DNA from: Kappaphycus alvarezii
Lineage: Eukaryota; Rhodophyta; Florideophyceae; Gigartinales; Solieriaceae
DNA length: 64,000 bases
Direction: 5' to 3'
Assembly (NCBI GenBank): GCA_002205965.3
Contig: NADL03000017.1
Coordinates: 496,001-560,000 of the forward strand
Below, piece by piece: positions 1 to 64,000 of this stretch. The position numbers and the translations under genes were made by a program. Numbering within the stretch: position 1 is the stretch's first letter; every line of letters begins with the position of its first letter. The notes below the pieces were generated by a model. That model was not told the origin of the DNA. It was given only the letters and a program-made list of their open reading frames with translations, and did not search any database.

Positions 1-213
1 GAGGGATCTGTTGCGATGGTAGTGAAACAGAAACTACCCGCAGCAGTTCCATACATCGCCTGGAAAATTCTTTCTCGTGCTTTAGATATACAAAACCGAC
101 CACTCTTTCAATATCTAGGAGCCGCTTTCGTTTCATCTGGGGAGATACGTTTCCTCCAACATTCGATCGTGCAGAATGTTCAAGGTGAAATCTTAAAGGC
201 CCTAGCTAATTGA
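1..213 (+). CDS. unidentified reading frame, 3' end of a possible gene
   Basis: The frame is open from the first base of the window and ends at a TAA-type stop at 211-213, giving at least 70 codons, so it may be the tail of a gene that begins outside. The composition is mixed, with hydrophobic stretches but no clear membrane segment. I recognise no family. A chance open frame is possible at this length. Confidence 0.25.
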   Translation, partial: EGSVAMVVKQKLPAAVPYIAWKILSRALDIQNRPLFQYLGAAFVSSGEIRFLQHSIVQNVQGEILKALAN

Positions 214-1240
214 ATTGAATCATTGTACGCTGCAACTTCATTGTGTTTCTTTTCGCTTGGTCACCAAGTTTCTTTCCAAATAAAGGCTTCTGTCTGCAAA
301 ATTCATTTGCTCACCAAATTTCTGATAGTACTCTTCCGCATGTACTGCGCTTCTCTCGTGGACAAAAAGTGAGAGGAATTTTGACCCACGGCGACAGATC
401 TTGAAAGAAAAGGGTGGTCGTCCTTGTTGATGTAGATCGATGAACAGTAGAGATCCTGAACAGCCTTTACTTGATAAGGATGAAAATTTTTTCACCCACC
501 GAAGCCTGGCGAAGTCGTAAGATCAACTTCAGCAGAATTATTAGGAATCAGGGTTACTTGAGAGCCATCACTTTGAGATTTTTGAGTGGACAGTATTTAG
601 AGAGAATGCGCTGGTTTTCTGTAAGTACTGAAAATGATGCCAGATTATCCGATTTTTTTTGCAAAAAATCATTATGAGTATTGATAAAACTACTGCACTG
701 TTTAAATTAGTCCAGTGCAGGGGCGAGGGCGCGGTGAAGGTGGTTAAATCGGAGACCGCAGTGGTTTAGGCGGAAACGGGGAGACGAGAGAGGTCTGAGC
801 TGTCGCATTATGTAAATGTTTATGTGAAAATGTGAAAATTTCTTTACATAGGGACCAGTGCAGTGTCAATTCGCGCGTCTTAAATGCCCGGTGCTGCCAT
901 TTAGATTATCCTTCTTTCTCGAAACCACAGGAAGTTTAGAAAGTAGCGAAACACACAAAACATACCTTTCCGTATAAACTGCGTGCCGTTCTCAATGCCC
1001 ACTTCTCATGTTTGTCTTCAGAAATTTTCATAAAACTGCATCTATCTCAACTGAGCAAGGCTTTGGCGCTGGTGCGGCGAGAAAAGAATAATCGAGCGCA
1101 TCCTCAAGAGATAAATCGAAAAACAAGGCTTCGATGTCGACTCAGAATCAGTTGACCTCTGCAGTGTTTTCGATTACTTGCTTCCTCTTCTGCCATGTAT
1201 CCAATGAATAAATGATCCGTCTATTAGTAATAACATCTTT
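214..1240. other. no recognised gene
   Basis: Frames here are short and overlapping on both strands. I see no family motif, RNA gene or clear repeat. Confidence 0.5.
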
Positions 1241-1351
1241 TGGAATCTATCGATTTTCTCATTTCGAAGGTTCTCCAAGAACTTGCGACACCCAATTGGA
1301 TCTATCGATTTTCTCATTTCGAAAGTTCTACAGAACCTTGCGCGACCCAGT
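1241..1351. repeat. two tandem copies of a ~55-bp unit
   Basis: Two adjacent copies begin TGGAATCTATCGATTTTCTC and TGGATCTATCGATTTTCTC and run in parallel to about 1296 and 1351, differing by a few substitutions. The repeat abuts the end of the LINE reverse transcriptase fragment on the minus strand and may be a local duplication within that relic. Confidence 0.75.
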
Positions 1352-1376
1352 TGGGCATCGATGAGGTCAATGTACC

Positions 1377-1730
1377 CTACGAGGGAGCTCGCTCTTGTGG
1401 ATGTAGCCTCTTTTGTGAATTAGCGGCATTATTTGGCTGAAAAGCCAACGACGGCATCTGTCCATCGTAGAACAAATTCAGGACACGAAATAGCGCCGGT
1501 ACCTTAGTCAAAAAAATTTCTATCATTACCTGTCTAGAGAACAGGTTGAAGGCATTTTGCGCATCCGCCGAGGATAGCGTGTACTTCTCAATGTAGCATT
1601 TGTTGTAGACCTGTACGTTAACATCGTGTGCAATGTAATCGGCTCCACATGGTATTCCGTTAGCCAATTGCAGGGGTGCAAGGTATCCCCTCATGTACTC
1701 TAGAGCTTGAAATACGAGTAAACTTAACAT
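1377..1730 (-). pseudogene. LINE reverse transcriptase fragment
   Basis: A 117-codon frame resembles the first part of a non-LTR reverse transcriptase. The segment with Asp-Ala-Gln-Asn-Ala-Phe-Asn and Phe-Ser-Arg-Gln (residues about 56-68), followed by the Leu-Thr-Lys-Val-Pro helix, matches the block around the first catalytic Asp. The same block recurs in the LINE copy at 16.4 kb with a nearly identical pattern (NAFN, FSRQ, LLPTKVP), so both belong to one family. The YADD motif, C-terminal domains and N-terminus are absent. It is a relic without its own promoter or 3' end. Confidence 0.6.
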
Positions 1731-1760
1731 CAGTCACTGCAATGCTGTCCCAATTGCCAT

Positions 1761-4700
1761 AGGGCGATCGTATCTGACTTAGGGTGGAGGAGCATCAGCT
1801 TCACAATGGGCTATCTGTTGTGCAAAAACTGGCCTCTGGACGTTTCTCAATTTTCTTTAATTCATTTGAATTGAAAATTTCTCATTCAACTCCGTGACTA
1901 CCTTCCTCCCTAACGTAGTAATCTCTGAAATTGCAGTACTTTCATTCTTTGTTTTGAAACAAGATGAATTCATCACTGTAAACTTACAGCGGTTGGATCC
2001 TAGTACTTTATAGATAATTCTCTTTCTGGTTTCCGATATTAAGTCCCAACCATTAACAAAAACTCGCGAGAACAGCCGTGTCTCCTAGCTTCAGCTCTCC
2101 CTTTGTCGGCAACAAAATTAATCCATTTGTTTCTCTACGCTTAACCTTCCTCGACTAACCTATCATATTTATAGTTTCAAAATTTGTCTCCCTGTGTTGA
2201 ACTCCGTTTCAGGTCATTCAAAAGCTCGTCTTCGACATAAATTTCCAAAGAACTGCTACCTCGGCCTTTTTCTACGGTCTAATCATCCAGCTTTTTCAAA
2301 TTTCGGTTTGAGACGATGGATATCCGCCAAAGCTCGTCAGTACTTCCAGACTCGTTTTACCGAAAGTACGTTGAAAAGATGAGTCTGAATCACAGAAAGA
2401 ACTACTTTGGTCTTGAAATTGGTAAAAAGACGAAAAATACAGTGTAACTGCTCCTGTAAATGGTTCAGGTTGCACACCCAGTGCCCTCACAATCTCGGCT
2501 TGGACAGAATGAGCAATAAGATAGCCGAGAATAAGTGACGACTACCATGTTTTCAAAATTTAGCACTGAAATGCATTGTTGTCTTCTCAATGGTAACTCT
2601 ACATACATAAGTGGTTTCATGTATATTTACAAGGTTAATTGTTATTTCGCTCATTATCTGCCTCCATATTAGTTCATGTCGTACACTGTAGGTGAATTTT
2701 CTCCTCAAATCCGGCACTATCGTTGAACTGATAGAGAGAGAGTGCGTGAAGTTTCGGGCTCAAACGCGACAAACTTACAGTCCGAGGAGGGCAGAATGGG
2801 AGAATTTAGAAGCTTGGCCCCCCCCGATTTCTTGCTTCTAACATTCTCTTTGATTCATAGGACTATATCGCTATCTTCACAGATTCATTTCGAATCCCGG
2901 AGCCCTCTCTATCTGCTTCTCGGCTAGATATGGCCATCAAGCTCCTTGTACACTCACTACATCTTTACGTATCTAACTGGCTCTATTAACCATACCGATC
3001 CCCGCTATCTCCCAGTATACTGAACTAGGTACGTCGAAGGATCGCAAAAGAGAACTGCGACCCTTTTCGTACACTTCTATGATGCCTGCGTTTCCCAGAG
3101 CCCTGCCTCTGGAGGATGGTGGAACCTGCCGCCAGTCACAGAAATTTGGCGGTTTCCGATTACTTTGACGTAGTCTTATTTCCAAGGATATCTCCACCGC
3201 TTCGCTCTCTTCTAGTCCCTCCATTGGATTTCACACTCCTACTCGACGCATTTTCCCCGAATTGAAACGTACCCTACACTTCCCCGTTTTCTCTCTACGC
3301 TCCACCTTCTTCGCAGAAGGCAACTCCTACCTCTTCAATTATATTCCCTAACCAGGGTACTCTCACCCTCCATCCGCCGCGTTTCCTCAAACACTCTTGT
3401 AATCTCTAGCTCCACATCACCTGAACGACACTACCGCTGTGTCCCGGATCGCACCAGTGGTCCCTAACTTCCCACTCATAGCCCATTGACGGATCCTTGG
3501 TCAGGAATTCAACAAACCGTGAACCCATATTCAGTTCTACAGACCGTGGCGGCGTCAAGAACAGCAAAATCAATCTGCTCAACTACCTTGCTCACCATGT
3601 GTTCATGCGTTCGATCTCCCCGGTCCTGAATGCTTCAAGTACAGTGGATAACGTCATCGCCCTTGTAGCCACGTTTGCAGCCAATTCAGTGATATTTTAA
3701 AAAATCCTGACTTCAGTTGCCTTCTACCCAAGGTATTCTTGTTGTATAGCACGGAAGCTTTTCATAGAATCAACTAGAGTCCATAGATAAAGTATTCATC
3801 CTATGATACGTTAAAATAACCACATAAAATTAACACCTGGACATTAATATATCACGGATATTTCAATTACAGCAATGTAATGTTGACATTAATATTGACT
3901 AGCTAATTAGCGTTAATTAAGTTCTTAATTTTCATTTATTTTTAAAATTTGATCCGAAAAGATGAGTGAACTCAATGTTACCGCTGGCTTGGAACCAAAC
4001 TTAATCCAGTTTAAAACAGGCATAATCTGGATTGGGCCGACATTTAATAAACTATACGGTAATAAGATTTAAGGGACAAATGTATGGAACAAAGAAATAT
4101 CAGCCAATCAATTGTTAGAGAAATGTGAAACGTGAAGTGCATCGGCCGTTAATGACAGGTCCCTGCCTTCGCCAACCATATTCCCGACGTAATATTATTA
4201 CTCCATTAATGTGACCACCAATAATTTTAAATCAATAATTCCGTTGTCGTGCAGCAATTTATAAGGAAGTGAGGATAACTTCGCATGGGTGTCAGGACTG
4301 GTCATTTTCTGTATTCTCTAGACTGCTGCTCTGACATTAAAGCTTCAGAAGGTAACAATCTGGGTAGTTCCGGGCCAAATCGTGCCTTGCACTATCCCCT
4401 TGCATTAATTACTTATCAAGGCATGCGTACAAAGTAGCAGCTTTGGGGCTATGAACCAAGACTAGTTCTACGATAAAAGTCTTCCCGAACGACGATCGCA
4501 ACCACAGCTAGGGGTAACAAGTAAAGGGAACAAAGAGGGAAACTTCGCTTCTGTTGCACCCAGAAGATAAACGATGATTCAGTCTTTAAAGGAAATAGGG
4601 AAATTTCGGAGTTTGAGTGTCAGTCCGGAGCCGAGGTTACCTTTTAAAATTACGGCGGGGGTAGGAGGACTACACCGCTGTTATATACAAGAGAGCCCCT

Positions 4701-4790
4701 CCGAGGGCACTAAGTGCTTGTTGGACGGCAAATGAGTGGACATCAGGCAGTTGTCATGCTGCTATACAGTGAATATTTTCAAATTGGTGG
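1761..4790. other. no recognised gene
   Basis: The longest frame is an 83-codon minus-strand one at 2973-3224, rich in charged residues and without a recognised family. The rest is AT-rich, with scattered short frames. Confidence 0.45.
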
Positions 4791-4865
4791 CTCACCATCG
4801 CCCGTACTGTATGGACACACCAGTGCCACCATAATCTATGATACTAGAGTACGGGCGATGGTGAG
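4791..4865. repeat. 18-bp perfect inverted repeat (hairpin)
   Basis: CTCACCATCGCCCGTACT at 4791-4808 is followed by its exact reverse complement at 4848-4865, with a 39-bp loop between. It could form a cruciform or an RNA hairpin. It does not look like an intrinsic terminator (no following T-run), and no coding context explains it. Confidence 0.85.
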
Positions 4866-4920
4866 GGGGAAAATAGGTGGTGATGGTACTGCAGAGGCTC
4901 ATTTAAAACCTAAATATTAG

Positions 4921-6489
4921 TTCTCAGTAGTATTTAGAATTAATTAAATTTTTTTGCATTGTCTATATAAACGGTGGTCGGGGTCTGTCGAGCCTCGACT
5001 CCTCCCCCGGTCAGAAAACAACCATCGAAAAAAAGGCCATTTTTCCCACTCATTGTCCCTTCTTGGGCGGCGTCGCTCGAGGGAATGCAAGGACATCGTC
5101 TGGCGATTCCTGACATTTCAGTTCGCTAAAATTCTCGCTACAGAGGCGGAACACTTCTTCTTCTCAGATAAGTAAGGAAAAGTCAGGGAAATTTCGCCCT
5201 AGCGGCATAAAAGAGTTGGGCAAGTAAAAAAGAGGGAGAGTAAAGAGGAGGAAAGAGGTAAAGAGAAGAAAGTGTCAGAGCGGATAATTGATGGAAAAGG
5301 GAAGGTACGATGGCCCCACCTGTCGTCTTTTCCCACCGCAAATCCGCCGCTCGCTGGCCCCACACGTCCGACCCCCAAACTTCGCCTTCTATGGAGCGTC
5401 CTCATGGGTATAGAGCGAATCCTCTGAGGATGTCGACTCGCTGATTGACTCCGCCATTCAACAGAACAGGGAAGGAACCACAAGAGGCATCAAGGAAAAC
5501 GGGGAAGCGATAGAGTCGATTGAGTCCTGTCGGACATAGTAACAAAGGAGCAAGCACATCGAAGACGAGGCTGAGGAGGCCAGCGAAGAGGATACCTGTG
5601 AGAAATCAGAGGAAATGGATGTTTAAACAGCTGTAAATGGGAGAAAAGGTGATCCAAAAACCGCACGAGGCCTCCTGGGGGAAGAATTGTCGACAAGAGT
5701 AAAGAAACTAGGAAAGTAACTGCTATCAGACGTTCTCGAGCGGACGGGACCAAGTTGCCATGGGTGCCCAGAAAGGTATCCAAGACGGATCTTTTCCTAC
5801 TCGGAGCAGCCCCCGTTCGAAGAAAGCATGTGGATATCTCCAGGAGGCTAGGCAAAGTAAAAATCCCATTGGCGAGGCAAGGTAGGTCCCGCAATACAGT
5901 ACTAATCGCAGGACCGTCTCGACCCGCCAACGAAGCCAAAGTAGGGCGTATCTGTGTGACTGCGCTAAAAGTGAGTCAGAATAAGCAGAGAAATAATGAT
6001 AAGCGTAAGAGGAAGGCACACATACCCACCATTATAAGCTGGGTAACTCACCCGTCCATAGAATTTCATCGTTTACTGTGTGACTCATGCATTCCGAATC
6101 TGTAAGTACTGTAGCTGCCTCATTCACGCGGTCGAAGTTCCCGGGTATCATCTCGCCTACAGTTTCTGCCATATTCATTCTTTAACCCAGCTTTACCTTT
6201 CCTGCACTCCAACTTTCGATCTAACTTCTTGTTGCAGTACCAACATAAAACACCTTTGACTTCGATAATGTAAGCTTGCTTGCTATCTTCTGTCACATTA
6301 TCCTAGGCTTCTGCTAGTTACCGCAGCTCCACGTAGTCCCATCTACTCTAGTAACGTCCTGCTTAAGGCTCCTGCGCAGATAATTACTTATTACTTATGT
6401 TGTCGGAATCCCGGCTATGTCCGCGGCATATTTAGTGCCATCATCTGTACAGAATGATTTCAAAAATATTGTAACTAGCAAATCATCAC
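4921..6489. other. no recognised gene; GC-richer patch with overlapping open frames
   Basis: Between about 5183 and 6105 both strands carry frames of 94-149 codons, including a basic 116-codon plus-strand frame (5755-6105) and a 149-codon minus-strand frame (5490-5939). Overlap on both strands and lack of any motif make chance likely. A decayed transposon gene is possible. Confidence 0.35.
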
Positions 6490-6880
6490 TCATAGCTGCA
6501 TCCGTACCAAGTATTCATGCAGGTCTATGTTCGTATTACGCAATATAAGCTTCCATCGGTTGACTCTTGTATCAAAGTTTTTCGATGCCAGTCTAAATGC
6601 TTGACTTATTAAATGTTGCTCCCCGACACGAAGCTCATTCAGAGCGTCCCAAATGTCCTGAGGGCTTTCATCAAAATGAGTGAGAGTATAGAGAGGAACG
6701 TCACCCAGGCCCCTAAGATTCCCACTGCATATCTTGTTTTTGCACACAGTTTGAGAATCACTTAAAGGACCAGTGTAGATAGTAATGATAGCATCCAACG
6801 CATTCTTTTACATGAGTAGAGCCTAAAATCCGCTCTTTCCATAACTTGAAACGTTCCTTACCTCCATTGAACTATGGGAA
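6490..6880 (-). pseudogene. Copia-type Gag fragment
   Basis: A 102-codon frame plus an upstream frame-shifted piece (a Phe-Lys-Leu-Trp-Lys-Glu-Arg stretch near 6835-6860) resembles the N-terminal half of a Copia Gag polypeptide (UBN2/gag-pre family). The features are a 'F-x-L-W-K-x-R' start, then a conserved Trp-Asp-Ala-Leu and an Ala-Ser-Lys-Asn-Phe-x-x-Arg helix. No protease, integrase or LTR was found nearby. The family call rests on pattern resemblance. Confidence 0.4.
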
Positions 6881-9800
6881 GGACTAATATTTCTCGCTTG
6901 TTACTTCTATCATGGCGCTCTCAACCTCGACCGCAGATGCCTCGCGAGAAGCATGCATAGGAACCTTGTGACCCGATTTCCAACTCGAAGATTGCACTTT
7001 CAGAAACCTTTTCCCATACAATAGCGCACCACTACCCAGCGTCTTGATTTTATTCTTGATCTGCGCGAGTTGGGCTGGGCCCAGGATTTATTATACAAAC
7101 CGTGAAATTTGATTATTAAGGTAGGGTTGGTGCTCTTTCGGATGACTTAGTCGGCCTTGTTTACTGGCGCAATTTCTTAACCTAAATAGAAAATCCCCGA
7201 CCGAGGGCTAGCTACCATGTGAGATACAAATATTCAAAGTTATCGGCTACACTAATTCAAGACCCACTGCAGAGCACACAATTCAAACCAACGGAGACTG
7301 TGCTGTAAATGTTAAAAAAACTGAGCGCACCCAAGTGAACGTCGCAAATGAAAAGCAAGCATGTGCACTGTGCTTACCCTAAAGTTCGCCCTCCAGTCCT
7401 CCTTTGGATGATTTCATTCTTCCCTATGTAGACCGTAGACATTTATTGGGATATATTTCACGGCAGGTCTTTCTGGTCCACTAGTTCTACAGATATTTAA
7501 TAGTGTAGATATTTATAGATGGTGTAGAGAGATCTTTGTGATTTAATCGTAAGTAGATACCAAGTAATGAGCATGCTAGAGATAGAGACTTGTGTCGGAG
7601 TTGTGTATCAATAATGGGACAACCCCGCTAGGGTTAGTGAAACAAAATCGGAACTCAACATTTTACCAACACACAACCAAACCTTCGACGCAAAAACCTT
7701 ACCTTTTTTCAGAGTCGCCCGCAAGCGCCACTCTGCTTTTTGTCTACTTTGAAATTTACGACATGGCCCAAAGGTAGAAGGCCCATGCGTGGAGATTCCG
7801 CTTGTTATCATACAAGCCATCAAGTACTGTTGTAACGCAACGGTAGATCGCGCGTAAAAGGCATCCCAGGTAATTATTACACTCCAAAAAACTCGAAATC
7901 AAAAATGCCCTCAGTCCTCAGTATCTCAATGAAAGTCCCCACCAATCCCACTCAGAAGGTAGGTTACCTAAATGTAATCGAGTTTCGCTTGTTGTATACA
8001 GTACGTACTATATTCGGTGATTGTGTATTGTGTACTGTACATTACCACTAGATATTTTTGACCAAAGGACCGGACATTATAGTATCTTTTTGGCCTCGTT
8101 ACTGACTATTTTGGCAACGCGATGGCCGATCAGCATCGAAAAGTGTAGAATTATATGCCCATCTGATGGTCCTATATTTCTTCGCAGACAACAAAGATAC
8201 GTCAACTCGACACCAAGATACGTGTGACCAAAAGTGCCAAATGCCTCCCATTAAATCTTTCAATGCTTCATTAAATCTTTCATTGCTTCAATTGCAACCC
8301 CAATAAGCATTTATGAATATCTTTTAATCAAGTCTGAAGATGCGTCACCGGTGCTTGATGTTTCTGCTTTCATGGTGTGTTGGGGAATGTAACGAAAGAG
8401 GGGTTTTACATGACCACAGAAAAGGCCAAAATTGCAATTAAAGATCACGTATTGTGTAGGGCTGAATCCGGTGAAGAGAAGAATCATAATCAGAGATGAA
8501 TTCTTCTCAAAATAGACCTCCATTACCCTGGCCAACTCAGGGAGAGTAAAAATGCTATGTGATCCTTCTTAGTCACAGAAAAATTTTCTAGACACTACAC
8601 TTTTTCATGATCCGTAGTCGTCCAAGCGCAGGGCATAGTGACCTGCTCAGAACATCTTTGTTCTTCCATAAAAGTTTTGGATCAGAATAACTTCAGCAGT
8701 GACTTAATGAAGGCTTAAAAAATTCTCATAGACTCTTAGAATTGTAGGCGAGATTTTCGGATGGTAAGAAAGTTTGCCTTAGCAAAAATGAAAGGAAGAA
8801 AATGCTTAGTAAATGTAGAGGCGTCAAGGATTCAAAAATACCGAATTGGAACAAGATACGGAACCTTTATATTTATAGTGATTGTCTCTTGCAAAATGGC
8901 CATGGACATCTGGGCTGTTTACATTTCTCGGGGTCGGTCACTGCAAGTACATATTTCAGTCATGTTTGCAATCTAACTATGTCCTTTCCTTTATATGTTA
9001 CCAGGGCTGTGTCTTAAACAGCTTCCCATATGGCGATTAGAGACGACAATACTGCAGTTACCGTATTTATTTTACAGGAGCTTTTCTTAACACTACTGTG
9101 AGATGATTTTGAGCAATAGCGACAATCAGTCATTCCTACACTACCCAGTACCAGACATCTCAAGATTAGAGATTATTTAATCTATCTAGTCAGCTGGCCA
9201 ATACATGGTGACATAACCCTAACAACCGCTACCACAGGAACAGCTCTGCGACCAACATAAGACGAAGTGTTGGGCTTCTAACCGCCTACATGTGAAATCG
9301 GAGACGAGCACTTATTTTCGGGCGTTCTTGAACTTTTTTGTCAGCGGAGTAGGTTCTCTGTAGCCTAACCAAGTGCTTTACATCCTGATGTGGATCACAG
9401 TAAACGCCTCAGTTAGGCGATTTGTCCCATAAATTTGAGTCGTTTTGGTAGTCGACCCCGTTTCCCTAACTATCCTGGTTCTCTCGCCGAGTACACCACC
9501 TATCAATTAACTCTTCTTTTTATCCCTTGTTTCCCTCTCATAGTGAAAAGTGTCCTGGTGTCGTTTCTGGTGTTTTTTGTTTTTGATTTCCTACATTCAA
9601 AAATTTAGTCCAGGAAAACACAGCTCCTTCGGATTGGATCACGAGGTAGGTTTGCTTCACAATTCTCCGTAGAAGTTGCTAAAACTGCAGCAGTACATTC
9701 GAAGTCAGATCTCCCTTCGAACTGGGGCCTCTTGATTTATCCAATCTTGTCTTGACCAGTTTTTGCGGCTTCTGACTTCAGTTTGATCACACTGGTTCAC

Positions 9801-9959
9801 AAGCACCTTTCTGCCAGTGATCTTTCTTATACCTCACCGAAAAAGCTTTTGAAGGTGAGGGAAAAAGGGGGCGCCACTCCATTGTGAAGAGGAGGATTGC
9901 TTATGGCGTCTCATCCTCCTCGGAACGGGCGTAATATACCTCAGTGACCTCAGAGACTT
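6881..9959. other. no recognised gene; short direct duplication
   Basis: No frame shows a family motif. A 22-24 bp direct duplication (CATTAAATCTTTCAATGCTT type) lies at about 8249-8290. A TACTGTAC-rich patch lies at about 7998-8042. Confidence 0.45.
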
Positions 9960-10330
9960 CTCCGAGGGACAATCAAACACGGGAGATTACCCAGTCGGGG
10001 TCCGTATCCAGCGGTCCATAGTCGTGGTTATCGTTGACGCACTCCGTCAACCCTACATGTGCCACTACGCTCTTATCAAATGTCTCTTCCATGATGTCGC
10101 AAATTTCGCAACGTGATTTCCAAACACCCGTGAAATTTCATCCCACGATCGCATGTGAGCTGTACTGTCCAAAAAAACATCGTGATGCCCTCCTCTTGTG
10201 AACTTGCCGAGGTCTGTACGACCACATAGGGGTCAGAGACGGTCAGCCAAGAGAAGGTTGCCGGGAAGATGGAGATCGATCTCCAAGAATTCAAGAAGTC
10301 TTTCATGGGTGGATTCGAGAGAAGTCAGTA
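9960..10330 (-). pseudogene. possible C2-domain protein remnant, frameshifted
   Basis: Reading the minus strand through three frames gives a sequence resembling a C2 domain. There is a Leu-Glu-Ile-Asp-Leu start, then Ser-Asp-Pro-Tyr-Val-Val-Val near 10235-10255 (the C2 calcium-loop signature is SDPYV), then Trp-Asp-Glu and Glu-Thr-Phe-Asp-Lys, comparable to the later loop Asp. Each piece lies in a different frame, so either the gene is decayed or the assembly has indels. Flanking parts were not recognised. Confidence 0.3.
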
Positions 10331-13229
10331 CCCCTCTACAACGCTTCATTACCCTTGATGACCCGGGAGAAATCCGCGCGGCGAGGACTGCCAACTGACG
10401 TTGCGGTGCCCTACCCCCCGTCGACATTTTCGCGGTCTGATTTGTCCGCGCCATCTACGATTCACCCACCGGCCGAGACCGAACCGACTTCACGACGGGA
10501 GACTCACGACAGATGAAACGGGCAGAGATAACGCCCGAGATTTTGAGAGGGGTACGACACGCGCAACAGCGGAGAAAGATGATGCAGGCAAGGAGAGAGA
10601 CACCATCGTAAGGTGCGGTTGGGAGGTGGTGTTGTGGACAGTTTGGAGCGCCGGAGGCTCTTTGGCACTATTTAACTCGCCGGGCAAGCGGATGGGAGTA
10701 CCTCAAGGAGTATAGGCGCGAGAAATCGGCAGGAAAATGAATTGGGAGAGTTGGAAGAGTCAGGAAGGTCGTAGATTCCGGTATTCGAGTCGTTTGTGGC
10801 ACACAAATACTGTATATCGCGCCGCACTGTATACCATTCGATGCCTTCCAGAAGCATAATTGTCTGCTTCTAGCATACTTTTCCGCTTCTAGCATACTTT
10901 TCTGCTTCTAGAAAGTTCGCTGGTACTATACAGTTGCTTATGTGTACTGATACTGTACAGAAACCTAGGTAACACCAACTAGGGGGAGAAACGGAGTAGA
11001 GAAAAAAGGACATAACCCGCTTTCCAGCTCGACACCCCAACCTCCTGTCTCTAATCACTATCCCCCTTTCTTCGTGTCGTGCTCCCTTCCCCGAAATCGC
11101 GCGCCGCTCTTTTCTATCTTCCGCGCCCCAATAACCGCCATACCAAAAATCATGGCAAACTCGCCCCAATCACACGGTCGACACCACTCAAGGTTCACCG
11201 CCACAGCCTCCTAAAGCAATGACTGCGGGGATCTATACCGGAATTAATGGCTACTTGAAAATACACGGCGATCCTATACTGCGCGGGCCGCTACCTCCCT
11301 TGCGTTTTCACCTTCATTGGCACACGTACAGCTTACACCATTGTCATCAACATCTCACTATCTCAAATTGATGCTCCTCGTTTAAACCTCTCGGGCGGTA
11401 CGAAAGCTCATGTACACGCTCAGATATCGAGGGCAACGATATGTGGGGCTCATCCAAAGACAATATTCAAAAACATGTAGCCTGATTGGAGGAAACCAGT
11501 TGCAAGTTAGAGAAACAAGCTGTGTAGATACGCTCGTTGCAGATGAGAACGCAAATATCGATGGGCCCTTAAAAAAATTGACCAATAAGCCCCAGCATGA
11601 AAAAAAAAGCGAACAACATCAAAAGACAAGCAGAGTAAGTGGAGGTTTATGGCTTCTTGCTGCATTCTGCATATCACTATGCACTATTCCGTGGAAGATG
11701 AGGCTAATTTCAAGAGGTATTCCTGATCCTTACCTATTCTTTTGTAGCTCGTAACGACTCTTGGCGTGTGGCTACTTTCCTTCGGCTTTTTCAAAGCTTA
11801 GTTTCTACACTCAAGCCTGTTAGATTTACCCAATCTGCCAGCCTAAAATTTGGAGGCGTGCCTTAGCAATACTTTACCATCTGAACAATCTGATGGTAAT
11901 CTGTATGATACAATCCATCAAGGGTTCCAATAAAACACAGCCCGTCGCAATTTTCTACGCATTTTCTCTAGGCTTACTTAGTTTATGTTCTCGTTCGCAA
12001 AAAAACTCCACATACCTCCACAGAGTCACACATACCGTAGCTGTGTCGATTCACTTTTTGACATTTAAGTGTTGAACAACGGGAGCACAGAGAATAGTAG
12101 CATGGTTCCTAGTTTCCTGCTGTGTAGATAGCTGTACACTACACTTTCATGGCTTATGAAGTACCTTTGCAGTATTTGGAGCAGTTTATAATTCAACATG
12201 GACAATAGTTGAAACAGTTGAAAAGCGACATTCAGGACCGTCGCAAAGCATTTTTGGTTGCCTTGAACAGCTTTTCTAGCTTATGACTGCTTAGCTACTT
12301 AATATAACCATGACTCATGCCGTCTTTCATACCTCTCTGGTCTCTTTTTTCATTATAGCTGCTGCGCTGATGAGGCCAGGTGGCATCACTTCAGTTCTGA
12401 ATGAACCCATCTGTCTGGTAAATTTTGAGTAATTCTTTCCACTTGCGTCCAGAAAATATTTTCATTAGCCAGTGAAAGGCCATTAAATCTGGCAAATATC
12501 TCATTCTTCGCCCCTACTCGTTTCCAGCATCTTTTCCTGCTGCCAGGACGATGGCCAGGTCCGTGAGGGAATATAGTATTCCTCTACGAGAGGAAGAGAG
12601 ACGAAGCGAGAAGCATCTCGTCAAGATGGGAAGGGCATAGACCTGAACCGTAAGGGGCAGAGCCGGGTTTAAAGAAGCAAACTACGTGGAGGACATGTCT
12701 GTTGGTGACTTTGGACGAGCTCTGAGCCGTTGGTTATCGGGGTTTCCTGAAGTTGTTTGATCCGAAGTGCGTCAGTTACTGTTTGTGTTGCTGGAAGGAC
12801 TCCTAAGTGAGGTTGGTGCTTGCGCCGCCTTCCCGTAAGCATCTTCTTTGGCAAGACTTCAAGCCCGTCTAATGTTTGCCTGCTTTTCCTGATCGTTTCG
12901 GCCTTATTGAGGCCCTATTGGTGCACTGTTTAAGCGCTGCAACCAGAGCGTATCATATTGCACCGCGTTCCAAAATATTTAGTGTTCCCTGAACATTTAC
13001 GCATTGGTGTGAGCGCATGGGCTCATGCTTGTACATTTTCATCAGTTCTTGTACCAAAGACTAAATTAATACGCAATGAATTCATGGTTGTAAAATGATT
13101 AGTATTCCGTGCAATTGACCATGTGGCATTTATTGATGGGCAAATATAAAAAATGAGTACATCATTTTGTAACAAATCAGTAAATATTGAATACAAAAGA
13201 CTAATTTTCAATTACAGAGTCAATGAACT
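10331..13229. other. no recognised gene; one unidentified 114-codon frame
   Basis: The frame at 11410-11754 (+) has a charged, Gln/Lys-rich middle and a hydrophobic stretch near residues 79-92 that could span a membrane. It matches no family I know. The stretch 10401-11170 is GC-richer, with overlapping frames on both strands and no motif. Confidence 0.35.
10863..10912. repeat. three tandem ~19-bp units
   Basis: GCTTCTAGCATACTTTTC-type units occur twice in full and a third time truncated (GCTTCTAGAAAG). This is a minisatellite-like tandem array without coding context. Confidence 0.8.
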
Positions 13230-14318
13230 TTATTGTAATGGTGACTCATATTCAACTTCACGATGATCAAACTCTACAGCACGGAACTGAAGATCAATAC
13301 AAAGGCGACGCTTATTTCGATAGCGCTCTTGCACGCGTTTCCGTTTCTTCGAAATAGTATCTCCGATTGAATAAAGGCGATTTTTAAAGCGCCTTTGATG
13401 GCCCCCATCACCATCCCAACGGATACATTTGCACATGGAAATTTGTCAGAGCCACACAAAGATGAAATACTGCATCATAGTGGTCCTCTTTCCATCTCCA
13501 CTTGCTCCCGATGACGTTCCTTAGAAGACATAATCGGCCCAAAAAATGTTTCGCCAATAACCCCGTCAGACGCCACGTTACGATTCTCAGCTTCAGCTTC
13601 ACGAGATAGAACACGTTCTTCTGTTTCTCCTTTGGCGTAATCACACGAACGATTTCAGCAGCACCTTGGTACCCGTCATACATTAAACCTGCCCAGTGAT
13701 CTGCATGCTTACTAGAAAGTAGACCCATGTCTGTAATATTTTCTCTCCGGACCCTTCTTTCGAAGAAAGTGCTTGTGAAAAGTGAATTGCGTTGCAATAT
13801 TTCCAAGTCGGACACAGATTCAGGGTAATGCTGGGAACAATCGATTGCCAGACCATTTGCGAGGACACTAACCTCCACCTGAAACCCATACAACTTGTGT
13901 TTTCCACTGAAAAATACCTTTCCTTCCTGGACATTTCCGTACGGGCGGTTGGCTTGCTGAAATGTAGCATCCGTTACATATCGCGCGAAGGGAAAATTGC
14001 GAAATTTGTTTTCATCTTGGGCAATTTTCCCGAAGTTAAACAAAGAATAGTTTCGATTCACAAGAGCTTCGTAAAGCGGTTCATGCGGCAAGTCTGTGAA
14101 CTTCGTCATCATGCGCTCAAAAGACGGTCCCTTTAAGCTAAAGACTTTGGCAATAATCTCCCATTGACTGCCATACCTTAGGGCTTTGAAAATCATGAAC
14201 AGTATGCCCCAACCAGAGTGATGCGACTCTCGTCCAGGCCGATGTTGAAGCGCTCAAGAATGATGTCGGAGAAGCTGTTACAGATCGTTTGGAGCTCTGA
14301 GGCATCGAAATTCGTCAT
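13230..14318 (-). pseudogene. PIF/Harbinger-like DDE transposase, nearly complete but frameshifted
   Basis: The core is an uninterrupted 262-codon frame at 13408-14196. It contains an RNase H-fold DDE domain: Thr-Asp-Ala-Thr (D76), a Phe-Ser-Gly-Lys-His-Lys-Leu-Tyr-Gly block, Ser-Val-Ser-Asp-Leu-Glu (D130) and Tyr-Asp-Gly-Tyr-Gln-Gly (D174), followed by a Lys-Trp-Arg-Trp and Leu-Cys-Val-Ala-Leu-Thr-Asn tail. The frame continues upstream, in a frame one base off, to an ATG at 14318. It continues downstream, again shifted, through a basic tail to a stop at 13230. With those two shifts the length is about 360 residues, about right for the family. It would cut and paste its own element. The catalytic triad is present, so decay may be recent or the shifts may be assembly errors. 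I did not find terminal inverted repeats. Confidence 0.8.
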
Positions 14319-16384
14319 GTTGTGGATTGCCTGTGATCCGCCTGATTCATAAAACACGTCGAGCAGTGGATATGGTGAGTCCGATTCGTCATCGGTGTCC
14401 TGTTAGACATTGTCAGTTTACCGGTCCAGCTCTCCGTCTCTCTCGACCGCAACATCAGCAAGGAGCTGCAGTGCATTTGCGGCTTGAGTTAAGGAAGGAA
14501 GGGGGACATTGGGAAAGAGAAGTTGGGGTTGGGATTGGGATTGGGGCATTGGGGAAGTTCGGAGGACTGGGATTGTAGGGTACGGGCCCTCTCAGATGCC
14601 GAAGATCGTGGTGTTTTGTAATGATTGAGGCGGTGCGTGAATGAGCGGGGTTTCACTTTCATTTTTGGCTCATTCCAAATTTACTTTGATGTAAACATCC
14701 CGCCCAATAATTGAGTTTGAATCTAACCATACTGTTTTTTAACTGTCTTTAATTTTTTGGGGGTCATTACTTGATTACTGTGCTCTATAGTAGCATCATC
14801 CTTGTTGCTACCAATGTATTGGCTCTTTCGAGTGTACCCCTGTTTTTGATAGAGGGGTCTATTCGGGATTTGGCGAGCCGATGGGTTTGAAAGCATGACA
14901 GATGGGAAGACAAAGTCTTTGGCTAGAGCTTCCGATGCTCCATCAATTCCCATGTCACAAGCGTGTGCCACTTCTTGTAGAGTTTTGAGAAAAGGTCACT
15001 CAGGAACGAACGGAAATGTACATGGATATTACATATCACTGGTATGTGGTGGCCAAACTTGGGGTTGGCCATTCTGCACCGGGATGTGTTCTAGCGGCGG
15101 CACGGGTTTTGATTGTGGCGTCGAGGCCATGTCTTCAGTGTCGTTGTTTTCTCGTGAAGGATTGACTTGCCTATTATCTAGACAGCAAGCCGACTGTACT
15201 CGTTGATATAGTCCGCAATGACCCTCTGGTGCAAACGCTATTGTGCGATCTTTTAATTTCATATCACGGCTTTGATGAATTTAATTAGATGCGAATTACT
15301 CATAGTGACTTATTTATAAGTTTATTGAGTATATCTTTGTGATCAAAGGGTCCATCGCGGGCGCTTCACCCTCTCAATTGTCGGACAAGGAGGCTGGATC
15401 GGGTGGGTAGACTAACTTGCTGGTGGCTACAATGAACTGCTCTAGGTTTCTGTTTGCTGTTTGCCTTATCGTTTGCAATATAGGTAGAGCAAACGAAAGC
15501 AAATATTAAAAACTGATACTACTTAAAACTGACGATAGCGGCATCGTTAACTGACCTGGAAAATATAGGAAGACTGATGATGGACAGACCTTCGAATTAA
15601 CCCATTACCTTATCACCTTTACTGCAATTTGTCATGCTGTCCCTTCAAGACCTGAGGTCGAGACCTCAGGTTATGGAGTGGTGTGGATGAAGAATAGTAG
15701 TTTGACGAGGAAATTTGCTGCATTTGTCGAGTTTGGGTTAAATTGTGTACCGAGGTCGTATGTGTCACCGGCTGTTGAGGAGGCATAGTCGATTTTGAGA
15801 TTATTGCTCTGCTCACTAGTCGATTTTTGGATGCGTACGAAGTAGCAGCGAGGGCCGGAGAGAATGAAATGTTAAATACGGATCGACAATGTTTGGAAGC
15901 CCAACCACTGTGATGTTCTGATCCGCTGATTTCCTTTGATTTTTCGTATCATTCATTCATAAGCCCCTGCTGGCATCATTCTTCTTTATTCGAAATCAAA
16001 CAGGACGGATTCACAAGCCGAGGAACACATCCACGATATCAAATGTCCGAAACGCAGCCTCCTATCTAGCTCAACATCACTTACCTATCCATACCGCTAC
16101 TAACTATTACTCTAATGCAACAGTTTCTCCAATACGTTTTACTAACACCTCTTTCAGCAGAGACAAAGAAATAAAACCAATAATAATGATAATAATCGAC
16201 TCGATGCCATTTTAAATCTGTTTCAAACAGGTCACGAAGCAATTTAACAAGTATCCTTTTTCAAATTTCCTGAGAGGAGAGGGGGAATAGATTATTCATA
16301 GATATGATTAACTTCACGCAGGTACAGTTCGGAACAATTTAAAGCTAGTTTCAGTAATCCACTACGGTAAATCAAGCTTTAGGG
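14319..16384. other. no recognised gene
   Basis: The frames at 14895-15206 (+, 103 codons, Cys-rich) and 15029-15262 (-) overlap on opposite strands and show no family motif. A short palindrome, CCTGAGGTCGAGACCTCAGG, lies at about 15651-15670. The rest is featureless. Confidence 0.4.
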
Positions 16385-17200
16385 ATGGGAGAAAAGCTAA
16401 ATGCTACCTTGCACCCTTGCAAGTGGCCAATGGCATGCCCAGCAGACTGGACTCCATTGTGCAGGAAGTACGGAGACTGGTTGAGCGCAAAGGACGAGCA
16501 GCATGCACTGGTATCCGTGGATGAACACAATGCATTCAATCGGTTCTCGAGACAGCGCGTAATAAATTTGCTGCCAACCAAAGTACCGTCACTGTGTCGT
16601 TTCTGAACATTATATACGCCCGCGACACGCTGTCGCTGATATTGCCCGTAGCGTCCGCACATGAAATCCTTGGCAAAGTGCAACAGGGGACCCTGCAAGC
16701 ATGCTGTCGTTTTCTCTTCTAGTGCATCCATTAGCAACGCAAATTGCTCAGCAGACACAGCTCGATCTACACAGATGGTATGCGGACGACGGTACTCTCA
16801 TTGACACTCATACAGAGCTCGAAAGGGCAGTCGACATCCTCAGTTCCAGAGGACCTGCCCATGGCTTATATCTGAATCACGCTAAAACCCGTCTGTTCTG
16901 GCCGCACAGACTCAGTAACTGCACATCGCCACTATTTCACCGCTTCCTAGGTGAGAACTTTTCCACAGAATGCACCGGCCTCCTTGGGGCCCCAATTGGG
17001 TCGTCACAGTTTATGTAATATTTTCTCAACGAGAAAATCAGAAGCTGCAAGCGCACATTGTCGCTGATTGACGGTATCGGAGACTGTCGAATTCGATTCC
17101 ACCTTCACCGCGTATGTGCATCCGCTTGCAAGCTTCAACATGTGGTGAAGCTAACTCCGCCGAGTTTGACCACTGTCATTGCACTGAGATTCGACAACGA
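16385..17200 (+). pseudogene. LINE reverse transcriptase domain
   Basis: Two frames (16385-16606 and 16701-17018), joined by a frameshifted stretch, carry a non-LTR reverse transcriptase. There is the Asn-Ala-Phe-Asn-Arg-Phe-Ser-Arg-Gln block, then the catalytic Tyr-Ala-Asp-Asp-Gly-Thr-Leu motif near 16780-16800. A Leu-Phe-Trp-Pro and Leu-Gly-Ala-Pro-Ile-Gly palm/thumb block follows. Beyond 17018 the frame shifts into a thumb segment (Ile-Gly-Asp, Phe-His-Leu-x-Arg, Leu-Thr-Pro-Pro) that matches the start of the intact tail at 56.5 kb. In LINEs this enzyme copies the element RNA at the nicked target. The N-terminus is missing, so the copy is 5'-truncated. Confidence 0.75.
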
Positions 17201-17204
17201 ATGA

Positions 17205-17855
17205 GCCTAATTATACGCAAGCTCTAACAAAGTGCCGATGAGTGATGCAGTTCTGTTGTAATGTGATCCTTTCCTGCATTGTTATGTTTTAAATGAGTCT
17301 TTCCAAGCCAGGAGAAGTTACACCAATCAATCCTTCGTGTCCTTTTCTAAAAGTAAATTATATGAAAGGATGTTTTCGGGTGACTGACTTCGTGGAAATC
17401 CTTGCTTACGCGTTTTTTTTGATTGAGCTACGTTTTCTTTATCTCTATGAGCATATGCGCCCTCAGTACCGTATCCGCCCCTATGACACCATGTACGCCA
17501 TTATCTCCCCGTCAGCCTCCACTGTACCTGTTTGCATGCTTGTAACTGTGCGTTTTGTGAGGCCTCAAGCTGTGGTTACCAGTCAAATTCAATTATTTGG
17601 AACTGAGAGATACGAACGGTACGGATCAAAAAACGGCTCACGTTGGACACATGAAGAATAGGTGTTTGGTGTCAATCAACGGGTTACTAGGAGACTACAA
17701 CGAGCCAGAATTGATTAAGTATAAGAAAGTGGTTTCAGAGTTTGCGTCTTGTAAAAGTTGGTCAACAAGTGCAACCTAAGTAGTGCCAAAAACCCCTCAA
17801 GCCTCGCTTACCTTCTGGTCCTCTTCTTCCTTTTGTAGTAAGTTCAACAGCAGGT
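17205..17855 (+). other. ~650-bp insertion splitting the LINE; holds a 122-codon frame
   Basis: LINE-related coding stops near 17200 and resumes near 17860 with a Leu-Arg-Tyr-Gly-Gly-His-Gly block. The material between is unrelated. It includes a frame at 17293-17661 with a hydrophobic segment (residues about 31-53) that I do not recognise. I could not identify target duplications, so the nature of the insert is open. Confidence 0.45.
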
Positions 17856-19024
17856 ATCCTTAACTCTCCGCTACGGCGGTCATGGCTTTACACCAATAGC
17901 GACGCTCAATTTCGTAGTATATTCTGCGAGAATACTTGACGCCGAGCTGCTCTGGAGCTCTGAAGACAGCGGTGAGACTGAACACCGATACGCTGAAGCG
18001 GATACACACCTCCGGGAGTTTGTCCGACGACTCCCCGCGTCCGTCACTAATTATGGCAGTCTTCCGGAAACACTAACAGCGGCAAGCCTTGCAGCCAAGC
18101 CCGATAGTAAACGCAACATTCTGCATCGAGCCCGGTGCGAGTCTGCAGCAAAGTTCTTCTGGAAGGATGACGAATTGACGGGTTGCCAAACCCCATATCG
18201 CATTCAGAAGCAGATATTCGGAGAAGAGTTCGACGTAATGCATACTTGGGAACGCAGGCAGGGGCTTTCATCACCGTACAATCCGCTGTAGTCAACCGAA
18301 CGTCCAACGATATGTGTACATTGATGCTACGCCGTCACCTAGGAGTTCGCGTGTTTGACAGAACCGCACCGCTACAGTGCGCTGAGTTCCATGGGCCCAT
18401 GGATCTCTTAGGGGACCATGCACCAGGCCCTTGTAACAAAGGTCTCGGATGGACCAACCGGCGCACAGCAGTTGTGAGAGCACTTAGGGTAGAGCTGTTT
18501 AAACCAGCAGTAGTAGGCGTCCAATACGAGGTCAAACACCTACTCCCCGCACTGAATGCACGACCCGCGGATATTCTGGCGCACCCGCGATCCGACGCAT
18601 TGAACACCCGCCCCCTCTTCCAGTGGCCTACGCCATCAACGTATCCTCCCCATTCCAGGAGTGCTATATGTCAATGGGAGCACAAAAATCGCGAGCCATT
18701 GACAACGCAGCAGACAAGCAAAAAGAAGAGGGACATAGCCAAAAAGTGGCTGCCATTCCTGCCGACGTCCTGCCTGGAATATCAAGGTTAGGATGAGATT
18801 TTGTGCCGCTGGCTTTTGACTCGTTAGGACCACCCTCTGAGACATCATCAAAGGTCATAGAGAAATACGCGACAGCTGTCGCATCGCGCAGCGGATGTTC
18901 TACGTGGGGAATGAAGACCCGCTTATACCAGAAACTAAGCTACACTATTTGGTCCAAAAGTTCGGCGTCAGTAATACGTCGTGCCCCGCAACAAGCAAAA
19001 GTTAGTCACCCTATTCAAAATTAA
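17856..19024 (+). pseudogene. LINE C-terminal region: CCHC knuckle and PD-(D/E)xK nuclease
   Basis: This continues the LINE copy at 16.4 kb. In order: a Gly-Gly-His-Gly-Phe-Thr block; linker helices in one frame to about 18290; then a frame (18183-18791) with Leu-Gly-Asp-His-Ala-Pro-Gly-Pro-Cys, the His/Cys part of the zinc knuckle; an Arg-Pro-Ala-Asp-Ile nuclease block; and, in a further frame, an Ala-Tyr-Ala-Ile-Asn-Val strand and an Asp-Phe-Val-Pro-Leu-Ala tail ending at 19024. This order matches the restriction-enzyme-like endonuclease tail of R2/NeSL-type LINEs, which nicks the target DNA. At least three frameshifts mark it as inactive, or as affected by assembly indels. Confidence 0.65.
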
Positions 19025-22000
19025 TTTTGTAGCGACTTCACAGTGTTGCGCATACATCTTACAGTGATGAAAAATCCAGTAATGTCCTGGAAGAGATAAT
19101 CTTTTAATGCTTAAAACGGCTTCGAAACGCTGAGAACAGTGTCAAATTACCACAAAATCGTTAATCATCGAAGCGCAGGCGTTTGAGATATAAAGGACCA
19201 AATTTACGCTAAGTATTTTAGGTGATGTTTTCGTCGTCACGTTATCGAGTTTGATAAGATTCATTTAATGAAAAAATTGCGTGAAGATCAGCAGCTACTC
19301 ATTTTTCCCCTAAAGCTGTTTATGATGCGAATGTAATGCTCTAAAAGCCTCTCAGACAGAGCGGTGGCATCGAGGAATGTGAAATATTTTTCAGTGGATA
19401 TCACAAACGTTACGAATTAAAAATTGAACTTGCGGCCATACCTATCCGTATATGTATTTTAAAAAGCGAGCACTACCCCATTTTAGTATCTTATTTCGAG
19501 ATTTCTCAAGGGTCTCGTGCATCCTAAACGGGAATTATGGAAAAGGATGAGGATTATTAGAACTAGTGAGATATAGGTCTCTATTTCGACGACCAGCCCC
19601 GCGTTTTTGGAGGTATCATGGACAATGACTACCGATTTTGGCTTAATTTTTGCACAAATTGTATCACTTGACTCAGAAAAGCAAAATATTTGTCTATATA
19701 AAGGTCTCAACATACTTTCAAACGAAAATCTAGTAGCCACTGTGTCATCGTAGATATTTTTGTAGGCCGTTTACGTGTACATTGCACGAAATATATTCGA
19801 AAAAGCAGATTTTCATGATCAATTTGTGATAATTTCTTCAAGCTTGGTCTGGGACTCGCAGAGTTATATATTTCTGCAGACTGGTAAATGTTCTCAGCAG
19901 CATTCAGAACGCCACTAATGAAAAATCGGACCTGTACTTGAACAATCCCGTACATATCACCGATTCCGTCTGCGACGGCATTTCGAAAGGCACCAGGGTT
20001 ATATTTGAGTCAAAAAGAGAATTACTACTCGAACAAGGAGAGTCTTGTTACAATTTTTTCAAAATTCTAGTACAAAGTATACTATATCGTCTTTTTCAAT
20101 ACTTAAAAACCCAGCGCTACAATCACAGACGGGTAGGTACGAAGAAGCGAAGTAACGCGGTATTGCACCTGGAGTGACAAAAAGCAATATAACTGCATTT
20201 GAAGCATGATCACTGGCCCTTTTTCGTTGAGCATGAAACTGTCGCCGTGTCTAGTTCTGGGTAGAGATCATTTTTGCAGTAGTAGCGTTGAAAACTGCCA
20301 CTCAACGTACTTTTCAAGATTTGTTTGTCATTATTTGCTCCATCAGCTGTCCCATCTTGCTCATTACATCCCCACCATCTTATCTAGCAGTAAGTCACAG
20401 CTTTTCACACTGACCTGCAACAAACACACCCCCTTAGCAAAAATCAGCTGCTCATATATGCCTATGATAGTCTGCATCAAGTCTCGCAGCCCATTAATTC
20501 TCCAAATTACTCAACATTCAAGTATGGATGATACTGCAGCACCAGACAATCTCCTCAAGTAATTCCTTCTATCCATTCAGTATCCGCGCGACATCGGGTC
20601 AATAACCAATTCCGCAGAGCTCTTTTAGTAAGAAGGGCAGCAACCAATCAAATCGTCCACTGTACTCGATTTTTTCTTGCACTGCTGCGTGGTCATCTTT
20701 GTAAGGCTTGCATTCGATGCTTCTGGGCGGAAGTATATTGTCGCCTACAGATACACATCCATGGAGAGATCTGTTGATCTACAGCTAAATTAATATTTTT
20801 TAGTATTAAAAAGGAAGAAAAGGTGAGACAGGGACGTACAAAGGATGTAGGTAATAGAAGGCACTGATTTAAGATTTCAAGTGCCTAAATGGAGTATATG
20901 TGCGGTTAAAGACAGTAAATTTGCGATTTACTTAGCTTAATAGGAATTTAAGCTTTTGTAAACCTTCAAATGCTTAAATAGAACGTGAATGAGTGGCTAT
21001 TGCGTTTCTGAACGTCCTGTAGCCGGGTCACAGTTTCTCCAATAAGCTTCATAATGAAAAACAAAGAAATATGTTGCTTTTTTCAGAGTGGTTGAGAATA
21101 TGCTTAGAACTTGTAGGTATTCAATAACTCTTTGCTATATCAAGAGAACTTAATCTTAGAGACCTTTCCTTTCTTCAGAAATTTCAAAAATCTGCGATTG
21201 ATTCAAAAAGCATTCTATAAGTATTCAATGACTTTCCACATGTTGGCTATTTACAGCTTCTTTGCATTCTCATTAAGTTTTAGCTACCCTATTATGTCTA
21301 TTGTTACTGAAAATAGCATTCGAAACATATAACTTTTTAGTTCACAAAACAAGCAGATCTCGCTTTAGTCTCAGTGAGAAAAAAATTTCTTTATATTCTC
21401 TTACAGCTGTATTTTTCAGCACTTGAATACATTTTGAACTAGAATAATAATTTTTTCCGGTCAGTCAATCAGCTCCATCATCTAAAAAAATATTCGAACA
21501 TTTAAAGTTAGTTTAGGGCTGCAAATTATTGTCAAACACGGTGCTCTTCTGCGCTTCTCTCAGCTTCTACGGCCGTAATTCTGCCCTTTTTGTGATATTA
21601 ACTAGAAGTCAAATATAATGTTCTTACTATAATCACCTTGATCAGATTTGATGAATCTTGTGTGATAACAACTGGAAGTAAAATATAATGTTCTTACTGT
21701 AATAATTTTTGTCACCACATGATTAAAACTAATGTTTAATGTATACGTAAACTTCTTACCGTGAAAGGTCGTCGCTTTCCTGTAAGTATTAAATTGGAGT
21801 TATAAGTCGGCAGTCATAATGCAACTGACCGCCTACCATCAGACTAGCACTCCCTGCGCTGAATACATAGGCTATATGTTCTTTCGGTCTTCAATTGAGT
21901 AAAAAGGGTAAAGTTTTACTTTCGCAAAAGCACGAGGCTACCCTGCAATCTACGGTGATTCCCTGAAGTACTTGTACCGTTGCCTTCAACTTAAGGTAAT

Positions 22001-25000
22001 CATCACCATCTAGATTGTCAGAGTGAGCATCCCGATAGATATTCTAAATCAAGCAATTTCAAAGACATTTTTATAGTTTCTATCCACGATACCACCGTTC
22101 TTATATAAGGGTGAATCTCTTTATCATACAAATATTTAACGTAAGTGAAACCATTTAAAAAAATTTTGGGCTTTTAAATATTTAAAAAATACTCTAGAAA
22201 CATAGAACTACAGTAGACGGTTTCTAACAAGCTTAAAACTTTACATCACTTTGGCTAAAGTAAAGCATCCAAATACAGGTACTGAAAGGATAAAAAATGA
22301 CAAGTTGGCACTGAAATCGAAGGATGTAGATTAGTAAAAAGTGGTTTTGCTCTGATCAGCGTTAAAATTATCAAAAAATTTAGTTTTGTCCGAGATTCAC
22401 CACTGTCAAGGTATACGTTAGCGCAAAAAAGCAGATGAGCAATTTTTTCTTCGCCTCCGTCATAGTGCATACAATAATGTAATTCATTCTACGTTCCATC
22501 TCGCAGTAAACGAGCCAAACATTCCTCCTTAAGAATTACCCCTAAAATTTGTTCTAGTATGAGAAAAATGGTCGGATAAACACTATTTTCTATCCGCGAT
22601 CGCATTGTTTTCATATGAGGCACTCATATGAATACAAACTTTTTCACCGTACAAAAATGTACAGTAAATTTAAAAAATAAAAGGCCGTAAATATCTACTA
22701 AAACTTTAGTCTAAAACATATAATTACAGTGAATAAGTGCTCAGTGGCTTCAAACTACACCTCTCCTGCATAAGAATTCACCTACAGGTACTAAAAGAAT
22801 AAAATGTGACAAATTGGCGCTAAAATCGAAGGTTACAAGTGGAATAAAGTATTCGGTACACTACATAGCGCTAAAATTACCGAAATTTTTGTTTTGATCG
22901 AGCTTTACTACTGTTGAGAGTATTGACTGCCCAAAACGACAGAAAAAAGAATACCTTTTACTTAACAAATCAGCCCCAAACTTTGTCCTCACATGAGGAT
23001 AATGTTCCATAGACACTAAAGTGACGCAGTCAAACTGTTAGCCTCCCACTTTGTAAGCTCACACCAGCTAACCTCAATCTTCGATAGAATATGTGGCCTC
23101 ACTTCAGGAAATGACATTAATTTCCAACTATTAAATTACCCAAAATTCCCCCCTCCGCCCCTGAACCTGCAATGTTCTGTATAGGTCTCTATAAAAATAT
23201 AATGAACCCCGCCAGGTCTCTAGTTAATGTGATCGCTTCATAAACCTCTATTTTTCGAAAAAAGTCCGCAACGCTGAATTTGCTGCGAAAGAGAAGTTTC
23301 ATCTGCTTCTTGCCGAACATTAGTCCACAAGCAACCATATATCTCTTTTTGAACTAGCAGATGGGGCAGAAAAATATGTGACACGTAGCGATTCACGTAG
23401 CACCGAGAAAGCCCACAACTGGTAGTTTGCTTGAAAGGAATTAAGAGCTTGTGTGTAAGCCTTGAAAAGTCGTTTACAACCGAGTGAGAAATGAAAGGGT
23501 TAAAAATTACAACGCGAAATGGCCATTTTCATTAGGATCTTTGATCAGCAGAATTAGTATTGCAACATCAATGGAGCTCAGCATAGCACGAAAGCCCGGT
23601 AGTTACTAGGGTAGCCGAATTTACAACTGCTTGATGGTAAACAATGCCATATTAAATTCTGAGCAGGGTCGATTTTTAACTCTAAAAAGCTGTAGGTATT
23701 GAGAACTCTGAGAGAGATTGGAAAACAGAGGAAAATATGTGTGGAGGATTTGGAAAAATTATTCCTTTGCATGAGAATGAGGTTTAATAACTTACATAAA
23801 GACTTATTCAGTAGTTAAGTTCTTGTTTATATTTGTGGACGTCCTCTGATGCGACCACTGATACTGATAGGGATGCAGGGTATAAAAGGTGTAAATGTAG
23901 AATAACGTTCTTTTCGTACTTTAATGCAGACTATATGCAAAGATTTTAGCTTACTTCTCTTGAAATTCAGCTGAGACTCCGGCAATTCGGACTCATTAGA
24001 CAGGCAGGGATATGAGTTCGGACTTTCATGTAAATAATAAAGCATGTATTAAGACGGATCATTTATTTGTGACTGGGAAGTTTTGAATTCGTGCATACAA
24101 AAACGCTCCAGAAAAGTTAACCTAATCTTGAGCAAATTTAACTTCTCATGGGAATTTTTTTGTTGTCAAATTGTTGAGTTTCCTAGTTTTCTTTCTGACA
24201 TCGCGTTACACTTCCAAGATATATCCTTATTATGTGAGGAAATTTTATTTAATGGAACTTATGCACAGGCCAATGCATACGGAGCTAGCCCTTTTTTCGG
24301 CTCGTGAGGATTCAAGAACATAAAAGAGATATTGTCGTCTTTGACATACTTTTCTGCTATTCGGATGGAATTCGAGACATTTCCATTGAGAATTGTCTGA
24401 GATTCAAGTTCATATCTTTTACAGTGAACCGGTGGAAATTAAATCGCTAGGAGCCCTTTTTGGAGTTCAGTAAAACTGATCTGGTGCCGGATAGGTCCGT
24501 ATACCCGTATCTTAGCTTCTGAATCTTTTCAGAAGATTTTCTGAAATAAAAATTATGAGAGGTTCAGAAAAAACAGGGCAAATTTTTTCAGCTAATCGCA
24601 GCTGTGGTCCACTATATTCAGTAGTGCAGAAATTTACCTTAAGATGCTGGATGATTTGCATAGTTTTCTGGAAATTCGGGAGCATTATCGCGCTTTAACT
24701 TTGTATACAAGTGTCTGTCACGTAATTAAAGCAAAGTAAGCTATAGATCCTTAAGTACATTTCATGAAGGTTAGTGTTGCTTGTGCTACAAAAAAAGGCA
24801 GAAGCGGCTCGAGAGGCTAACCGAATACTTTAAGTACAGTTGAAATTTTTTCTGGTGTACCCTTCCCGCGAGGCCAAAATTTGGGAGTGAGTTTTATTAT
24901 GCTCACCAAAACACTGTGCTCCCGCCAACTAGTGGGACTACAACCTTGAATCTGTGCGTGCCCATTCGACCCCCACTTTTCACTCGTATGCCTCGGTACC

Positions 25001-25127
25001 CTTCCATGCTCATTCTGCACTTTTTGGCAAAATTTTTCAATGATAAACCTCAGGGTTTGCCTTCAATGAAAGCTCTTTGACCGAATTTCATTTTTTTCTC
25101 ATCATCCTTCCCATCTTTTGCTGCACA
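19025..25127. other. AT-rich stretch with no recognised gene
   Basis: The longest frame is 118 codons (20206-20562, +) and shows only a doubtful reverse-transcriptase-like patch. Two ~45-bp direct repeats (AAATATAATGTTCTTACT core) lie at about 21595-21640 and 21665-21710. I saw no RNA gene or terminal repeats. Confidence 0.5.
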
Positions 25128-26815
25128 ATGCCGAATTACATGCGTCTCCAGAAGCAAAAAAAGAACAAATCGGCGGCCAGCAGAGACGAACGAGTCCTAA
25201 GTCGCTTAAATGCTGCAAAATTGTTGGATCATCGCGCTACCGGAGATTCAAGCATGTCAAATTGCGGTATGGCTAGAGCAGCTAGTGTTCCCTCGCTTGT
25301 TGAGGATGCAATGGAAAAAGAGCTCAAGTCCAGTGGGTCTAGTGCATTGCTTCTCCCTACACGCAAGCTTGGTCTGCGTACTGTTCTGACTACGGAAGAG
25401 GAACAGTTCATTGTCAATCGCTTTATGACTGCGTCTGTTAGAGGTGCTTCAATTGGCTACAAGGGCCTGCGTTACATGATGACACGTGTTGCGGATGATC
25501 CGCGGGCTTGCTACGAGAAAGAACTACCAAGCTACGGGCCTGTGTGCGAGCCTTCCGCGCTCGCCATCGAAATCTTACTTTTATGTCCCACGAATCGAAT
25601 GAAACGAGAAAGATGATTGCAGAGAATCGGTACCATGTACAATCGGTTTTCGATAGAAATTGTAAGATTAGCGAGGAGAATACTGGCATGTGAGAAGATC
25701 CAAACCGCATTTGGAACCTCGACGAGATTTCAGTGCACGTAACGTAAGGTAAGAAAGATAAGGTGTTCTCGTCAGCATCAAGTCATCACGGAAGAATTCC
25801 GTGCAGAACAGCGTACGCCGCAAGCAAACATATCACTACCGTAGTTTGTATCTGCGTCAATGGTCAAAAAGCACCACACCTCTTTATTGTAGAAGGCAAG
25901 AGCATCAGCGCACAGTATTTCCGATCAGTTCATGGCTTACCTCAAGAGCTAGGCGCCAGTGGCATATGTGAGCTCTTTTGTGCAGAGGACTGGTTTCCAT
26001 CCGCCACATCAGTTTTCGATACTGGCTAGAACAGCTCTATGGATATGGGGCTGATGGAGTGTTGCGTGAAACACATCGCGAGGCACATCCAATCCGTGTT
26101 TGGCAATAATTCTGTTCTGCATACTTTAGATGGGCTTGCGTCTCGAAACGGAGTTAGGTGGCTGCAGTAGTACAGACGACAGAACATTACTGGCGTTCTG
26201 TCTTCGGCTGACACCAGCCATTTCTCGCAGCCATGTGATCAAGCTGTTAATTTAGAAGTTCGAACAGTCTTGCTTAGAGCTCAGCGATGCCTTCTATAGG
26301 GAAGGAATATACAACCACACACAGGTTGGTTTCAATCTAGCTTGCGGTATTTATGGATTTCGACAAGCCACCGAACAGGACATCATGGCGAGCTTTGCAC
26401 AGACTGAACTCTTTCCCTTTCAATCAGAGTTCGGAAATAGATATACAAGGTCAGTCACAGCTGTTGAACGCATAGGAGAGCGCCAGAGTGGTGAAGCAAC
26501 ATACCAGGAGCTGCAACACATATTGGAGAATACGATTGGGCCATCCACGGTATTTCAGCGGATTGCAGCACTGCTCCGTAAGCCATATGCTACGGAAGCT
26601 ACACCGGCCACCGGCCCCTTCGGAGTGCTTGCCGGTGCAAGAAACTATTCAGCATAACCGTGGCGAAATTGCTGCGAAGGAAAGGGAGAAGGACCGGATA
26701 CAAAAGGAGAAGCAGGAAAAGTTAGAAGCCAAGGTGGAGGAGAATTGCCGTGACCAAATTAAAGAGTTGCTCGTTCCGCTAGTTCCTCGTTCTTACCGTC
26801 GTAAAAAGCGAAAAG

Positions 26816-26820
26816 GTAAG
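26816..26820. repeat. target-site duplication GTAAG (left)
   Basis: The five bases directly before the left LTR are GTAAG, identical to the five bases directly after the right LTR (30678-30682). A 5-bp duplication is typical of LTR-retrotransposon integrase. Confidence 0.9.
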
Positions 26821-27320
26821 TGTGGGGTGTTGAGCGCACAAAAGGTAATCGATGGTTGAACTGCTGGTTGATGCTTCCGGTAATCAGGCCAGGCATCAGA
26901 CCAGGGTTTATATAGAAAAGTACTCAACACCAGCAGAGATAAATTGTAACTAAAAGGTACTGAATTCAAAGGTATTCTAGAAAATGCGACCCAGAGGTAT
27001 CAAACTACAAGGTTCTGAAGGTCCATCATATAACAGACAGCAACAAACATCATGGCAAAGTACCATTGGTCCAATTGGCAAGGAGGCATAAAGTGGTTGC
27101 TGATTGGTGGGTGCGAAATGTTTCGAGAACCACGCGAGATAGCCATGATGGATCCATGTCATTGGCTAGGTACAAAGGGGTATGATACTATGCTTTTACA
27201 CTGGTGCGTGAGTACAGTGCACAAGTTGCAATGATGTCTTCTTACAGTGTAAATCCTTGGTACAGGTTACCAGAGGGATACTGTCAGGGTATTTGGTGAT
27301 TTATGGGCATAATCGCAACA
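26821..27320 (-). repeat. 3' LTR (left copy)
   Basis: The repeat is 500 bp, begins TGTGGGGTGTTGAG and ends GCAACA on the plus strand, so it has TG...CA ends on either strand. It matches 30177-30677 almost throughout. A TATATAAA box on the minus strand lies at 26907-26914. Confidence 0.95.
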
Positions 27321-28121
27321 TCACTCCCCCCTACGAAGAAGAATCGCCCCGATTCTTGTATTCGTATAGCAGATCTTGAAATCATACTTTCGCTTCGGAG
27401 GAAGGCCCTTCGGAAGTTTTTCCGGGAAAACGTCTGTATACTTTTTCAGTACACCTTGAATATCTTCTGGGTAAGAATCTGGAACATTTGGATTTGAGTC
27501 TAGTGGTCGAATTAGAACAGCATAAGTGCTACATTTTTTCTCCAAATCAGTAAGTACTGAGTTTGCAGAAACGAAAGGGTGCTTTGTCATTTCATTGGCA
27601 GTGACGGAGTACTTTTCACCCTTGTAGTTGAAAGAAACTTGATTGCTTGAAGAGTCGATAATTGCTCTATGGGCTCCACACCATTCCTTTCCTAGGATTG
27701 CATCATATCTCTTGAGGGGGCTCACGGCGAAGTACAGTGGTTCTGTGTAGTTCTTTATTTGGACGATTGCCGGACCGGCTGTTTCTTTCAACTTCTGGTT
27801 AGCACCGTTCGCCATTTCGGCAAGCTCTGCTGATTCTCTTGTTTTAATCTTATGGTAATCGCAGAACAATTCACTGAGGAAATTGATCTCACCACCTGGG
27901 TCGATGAGAATTTTTGCTGGTCCATTGGAAATGACTCCTTTAACAATAAGAAGTCCTCTATGATTTCGTTGGAAAGTTGGGGTTGGTGTTCCCCTAAATG
28001 CTTCCTGGGATCTTATTGTTGAAACAATAAGATTTCTGTCATCCAGAACTGATTGAGGACCTTCAGTCAGTTCCTTCGGGCTTTTGGGCAGTTTTTTGCA
28101 ATGTGCCCTCTCTGTCTGCAT
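27321..28121 (-). CDS. retroelement protease region (pol frame, RT deleted)
   Basis: The 266-codon frame overlaps the end of gag by 55 bases and lies in its -1 frame. It has no convincing own start and should be made as a Gag-protease fusion by frameshifting at 28091-28097. A retropepsin-like aspartic protease is seen around residues 70-85 (Leu-Ile-Asp-Pro-Gly-Gly-Glu-Ile-Asn-Phe). The catalytic Asp is kept, but the usual Ser/Thr after it is Pro. A Gly-Lys-Glu-Trp-Cys block follows at about residues 140-150. The sequence then reaches the linker that normally leads into reverse transcriptase (Leu-Pro-Pro-Lys-Arg-Lys-Tyr-Asp-Phe-Lys-Ile) and stops 16 residues later. The stop codon TGA at 27321-27323 sits directly between the polypurine tract and the LTR. 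The deletion that removed the enzymes therefore kept an open frame to the LTR edge. Confidence 0.85.
   Translation of the reverse strand: MQTERAHCKKLPKSPKELTEGPQSVLDDRNLIVSTIRSQEAFRGTPTPTFQRNHRGLLIVKGVISNGPAKILIDPGGEINFLSELFCDYHKIKTRESAELAEMANGANQKLKETAGPAIVQIKNYTEPLYFAVSPLKRYDAILGKEWCGAHRAIIDSSSNQVSFNYKGEKYSVTANEMTKHPFVSANSVLTDLEKKCSTYAVLIRPLDSNPNVPDSYPEDIQGVLKKYTDVFPEKLPKGLPPKRKYDFKICYTNTRIGAILLRRGE
27324..27331 (-). other. polypurine tract GGGGGGAG
   Basis: On the minus strand GGGGGGAG precedes the 3' LTR, separated only by the pol stop codon TGA. It is the expected primer for plus-strand DNA synthesis. The same octamer abuts the 3' LTR of the Copia element at 47.5 kb. Confidence 0.8.
28046..28073 (-). 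promoter_or_regulatory. stem-loop downstream of the frameshift site
   Basis: GAACTGA and TCAGTTC (28073-28067 and 28052-28046 on the minus strand) form a perfect 7-bp stem with a 14-base loop, starting 17 bases after the slippery heptamer. The spacing is longer than the usual 5-9 bases, so a larger fold or pseudoknot may be involved. Confidence 0.45.
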
Positions 28122-29001
28122 CTCAAGCAGAGGCCTTCACGTATGCATCTCTCACGTTCTGCTTGATCCAATTTCGGTAAGTTAACATTTGAGGACTGTA
28201 TACCCGGTTTCATTTCCACGTTCCCAATTTCCATGGGCACGGGAGCACTATTTCCAGTACTTGAACTTCCGTTCAGCGATTTTGTATTCGATTTGTTGTT
28301 ACCTAACGGCCCTGAACGCCTGTAAGCAGCTTCGATTCTTTCCGCATCTGCCATTAAATCAGAAAGCTTAGAGTATTCTTTCGTGCATAAGGCTTTCCAA
28401 ATGTACGGTTTCAGGCCGCGTGAATAGCGATCAATCTGATCTTTGACTCCTATGTCTGGTATATCCAACAATATTTTGTTAAAATCTTCATTGAACGCAG
28501 TAACGTCTTTAACTTGTTTCCAGCGAGCCAGCTTGTCTCGGGCGATTTTTTCCTTGTTTAACGTCTCGAAGCGATTGAGAAGTGCAGTCTTCAGTTCCTT
28601 CCATGTTTGAATCTCCTGCCCCGCGGCGCTCTTGGAATGGACCATCCACCACTCATGGGCATTTCCAGAGAGATAGCTTAGTGCAATGTTCATGGTAGCT
28701 TGCCCATCTGCTTCACCAAGATAATTCTGCATCTGCACGCACCAGCTCCCGACGGACCCTTTTCCGCTGAATGATCCCGGCTTATTCTTCTTAGGGGCGT
28801 CCTTGGTTTCGTTTTGACCATTTGAGCTACCGGCATTGATCCTGACGAGAGAAAGCTCATTCTCGAGAGCTCCCACCTTGCGAGCAGCGTTATTGAGCTG
28901 GTTCTGTTGTGCGGAGATCTGTTATGAGCCTCTGACAGCTGGCGTTGAAGTTCGCTTACAGCTTGTGCCAGAGACTCTACAGTAATGCCCGAAGTTTCCA
29001 T
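28067..29001 (-). CDS. retroelement Gag, 1-bp frameshift near its N-terminus
   Basis: The main frame is 28067-28876 (269 codons counted from a GTG). In order it shows a coiled-coil-like start, a Gly-Ser-Phe-Ser-Gly-Lys-Gly capsid entry, a capsid-like helical region with Trp-Trp (residues about 75-77) and Phe-Asn-Glu-Asp-Phe, and a C-terminal zinc knuckle C250-x2-C253-x4-H258-x4-C263. The true start is most likely the ATG at 29001, whose frame gives a Leu/Gln-rich helix and then slips one base near 28918. A single missing base would join them. Gag packages the element RNA into particles. In-frame ATGs inside the 269-codon part are unlikely starts, because they would remove the N-terminal helices. 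Confidence 0.85.
28091..28097 (-). promoter_or_regulatory. -1 programmed frameshift heptamer A_AAA_AAC
   Basis: On the minus strand the gag codons GCA AAA AAC contain the canonical slippery heptamer A AAA AAC in the correct phase. A -1 slip here leads into the protease frame (Lys-Lys-Leu-Pro-Lys-Ser), while non-slipping ribosomes stop nine codons after the AAC (TGA at 28067-28069). The AAA-AAC codons encode the Lys-Asn of the zinc knuckle (Ile-Ala-Lys-Asn-Cys). Confidence 0.85.
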
Positions 29002-29094
29002 TGTCTTTTCCTATTGGTCGAAAGAGTCACACGTGTAGTTTTGGGTTTTTTTTCTTTAAATAGAATTTTTTCAAATTGGCCAGTAAGAATCGGT

Positions 29095-29400
29095 ATGCAC
29101 TGTGGCCGAGTTGGCTAGACCAGCGAAAGACCAGTGAGAGGTCTCGAGTTCGAATCCCAGTCGATAACTTGGGAAAGTTGATTTTCTCTGACGTAAGGGT
29201 TTGACGTCAGTCACGTCGGGTGTGCTATAGTAGCCCTCCTTCCGATGCTTTACAGAACGGTTGTTTTCCTGTCTAGAACCTGGCGGCGATACGGGCTTAC
29301 AAGCCCTACTGCAAGGAACTGGGGAAAGCGAGTTCGTAAGGTAGCCACAGCGGGAGGTTGAACACAGCACAAACGAAGTCGGTTGAGAAAGCAACTTTTG
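29095..29400 (+). repeat. tRNA-like SINE candidate inside the LTR element
   Basis: On the plus strand, antisense to the element, TGGCCGAGTTGG (29103-29114) matches the tRNA A box. GAGTTCGAATCCC about 35 bases on matches the B box. The cloverleaf stems do not pair well, so it is not a functional tRNA gene; a tRNA-derived SINE head is the better reading. About 230 bp of unique-looking tail follows, with no clear target duplication. Confidence 0.4.
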
Positions 29401-29444
29401 GAGTTTTTCTTGCTTCCTCTTCCCTAAATTTATTCAAATTTTAA

Positions 29445-30123
29445 CTACTGACGGGCAGTCTCTCGATGACGGCGGCCAAGACGGTGGCGCTCAAGGTCTG
29501 CCTTACTTGGGACTTCGATTTTGCAAATTTCGCAGATGTGCCTCGTCTTATCGGCGCGGTGCTGGTGCTTGCGGGATCGGAGGTGCTCGTGGTACTGCAC
29601 TCGGCCTGTGCAGGTGACTTGACAGTGACGGCAGTGGAAGGGCGAAGATCGCGGGTTCTTGGTCAGGCGAGGCCTTCTGGTCTTCTTACGAATGCGGTGG
29701 TTGGCGGTTCTCTGAATGACGATGGAAGCCGCGTCAGGGAGAATCGGTAGGGTCTTCTTAGGCTTCTGCGGCTTGGAGCGAGGGACTGCGGGCCTTCTCG
29801 GTATCGGCGGTAGAGCGGGTAGCGATACAGCCTCGGGAAGGCAGAAAGTGGAGGGTCTTGGTGTCCTCGGTTCCTCCACCACGATTCTGGTGGGTGTTCT
29901 TGGCTCCACTCCAAACTCGAAAGTTGTCAGCTCCTGACAATTTTCGGCGAAGAACGATTGTAAGTCTTCTGCGTTGTACTCGTCCGGCGACGAGGGGCGG
30001 TCCCTGGAAGTCTTGTTTTTCGGCACTGAGCGTTATTCAAAAAGAATCAGAGTAAAAAACAAAATGTTAGTCTCTGCTTGCAATCGGGCAGAACGTCAAA
30101 TCTAATAGAGATTTTAACTTACT
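29445..30123 (-). CDS. retroelement ORF1: two U1/matrin-type zinc fingers, start codon made by splicing
   Basis: Exon 2 (30025-29445) encodes about 192 residues without any internal Met. The N-terminal 100 residues are acidic, then Pro/Arg/Thr-rich. Residues about 105-128 are strongly basic. Two fingers follow, C132-x2-C135-x12-H148-x5-H154 and C165-x2-C168-x12-H181-x5-H187. This spacing is typical of U1-C/matrin/JAZ-type fingers, which often bind double-stranded RNA. The frame has a stop just upstream and no ATG. Joining A30123 to T30025 across the predicted intron creates ATG exactly in frame. The protein lies between the 5' LTR and gag, where other LTR elements rarely carry a gene. Its function is unknown; RNA binding or silencing suppression are guesses. 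Confidence 0.75.
30026..30122 (-). other. predicted 97-bp intron in the retroelement leader
   Basis: The donor GTAAGTT (30122-30116) is consensus. A CTAAC branch-type site (30070-30066) is followed by a T-rich tract and the acceptor CTCAG (30030-30026). Removal joins CCGACA to TGCCG and forms an ATG. The intron is still present in this reverse-transcribed copy, so unspliced RNA must have been packaged. Confidence 0.75.
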
Positions 30124-30161
30124 GTCGGATTGGAAGAACTCGCAGTACTGACAAACGAATA

Positions 30162-30174
30162 TGCGATGCTACCA
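30162..30174 (-). promoter_or_regulatory. primer binding site (tRNA-Met-like)
   Basis: Two bases after the inner end of the 5' LTR the minus strand reads TGGTAGCATCGCA, complementary to a tRNA 3' end TGCGATGCTACCA. The ...GCTACCA end resembles initiator tRNA-Met, the commonest primer of such elements. Confidence 0.65.
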
Positions 30175-30176
30175 AA

Positions 30177-30677
30177 TGTGGGGTGTTGAGCGCACAAAAG
30201 GTAATCGATGGTTGAACTGTTGGTTGATGCTTCCGGTAATCAGGCCGGACATCAGACCAGGGTTTATATAGAAAAAGTACTCAACACCAGCAGAGATAAA
30301 TTGTAACTAAACGGTACTGAATTCAAAGGTATTCTAGAAAATGCGACCCAGAGGTATCAAACTACAAGGTTCTGAAGGTCCATCAGTATAACAGACAGCA
30401 ACAAACATCATGGCAAAGTACCATTGGTCCAATTGGCAAGGAGGCATAAAGTGGTTGCTGATTGGTGGGTGCGAAATGTTTCGAGAACCACGCGAGATAG
30501 CCATGATGGATCCATGTCATTGGCTAGGTACAAAGGGTATGATATTATGCTTTTACACTGGTGCGTGAGTACAGTGCACAAGTTGCAATGATGTCTTCTT
30601 ACAGTGTAAATCCTTGGTACAGGTTACCGGAGGGATACTGTCAGGGTATTTGGTGATTTATGGGCATAATCGCAACA
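30177..30677 (-). repeat. 5' LTR (right copy)
   Basis: The repeat is 501 bp and matches the left LTR. It should contain the promoter. It is followed at 30678-30682 by the second GTAAG. Confidence 0.95.
30263..30270 (-). promoter_or_regulatory. TATA box of the LTR promoter
   Basis: TATATAAA on the minus strand lies about 407 bases into the LTR. A transcript start is therefore expected near 30240, leaving about 65 bases of R-U5. The position relative to the LTR is as expected; the exact start site is inferred. Confidence 0.65.
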
Positions 30678-30682
30678 GTAAG
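30678..30682. repeat. target-site duplication GTAAG (right)
   Basis: Identical to 26816-26820. It marks the outer edge of the LTR element and the point where the pogo transposase frame resumes. Confidence 0.9.
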
Positions 30683-30853
30683 TCAAACCGCCTGAAGAAG
30701 AAGACTGGATCAGCTCGCGTGGCCACCACCACAGTCATCGATGTCCTAGCCGACATCATCGGTGGTCCTCTTTCGACCGGACCTGCTCTTGAAGCAGAGA
30801 CAGAAGCGAATGAAAGAGCTCCTGTGTCGACCGAAACCGCTGCGCAAAATTAA

Positions 30854-33545
30854 AACAGTGGGAAATTTTGGCGGACCAGGGTTGGTGATGCGGCAAATGG
30901 GCTTCATGGACAACCATTGGCCACAATTAAGAAAAAGGGATGTAAATTTATCGCTCTTCTGCGCTGAGTCGAATTGAATGTTTTTCTCATAAAACGGAAA
31001 ATTTCTTCAATATTTTTTATTTTAAAGCTTAACTGCGTATGTTTTGGGCTTTCAGAAAGGATACTGTGTAGTACAATGCTTCTACTGTAACAAGGCGATT
31101 TTTTGCGGACACGCGTCACTGGCCATTCGCAAATAAATTATTGCTTTGTGGAATACCTCTCTACATCCTTAGCCCTACCTTTGGAAATGAGATCATTGCA
31201 AGTGCAATCATGTGTAAATACCGATTGCAAAACTATTACAAATGTAAAAGTAGGTTATTAATAAAGCAGTTTCAATGACAGATAGATCCTCATACATCCT
31301 TAGCCCCGTCAGTCTTCTTCTTCACGATAAGAAAACATAGGCTCCAACGTTCACTTAAAACGTTTTCCGAAAACCTTTTTTCTTTCATAGATCCAAATTA
31401 ACTTTTCACCTCCGCTTTTAATTTTTGTCCCGCGCAACGTAATTCTAGCGGCGTGGGTATAACCGACCACATTTTCCAAACTTTAAAATAACCTAAATAT
31501 TCCCCTTTTAATTTTAGGCGTATACCATTTTCTCTTTTTTCATTTCTATCCCTCTAGTCTATGCTTAGATTTCCCTCGCTAGATGTGTCAGACGAAGAAG
31601 TAATCTACCCCATCATTTCGCCCCATTTCAGGTTTGAATATTTTGTTCCTACCATGGTAAAAAAACGTATCCGTCCGTTTTCCACTCCTTCTTCAAACAT
31701 AGCTCCCATATTTTTCCGCACAGTACTTTAATGTCTTTTCCATAAGTTTATTATATTTACTGAACTATTTGGTTGGAGATTCCCACCCTCTGACCAAGGC
31801 CTTGAAAATATAAGTGAATACCCCGTTAAAACACTACGGTGGATTGTTTAAAGCCCACACCGACTACCAACAACTTGACCAATACACTTTCTCTCTTCCT
31901 TATAGTGTCACCAACATAAAATTACTCCGTATATTCGTCTCCATGAGGAATTACATTATCACAACAGGCTGTATAGATGGTCTGTATTGAGTTCTGAATG
32001 ACACAAAGGACTGCGAATACTACCTTTGAAGAATGGAGTAAAAATGCTTCACTTCTTAATTTTCGTAGTATATACAAAGTAAAGATTTCACCTCTAGCTA
32101 TTGTCATAGACAGCGAGGGTTCAGAGTCATATATCTCCTCCGAAAATGGAGAACTTTTTGATAGATGGATGCTAAACATCAGCAATGAATTATTAATATT
32201 CTGGGTACGATACAGACGAGGGCTGAGATTTGAAAGCAAATATGGGGTCAGATTTTGTTTCACTTTGCGGAAACTTTGGATTCGGGAACAATATTGACAA
32301 TATGAAAGGTAAATATTCACCCGAAGAAGCTGAGGATTTGGTGACGGCCAAATCCGAAAACATAGATTCAACGGAGGGGGTCATCAAAATAGAGATGGGA
32401 AAGGTCACCGAAAAGAAGAGCGAAGAATCGTTGATTTTAATGAAAAATTGAAATAACTCCCTTCTATTGCGTATTATAAGATATCATAGATATTAAAATC
32501 TTCCGAATTTATTTCATGGAGCGTTTCCGACTTAAGAAAAGCAATTGTACCGCTCATGCACTCCTTCGAGCTTACCGGTTCTCAATCAATCTACCTTAGG
32601 CCTAGGCGTCAACCGCCCAAACATGACCAATTTATTTCCGAAATTGTTACAAATATCCTGGAAAATGACATCTCTCTGCTGTTCTAGTCACTGCTGTACA
32701 ACAATTTCTACCCGCATCTCGCAAAATAAAAATTACAGTACTTGCTGTCTGGCGCATGCCGACTGCACAATATTGAAACTTTTCAATTCCTGATATCCTG
32801 AAAGCTCTATATGGTACCTTTAAGACATTCATTGCGCGTACATTTCAGAAATTTGTGCAAATATGTGGAAAAATGTACCAAAAGTCACCACTTAAGCTGT
32901 CGGGGCCGTCTGATTGGAATACGGCCACATGTCCCACTTTTGCTTCTTATTCGCCTTCAGTCCACTTTTAATAGGTTCTGAGACGTGCTGTGAACCCTTC
33001 CTTGGGTCAGACCCTTCGCAACGTAGACTTCATTATCTATAGTGAGCTGGTTAAGTTCCACCATTTCGGTTTAATGGATGTCGACTCCACCCTAGGGGTT
33101 TCTCCTGCACCAACCTTCCTTTGAAAATAATTTTTTCTACTGTCAGGTCACATCAGAGATATCCCATCGGTGATCCCAAGAAAATTCCTACCTCAAATCT
33201 TTGGTTCTTACATCAATGCCTCGTAATTAATTCCCAGCTTCAAAAAAGTAAATCTAAGAGAGAACATGCACTAACACAAGTTAAGGAAGGAACTAGCAGC
33301 AGAACAGGCAGATATTAATTTTCATCAAATACTGCTGCACGTCGAGGAGTGACAATTATTAGGATTGTAACAACCGAGCTGTATATCAAAACCGATCGCC
33401 CCCACGGCAGTGCATTCGAAACCCGTCATGTACTGCCACTAGTAGAGCTGATTTTGTGTTTTCCAATCTTACTTTTGGAAGAGTCCGCCCACTGGTAATA
33501 GCAGGACTACAGTAAAGGTATTTTTCTGTCGACTTTCAACAAGCA
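30854..33545. other. no recognised gene
   Basis: The 149-codon minus-strand frame at 31922-32371 overlaps plus-strand frames of 99 and 73 codons, all without a recognisable motif. The rest is AT-rich. Confidence 0.4.
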
Positions 33546-33660
33546 TTGATCTTGGTACTGTAAAATCACCCAAATGGGCCAGAGGGGGTGCCGTCCGGAT
33601 CACTCGGCCCACAACTTGGACCTGATTTTTTCGCAGGTGGAAGCCATTCATTGGGCCAGG
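33546..33660 (-). repeat. copy 1 of a diverged ~115-bp repeat
   Basis: Aligns with 41903-42014. The most similar part is ACTCGGCCCACAACTTGGAC...TTCGCAG...CATTGGGCCA. On the minus strand one frame is shared by both copies (Gly-Pro-Met-x-Gly-Phe-x-Leu-Arg-Lys, then Val-Gln-x-x-Gly-Arg-Val), which suggests a fragment of a transposon gene. Confidence 0.6.
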
Positions 33661-36600
33661 TCGACTGAACTCATCTCTAACTTCAATAATTAATAGTTTG
33701 TTTACATTGAATTTATTTAAAGCGCGGTCATGGATATTCTTATCCTAGCTGACTACTATTTATAGGTACCTGTACATTAGGTATCCTGATTAAACAACCA
33801 CCACGCTATTAACTCTGAGTTTAATGAAATAGTCGCCGTTAGGGCGACTGAATAAGAATTACTTAGTCGCGCGCCTTTTGAGTTCAACTCAGCGAATTTA
33901 GCGTGTAATTGATGGGCGGACCTGGGATGCAAAAGTTTGTGACTTCGTTTTTCTCATTTTTTACTTTCTCTATCCGTCCTCTTTTTTCCCCAGTAGCTGC
34001 TGGGATGGCCTATTTGTATCTCCTTAATTACTCCTTTTGAGTTCCTACCACCAGCGCTGCAGAGTACACCACCCCTTTCTTTCGTATTCGTCAATTTCCT
34101 TAACCCTTCCCGCCTTGACCACTGCCATGCTTGCAGAGAAGTTTCCACAAGCTATGCACGTGCAATAATGCACATGCCCAACGCGTCCCTCCATTACGCG
34201 CACTAAGTAAAGTTAAGCTAAATAAATACAAAGATTAATAGTTACTGTACATTGCGTACGGCCCGTCATGTGCCGCAGGAATTGAAGACATCAATTGCCC
34301 ATTTACAGCACTGCGTTGCTCAAGTACAGTACATTGCGGTACTGGACGACTACAGTACGACATTAGTGAGCTTACGCAAAAACAGAATTCTGAAAGGTCT
34401 TCAGAAATAGGTAGTATGATAAATTTCTGAAAAGTATTTCTGAAATTATTTTCTGAAATTTGAAAACGTTTTTACGCATGAACTGGCGCGAAAAATCCTA
34501 CTGCACGATCTTTATTTCTCACAACCATTTCCCACGGGTCTTCACTAACTGGCCACATTTCAGCAATTTACCTCACGTCATTCCAGAATTCTGCAATTGA
34601 ATTACAGACTGTAATTCTATTGCAATTTGGGCAGTTTTATTTCTGAATTCCTTGTGCTTAAGCTCTCTATTGGCCTGGTACAGTACGCCTCTTGTGTGAG
34701 TACAGCACGTGATTCGCGCTAGTACAGTGTTTTTCCGTAAGTAAAGTATGGGCTTCGTAGCCAAACGGTAGGAAGCGACGAGCTCACTTGCGCAAATAAA
34801 ATGCAGTGTAGTGCAGCCACACTTAGCTCCCAGTTTTACAACCTTGTTGTTCTTCGTTCTTCGGATGCGACTCTTGTCAAGGTTCCAGAATTCCGAGCAT
34901 CACAGTCTGGCTTTACAACTCAAAGTCCAATTATATTGTCTATCTGTTCAACTAATTACCCCAGCTGTAAGACCACAACTGCTTTCCGCAATTGGAAGGC
35001 GTTGCTAATGAATCTTGTAGATCTTAAATAGAAAAGAACACAGAAAAACTCCGGTGAGTCTTGATTTGTGTTCTTTAATTTTATATTCTGTGACTAGATT
35101 CGCTAGTATACGGAAATAACTGCTCATCGCTCATATACTACGTCCACGTTTCCACATTGGCCGTCAACCCCTAATGTGGCGCCAAAAGTCGTCCAGATGA
35201 AATATTTGAATCCCAAGTGTCTGACTACACTAGTTATCTTGACTTCTGCTATCCAAGCAAGTCTAATTAAGCGTCTCTCAGTAAAAAATACCCCTGGATG
35301 TAGAGAAGGCACCTCAGTAACGGTAAAGTGGAGAACGAGGACTAAAAACATTTTCTGAGTCAGTAGAATCTATTCAGTAATTGTTTAGTTGACTACTGTG
35401 TCGATGCATCCACATCAAATGTAGGGATTGAAGAAGGGCTTTATTGCTATATTGTAGCGAAACTTAGATCCCTCCAAGAGCAATATGAATGGTTGCAGGA
35501 AATGTTCGAGATCATGAACCGCAACTTCCTGCATCTTCGCGTGGCCCTCGGATTATTCACTGAGAAGGCAATTTTATGCCCCGAATGCTGCATGAATATA
35601 GAACTATAGCTTTTTGGACCTCCAGCGTAATGAAAACATAGTTTCTTGTGCTTTCTCACCTTCCAGTCACCACAAAAAGGAGCATCTTTATTATTTTAGA
35701 GGAAGAAATGACCTTGACTTGCGACTTTTATGCTTCTCATATGTTCAGCTGTGCGTTTAGCAGTCACAGACGAACCACCTTGGGAATATAGTTAACGTAT
35801 ATGTGGTAGAATGGGGCAGAGTAAGAATTAGAGTGTAGTGTGCAACGATATAATTTCAAACAGTAAGTGTGTATAAATTGAAAGGATTCAGTAAAGAGCC
35901 TGTAAAATGAGAGTTTGTTGTGTGGCCACAAACATTTACAGTCTTTGGCCACATAATAGGCTTTTGAGATCCATGAACGGTATTTTAGGTGGCCAAAAAC
36001 AGTACCTTTACAGCCACTTACATTATTGGATATTGCTTTGGGCTACTAATTGTAGTTACTTCTGCTGTACAGTTTGACAGCAACAAATTCTGCTTGTAAA
36101 GTGTCGTTTGGGCTGGTTTATGGTTATTTTAGATTATCACTATTTTTTTATGTATTCTATACCTGAGCTCGTCTATATAAACCATGTTTGGGATGTATTC
36201 CCACCAGACCATCCCATACTAGACCGAGATCTCTACTTTAAGATCCCAGCGACCAAATCGTGACAAAAGACGGCATTCAAAGGAAGCAGTTACAACCATT
36301 ATATCCTTGGACTAGGGGTATCTCTAAAGAAGTTAAATTGGTTAATATGGAAAAATGCAGGACTCACTTGTCTCTCTAGGTCACCGTCGTGTAATTCGGG
36401 GCTCAGAGGGGAAATATCCTGAATAGCTGCATCTTTTCATTGGTCAATTTAGGCCCAGGGCGAAGATGGCGGGTCTAGAGAAACATACTTGCACCACGGA
36501 GAGTCATTGACAATACGAATTGCAGTGTACTACCAAGCGGCCATACAGGGATGAGAAAAGAAGGAAGGTGGCAAAAAAGGATTGATCTCAGCGCACAGCT

Positions 36601-38031
36601 AGGTATAATTAAGGATCTTAACAACAGGTAACAATCCAGCCCACCTATCTCGTGATACAAGATCAAGCACAGGAATTATTTGTCCTCAGAATCAGCTTCT
36701 GGTTCTTATTCGTCTTCCTCAAACTCCAAGGCCAGTTCCCACCCCAATCAGGAGCTTTGAGCTATTAGTAAGCTCGATGTTACGTATGCAATACATTTCA
36801 ATCTGACTACCAAAATGAAAAAACCTCCACCACATATTGTGCAGCCCATTAGACCTCATTACTTGACGTCAGAGAACTGATCGCAGCTTCATCGCCAAGA
36901 ATGCCATCCTATATAGTTAATTCTTGCACTACCCACTATGACATAACTGCTGATCGCGAAAAAGGAAAAAATGCGGAGAAAGAAGAAATGAACCTCCCAA
37001 TACAGTGCCAGTGGGCTTGGGGTTCTAAGAGCGAGCTAAATAGAACTTTTTGCGCTTGAAAGAAGACAAAAAAGCGTTTTCAAGGAGAAATACGTTAAAG
37101 AATCATCCAGTAATCAAGGAATTCATTATGTGTACACAGCATATCAACCAATAGTCTTACCTGATTCGCAGAAATCTCCAACGAAAGATAGCCCGTGATA
37201 ACTAGCATAACCAGTTCCTAGATTCTTGCATGTCGAAAAGTCACCTCGAAGTTAACAAAAGAAGATAAATATTAAAAATGATAATGATAATGTCCAAGAT
37301 CAAGAAACTAAATGATTTCAAACCTCCGACATTTACCCCCTTCCTGCACCAAATAATTTCATTACTATTCAGATCTTTTCTAAACCCGTTTGATCATAGA
37401 ACAAAAACTCATTTCTTAAATCTCCATTCAAATACACACCCTCTACATTCTGTTCCTCTACACGGATCAGTTTCCCTATAATCGACTTCATCCTTTATTT
37501 TCTACCCGTCTGTTCTTCCCTTATTGTCTTCTTTCAGCTACCAACCTACTCTTCTCTATGTCTTACTAGCTTAGCGAGTCGTGCGACAGTGAGGTAAAGC
37601 TGGCTCCACTATAATTAGTTACAGCCAAAAATCCAATTATTATGACGCGAGAAATTTTTGAAATACCGCTAGAAAAAATTTTTTTTCCACCTTGCAATGT
37701 GCTTGGCCTATTGCAGAATTTCCCAAACAGTACGGGAAGAACAACACAGATTCTTGGTTTTTTTGAAGTCCCCTGAAAAAATCCGAGGACACAAAAGGCA
37801 GGAATAGCTCCCTCTAAAACAATCAAAATCGTTTCCAACGCGAAAGATAGCGGATTCCTCCCTTAATCTTACTCCATGAACAATGCAGTCATAAGAATCT
37901 TCGCAAATTTTCCCGCCATCCGTACCCTTCTACCTAATTATTTTTCTTCTCCGCGGGAGCAGCAAACGGTGCTTGAGAGAGAAAATAGTTCAGGTCCTAA
38001 ATATCACAAAAATTGCCGCCGATAGCAAGTT
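33661..38031. other. no recognised gene
   Basis: Only short frames are present. The patch at 34251-34375 is dense in TACAGTAC/GTACTG words. (AATGAT)n-like microsatellite sequence lies at about 37277-37290. Confidence 0.45.
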
Positions 38032-38253
38032 TTGAGCGACAATTTACTCATCCTCATCCGAGAGGTCGCCATTGCCAAATTTCACATATTGTTCAATGTT
38101 GAAACACGGGAACGCTTAGAGGCTACCCCAGCGGAAGCTAAACAATCCAAGCATCTACGCGATTCAGTTCAATTTGAGTCTATTCTGGATACGAAAAAAT
38201 ATTGGTTGGAATTCTTTTGGCCGTTACAACAGTGTGTAAAGGTGAACGGATGA
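38032..38253 (+). pseudogene. possible hAT-type transposase scrap
   Basis: A 73-codon frame ends in a Glu-Ser-Ile-Leu-Asp-x-x-x-Tyr-Trp-Leu-Glu-Phe-Phe-Trp-Pro-Leu block. It loosely resembles the helical region of hAT transposases in which a Phe/Trp pair precedes a Pro-Leu turn. No other part of the gene is seen. Confidence 0.2.
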
Positions 38254-41200
38254 GTGTGATAGAGAGGCGAGCGAGCTTGAGAAGATTTTAAACATGATTT
38301 CTTACGCTCGCACAGTCCTCAAAAAGAAGTGAAACGAGAAAAGACAGAGTAAAGTGGGAGAGGAAGAGCTGAAGCAGCGTTTTAGAGTAAAGATCAGAAA
38401 ATATACGGCAAAAAGGAGCAGTAGAATTAAAGAACATACCATTTTAGTTTTTGATGATTTGCATAGGGTGCACGATAGTGACGAGTAATAGTGTTTGGAA
38501 TTAGTTGGAGAAAGGAAAACGGAGCCCATATAGTATTATTCCGAATATTAGACTCCGTCCTCCACTATAGAGTTGGAAAATGGGGACGAGAAGAGGACTA
38601 AATCGAGCAACTTCGTTTTTTTCTCTATTCTTCGCTCTGCCCTTTCCCAATCCTCTCTCTCTGTGGACTCTGAGCTCTGCATTTGACTGCATCTATTGGA
38701 CCATGGCTGAATGCTGATGTTTTACTTATCTGCATGAGTTAAAGTAATTACCTAATATTACGAGAGCGCAGCGTTTGTGTTTAAATATCTCGTTTCACTA
38801 AAAACATCTTCTAACGTATTTCAGCAGCATTACGAAAAATAAATGACTCATATTGGAGCCAACAGTGCTCACAGTTCTCGAGTAAATCGATTTTTGTTGA
38901 GTGTAACATCAGCTCCTTGAATAGCTATTACATTTTTTCCCTCCCCGTAATAATTGCCAAAATAAACGCTGGTTGATCCGATCTCTTTTTTAAGTACTGA
39001 AAAGTGATTTATATATACAAACGCTGATTAAACCTGCTTTCTCCGCGCAGCCATTTCTGACGGTCGTTCACAAACGGGATATTTTCGACCTGCCTATTCA
39101 GATCGGAGCGTAAACATAGCGTACGATCCTGTCTTTTTCGAGGACAAGAGATTATTCGTGAATTAAAAGCCCTGAATTCAAAAAAAAATGATTGACCCTT
39201 TAGTGCATGTAGTCTTTTTCATACTTCTTAGACAGCTTAACCAAGAGATTTATCACTTCGTAGGTTTCATCAATATAAGTGGCGTAGTTTCCAGCGAATG
39301 CGTATTACTGTGGCAAGTTTTGGAACATTATTAGGCACTTTTGTACTATTCAATTTCCGTTAAGGGTAGATGTTATCGAGTCCCAATATAAGACCAACCC
39401 CAGTTTGACCCATCTACACTAATTCTGTACCCTTCTCAGCACTATTGTCGTGGCAATCAGGGAGATATTTCTGTAGTTATTTCGTTTTGACACGTACGCA
39501 TCGGTGTTTGGACAGATCAAAAAAAATATCACCTTAAAAAGACGAAAGGAGGTAGAAGGTCACATCATAGAGGATAGAGAAAACAGTCTCGAAAATGGAC
39601 GCCGCTATCGATAGGTTGTGTCGCAAATGTGCTGAGAGTTCTCTCCGGTGGAAGTAAAATTTTTTGATCACCGTTCGTGAAAGCTGGGATGGCACGTGCA
39701 ATCCACCCTTTCTGTTCTGAAATAAAGGGCTCATAATTGCGCGCAACAATTTTAAACTATCTGCAATACCCGTCTTATTATGGTTGCGAAGGCTCGCAAT
39801 AGCGAACAAAATGGAATTGCGCACGGAAAAAGCTGTTTCTAAAATTAAATGAGTGACGATCCTTAAATTTTCCACACAGGCATAATTAATTTTTTCTGTT
39901 GCGTAAATTCATTTCTAAGATTGCACCAACTAATTCTTCATATCATGATTAGTATTCAAATTACGTAAGCATCGCTGAATTTTTAAATAATTTTCTCAGT
40001 GAAGAGATATATAATGAAGAAAAACACGAAATATGGCATAAATTTATTATGCAGCTCAATACTGGACCAATTCTGAAATACGTTTTTGATCTCGACCCGA
40101 AATAAGCACAAATTATATTTCCTACTTTGTTGAGTGAACCTGAAGTGACGATACAACAATATATTTTCGGGATGTTGCTTAGCGTATTACATCATCCCAT
40201 CCCCCGATCAACCTTTTCATACTACTGAAAATGTCGAGCGTTTCCAATATTTTTGTATTAATCCTCGTGAGAAAAAGCAGATAGCAAATTTCTCTTACGT
40301 TCAGATATCAGCTACGCTTACAGACAGATAAGCAAAGAGATCTTCAGATCACATAGAGGACGATTTTTTTCCATTGCCATCTTCAATTATTCTCTTATCC
40401 AGCTCACCATGCTATCTGCATATGATAAAGATAACCAATCGATCATTAAACATTCCCCTACCCCTCACCAATATTCAAAAGGCATTGCAATATCTACATC
40501 TTCTACTTCAGAGACGTGTTTTTTATATTTTTCGAAGCCGCAATTGCAGAAAAAGGCGACCAAGTTCTATGGACGCATTGTAGTGTTTGGTATTACTTTT
40601 TTCATGCGCCAACGAGAAAATACATGATGACACTAAGCCTTTGGACCAACGACTTCTGCTCGTTCTATTTTTATACTACTCGCAAGACGCCTTTGGTTGA
40701 GAGTTCTCAGTACAGATAAATCAGAAAAGGTGAACACTACCATTGAGGTATAAATTTACATCTCCAAATGAGCTACATCCCAAAAATATCACACTCCGAA
40801 ATACGTTAAGTTGTTCGCTGATGTTTTGAATGTGTCCCTGGGAAACATTTTTATAGTGGATGGACACAAGATCATTATGCATCAAACATGTTTCTGTTTG
40901 TGCCGATTTAAATTTTAGTTACATGTGAAATAGATGTACCGGAAAGCGTGCATGAATGTTTCGTTTCTGAAAGAGGTTATTAATGTTGTAATTTATATAG
41001 ACCTAATAGTTAGTACGAGAGATGTGTTAATGACTCAGCATTTTCAAGAGTGAAGTATCCCTATCCTATTCAAAGTGCTCTACATGAAGCAAAAAAAAAC
41101 TGTTCGAAATAATCAAGGTAAGACAAAAAAGAGGTTCGTCAAGTTTATGAGCTGGAGTGTGTGTATTTAAAGGATCCTTGCCGCACAAAAAAAGAAGTTT

Positions 41201-41902
41201 TCATGTAGGTGAAAACGGAGGACGAAATTTTCTTCCGTGTGCAATGAAGTTGATTTTTCTGCGTTTTTTGGTCTAAATTAATTCAATTGTTTTAGAGAAA
41301 TTTTTCTTCTTGTTGCTGAAGCTAATCATTTGTTCAGAATGAAACTCACTCGCCAAATTGATGAATTATTAATTTTTAGTTCGAATTTTCAATAAATCCT
41401 TCAGTTTCCCATCGACGTATTGATACTATGGCCTTCGCTCTTTATTAACATCTTTGGTTGCCTAAGTTGCTGGAGTCGTGCACAATACTGACAATGTTCT
41501 TGCTCTCGACTATTATATCCTTTACGCTCTTCCACTCTTTTCCTCATATTAGTATCCTTACGTTGCTGCTGCTTAGCAAAAGTTAGCTCTAGTTCAACTT
41601 ATATATACTGACCCATTGCTTGCAGTTTTTCGTTCTCGTTAAAAGTTCTTGTGGGGCTCATTGGGATATGGCAATAGTTTTGAAGATAACTTTGTCAAAA
41701 AACAAATAATATCGACTTAGATGAGCTAGCCAGGGCTTGTGTCGCTTATTTCAGTTCATTTGATATTCGTGCTGTGATGCCATTGGTAGAACTAATGTTT
41801 GTCATTTTTTTATCCTAATTTCGATTAGTTCTTATACTGATAGAATCTGGTACGTTTTTGTACAATTAGGGCATTTGTGTCAACTTTCAACCGCCATTTA
41901 TC
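38254..41902. other. AT-rich stretch with no recognised gene
   Basis: A 113-codon minus-strand frame (39534-39875) has no recognisable motif. No repeats with clear ends were seen. Confidence 0.45.
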
Positions 41903-42014
41903 ATGATCTGTACTCTAAAATTACTCGAGTAGACCACATGACGCATAGTCCAAACCACTCGGCCCCAAAACTGGACCTCATATTTTCGCAGATAAAAGCC
42001 ACCCATTGGGCCAA
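41903..42014 (-). repeat. copy 2 of the diverged ~115-bp repeat
   Basis: Counterpart of 33546-33660 in the same orientation, with the shared minus-strand Gly-Pro-Met-x-Gly-Phe frame. Confidence 0.6.
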
Positions 42015-42436
42015 GATTTGACCATAATCACCTTTACAGTGGGTATTCAATACTTTGTTATATTTCCTTTCTTTAGAAACCACCGTAGAAAGTTCTAAAG
42101 TAGCTTCATAGTAATCATACCTACCCACCAGGTCACTAGGGACCTCGCACACACAGACACCCCAATGTTGGCTCTAAACCTGACTCTTAAAATATGCCTC
42201 TCAAACTCCTTTCTAAAGAAAAGTCTGGCTATGGCCAGGTTTTCAGCTCGTTTTCTTCTTTTTTTCCATTCTGCCCTATATTATATTATCACTGCTGTCG
42301 TTCACTTGTGATATTTAGTCCCCTTGGCACCCTGGGCTTTGTCGTCTACATGCAAATAAAACTTCAAAGATATCTTTGGTGACGTCACCTTTATCTACAA
42401 TGGTAATTATTGAAGAACATTAACTTCCGTCAATCA

Positions 42437-42811
42437 TTAATTTGATGATACTTTCTTCATCAGTGAAGTCAATACTATCAGTTTTCTTGAGGTTTCATAA
42501 TCTTTGATATTTTCATCATTGTTCACAAAACTGATAATGCTAAACCTGATAATACTTTCATCACCTGTGAAGTCAACATAACCAGCTTTGTAATCGACGT
42601 AAGGAAGCTTTTCTTCAATAATCACGGTGCCATTCTCACCGTCTTCGATTTTTAATTCATTCAGCGCATACGTGAGATAATTTGCTCGGCAAACGTTCTT
42701 ATTTCTTCTTCTACCACCAGTCGTCGTCTTATTCTGATAAAATGAGACAATTTTATTGGAACATATTTTTTCGGTCACCAAATATGGTTTATTATGCTTT
42801 GTAGCAGTCAT
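42437..42811 (-). CDS. unidentified 124-codon frame
   Basis: The N-terminal third is basic and the C-terminal part is acidic and Ile/Asp/Glu-rich. The underlying DNA contains imperfect direct repeats (GATACTTTCTTCATCAGTGAAGTCAA and GATAATACTTTCATCACCTGTGAAGTCAA types). I recognise no family. It follows the AT-hook frame on the same strand and may be part of the same decayed element. Confidence 0.25.
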   Translation of the reverse strand: MTATKHNKPYLVTEKICSNKIVSFYQNKTTTGGRRRNKNVCRANYLTYALNELKIEDGENGTVIIEEKLPYVDYKAGYVDFTGDESIIRFSIISFVNNDENIKDYETSRKLIVLTSLMKKVSSN

Positions 42812-42891
42812 ATCCCATTCATATCTGCAAAAGATTGAATCTCCTCCGCTAAGTGTAGGGAAAATCTATCTTTGCAGAAAAAATCCAAGCC

Positions 42892-43245
42892 TCACGTTTG
42901 AAGTATAGAATTACTTTCTAGGAGAGAATCTTTTCCCTTTGCCTTCCTTGACGATTTTCCGCGTAGAACGCAGATGTCTTTCAGATGATAGATCACAGTA
43001 TCAATTCGTATAATGCGATTAGTTCTTGATAGAAGGGTGATCTTTTTCGCTGTAGTCGTGGTCTGTGCTCTGAGTCTCTTGCAAGACACGCCTTTAAGGC
43101 GAGACAATGAATTTGAGGTGCTGTTGCGGGGTCGGCCACGTTTGAGTTGGCGCATTGCGTGGAGAAGTACGAATTTGTTGAGATAAACTGTGTTCTGCTC
43201 CATAAAAGGATGTTGTCTACTGTACTTCGGTGTTTTCCGGTACAC
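42892..43245 (-). CDS. basic protein with an AT-hook motif, unidentified
   Basis: The 117-codon frame is rich in Arg, Lys, Ser and Thr. Residues about 34-40 read Lys-Arg-Gly-Arg-Pro-Arg, the core of an AT-hook, which binds the minor groove of AT-rich DNA. It lies about 200 bases downstream of a decayed pogo transposase on the same strand, so it could be a second gene of that element or its displaced DNA-binding end. No further domain is visible. Confidence 0.35.
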   Translation of the reverse strand: MYRKTPKYSRQHPFMEQNTVYLNKFVLLHAMRQLKRGRPRNSTSNSLSRLKGVSCKRLRAQTTTTAKKITLLSRTNRIIRIDTVIYHLKDICVLRGKSSRKAKGKDSLLESNSILQT

Positions 43246-43449
43246 TAATTACTGGATTTAGATTGGGCCATTCGAAATTCGCACCTGCTGATTTGGCAAC
43301 TGTGCGCAGTTATTAAAATGGGCAAATAGAAATATGCACCCATCACAATTAAGTGCACCGCAAAAAAGGACTCGCCCAGTTTAATAATGCAACAGCAGAA
43401 ATTCATGAGTTCAAAAAAGAATTCTATTCAAAAAGAATTCTATTCATCA

Positions 43450-44390
43450 ATAGGTGGTTGCTTCTCGCCTACCTCCTTTCCTTCAAAATTACTCTCGATT
43501 CCTAGCAATAAGACGCTGTAGATCACCACTCTATTGCCCTTCCTCCATCTAACAACCCTGTACGGATCATGGCTTTCCTCTCGTACTGTATGCCATCCCT
43601 ATCTCGCTTATTATTGACATCTTAAACAGCAGCTGCAGCTAATCTCAAGAAAAACCGCGTCCAGGATTCGGCAGCTTACCACTCCCTTCAGGCCACTGGT
43701 TCAATCTTATACATTCATATTGTAATCCTCCACCTTTTGCACTAGGAATCCTTGATTTTCTGGATAATAAATGAATCCAGCTAGTTGTACTAGATGGGGT
43801 GCATTTGGCAGCAAGAATTTCAAATTAGTTCTATTCTTCAACAGCAATGACTCAAACTCTTCATCACGTCAGGACGACATCAATTGTGGACAAATAAAAT
43901 ACTCTGCTCTGCATTCAAAAGAGGCTTGATATCCCGAGGCTCAGACAATCCACGCCTTGAAAACTTTTGTATCCATCCATCATCCTTTAGGACCAAGCGG
44001 TAACAAACACCTGGCACATTGTCCTGAAGGCCCTTTTTTAGTATATGATCTGTATGCGTTTTTTAAAGATTAATATTTGGCGTCTCGATGCGAGCATTCA
44101 CGCCCACGCCGATCAATGGGACCCTCAATGGAATGGGATCACCTAGACTCCAGAAGCGACAGCAGCATACTTTACGTCTGAATCGCCTTTAAAACCCAGA
44201 GTCTTCCCGTCATCCATGTTAAATACAAAGTGAGTCTCATCAGCGTTTTCAATTTGATTTCTCATCATATACCTTCGCTTTAAAACACTCTTTCAATTCC
44301 CCCAAATAAAATGCTATAGAACTTTCAATGTATATCGTTGCTGAGGGCTTGTCAGCAGTTTTCTAATCTGGGCCCGGAGCACTGTTAGAG
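43450..44390 (-). pseudogene. pogo/DDE_1-type transposase, decayed
   Basis: Read in several frames on the minus strand, the blocks of a pogo-like transposase appear in order. Near 44250-44170 is Asn-Ala-Asp-Glu-Thr-His-Phe-Val...Thr-Leu-Gly-Phe-Lys-Gly, which holds the first catalytic Asp. Near 44040-43970 is a Leu-Gln-Asp-Asn-Val-Pro-Gly-Val-Cys-Tyr-Arg block. Near 43800-43690 is Asp-Ser-Phe-Ile-Ile-Gln-Lys-Ile-Lys, which follows the last catalytic Asp. Near 43620-43580 is a Val-Asn...Arg-Asp tail. Several stop codons and frameshifts show that it is dead. Its sequence is clearly different from the pogo copy at 25-31 kb. Confidence 0.65.
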
Positions 44391-44819
44391 CTCATAAAAG
44401 TACAATTGAACCCATCGACTTTAATACGCCGAGAAATCGAAGGCGATTGTCAACAATCGAGGAGTGAAAAGCACACTCCACTTCAGCTTTCTCAATTAAT
44501 TTCCTCGCATGAAGCTGCAATACTGATGTCGAAAACTTTATCCCAACCTTTCGAAGTCGTTGAAATTCACTTGATAATTCTGCGTAAAGAGCCGCTGCCC
44601 ACTGACTCCCCTTCCTTTCTCTCCCTTACAGTGCTTTGAGTCGCGCTCTTTTCACCCCACCACCTCGTAACGGATGGAAACTACGGAAAGCGCAAAGTCA
44701 AGAGCTGCAAGTCTCATTTCGCCGATCTTTCAGCTGATGTCCAGAAGTTTTTTGTTGCTTTGCGAACAATCAAGTCCTGAAGTCCAATAGGTGTGAATGA
44801 TTACAACATGATTTCCATT

Positions 44820-45400
44820 GAAATCGCTCTTCATAATGGCAATGCACAAAAATGGACTATAATTATAAGAACTACTTAAAAAAATGGATTGGCCTTAAGG
44901 CATACATGTTTCTGAAAGAACATCCGAAGTGGAACGGAGATTATGGTCCTTCAACCGGAATTGGTGGCTACGAAAAGATGATAGTAACGATGCTCCGGTA
45001 GATGTTGTGGCTGGAAGCTTATCACAAAGTTTGGAAACTACATCGCATGATGACGATAGCGCTTCCATTTCCCCAAACTAAAATCCATTCCGGATTGGCA
45101 GCAAAAATGCTAAGCTTCTCCGACAAGAAGAACTGCGAACGCAAGCGGTCAGATCTCTTGCTCTCCGCTAAAAGAAAGGTATGATGCTCTGGAGGAACGA
45201 AACGCCATCGCAGTTCTTTCGCGTCCAGATACTGCTGAACTTCCAGAAACGGAAACATTTTTGAAGCAGTGAGAAAAACTCACCTTCTCAACGCTTTGAA
45301 GAAGGCTCAATTGACTGAGGAAGAGATTAAATCTCTAGAAATGAAGAAAATACTACAGGTAATACCGATAATGCTGTTTACGCGTCAGGCAGGAACCAAA
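44820..45400 (+). pseudogene. frameshifted coding relic, unidentified
   Basis: Plus-strand frames that switch register give a plausible protein: a Trp-rich start near 44860-45000, an acidic Ser/Asp stretch, then a Glu-Arg-Lys-Arg-Ser-Asp-Leu-Leu helix at 45130-45170 and a Glu-Ala-Val-Arg-Lys-Thr-His-Leu-Leu...Leu-Thr-Glu-Glu-Glu-Ile-Lys-Ser-Leu-Glu tail to about 45360. The layout would suit the DNA-binding partner protein of a Harbinger element. The Harbinger transposase relic lies next to it in the opposite orientation. The assignment is inference. Confidence 0.3.
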
Positions 45401-45559
45401 TGATACTGTACAAGAGCATATTTGCAGAATGCCTCGACCTCAGCCCAGGGTTCGGATGACGTTGATAATTAGGATTTTTTAATAATTAATAACGTATTGG
45501 TACAAGTTCCATTCACGTAGACCCCTTTACTTAGGTAAAGGCATACATAGCCATCCCAG

Positions 45560-46760
45560 ATGTGGGAAATGAGGTCCAGTTTTAACCAATAATGGTCAGT
45601 TGAACTAGTGATGAGAGCTTCTCGTGATGACAATACTTGCCCACATTCTACAGCGTAGCTGTTTGATTCCTATCGATGGAACCATATCAGATTCTGAATG
45701 CCACGTGAAAGTTTTTCCACCTTCGAACATTATACGTGCCTCCTCAGCGAACTGAAGAGATGACATTGTACATTGTACTACCATGTGTATCACGACGGGT
45801 TTCTACAATTATACTGTGTAATATTATGCATTTCTTCATGACATTCGAATTGTCCTCTTGAAACCAAAGCCGAGCGGTCTTGTCAGTATGTGGAAGCGGG
45901 CAACAAGGGCACCAAATTCTCGCTCTACATCCTTTCTAATTGCCTCTTGCTAGCTTGCAAACATTTCTCCTTCTTAAATAACCCATATTTGATCGTTTTC
46001 ACAAAAATAGCCCAATCCGGCTAAATTCCATCGGCTGGATATGTAGAGCATTGTACGTTCAGTATTGTTGACCCTGTAGGGTATGGAAAGGGGAAAAACT
46101 CCTGCAATATTCTTGCCTACAGTTGGTATCGATCAAGTATGTTGATACCGTTGAGAGAAACCAGGGCTGCCGAAGAACGCATGCCATATCCACACTCGCC
46201 GTCGCTAATTGCTTCTAGCACAATAGTTGATTTCTTTTCCTTCCCTTTAAACTGTCTGCTCCACGCGATAGGACAATTTTTTCACTGCAAATTCTGGCTG
46301 TTAATGGATCCAACACAGCCAGGAAAGCCTCTTGCTGCATTAATACGCATTACTCTCCGCAAATCTTCTCTCTGTCGGTTCACTAGGATACTCTGGACCG
46401 AATCTTTCCACAACAGCTTTACAAAACGCTTTAAAGAGACCAAGGCAGAATACTCAGACATCTGAAGATATTTATCTAAATACATCTGCGGCGACACCGT
46501 GCGCGAGCACTCGAAGGGGCGCAGTTATACGTTCCAAAATGTTGTATGCCTCTTGTGACGAATATCAGTCGCGACGGACAAATATACCCTGACTGACGAT
46601 TGCTTCCTTCAGACGATTAAATACTATCCGAGTGATTCTAAAACGCCCCTCAAAGTCCTTCCCGGTATACTTTGGGCTTTAGGAGAAATAGTCCGAATAG
46701 AGGCGTTGCATGGCTGCATCGAAGTCCCGTTTGGTGTTTTCCCTTCTTCCGATAGTAGAA
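45560..46760 (-). pseudogene. PIF/Harbinger transposase, decayed
   Basis: The 71-codon frame at 46282-46497 contains Asn-Ala-Ala-Arg-Gly-Phe-Pro-Gly-Cys-Val-Gly-Ser-Ile, the block leading to the first catalytic position; here Asn replaces the usual Asp. After one stop it continues with Lys-Asn-Cys-Pro-Ile-Ala-Trp and Val-Leu-Glu-Ala-Ile-Ser-Asp-Gly. It then reaches Ser-Leu-Asn-Gly-Ile-Asn-Ile-Leu-Asp (a Gly where the second Asp is usual) near 46145, and further frame-shifted pieces toward 45600. Stops and lost catalytic residues show that it is inactive. It is a different lineage from the transposase at 13-14 kb. Confidence 0.65.
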
Positions 46761-47253
46761 CCACGATGTGTGCCCTGTGCAATCTATGAAGCTCCTAGTA
46801 GTATACATTTCGCTACAAGATATGACAGTGTTTCATCGTCCACGAGTCCTCGTCTTCAATAATGGGAAGCATCAGACCACTAGCGAAATGGAAATGATCT
46901 TTCGTGTCTGGTGTTGGGTAGGGAAATAGATCGCTGCTGGCGTAGAGTTGAAAATTGCTCTTCGTTTTATTCCATTTACGGCAGGATCAGAAAATAAAGC
47001 CGGCCAATCAGAACTGTTTACTTGGCAAGAATTTTCTTTTACGAATAGAAATAATGCATGGACTAGAGATGCTTTTAGAATGGCCCATTTTAATTCCGCC
47101 CCCATCTTAATGCTGTCACTTAATCCAAATCTGGTATTTGGTGTAATGGAAGGGTAACATTTCTTTTCAAATGATAAAGTCTCTGTGACAGTGCACACGA
47201 TTATACCGGTTACCATTCATGGAAATGCGTTACTTTATTTCATTTTTAGCGGT
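46761..47253. other. no recognised gene
   Basis: A 114-codon minus-strand frame (46872-47216) overlaps a 69-codon plus-strand frame. Neither shows a motif. This is the flank of the Copia element. Confidence 0.4.
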
Positions 47254-47543
47254 TTTAACCTCACTACTGTACCCTTGTGCGACCAGGGCAGTTATCTATA
47301 GCGCATAGGTAGGCTAGGTAGGCTAGGGATACGGAAAGTAAAGGATTCTTTCACAAAGAGGGCAGGGGCTGAACACCTCGATGAGACAACGGACGGGTGC
47401 GTCTACGCTGTTCAAACTTCTCTCTGTTACTCTGCCGGAGGTGGGAGAGTGTAACGGCGGCGCACTGTAGATATACGAACGTCAGCGGTACTGTAATTTT
47501 CCCTACAGTAACAACATGACAACTTCTCAGCCATGACGCGGTA
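47254..47543 (-). repeat. Copia 3' LTR (left)
   Basis: Aligns with 54900-55175 from TAACCTCACTACTGTACCC to CCATGACGCG. It contains the tandem word TAGGTAGGC twice. Its minus-strand start reads TACCGCG against TGTCGCG in the right LTR. Confidence 0.85.
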
Positions 47544-47551
47544 CTCCCCCC
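47544..47551 (-). other. Copia polypurine tract GGGGGGAG
   Basis: The minus-strand octamer directly abuts the 3' LTR, as expected for the plus-strand primer. It is identical to the tract of the element at 27.3 kb. Confidence 0.75.
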
Positions 47552-49080
47552 GGTTGTTCAAATTCCCTGCGAGTACAGTGCGCGGTGTGTCATATATATA
47601 ACGCGAGAATATTAAATCTAAATCACACCACGAGAGTCAGGCAGCTCATAGGGTTGGCCCATTGCAATCACGGCAACCGATCGCGAGATCAAACCCTGGT
47701 GGCGAACCGAATTCCGCCAATTTCATCCACGTTTGCACACGTGGAAGCGTGTTCACCTCTCAGCACCAACCTCAACACCAACCCTAAACGCTAGAAGACG
47801 AAGGCTGTGCATCGGCCCGCTACTGTGTGCAATAAAGGTGAACTGTGCAGTGGAAAGAAGTTAGAACATTCCGTACCATTCTTAGCGGTGCAAACTTGCA
47901 CGGATTTCCTCCCATCCCTTAGGCAGAAAGTTACTTTACGGCGACACTTCTCTCCTGCTTCCCTTAGAGACCCGTGCGAGGTAGCCCCAGAGAAGCGTCC
48001 ATCATGACACAAATCGTGAACGAGGTGATGAGCCTTCAGTTAGCAGGGAAGGGTGGTCAGCGGGATCACGAAGCTGCGAGGGAAACGTTGCCCACCATCG
48101 GTGCTCGAGGATGTGTTCGGAAGCGATGTTGAAAATGCTGCGAACGCTTACGAATTGATATGCAAGGGCGGGAGCTGCAGACGTAGGTGAAGATGAGCAG
48201 AGGGATCGAAGTGGAGGTTGATGAAAGGATTCGGATGAGTGGACGATAGATGCAATGATGTTCAGCGATGGTTTTAGCTCTGAAAACTACGAATTCCGCA
48301 ATGGATAATGGCATTCTTGCGATGGGAAGGTAAAAGAAGCGTCGAGGTACTGTATGGTTGATGAGGATTCACTGACCATGCCCGAGTTCGCGAGAGGGCA
48401 GATTGAGTTCCCGACGGTCATAGTTGGAGGCATGGATCGTGTCCGAGGTATTCCAGTATTCTGCAAGGTTTCGAGTGCAAAGCGGCTGGGTTCTTACGGA
48501 AGTAAAGGAGTTCTGTTGGCATATCCAGGAGTTGCTGTACTTACGGGTGCTTTGGTGCAAGGGAAGAGCAGTTTAAGTTGGAGAGCTTCCGGCTTACGGT
48601 GTTGAAGGGTTTTATGTGTCTAGAGGCAGTTTATTGCATACTTGATGCAATCGTTAACGAAAGGAGGTGTTTGCGTGGTCTGCAGGATGCTGAGATCATG
48701 AAAAAGTTGGTTCGAGAAATTAACGGTCCACTTTGAATTTGAAGCAGCCTGGCCGTTGCTTCGGACGATTGATTGCGGGTTAGTTTCCACAAGCCCAGTA
48801 ACAGGGTTGAAATTCCAAACTAACGGTTCTCAGGGCGTTCAACATAATATTCGAATTCAAGGGTGGAATATACATCGTCAGGTTGGTTAGTTAGCGAGGT
48901 TCCCCGCGTGGATAACTTCGTTTGTGTCGATGAAACTCAAGGTTGATCTTGGATTCAGCCGAAAACTTCGCGATGAGGCTGAATACGGAAGCGCTGAAGT
49001 TTGTGCTGGACTGTGGGGACCAGCGTCGTTTAGCGGAGGTGGTCGAGCTCCATTCGCAGTAGACCGAAATAAAATCAGTT
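47552..49080 (-). other. Copia 3' internal region without recognised coding
   Basis: This stretch lies between the RNase H end and the 3' LTR. Frames on both strands (for example 48354-48605 +) show no family motif. A weak tRNA-like patch (GGTTGGCCCATTGCAATC...GAGATCAAACCCTGG) at about 47650-47705 may be a SINE relic. Confidence 0.4.
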
Positions 49081-49089
49081 TATCTCTTT

Positions 49090-49350
49090 TGAACGAATTA
49101 TCCATTGGTCCGGTTGGATGTCAAGTTGCCCAGTAGTGATCACCTCTCGGAGAATGTTTGGCTCATGGGCTTGGTGAGTCTATCTGCAATGTTATTGCTG
49201 CTCCTGGCGAAGCCGATATCGAATATTAACTTCCCTCGAAATCCTTCTCTTGCTGCCGCAATGTCCAACATCGTTCTCTTCTCGATGTACGCGAACCCTT
49301 AGAGATAACGTCGAACAAGCTCTTGCTGTCCGGTTAGAGGAAATGAGTCC
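49090..49350 (-). pseudogene. Copia RNase H, C-terminal part
   Basis: From 49350 down, the frame begins Asp-Ser-Lys-Ser-Leu-Phe-Asp-Val, the third catalytic Asp block of Copia RNase H. After a frameshift comes Leu-Asp-Ile-Ala-Ala-Ala-Arg-Glu-Gly, then Asn-Ile-Ala-Asp-Arg-Leu-Thr-Lys, the last conserved block, and Gln-Trp-Ile-Ile-Arg. It is the continuation of the domain that breaks off near 49995. Confidence 0.7.
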
Positions 49351-49994
49351 ACTTGTTCAAAGTCCTGTAGCTGTTCTGTGACGAGACGATGGTATGCTTC
49401 TTTGGACAGGAGTGTGAGACCAAGGTTTTTTGTCCGCTTGTTTTACTATCCATCCTTTCTTCCGAATGTAGTTTGTCGCCCACATGATTTTCTTATTGAT
49501 TCTGTAATTTTTTTTGTGGCGGGATTAAGGTTGAGACAAGTTTTTCAAGCTTTTGTTTTGTTTCTCTACTCGGAGTGCCACTGTTCTGGATGCTGTTTGC
49601 AGTGGTTTCGAGAAACTTTTTGTGATGACTTCCTGAAGTGTTTCATGGAGGCTTCCGTCCTGAATGGCGAAGCCTCCTCCACGGGAGAGCAGCGTTTCTA
49701 CTTGCTCAGGTATCTTTTCTGTGATGCCAATCGGTTTATTGTATTTGAGCTGTTGTAGTCTGCTGCAGTTTTCTGCCATCGGTTTCCTTGGGCGAGAGCG
49801 TTTTTGTTGGCTTAGGCGCCCCGAGCGGCGCCTCGTCCTTTTCCCTTAGCTTTGGTGTTGTCTTGTTTGTGGGAGTTCCCAGGCTTATTTGTCGATTTTG
49901 GGTTACCTTTATGGTCCAAGTGAGTGGATGACTTTGGTTTGGGAGCCCTCCTAAGCTTGGATTTGTTGGGGTTTGATTGACGTTGATGCCGTAA
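49340..49994 (-). other. ~655-bp insertion inside Copia RNase H, with basic open frames
   Basis: RNase H coding stops after a Val-Gln-Leu-Leu-Thr block and resumes with Asp-Ser-Lys-Ser 650 bases further on. The insert carries minus-strand frames of 66 codons (ending in a Lys/Asn/Gly/Arg-rich tail) and 84 codons (49525-49779, starting Met-Ala-Glu-Asn-Cys-Ser-Arg). Neither is recognised. The boundaries share only CCG, so the duplication is at most 3 bp. Confidence 0.5.
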
Positions 49995-51306
49995 GCAATT
50001 GGACTGGAACACGCTTGTTCAGTAGAATCTTCAGCTCTTCTGAAAGAGCTATAGCGATGTCGAACATGTAGCTAAATGCGATCATTTCCCCGGACATTGC
50101 GGACCTTGTAATGAGCCTCGACTTGTATTACTTGAATTATATTGGAGCTAACTTGTTCGAGTCATCTGCAAGGAATACAATGTGCCCGAGTTGTGGCGAT
50201 AAATCCTGATTGTTTACGAGCGAGGAGTCCGAAAATACAACGACTCGGAGCGTGCTTAAGTCCAGTTTCGGTACTTTTAGTCTCAAGCGATTATCAGTAG
50301 CGTACTTTACTGCCTTGTTAATTTTTCGCAATATCTGAAAACAATTTGAGTCGAAAATCTCTTCCGTAACTTGTGCGAGTTGCACTATCTCGAAAAGGCA
50401 GTCTTGCTTGTAGTTTGCCAACCAGGCTGGGTGCATAGGCATTGATCTGAAAGATTTAAATGAGGTGTCTTGGGGTAGGCATTCTGACTCGCGCAGGTAT
50501 GAAATTTGATTAACGAAGAAAGTGTTTCCCTTCTGTTCAAGGATGAGCCCGGTGAATTCAGACGGGAGCGAAGATTCCCCCTTCGTTTCAAACCTTTCGT
50601 TCGTACACTTCGAGAGCGCCCGAAAGTCGCTGTCACCGCATCTTAGAAGGTCATTCACATAGCTTCCGCTCACATCTTTAAGTTTCCCTCTCCTAGAAAG
50701 AAAAACAGTGCGGGGTCTAGGCGAAAAGGTTTCATTTTCATATCTTCAGGATGGTATTCATCCAGAGTTTCGTGCCATGAATCTCCTGCGTCGCATAGCC
50801 GGATAGAGGGCGAAGCAGTTTCAGGAACTGATCTGGATCGAGTTCAAATTCGGGGACCGGGTCCCTAATAAATATCTTCTCTCCAAAGGTTCCGATGATT
50901 GAAGATACGCTTGAGTTATATCCGCAGTCCATACTATTAAGGTAAAGCTAGCTGCTAATGACAACAGCAGACGGATGGAAAATGGTTGCAGGGTCGAATA
51001 AGTGTGAACGAGAATATTTTTCATCTTGTCTCGATGGCCACCAATAACGTAGCGTGCCTTATACTTGGTTTTGCCTTCGGTATGAGACTTGATAGAGAGG
51101 CCGAACCGTCCCGGTAGGACGTTTCCATTGGGAGGCATTTCTTCTCGAAGTATAACCTTGAAGTTTCCGCGTTTGAGCAAGGCTCGGATCTCCTCTTTCT
51201 CGGCGTCATCCATTTTTGGAAATTTAGCACGACTATTACTCTCGTGCAATACCTCTGTCGCCAATATCAAGTCACAATCAGGTGGCTTAAATTGGTAAAA
51301 AAACAC
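49995..51306 (-). pseudogene. Copia reverse transcriptase and RNase H N-terminal part
   Basis: The 161-codon frame at 50821-51306 has the Copia entry Arg-Phe-Gly-Leu-Ser-Ile-Lys, Tyr-Lys-Ala-Arg-Tyr-Val-Ile-Gly-Gly-His and Trp-Thr-Ala-Asp-Ile-Thr-Gln-Ala-Tyr, which holds the first catalytic Asp. A shifted frame (50738-50932) gives the Leu-Lys-Leu-Leu-Arg-Pro-Leu block. In the 178-codon frame at 50137-50673 the catalytic Tyr-Val-Asp-Asp reads Tyr-Val-Asn-Asp (Asn at about 50653-50655). This frame then runs through the thumb into RNase H (Val-Val-Phe-Ser-Asp-Ser-Ser-Leu), which continues past a stop to about 49995. The Asp to Asn change would abolish polymerisation. Confidence 0.85.
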
Positions 51307-51459
51307 GTTCTAAGCCTTCTACGAACGTGGAAGAGAGTTTTTCTAGTTCCATGTACGGCTTGTCTTGAGCTTTGTTAAAAGATTTCGCGAGACCAGTGTC
51401 ACTGTCGCGCAAAAACACTAATTTCCAATCTAGGTCGGTGTCGGAGACTTCGAAAGGTC

Positions 51460-52203
51460 CTAACCATTCTCCAATGCGGTTGGACGTGATCTTATCCCTC
51501 CACCCGAGAACCCGGTCTCCTGGCTGATAAGACCTGTTGCTTGATGGAGTGACGGCTTGATGACAAATCTGCGTCGTTTGAGCTTGGAAATCCCCACTTC
51601 CAGCTCCTTTCGGGCGGTCTCCGCGATTTTGCTTCTTTCCATTAGTGTTGGTCGGATCGGGCGCCTTTCAGGGGCTGCCGAAAGTTGAGGTGATTCTCCG
51701 AATACGAGGGCAGAAATTACAAGCCCTTCCGGTCCGAGGGTGTCATTTATCGCCTTCACGGAGCAGGCTAAGGCAAGTTCCTTGTCGGTGGTTGTTTGAT
51801 TTGCCCTGAGTTTCCTGAAGGTGCGGAGCAACAGTTCGTGGTATCGTTCCCTAGTCCAAGGCTGAGTGGGATTCGATGCCTGTTTTCTCAAACTTAACAT
51901 CGGAAACGCGAAGAGGTGGATGAACTTATCACCAAGCTGCGAGCCTTTATCTGTGAGTATCCTGTTGGGAGCCCAGTATAAATAGCTGTCCCAGCGATGG
52001 ATTATTGCTCTCCATATGTCTTCCGTAGAGAACTTTCTAGAAATCGGGCCGCGCTGAACTTTTACCTTGTCAACTATGTGTAGAACTGGATCCCTGTCGA
52101 TGTACATGATATCCAGCAGTATAAGCTCGTTGAAGCGTACATTCTCTGCGCACGTGTGACTCGGAAGCGGTTTGGCGCGTGTTGGATCCTTTGACACGGT
52201 CAC
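51460..52203 (-). pseudogene. Copia integrase core
   Basis: The 247-codon frame has Leu-Leu-Asp-Ile-Met-Tyr-Ile-Asp-Arg-Asp-Pro-Val-Leu-His (first catalytic Asp), Ile-Leu-Thr-Asp-Lys-Gly-Ser-Gln (second Asp) and Thr-Arg-Glu-Arg-Tyr-His-Glu-Leu-Leu-Leu-Arg (Glu block). A helix with Leu-Ala-Cys-Ser-Val-Lys-Ala-Ile-Asn-Asp and a basic C-terminal domain follow. In a live element it inserts the cDNA into chromosomes. The frame is long and unbroken, but its neighbours are frameshifted. Confidence 0.8.
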
Positions 52204-52409
52204 ACCTTCTTGAGATTTCCTGCGGTCGCCAGCGTTTCAGGTGTTGCTTCTTCCGGGCGTGAGCGTTTGATTAAATTGAAAAGCTTCGTCGCCGAAGGAT
52301 GGAAGAACTGGCGGTGCAGTTTTGACAGCTGAGCGCGGGAGAAGTAAACATCTCTGGAGAATCTAACTGGTGCATAAAGATGATTACTTGCTGACCTGAA
52401 AATCGGCAC
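52200..52409 (-). pseudogene. Copia gag-pre-integrase domain
   Basis: The 69-codon frame contains Leu-Ser-Lys-Leu-His-Arg-Gln-Phe-Phe-His-Pro-Ser-Ala-Thr-Lys-Leu, the His-x-x-x-His half of the integrase zinc site (usually HHCC). The Cys pair should follow beyond the break. It joins the integrase core through a 4-base overlap in another frame. Confidence 0.75.
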
Positions 52410-52548
52410 GTACCATTCATCGATTTAGAGTGAAGCCTGGTATGGAGTGACGTCGGCTACGCGTTTGATTAGTCTGTTCGAAACAGTGCAAGGAGTCTGA
52501 GATTCCTTGTGAAGGACTCCATGCCAAGCAGGGCAGGAATGTCGGCGT

Positions 52549-52827
52549 CTACAATGTACAAGTCGATAAGTATCGTTGGAATACCAGTCGGCGTCTCAAG
52601 AGGGATCTTAGTACGGCCAAGGGAGCGGTTAGTGGCATCCGCAATATGAAGAGGTTAGCATACGGTATGATCCTTCTTTTGTGCTTTCCAAGAGAGCTTA
52701 ACATCCTATTTAACTCCTTTCTGCCGAAAACTGACTTCGGGGCTCCGATGTCGCAGTGAAAACCAACAGGGCGTCCCCTGCACAATTCCCTTTTGATATT
52801 CGCGACGTATACGTCTGTCATAAACAC
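52549..52827 (-). pseudogene. Copia aspartic protease
   Basis: The frame has Phe-His-Cys-Asp-Ile-Gly-Ala-Pro-Lys-Ser-Val-Phe-Gly at residues about 23-35, matching the retropepsin active site Asp-Ser/Thr-Gly-Ala, with Ile in place of Ser/Thr. A Leu-Asn-Arg-Met-Leu helix follows, as in this Copia group. The C-terminus drifts out of frame. Confidence 0.65.
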
Positions 52828-53059
52828 GTCGTTTTCAGAGTCCTAGTTGATCTTCTCTGTACGGCGCCGAGGAATTACTGGTAGTTACGGCTGCCTAGAC
52901 GAGAATCTGGGACAGAATGATTGTAGTCGCCTACTGCAGAGGTTATATGATTGAGCAAAATGTCATGTTCGGCAGTTTCGACTGGATTTACGGCAGGGGG
53001 GAGTAATCATCTGCTCGAGGCTCATTCAGTTGCATGAAATGCGATTTAAATTCCTCCAC

Positions 53060-54776
53060 GTCCTTATTTCTTCGGATGACCTTGTGGCGATGTCAGATCC
53101 CTCGCCGTATTCCAGTATAATCTTCTCCCCTTTGATGAACTCGGCGAGAATGTGCGTAGCGGAGTCCCCGTTTCTGATTCTGCTTCGAGCGTGAGCTTCC
53201 ATAGCACCGGGAGCGCATCAGCGACCAGGTTTCCAATGGGGTGACCGCATTTGTGAAACTCATTTTCGTTTTCGAGCCATTTCGAAAAGGCGGTCTTGAC
53301 CACGGCCTGTATCACTCTATGCGATCGGAATAGGTCATTATAATGTCCAAAATTCCTCAGACTACGAACGCAGCGAGTCGTATTAGTCATGAACCGACTG
53401 TGACGACCTCGGTAATGTAAATTCCGGATATGTTACCCTTCGGCCGTAAGTAGACGGATCTGGCGCAGGTTTTGGATCGATTCATGAAGCGTAGTACGAA
53501 CTTATTGTAAGAATATCCCTGAGACATGATATTCTGGATCGGGATGCGCGACCAACCTTGGAACTCGGTTACAGCTTTCCGAAGGTAATCAACTGTATGA
53601 GCGTCACTCGGAAAGTCGGGAGAACATTGCGGAACGAGTTCGTTGATGTGAGAAACCATTTTGCTAAGGCCTTCGTAGACGTCCACAATATTACTCCCGT
53701 TCATGAACGACCTTAAGCGGAGTGTCTCTAGAGTTCCCTTGACTTGTAGCAGCCTTGCATCGGATATGTGCTTTCGATAGCTATTACTATCTCAGCGTAG
53801 TTCATATCATCGTGGCAATTCTCAAAGTAGAACTTGCGAGCAGCCACATCCAGGATGTGAACGAAATAGTCGGCCCTCTGAGTCTTCGAAAGGTGGTACT
53901 GACGAGCACATATTCCGTATAGCTTGAGAGTCTCCTCAACGTCTTGATTCAGGTCCCCCAGAATTTCCAGTCCCTGAACATCTGCTGCACGTAATTTGAC
54001 ATTCGCGAGTCTTCTTGTCTACTGTTTGCTCCGAATGCTGCTGGGAGCTCCCCGAATGTTCTTCGTAAGGATATTCAGCGTAATCAATTGTGTTTCGATG
54101 CATCATAATCTGATTATTGCGGCCGATACGAAGAGTTGCGTGTATATTCCTTGCGAAATGTATCGGGCCTCCCATTTCTGTGGACTTCTAACATTCTCTT
54201 GCAGCGGATTGGGCTCGTTCGGCATTATTGATGGCTCATTTGCGATTTCCGTCATCTTCAGCGCATTACATGGGCTTCTAGAATTTAGCAAAGGATTTAG
54301 AGAGCAACGGGGGGCCCTCATAATTGTCCAATACACTCTTGGCATAGTCTGGATTCACCTCCATAAAGGAGTAAAGTCGAATCGACGTAGAACTCCTCTT
54401 TTTCTTCTCATTCGGCTCTTCTGCGGTAGTTAGGATGAGAAACGGCATTGGTATCTCTGAGAATTCATACAGCGTAGCCATGTCAAATAGAATAGGTATC
54501 AGGAACATTAGCATAGCGAAAAAACGCTCCTGTGAAGATTTGACTTGGAGGTGGTAAGATCCTTCAGGTACTCGCTGACATCCTCCGGGTTGGGAGGTGT
54601 GAACGGAGTATTGGAGCTAGATCCACTCGGCCTACAGGAGGAGAAAAGAATTCAATCGTAGACTTTGCAGCGGCTAGCATTGAAACGGTAAGTTCATCTC
54701 GGAACGAAGAAGTGGCAATCTTCTTCATTATCTTGTCCAGAGTAGACTTGAACTTGGAGCGCGAAGTAGGAGCCAT
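53060..54776 (-). pseudogene. Copia Gag, broken into several frames
   Basis: The likely start is the ATG at 54776, giving a basic Ser/Lys-rich N-terminus. Pieces at 54278-54514, 53936-54175, 53387-53704 and 53064-53390 follow in different frames. The 53.5 kb piece has Val-Tyr-Glu-Gly-Leu-Ser...Val-Pro-Gln-Cys-Ser-Pro-Asp-Phe, Val-Asp-Tyr-Leu-Arg-Lys-Ala-Val and Trp-Ser-Arg-Ile-Pro-Ile-Gln-Asn-Ile, a pattern known from Gag of this Copia group. The last piece contains a Cys...His-Pro-Ile-Gly-Asn-Leu segment. No intact zinc knuckle was found. Confidence 0.6.
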
Positions 54777-54899
54777 GGCTTCTATTCTGAGAGCTTCAGA
54801 AAGTTGCCTTCGGTTTGAGATTTTGAAGAGGTTCGGTGGGCAAGAAAGGAAACAGGAAACAAAGCAGCAAACGAATCTGGATTGTTGTGTTTACCGCTT

Positions 54900-55175
54900 T
54901 GTAACCTCACTACTGTACCCTTGTGCGACCAGGGTAGTTATCAGTAGCGCGTAGGTAGGCTAGGTAGGCTAGGATAGGGAAAGTAAAGGATTCTTTTACA
55001 AAGAGGGCTGGGGCTGAACACCTCGGTGAGAAAACGGACGGGTGCGTCTACGCTGCTCAAACTTTCTCGGTGGGAGAGTGCAACGGGACGGCGCACTGTA
55101 GATATACTGCACGTCAGCGGTACTGTAATTTTCCTCATAGCAACAACATGGCAACTTCGCCGCCATGACGCGACA
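54900..55175 (-). repeat. Copia 5' LTR (right)
   Basis: Spans TGTAACC...GCGACA on the plus strand, so the minus strand has TG...CA ends (TGTCGCG...GGTTACA). It is visibly diverged from the left LTR by many substitutions and several small gaps, consistent with an old insertion. Confidence 0.85.
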
Positions 55176-55307
55176 CTGTCGGCATGTTTACAACGGGGAA
55201 ATTTGGGGTGTTTTTAATGCATGAAAAATATGGTCAGCTGTTCCCTAAGGGATGTCGTGATGGTAAAGGCTTACAATGTAAAGGGTTGGCGGGAAGTTGT
55301 CAAAACG
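55176..55307 (-). other. 3' untranslated tail of the LINE
   Basis: These 132 bases lie between the LINE stop codon and the Copia LTR, with no coding signal. The Copia element probably inserted into or next to the LINE tail. Confidence 0.5.
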
Positions 55308-56594
55308 CTAGAAAACTGACGGGAGGCCGGCCAACAGGCACGCTGCATTGGACATTACTGCTGCTGCGGCATGACGCTGTGTTAAGATTTCTTTGACCTT
55401 TGCGTAGGTCTCCCTTGCCCTCGTAGCGACGTTGCGTGCGACGTCGGTTAGCAACGCGTGGGCGTCCGGGTGCCATCCCCGAGGGTAGAGATAGAGGGTA
55501 GAGATAGGGACGGGCACTAGCCTACTTCCGGCGGAAGACGCGATAAAGGACTCGTATCTTCTGTGTTTCGCCGTTCTTGCCGCGTTAAGCGAGGTGAGTG
55601 GGTTGAATGTCCTCACTCTCCTGTTCGAGGGCGCTAGGGGGTTGACAAAGGTGACGTCGAAGAAGTCTGTTCTGCCAGTTCGTCCCATTGCGCGAATATC
55701 GGGTCTTGTGCGGTGGACCCCTTCTCGCGGCTCGATGACTGGATGTCGCGCGGCTTTCATGAGATCGCTTGCCAATAAACGAACCTGACAGTCGTGTCTT
55801 CGCGTCCTCTCGCCCCCGTGTAAGCAGTGCAACAGATGGTCGCCGAAACAGTCGAGAGTTTCGGGGCAGTTCCGCTTGGGGCATGGTGTTTCCGGAGGGA
55901 AGAGCGGGACTTGGCAATAGTATTGGAACCATATTGAGAATTCTCTTGGTTCAATGCTAGTCTTAAGGCCCGGAGATGGGGTGCAGTACACCCAATCTTT
56001 CGCGCCGGGGAGCCCCATGGAGGCACGGAAGGCCTGCCGTCTATTGTCGCCCACATCGATCTCCTCTTGCACCCGCTCGTGGATGGCGTCCGATAGTGTC
56101 TTCTGTGATGGTGTTTTGTTTGAGCAGAGGGCACTAAAGGGGATAATCCTGGACTGGGAGCAAGAGAGGGACCAAATCTGGTGCGCCTCGACGATGTCTC
56201 GGTACGTTGAGAGATCCGTAATTGCCGCTGGGAGGAGGGCTGCACACAGCCTGTTGGACGCTGCGCTGGAGGCGAGGAAGGCTGCAGCTGCAATTGACTT
56301 CGCCGAAGTGAGTCCAATTCCCAGTGATGGCTTCTTGGCGGTGATCGGTTTCATGGGCAACTGCAGTTCTCGAAATATGTCGGGGTCGAGGACGCCCCCA
56401 GCCAGTGTGCGCACACAGTTCTCCATCATTGCATCGAATATTGCAGCGCCTTCCGCAGTGCAAGCTGGTGGCACCACCCGTAACAGGTATCCGAGCTTAC
56501 AGACCCCGAAACAGTTGCGCAGGAGCTGGAACGCGATGTGCGTGTTCCCCAAGGCGATGATAGTGTCGTTTACAACGTTACAGCTCTTGTTCAT
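55308..56594 (-). CDS. LINE C-terminal protein: RT thumb, CCHC knuckle, PD-(D/E)xK endonuclease
   Basis: An unbroken 428-codon frame. Residues 12-44 match the reverse transcriptase thumb (Phe-Gln-Leu-Leu-Arg-Asn-Cys-Phe-Gly-Val-Cys-Lys-Leu, Leu-Arg-Val-Val-Pro-Pro). Residues 91-97 carry the Leu-Gly-Ile-Gly-Leu-Thr-Ser block. Residues 230-257 form a Cys/His knuckle (C238, C243, C249, H253, C257). R267-H268-D269 and R297-P298-D299, then D310 and D313 (Phe-Phe-Asp-Val-Thr), make the restriction-enzyme-like endonuclease of R2/NeSL-type LINEs, which nicks target DNA for reverse transcription. The fingers and palm with YADD are missing, so the copy is 5'-truncated at about 56.6 kb, as is common for LINEs. 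It shares its layout with the relic at 16-19 kb but is a different subfamily. The intact frame implies a recent insertion. Confidence 0.8.
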   Translation of the reverse strand: MNKSCNVVNDTIIALGNTHIAFQLLRNCFGVCKLGYLLRVVPPACTAEGAAIFDAMMENCVRTLAGGVLDPDIFRELQLPMKPITAKKPSLGIGLTSAKSIAAAAFLASSAASNRLCAALLPAAITDLSTYRDIVEAHQIWSLSCSQSRIIPFSALCSNKTPSQKTLSDAIHERVQEEIDVGDNRRQAFRASMGLPGAKDWVYCTPSPGLKTSIEPREFSIWFQYYCQVPLFPPETPCPKRNCPETLDCFGDHLLHCLHGGERTRRHDCQVRLLASDLMKAARHPVIEPREGVHRTRPDIRAMGRTGRTDFFDVTFVNPLAPSNRRVRTFNPLTSLNAARTAKHRRYESFIASSAGSRLVPVPISTLYLYPRGWHPDAHALLTDVARNVATRARETYAKVKEILTQRHAAAAVMSNAACLLAGLPSVF

Positions 56595-56597
56595 TTA

Positions 56598-57139
56598 GTA
56601 CACGTGTAAGGAATGTCGCGCGACATTTGGTCTACAGTTCATTTGGGTACAGTACCGAATTATTTGCGACGGGCCAATGCTTATAGACATTTGGGGGTTG
56701 GGAAATCGAGAATAATTCTCAAACATAGAGCGGTCAGTTAAAAGATGTTCAAACTGCTTTTCTTTTTTGGTGCCGTTTATGTGTTTTGATCTGCGGAACG
56801 CAGGGAGGTGTGGTGAAAATTTATTTGACTCCTGATTAAAAGCCGCCTTAAGAGCTATGTTGTCAGGGTGATCTTGCAAGTGATTACTGCAATGCAGAAA
56901 GTAGTGAATCTTGTTCGGTCGGAATTGAATGTGCGTCATTAGAGCCCATTCAGGATGCAATGCAGTAGCCGTTAGCGATGAGGATATTCTACAGTGATGG
57001 CGTCCCGTTACTGAAAGAGCTGTCTGTCGGTAATGGCGTTGTTCCGGAGTTCCATGGTCCGGATAGCAGCTGTATGGGGCGTAGTCGTTGGCACTAGATG
57101 ATGTGGGAACCAATGCAAAAACCAGCGAAGTGCGAGGCG
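56598..57139. other. no recognised gene; long antisense open frame only
   Basis: A 243-codon minus-strand frame spans 56595-57326, but its 5' part is antisense to a LINE tail on the plus strand, and its composition (Pro/His/Ser) shows no domain. I treat it as a chance frame. Confidence 0.4.
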
Positions 57140-57371
57140 GCGCGGGTGCCCCTGGGGGATGGTGGAGCTGAGGAAGGATGGAAAGATTCAACTCGTGTCG
57201 TGGCGGGTGCGTGGCGGGGTGAGAAGCGACGTTGGAGGCGGCAGCCGAGCGATGGAGACCTATTGGAAGGTTAGAGCGGTGCTTACCCAAAGGCACGCTG
57301 CCGGCGGCCGTTATGTAACGCGGCATGCCTGCTCGCTGGCATTAAGCCGGCCCTGTAAGGATGTAATTTAG
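57140..57371 (+). pseudogene. 3' end of a second LINE copy, opposite orientation
   Basis: The plus strand encodes Met-Glu-Thr-Tyr-Trp-Lys-Val-Arg-Ala-Val-Leu-Thr-Gln-Arg-His-Ala-Ala. This matches the last 35 residues of the 428-codon LINE protein (Glu-Thr-Tyr-Ala-Lys-Val-Lys-Glu-Ile-Leu-Thr-Gln-Arg-His-Ala-Ala), and a shifted frame continues the match (Ala-Ala-Val-Met...Ala-Cys-Leu-Leu-Ala-Gly). The Pro-Trp-Gly-Met block upstream corresponds to Pro-Arg-Gly-Trp. The two copies are arranged tail-out and inverted around 56.6-57.1 kb. Confidence 0.6.
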
Positions 57372-57951
57372 TGTTACCCATCAGAGGCGACTTGTCCAGC
57401 ACAACGCACTACTGTAAGTACAGCGGCGTGATACAACAGACCACATCTTCCATACATTAAAATAATCTAAAAATTCCCCACGGTGAGGAGGTGGACTCTT
57501 CTCCTGTACTGTACAATACTGTGCTGTACAGTACAGTACTGCACTGCACAGCACGGTAAAGTATCTTGTAAGCACTCAGAAAGCACTTCCTTTCTCTAAA
57601 ACCGCAGTTCAGTACTGCACTGGAAGTTACACTTTTCAACTTTGCAAATTTAATCTTTGGCTGTTTTGGCAGCAGGTTCCACTTTCTTTCAATGTTTTCT
57701 GCTTTTCGAATTTTTGCTTCAATTATTTGGGAAATTTTCGAAATTATTCTGTCAGGATTTTGTCAATTTTTTCCTTTCATGCAGAGCATCCTCGTCAACG
57801 AATCCTTCGACCTTTGCCCACTTCGTCGTCGTTTGTTTGTCTGTTGCCGCAACGAAGATTAGTACGTAAACCCCAATCGACTCCCAAGAAAAGGAAGGGT
57901 ATCGCCGTGTGTATTGCGTAGCATGCCTGAGGCGACCCGTGCAATCCTAAA
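57372..57951. other. intergenic, upstream of the Prp40-like gene; palindromic TACTGTAC cluster
   Basis: Positions 57500-57560 hold a dense run of overlapping TGTACTGTACA/CAGTACTG words that can fold back on themselves. 57650-57790 is T-rich. A promoter is expected here, but no TATA box is convincing. Confidence 0.4.
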
Positions 57952-60397
57952 ATGGCAGGTCGCGGACGCGGAAAGGCACTCACGCGGCCCGCGTGGATGG
58001 ACACGCCATTGCCGACTGCCCTCAACAACGCCCACGGAGTCCAACAAAACCTGTAACAGATTGGGATCGCGCTACCGCTTCAGACGGAAGGCCGTATTGG
58101 TACTCTCTTTCCACTGGGAAGACCTCATGGACAGATCCGGCCGCTGCAGAGTGGCGAGCGCACAAAACACCCGATGGACGACAATACTATTACAATGCGG
58201 TAACAAAGGTAACACAATGGGAACCCCCGCCCTGTTTACAGAAAACATCTGGCGATGTAGAAGCCTTACCAAAGGATGGGCCGCCCATAAAACACCTGAC
58301 GGTCGCCAATACTACCACCACAAAGTATCCGGGAGACCCGCTGGGAGCGCCCTGCTGCTGAAAATACATCTTCGAAACGGCCCACTGACTTGAAGAGACC
58401 CGCTGCTGCGATGCAAGATGACTGGAAACTTCACAACACCACAGATGGACGCACGTATTACTACAATACTGTCACCAGAGAAACCTCATGGACTAATCCA
58501 CATGGAGATACTGATGCGAAGCGCCCTAGGATTGAGTCCCCAGTTGTGACTCCGAAAAGAAATAACCGAACGGAGGGATGTCAAAGGGAAGAAGGCAGAC
58601 GGAATGATCAGAAGGCCTCGCAATAGTGAAGGCAAAACGCTCACCGACCGCCAGGCAGAGGCCTACTTTCTGCAACGGGCAAAAATAAGAGGTGCAGAGA
58701 ACTCTGACTCAATTTCTGTCGAAGAGACCAATGGCGAATCTTTATTCTTGAACTCCTCAAGGAGAAGGGATTGGTGAGAGAAGTTCTTGGCTAGAGACTA
58801 TGGCACGTTGTTCAGAGATCCGAGGTATACTGCTTGAAACCATATGGTGCAAGGAAGAACGCTTGGCACAAGGCGAAGCACAAAGCAGCGAAGGAAGCGC
58901 GCAGGATGAGGGTCATAGCGAGCCGAACGAAAGATGAATCATTCTTACAAGCTATGGAAGAGTTGTTTGCAAAGGAGCCGTTTAGTACAACAACATTGGA
59001 GAGATGCAATTCCGAAGCCGTTACGCGTTTCCAGTCAGATCAGCGATTTCACGCAGTCGACGAGCGGAAAAGGTCTGCGCTGATAGAATCGTTTTTGGGA
59101 GTGCGATCGCGAAAGGGGATGAGGCATCGTGCCTCTAGGCGCAAAGAATACATGGCCAAAATGCGTAGCGAGCTGACAGGATGATTGATCCGTCTCTGTC
59201 CCTAGTAGTTGCTGGAGACTCTCACATGATTACGAAGACTCAGTGGATGTCAAATCAAACGGAGAACAGCGAGACCAAGCTGCGAACGGAAAGGTACACT
59301 TTACTGATCGAACTCCATTTCGTGAGCTCGATCACTTCTTGTTGAAATTACCAGGATCGGATGTGGTCAACGAAAGCGATCGAGCAAGCATCATTCGTGA
59401 TTGGAGGAGACACCTTGACAAGTTGGCGCATGAGAAGAGGAGTAGGGAGAGAGAAGCGCGGAAATCCTTGCGAAGGGAACGAAGGGCAGAATTTCGAAGC
59501 GGGGTGGAGCAGATGATGCTAGATGGCCGAATCCCGTTTTCTCCGCATTGGAAGGATGTTTCTGAGATTGTCATGCGACAGAGCTTTGCTTTAGGGGAAG
59601 AAGAACTCGACGCGCGACCCTCTGACTTTTCCACGATGGAGTGGACCTCTTTCACGAGAGAGTTCAAAAACACCAGGACGAATTCAAACACTTGCTTAAG
59701 GATTCGAAAATAGAAGTACATGAACGCACGACTCTTGATGACCTTCGAAAAGTCACAGCGCTCAATGATTTCCTGAGTAATACGACGGAGTCGATTGCCG
59801 AGGCGCTGCTTGCGGATCGGAAGCGGCGGGAAAGTAAGAAGGAGACAGCGAGACCTGCAGCGTGCAACAGAGGACTTTGAGACGCTTCTGCGTCGCTACG
59901 TGAGTGCTATGGGCCTGAACGCGAGTAGTAGCCCTGAGGCCATCATCGAAGGTGTCAAGGAGAGGAGCGCTATAAGCAGGCCCTCGCTATAGGGGGGAAG
60001 ATTTGGTCGCGCAGTGCTGCAAAGATTTTCTTAAGAGGTTGAGGGACAAGGAACAAAGAGAGGGTGAAAGCAATAGGTTGAAGCGAAAGCATGATAACCC
60101 GGATGCCCCCATTCCGTTTGATTATGAAGCTTTGGCTGCGCTGGAAAGAGCGAAACGGATTCGACTTCCGGGACTTCCCGTTCCTCAAGCACATCAGCTA
60201 CCATTACGAGGTCCTCCACCATCATCTGCGGTGCAGTGGAAGAAGAGAGCGGATGGGCAGCTGCTGTGTCGTCGAGACCAATATCAGAGAAGGAGCAGCA
60301 AGAGAAACGGGAGCGAAGAAGAAGAGAGCTGCTTGGAATGACTTCGGACGGACAGATGCATATAAATGGTCAGACTGAATCGAAAGAGCACAAGTAA
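57952..60397 (+). CDS. PRPF40: Prp40-like pre-mRNA splicing factor (WW and FF domains), many frameshifts
   Basis: Start ATG at 57952 (Met-Ala-Gly-Arg-Gly-Arg-Gly-Lys); the last frame ends at TAA 60395-60397. Four WW domains are readable: about 58059-58139 (Asp-Trp-Asp...Tyr-Trp-Tyr...Ser-Trp-Thr-Asp-Pro), 58151-58232, 58272-58352 and 58420-58503; Prp40 usually has two. An Arg/Lys linker leads to FF domains. FF1 (about 58738-58890) has Asp-Pro-Arg-Tyr-Thr-Ala; FF2 (58937-59110) has Phe-Leu-Gln-Ala-Met and Ser-Asp-Gln-Arg-Phe; another spans 59314-59640. Basic coiled-coil stretches and a Lys/Arg-rich tail follow. The family bridges the U1 snRNP at the 5' splice site to branch-point proteins. No intron is evident. 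The frame changes at about 58020, 58277, 58331, 58575, 58738, 58775, 58831, 59200, 59630, 59830, 59970 and 60280. Either this copy is a pseudogene or the assembly has indels. Confidence 0.85.
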
Positions 60398-60507
60398 ACT
60401 AATTACTACGCCATCTTTGCGCTACAGAATGCTACGGTGCCAGTAGAACGACGGTACATCTTGGTTTACAATCATGCTGTCAATACGATTTGGTTAATAA
60501 AGCCCCT

Positions 60508-61419
60508 CTACTGTGTTGCAGTCGACTCGCGTGGCGGCGAGAAGAAGATAATTGACGCCTCGTAAATCATCGGATTCCGAATCTCATAGAGGGTAAGATG
60601 TGGCAACCTAAGAAATCCCCTTCGCAAACCCTGATCCGGGTGTTTCCAATATCCCAATCCAAACGCCCGCTTCGTACAAAGTACATCTCATTTGCGCCAA
60701 AGGTACGCACGACGCCTGTAGTGCCGTGCGGGGCAATGCGCAACTCACCGAGGATAGAGGCGTCGACAGACAGCGCGGTTGCAACCCGGACGCCTTGGGA
60801 TGACGCACTGTCTGAGAAGTGCAATGCCGAACGGCGCGCCAGCATGAACAACGGAGTGGATTGATTTTGCAGAGAGATCGACGGGGAGTAGGAATGAGGA
60901 CTAGGATCTACGGATGGGTTGGTATCGGTGTTGGAAGAGTTGCCGGAGAGGCTGAGGTCGATTGGGATGGGTTGGAGTTCACGAATGTGGGTGGCGGTTG
61001 TGCTGCGAGGGAGTTTTCGCGGTGCGTCGGGTGGGACTGGAAGGTCGTGTGTGGTGGGAGGTTGTGTGAGAAATAAAAGGGCTGACGGGAAGGTGGGGGA
61101 GTGGTGGAGCCGGAGAGAGTGGTGAGAGAGGGGATGTGACGTTTAGGGGGGAGGAAGAGTGAATGGTGGGGTTGAGACTCGGGACGGGTTGCGGCGGCGG
61201 GGTGGAAGGACGAGGCAACTGTTGAGGTGACGGTTGGTGAAGTAGGGTTATCGGGGTTGGGGAATACGAGGCAGGCGGGTTAGATATGTGGCCTTGACCT
61301 GGGTGTGCAAGTATGTTGTCCTGGTTGGAAATGCTTTGAAACTTTGGTGGGGTGGGAGTGACTGGAGAGCAGTGTTCCGAAGTGGGGTGATTCATGTGGG
61401 GGTGCGCTTTTTCTGCCAA
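60508..61419 (-). CDS. cupin-domain protein, candidate CENP-C/Mif2 kinetochore protein
   Basis: The C-terminal frame (60970 to about 60570) ends in a cupin-like domain: Gly-Glu-Leu-Arg-Ile-Ala-Pro, Asn-Glu-Met-Tyr-Phe-Val-x-Ser-Gly-Arg-Leu, Cys-Glu-Gly-Asp-Phe and Met-Arg-Phe-Gly-Ile. After one base shift near 60567 comes Glu-Ala-Ser-Ile-Ile-Phe-Phe-Ser and a stop at 60508-60510. Order and spacing match the CENP-C C-terminal dimerisation domain (Phe-Tyr-Val-x-x-Gly-x-Leu; Gly-Asp-Ser-Phe; Tyr-x-Ile-x-Asn; Leu-Leu-Phe). Upstream is a 140-residue Pro/Ser/Thr/His-rich disordered region, shifted one base near 60985, as in many CENP-C proteins. CENP-C links centromeric nucleosomes to the kinetochore. 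Other cupins are possible, because the N-terminal CENP-C motif was not found. Confidence 0.5.
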
Positions 61420-61489
61420 GAGTTGTTATGCGAGGCGTTGATGCAGTCATTGTTTGAATACAAGGCGCTGAAGATTTGTCGATGGCGAC

Positions 61490-61792
61490 TCAGGGTTGAG
61501 GAGGCCATGACTGGAGGAGAGTCTCCGACTTGTAAAAGCGAGGACGGTAGTGATAGAGCGTTTGAGCTGTTTGTAGAGATGTTTGCTCCCTGCCACCAGG
61601 CACCTGGTGGACGCCTTTCGCGAAGAGAGCGGCGAAGCGCTTGAGAGTCTTTGCAGGGAAAGGTAGGAAAGAGTTTGGGGAAAAGTTAGCATCCAGACGA
61701 CGCAGCGTTGACGTAGGAAATAGGTAGTTGACAAAGGCGCAGTTTTTCGTACCGTTGTCCATCTCCGAAGACTGGGATAAAGACCTGTTCAT
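61490..61792 (-). CDS. possible N-terminal part of the cupin gene, unidentified
   Basis: From an ATG at 61792 a 100-codon frame runs to 61490. It contains Arg-Arg-Leu-Asp-Ala-Asn-Phe and a Phe-Pro-Ala-Lys-Thr-Leu-Lys-Arg-Phe segment. It lies on the same strand directly upstream of the Pro-rich frame and could be its start if a shift or intron joins them. It overlaps other open frames and shows no known domain. Confidence 0.3.
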   Translation of the reverse strand: MNRSLSQSSEMDNGTKNCAFVNYLFPTSTLRRLDANFSPNSFLPFPAKTLKRFAALFAKGVHQVPGGREQTSLQTAQTLYHYRPRFYKSETLLQSWPPQP

Positions 61793-62214
61793 ATTTGGTT
61801 GCTATAGAATTGCTGCAGTATGCCACAAAGAGAAAAGAGACAAGAGCAACAAGAAACGCTTGGTCGGGTAAGGCAGCAAGCAGGTGTTGATGTTTACAAA
61901 CGTCTCCCAAGCCGTCGATGTGGTAAGCTATAAGGGCAACCAAAAGTTTCGAAGCCTACCAAGTTCCAACCCGAGTCACCATGCCAACGGAAACTTCGAA
62001 ACGCAACTAGCTTAAAGCGAGTAGGAGCATGCTACCCCTGTAAACCAAACCACTCAATTTTCATATGCAAAACGAGTACGAGTGTAACCCCATACACTTG
62101 ATCTTCACGCCAACGTCAACCTCTACGCGCGCTCCTCCTCTGCACCATCGCGTACATGCGTCACGAATTACAGCCTTGGTTGAATACACCAACCTATGGG
62201 TAGCCGTCAACGCA
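61793..62214. other. intergenic between the cupin gene and RPS25
   Basis: Short overlapping frames only. It must contain the 3' end of the RPS25 transcript and probably the promoter of the cupin gene. No element was identified. Confidence 0.4.
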
Positions 62215-62818
62215 CTAGATGTTGGTCGCGCGTGTATAAATGAGTTGAGATGAGTGCTGGGAGACCATGCGAATCTCATCCTTGGCCATCAACTCTTTAA
62301 TGGCCTTGCGGGCGAGGGAACCGTTGATGTGGAGTCGTTCCGCAAGTACCGACGGTGTGATCAGCTTGTACTTCGGCGCCTCCTTGTAAAGCTTTTCATA
62401 AGTATCTTCGTCAAACAGCACGAGGTTGTTTGCCTTCTCCTTGACCTGTCACTCAGTGGATAATAAAACAGTCGCAGCGACAGAACCGATGACGCATAGA
62501 ATAAAAAGTTAGATCTTTTGACGGGATTGAAATTTCGCAGTGGACCACAGTGAGGTGGCTACGGCGGAGGGTTGATTCGCGGCGTGGAACAGCGATTATG
62601 GTACAAGTTGAATACGCGATCCGAGGAAGTGAAAACGCAAAAGTACGTGCTGATTTCTTTGCGCATGTTTCACTCAGTTGAAACCGCGCTCCGAAAGTAT
62701 GTAGCATGTGCTTACCTTTCCCTTCGACCACTTCTTCTTCTTCGCCCTTGCATTCTTGGATGCTGCTTGACTGCCGCGCAGAGGATTCTTGGGCTGACTT
62801 TCCTTGTTTAGGAGCCAT
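62215..62818 (-). CDS. RPS25: ribosomal protein eS25 (small subunit), one intron
   Basis: Exon 1 is 62818-62716 and exon 2 is 62445-62215. They are separated by a 270-bp phase-0 intron (donor GTAAGC at 62715-62710, acceptor TGACAG ending 62446). Exon 2 encodes [29 protein letters not shown] and Gln-Leu-Ile-Tyr-Thr-Arg, the winged-helix body of eS25. Exon 1 gives the expected Lys-rich tail (Lys-Lys-Lys-Lys-Trp-Ser-Lys-Gly-Lys before the intron), but only if one of three Cs at 62791-62793 is disregarded. As given, the frame slips there. The corrected length is about 110 residues, normal for the family. eS25 sits in the head of the 40S subunit and helps IRES-driven initiation. In an essential gene the extra base is most likely an assembly error. 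Confidence 0.93.
62446..62715 (-). other. RPS25 intron
   Basis: A 270-bp GT-AG intron near the 5' end of the coding region, typical of ribosomal protein genes. The phase-0 junction lies between the exon 1 Gly-Lys and the exon 2 Val-Lys-Glu-Lys. Confidence 0.85.
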
Positions 62819-63424
62819 GTTGACTTGGATTTGCTAGGAATCGGACGTGTTGGAGGGGGGGATTACTTCCAAGATTATGTGCAAACTAACGTTGCAGTCT
62901 AGTATTAACTTATTAGTCGAGAGTGCGCCGTCGGCGGCTGATGACAAAATAATTTTCGAAAAAAATATTCGTATTCCTTTTTTTAATTGAAATCGGAAAA
63001 CAGTTTTAATTAAAAAAAGTATGATCATCAAACCTTGCCAATCCAACCAAGTTTTAAATTGAATTACAGAGCCAAATTGATCCTGCCTTTGATACTGTAA
63101 TGGAAGGCTTTTCGGGTACCTTACCACATATACTGATCAACCCCACGTGTCAGCCAAAACTACGAAAAATAATCCGAAAATCTGGCTTTTCCTTAAAGAC
63201 TAAGCTCATACCTGCCTAATAGCCAGTGCCCATGGTTTGACAAGAAAATCACAAGTCTCAATCGGATTCAGCTAGTCCTAATGCACCAGCCCAACTACTG
63301 TTTCAGTGTGCCGCCAACTCCTTCACTGGCAGCTGCACCTCCCTAACCAGAGACAGCCCTAATCAGCAACACGCCTCACGCACCGTCCTCCGCCGACCAC
63401 AACGCACAATCTACCCGCGGGGCC
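62819..63424. other. intergenic upstream of RPS25
   Basis: A 97-codon minus-strand frame (62834-63127) lies in the likely RPS25 promoter and shows no motif. 62935-63020 is AT-rich. I saw no clear promoter element. Confidence 0.4.
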
Positions 63425-63977
63425 GTGTTCGCCACATCTCGCTTTCCAACCTCCTCTCAACAGTCCCGCTTTCAACCGCCCCTCCCCCCAAACCTTCACA
63501 ACACCAACGCGCAATACACCCAACACAGAAACCACGCCACCATGCCCCGTTCACCTCACCCATCACGCGCCGCCACACTCACCTCCGAGATGCCCCAGCC
63601 TCCTCATCGTGTCCACACAGCCCAGGGCCGCTCATTCCAACCCCCTTTTCCTCCGCCCCCGCCGATCCCCGGATGACACCACCTAGTGTTTTTCCGTAGC
63701 GCACTGCTCCTTGCCCAAATTGCCCTCGCTGTCACTGCCCGAGCCCCAAGCGTTTCTGCACAAACTCGCCGTGCATTCTCAGCCTAGGGGTCCAGTGAAA
63801 CTTGCCGATATGTTCCACCGTAGTCCATGCCACCGCTGTCTTTGCCTGCGTCACACCGACCCAGTGCTTTCTATCAGCACGGCAATAATACCCCCAAGTT
63901 GGTCTGCGACTCACCACTTTACAACGACACAAACGGTTTCCCTCCATCTAGTCAGGTTGAGCTTTAATCAGCCGTAG
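63425..63977 (+). CDS. Pro/Ser/His-rich open frames, unidentified
   Basis: Two plus-strand frames (63425-63676 and 63711-63977) in different registers are rich in Pro, Ser, Thr, His and Gln. The first contains a run of Pro near its end. They could be the disordered start of a gene continuing beyond the window, or an untranslated C-rich leader. The only early ATG lies at 63541. Confidence 0.25.
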
Positions 63978-64000
63978 TGGATCCCCCCAACGTACTGTTG

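Follow-up and report, generated by a model that had tools for sequence, protein, structure and literature searches.

The leader of a multicopy Ty3/gypsy-like element very probably gives rise to two messages from a single promoter, one in which splicing creates the AUG of an accessory open reading frame (ORF1) and another, unspliced, whose leader is free of AUGs up to gag. At the DNA level, the basis of this reading is the conservation of splice sites in two lineages, six exact intronless joins, constraint on ORF1 and a scarcity of ATGs in the leader. The element was analyzed in a 64-kb stretch of DNA, hereafter referred to as the window, and in related copies from a 336-Mb genome assembly.

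The element and its ATG-free leader

The window element is an LTR retrotransposon on the minus strand, Ty3/gypsy-like by Pfam matches of its gag and protease domains and of the RT piece of a near copy. The first-pass annotation had assigned this region to an LTR retroelement, and two LTRs, a target-site duplication and PBS-like and polypurine sequences are present. The target-site duplication CTTAC was read directly at 30678–30682 on the 5′ side of the element and recurs at 26816–26820 on the 3′ side. The 5′ LTR (TGTTGCG...CCCCACA, 30177–30677, minus strand) was delimited by repeat search and alignment. It contains a TATA-like sequence TATATAAA at 30270–30263 (minus strand), from which the transcript start was assumed to lie near 30240. 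The remaining features follow on the same strand. Exon 1 (30123–30240) consists of R-U5 and leader, includes a PBS-like TGGTAGCATCGC (30163–30174, assigned by its position after the LTR) and ends with the A of the splice-made ATG. Next come a 97-nt leader intron (30026–30122), which is conserved in 40 copies and exactly absent from copies L069 and L070, and ORF1, extending from the TG of the spliced ATG through the stop codon (29445–30025) and coding for a 193-residue basic protein with two C2H2 fingers. An ATG-free spacer (29002–29444; no ATG compared to 2.8 expected by shuffling) separates ORF1 from gag (28067–29001; Retrotrans_gag, Ty3_capsid and a zinc knuckle). Gag is followed by pro (RVP_2) with the first RT residues (27321–28136), a polypurine stretch (27332–27321) and the 3′ LTR (26821–27320).

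The copy in the window is defective: a shift early in the gene interrupts the gag frame that opens with the ATG at 29001, and most of pol has been lost from the start of RT onward. It is a deletion derivative in which, at 27321–27350, the start of RT is joined to sequence just before the polypurine stretch. The junction is not shared by 19 other near copies fetched with 4.5–4.7 kb, all of which pass the deletion point without reaching a 3′ LTR. Two long near copies, when translated, continue into RT, and the pol piece of one copy (L018) matches RVT_1. The near copies referred to throughout are the best-scoring 40 of 1568 candidates; they are 97–100% identical and include the window itself as L009. 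Gag is open for at least 310 codons in 8 of the 40, so copies with open gag exist. The near-identical copies (L009–L048) differ in the open extent of gag and ORF1, mostly with small changes in leader length; assembly error and decay are not separable here as causes of these differences. Two copies, L032 and L035, are more than 99% identical to the window in leader and gag and only 79% and 88% identical in the 5′ LTR, as if LTRs had been swapped between subfamilies. At G000:C827:330124–336643 three ORF1 matches recur at intervals of about 2973 bp, a spacing that would suit a tandem arrangement of the element or a part of it. Among gag matches, the sole named organism was Pyropia vietnamensis. 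Searches of IMG/VR with ORF1 and gag profiles and of GTDB genomes with the gag profile revealed no relatives.

The absence of minus-strand ATGs between transcript start and gag, noted from the sequence at the outset, was confirmed. The ATG-free run extends for 1251 nt, from 30252 to 29001, and is unmatched in length on both strands of the window, the next longest being 550 nt; the ATG at 30252 is located about 12 nt upstream of the assumed transcript start. The leader proper (30240–29002) contains no ATG and 13 occurrences of CAT, the reverse complement. The initial estimate of 15–20 chance ATGs agrees with base composition alone (15.8) and is too high when dinucleotides are preserved (mean 8.8, sd 2.5); none of 5000 dinucleotide shuffles was without ATG. 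When noncoding parts of the window leader were considered separately, there were 0 ATGs versus 5.3 expected, with 3 of 2000 shuffles as low. Within ORF1, 0 out-of-frame ATGs compare with a synonymous-shuffle mean of 1.12 (P 0.27), and their absence with the protein held fixed is not unusual by itself.

The spacer contains, antisense to the element, a tRNA-like sequence that was read by eye (29098–29160, plus strand). Such a sequence is located between ORF1 and gag in both lineages, being also present in the spacers of the diverged copies L062, L073, L076 and L082. It differs between the window type and the diverged type, and a nearby stretch, GACGTAAGGGTT-GACGTCAGTCACGTC, is common to both. 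Its motifs are what we take to be A-box-like and B-box-like elements, and the sequence could represent a SINE captured by the element or a Pol III promoter in antisense orientation. ARAGORN at default settings detected no tRNA in the window, Rfam at gathering thresholds gave nothing in the window, and ARAGORN with a lowered threshold produced only low-scoring calls in the spacers. Elsewhere in the window, a DDE_Tnp_4 transposase remnant (13408–14253) and an open frame whose match to cupin was weak and fell short of the curated cut-off (60567–61142) were observed. In the genome, three matches to the phycobilisome family were found. The best two, located on large contigs, are genes related to allophycocyanin/phycocyanin subunits (L091, G000:C74; L092, G000:C669). 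The phycobilisome family is usually plastid-encoded, and the two genes may be nuclear copies. In view of the phycobilisome matches and the Pyropia gag match, the genome is probably that of a red alga.

Splice sites and natural intronless joins in two lineages

The intron signals proposed by the first-pass annotation are all in place: the donor ACA/GTAAGTT (30122–30116; the slash marks the intron border), a branch-like CTAAC at 30070–30066 and, as acceptor, CTCAG with its last base at 30026, directly before TG CCG. Joining A30123 to TG30025–30024 does produce an ATG in the frame of ORF1. The splice sites are maintained in other copies. The A before GT and the acceptor CAG/TG are present in 40/40 near copies, and GTAAGT in 37/40.

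The predicted A/TG join exists naturally, in two window-type intronless copies and in four diverged ones that use another donor. A genome search with the window-type join returned 2 places, with 1 and 3 mismatches (0 for the reversed-pattern control), though one of the two copies (L058/L070) was already known by then. Both copies (L069 and L070) lack exactly the 97 nt from 30122 to 30026. The unspliced window-type donor was found at 270 places, so that spliced joins make up 2/272. In L070, no ATG is aligned to the window gag ATG at 29001, the aligned sequence being ACG.

To cover more distant relatives, 34 diverged copies (L049–L068 and L073–L086) were picked for diversity among the matches listed (two partly overlapping lists, 150 each). 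In subfamily D, about 36% of nonsynonymous sites of ORF1 differ from the window, and synonymous sites are saturated (pS about 0.75). At the place homologous to the window donor, subfamily D copies contain only GTTGGG or worse. Their donor is a GTAAGT located directly 3′ of the PBS (16/19 copies, with the preceding A in 19/19), and the usual acceptor is CACAG/TG. The AG/TG sequence is present in 29 of the 33 intron-containing diverged copies, judged partly by eye, and is altered in L050, L051, L066 and L083. The subfamily D join, GCA A/TG, was predicted and then searched for before any copy of this kind had been seen. Four places with 0–2 mismatches were found (0 for the reversed-pattern control), and exactly 137 nt are missing in each of the four. 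The unspliced donor occurs at 247 places, and spliced joins thus constitute 4/251. The alternative subfamily D donor, GTTGGG, was rejected after a genome search returned 0 joins. A/TG thus stayed in place while the donor shifted from one lineage to the other. None of the four intronless copies of subfamily D has ORF1 open for more than 115 codons, and the frame is also broken in L069, which fits dead ends.

A tree was constructed from the 1000 nt after the join; it included the window together with eight further near copies out of the 40 and omitted L082, for which the script found no start. The six intronless copies occupy five places on the tree, among intron-containing ones. L069 groups with L056 (support 0.98), L070 with L050 and L052 (0.96 for the three), L087 with L090 (0.98) and L089 with L081 and L078 (0.84); L088 had no resolved placement. 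The five places imply several intron-loss events, unless recombination moved leaders between copies. That the six are deletions or recombinants rather than products of spliced RNA is very unlikely. Leaders may have been exchanged by recombination and tree support is moderate for some placements, but both ends coincide to the base with GT...AG borders, this holds for two lineages that differ in their donor, and the subfamily D join was predicted ahead of its search. It is hardly conceivable that the ATG-free run and the splice-like signals arose by chance in a decaying element. The window copy, with its deleted pol and shifted gag, would suit such an origin, but the absence of ATG-free sequences among the 5000 shuffles and the conservation of the arrangement in 40 copies and a diverged lineage argue against it, and the exact natural joins of the intronless copies contradict it.

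ORF1 and the scarcity of ATGs in related leaders

As first described, the 193-codon zinc-finger frame has no start codon of its own: the frame 29445–30032 contains no ATG. Its 193-residue product has a pI of 10.6. The two C2H2 fingers are encoded at about 29639–29565 and 29540–29463 and match Pfam zf-met and zf-C2H2_jaz. A PDB profile search produced generic zinc-finger matches only (best E 0.017). The fingers and the charge would fit an RNA- or DNA-binding regulator. Protein database searches detected 8 homologs with a sequence query and 11 with an alignment query. Two pairs of ORF1 and gag homologs come from contigs of equal listed size (P0005 and P0017, 6988; P0130 and P0011, 10064), which suggests that the genes are linked.

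Ten of the 11 ORF1 homologs start with Met, and then Pro or Ser, where the splice-made codon falls in the alignment; this is no proof of a split ATG, since a gene caller would also read the acceptor GTG as Met. An internal in-frame methionine, in the motif RPRM, is kept in 10/11 homologs and is replaced by Leu in the window. It is unlikely that ORF1 begins elsewhere, either at a non-AUG codon such as the acceptor GTG or at the RPRM ATG, which would yield a short two-finger protein and leave the intron incidental. The GTG is indeed at the acceptor and the RPRM methionine is common among homologs, but window-type copies do without it (ORF1 has 0 Met codons in 40/40 near copies), the region upstream of RPRM is also conserved among homologs, and A/TG stayed in place when the donor moved.

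The dN/dS of ORF1 between the window and copies L053 and L054 is 0.14–0.15. On these ratios, ORF1 is under protein-level constraint between subfamilies. Pairwise values inside subfamily D range from 0.32 to 0.93; either constraint is invisible at that depth or the copies concerned are decaying. In 28/40 near copies ORF1 remains open for 186 codons or more past its start, and in 12/40 it is broken. The changes that distinguish them (43 synonymous, 73 nonsynonymous and 3 stops, with 34.6, 79.8 and 4.6 expected) have a slight synonymous bias.

The absence of ATGs from the leader was also followed in other copies, with a mixed outcome: the leader is ATG-free in 36/40 near copies, but most related leaders are not wholly so. 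For comparison with shuffled sequences, the window and 13 of the 34 diverged copies with a visible TATA and gag ATG were used, a choice that favours less decayed copies; L079 was dropped, which left 12 scored. Between TATA+30 and the gag ATG, ten of these 12 leaders contain one ATG and the rest two or three, while 8.8–14.2 are expected. The ten one-ATG leaders are 1.26–1.64 kb long, and in 8/10 the single ATG is in the ORF1 frame and codes for the RPRM methionine. The coding region upstream of gag is thus cleared of AUGs to the extent of 0 in the window and mostly one in-frame ATG in less decayed relatives. The noncoding parts of the leader contain 0 ATGs in B-type copies L053, L054 and L056 (5.1–5.9 expected) and in D-type copies L062, L073, L076 and L084 (9.1–10.9 expected; 0/2000 shuffles for each). 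Within ORF1, synonymous shuffles expect just 0.7–1.9 out-of-frame ATGs (P 0.10–0.44 per copy), and zero is accordingly weak evidence for any one copy. A D-type gag, taken as a control, contains 8 Met codons and 12 out-of-frame ATGs versus 9.1 expected.

When all 34 diverged copies were considered, a gag ATG was assigned by an automatic rule in 18 of them. Their leaders contain 1 to 8 ATGs (one in seven copies, two in three, three in five, four in two and eight in one). The rule misplaced or missed starts that were set by hand in L053, L057, L074 and L086. The higher counts probably reflect decay after insertion. Near copies differ by 240 distinct leader substitutions, of which 4 make an ATG versus 10.2 expected (P 0.018); the 27 shared ones have no deficit (1 versus 1.25 expected).

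Two probable messages from one promoter

The proposed course of events is as follows. Splicing would remove the 97-nt leader intron, and the A/TG join would become the first AUG and open ORF1. With the start codon divided by the intron, AUG initiation on genomic RNA should not yield the full accessory protein. The unspliced RNA, which would serve as the genome as well, would present no AUG before gag, and scanning ribosomes would traverse ORF1 and begin at gag about 1.24 kb downstream. The gag ATG has A or G at −3 in 9/10 listed copies and G at +4 in 10/10, and the spliced A/TG start has G at −3. The single leader ATG of relatives has C at −3, a weak context, and would give some initiation within ORF1 on unspliced RNA. 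Intronless copies would derive from spliced RNA. In either lineage the PBS falls within exon 1 and is retained on splicing, which leaves spliced RNA open to being copied, as suggested by the six intronless copies. The proportions of spliced joins given above indicate that copying or propagation involves unspliced RNA far more frequently, and the excess of unspliced donors over joins (270 to 2 and 247 to 4) would fit packaging of mainly unspliced RNA, for which packaging may have a preference. ORF1 may be an early regulator acting on RNA or on transcription.

Separate components of this arrangement are already known: AUG-cleared upstream ORFs, spliced LTR-element RNAs and integrated spliced copies. 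In Cer1, an LTR retrotransposon of C. elegans, a spliced mRNA encodes the accessory protein CERV, and the unspliced RNA doubles as genome and gag-pol message; export of the latter depends on CERV, which may contain a zinc finger (PMC10309623). The element described here would likewise make an accessory protein from spliced RNA, splicing being supported by the six intronless copies. The two differ in that CERV is formed by five exons sharing frame with parts of gag and pol, whereas ORF1 precedes gag, occupies one exon and has its start codon split by the intron. By analogy, CERV would be the best model of ORF1 function.

In RTBV and badnaviruses, ORFs before the main polyprotein are reported to be free of internal AUGs, with ribosomes scanning about 900 nt, and RTBV splicing joins a leader uORF to ORF IV (PMC5902531). 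The AUG-cleared upstream ORF is common to these viruses and the element, in which scanning to the main ORF would be similar. The spliced RTBV product is a distal ORF that takes its start from the leader uORF, whereas here splicing makes the first ORF's own AUG, which is absent from unspliced RNA. For BARE1 and copia, it is reported that splicing divides LTR-element RNA into pools with different protein output, that the BARE1 intron is 104 nt and, for BARE, that amplification of DNA copies derived from spliced RNA was unsuccessful (PMC3735527). Splicing in those elements favours Gag, while here it opens another ORF and six intronless copies exist. SpIREs of human L1 are described as integrated copies of spliced retrotransposon RNA with exact joins and, according to the authors, as dead ends (PMC5860796). 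They resemble the copies with exact intron loss described here (97 nt in 2/2 and 137 nt in 4/4). L1 is a non-LTR element harmed by splicing, whereas here the splice product carries a conserved ORF.

A full-text literature search, outside which most subscription journals lie, turned up no retroelement in which an AUG created by splicing is paired with a leader cleared of AUGs. The combination of a start codon split by a leader intron, an AUG-cleared leader and an accessory ORF before gag was not met in the literature searched. Ogre/Tat Ty3-gypsy elements of plants have an extra ORF before gag and an intron, which is located in pol. The likeness, an extra ORF before gag and an intron, is one of general description, the intron of Ogre being in pol and the one described here in the leader.

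Whether the two messages are regulated is a separate matter. It is possible, if on balance doubtful, that the intron is spliced constitutively at a low level with no switch, ORF1 being made from spliced mRNA while ribosomes would reach gag on either RNA by leaky scanning, by reinitiation or through internal entry, and that the scarcity of ATGs only keeps scanning to gag efficient. The DNA shows nothing of regulation, and the C at −3 of the relatives' single leader ATG is the weak context that leaky scanning would need. On the other hand, intronless copies are few in both lineages, and ribosomes scanning spliced RNA meet the ORF1 AUG ahead of gag, which makes the output of the two RNAs unequal with or without regulation. 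Our tentative proposal, to which we give a little less than an even balance, is that these elements form a clade with an early/late switch based on the split start codon. The product of spliced RNA would be a zinc-finger regulator akin to CERV or Rev, which would favour the unspliced form and thereby open gag, and selection would have kept A/TG through the change of donor and cleared the leader, about 1.2–1.6 kb in length, of AUGs.

An arrangement with two messages from one promoter would be a compact answer to the problem of one retroelement RNA being genome, gag message and accessory message. One genome offers hundreds of donor-bearing places, a pair of lineages that differ in their donor, and spliced copies that have integrated; simple counts can therefore measure splicing, packaging preference and avoidance of AUGs.
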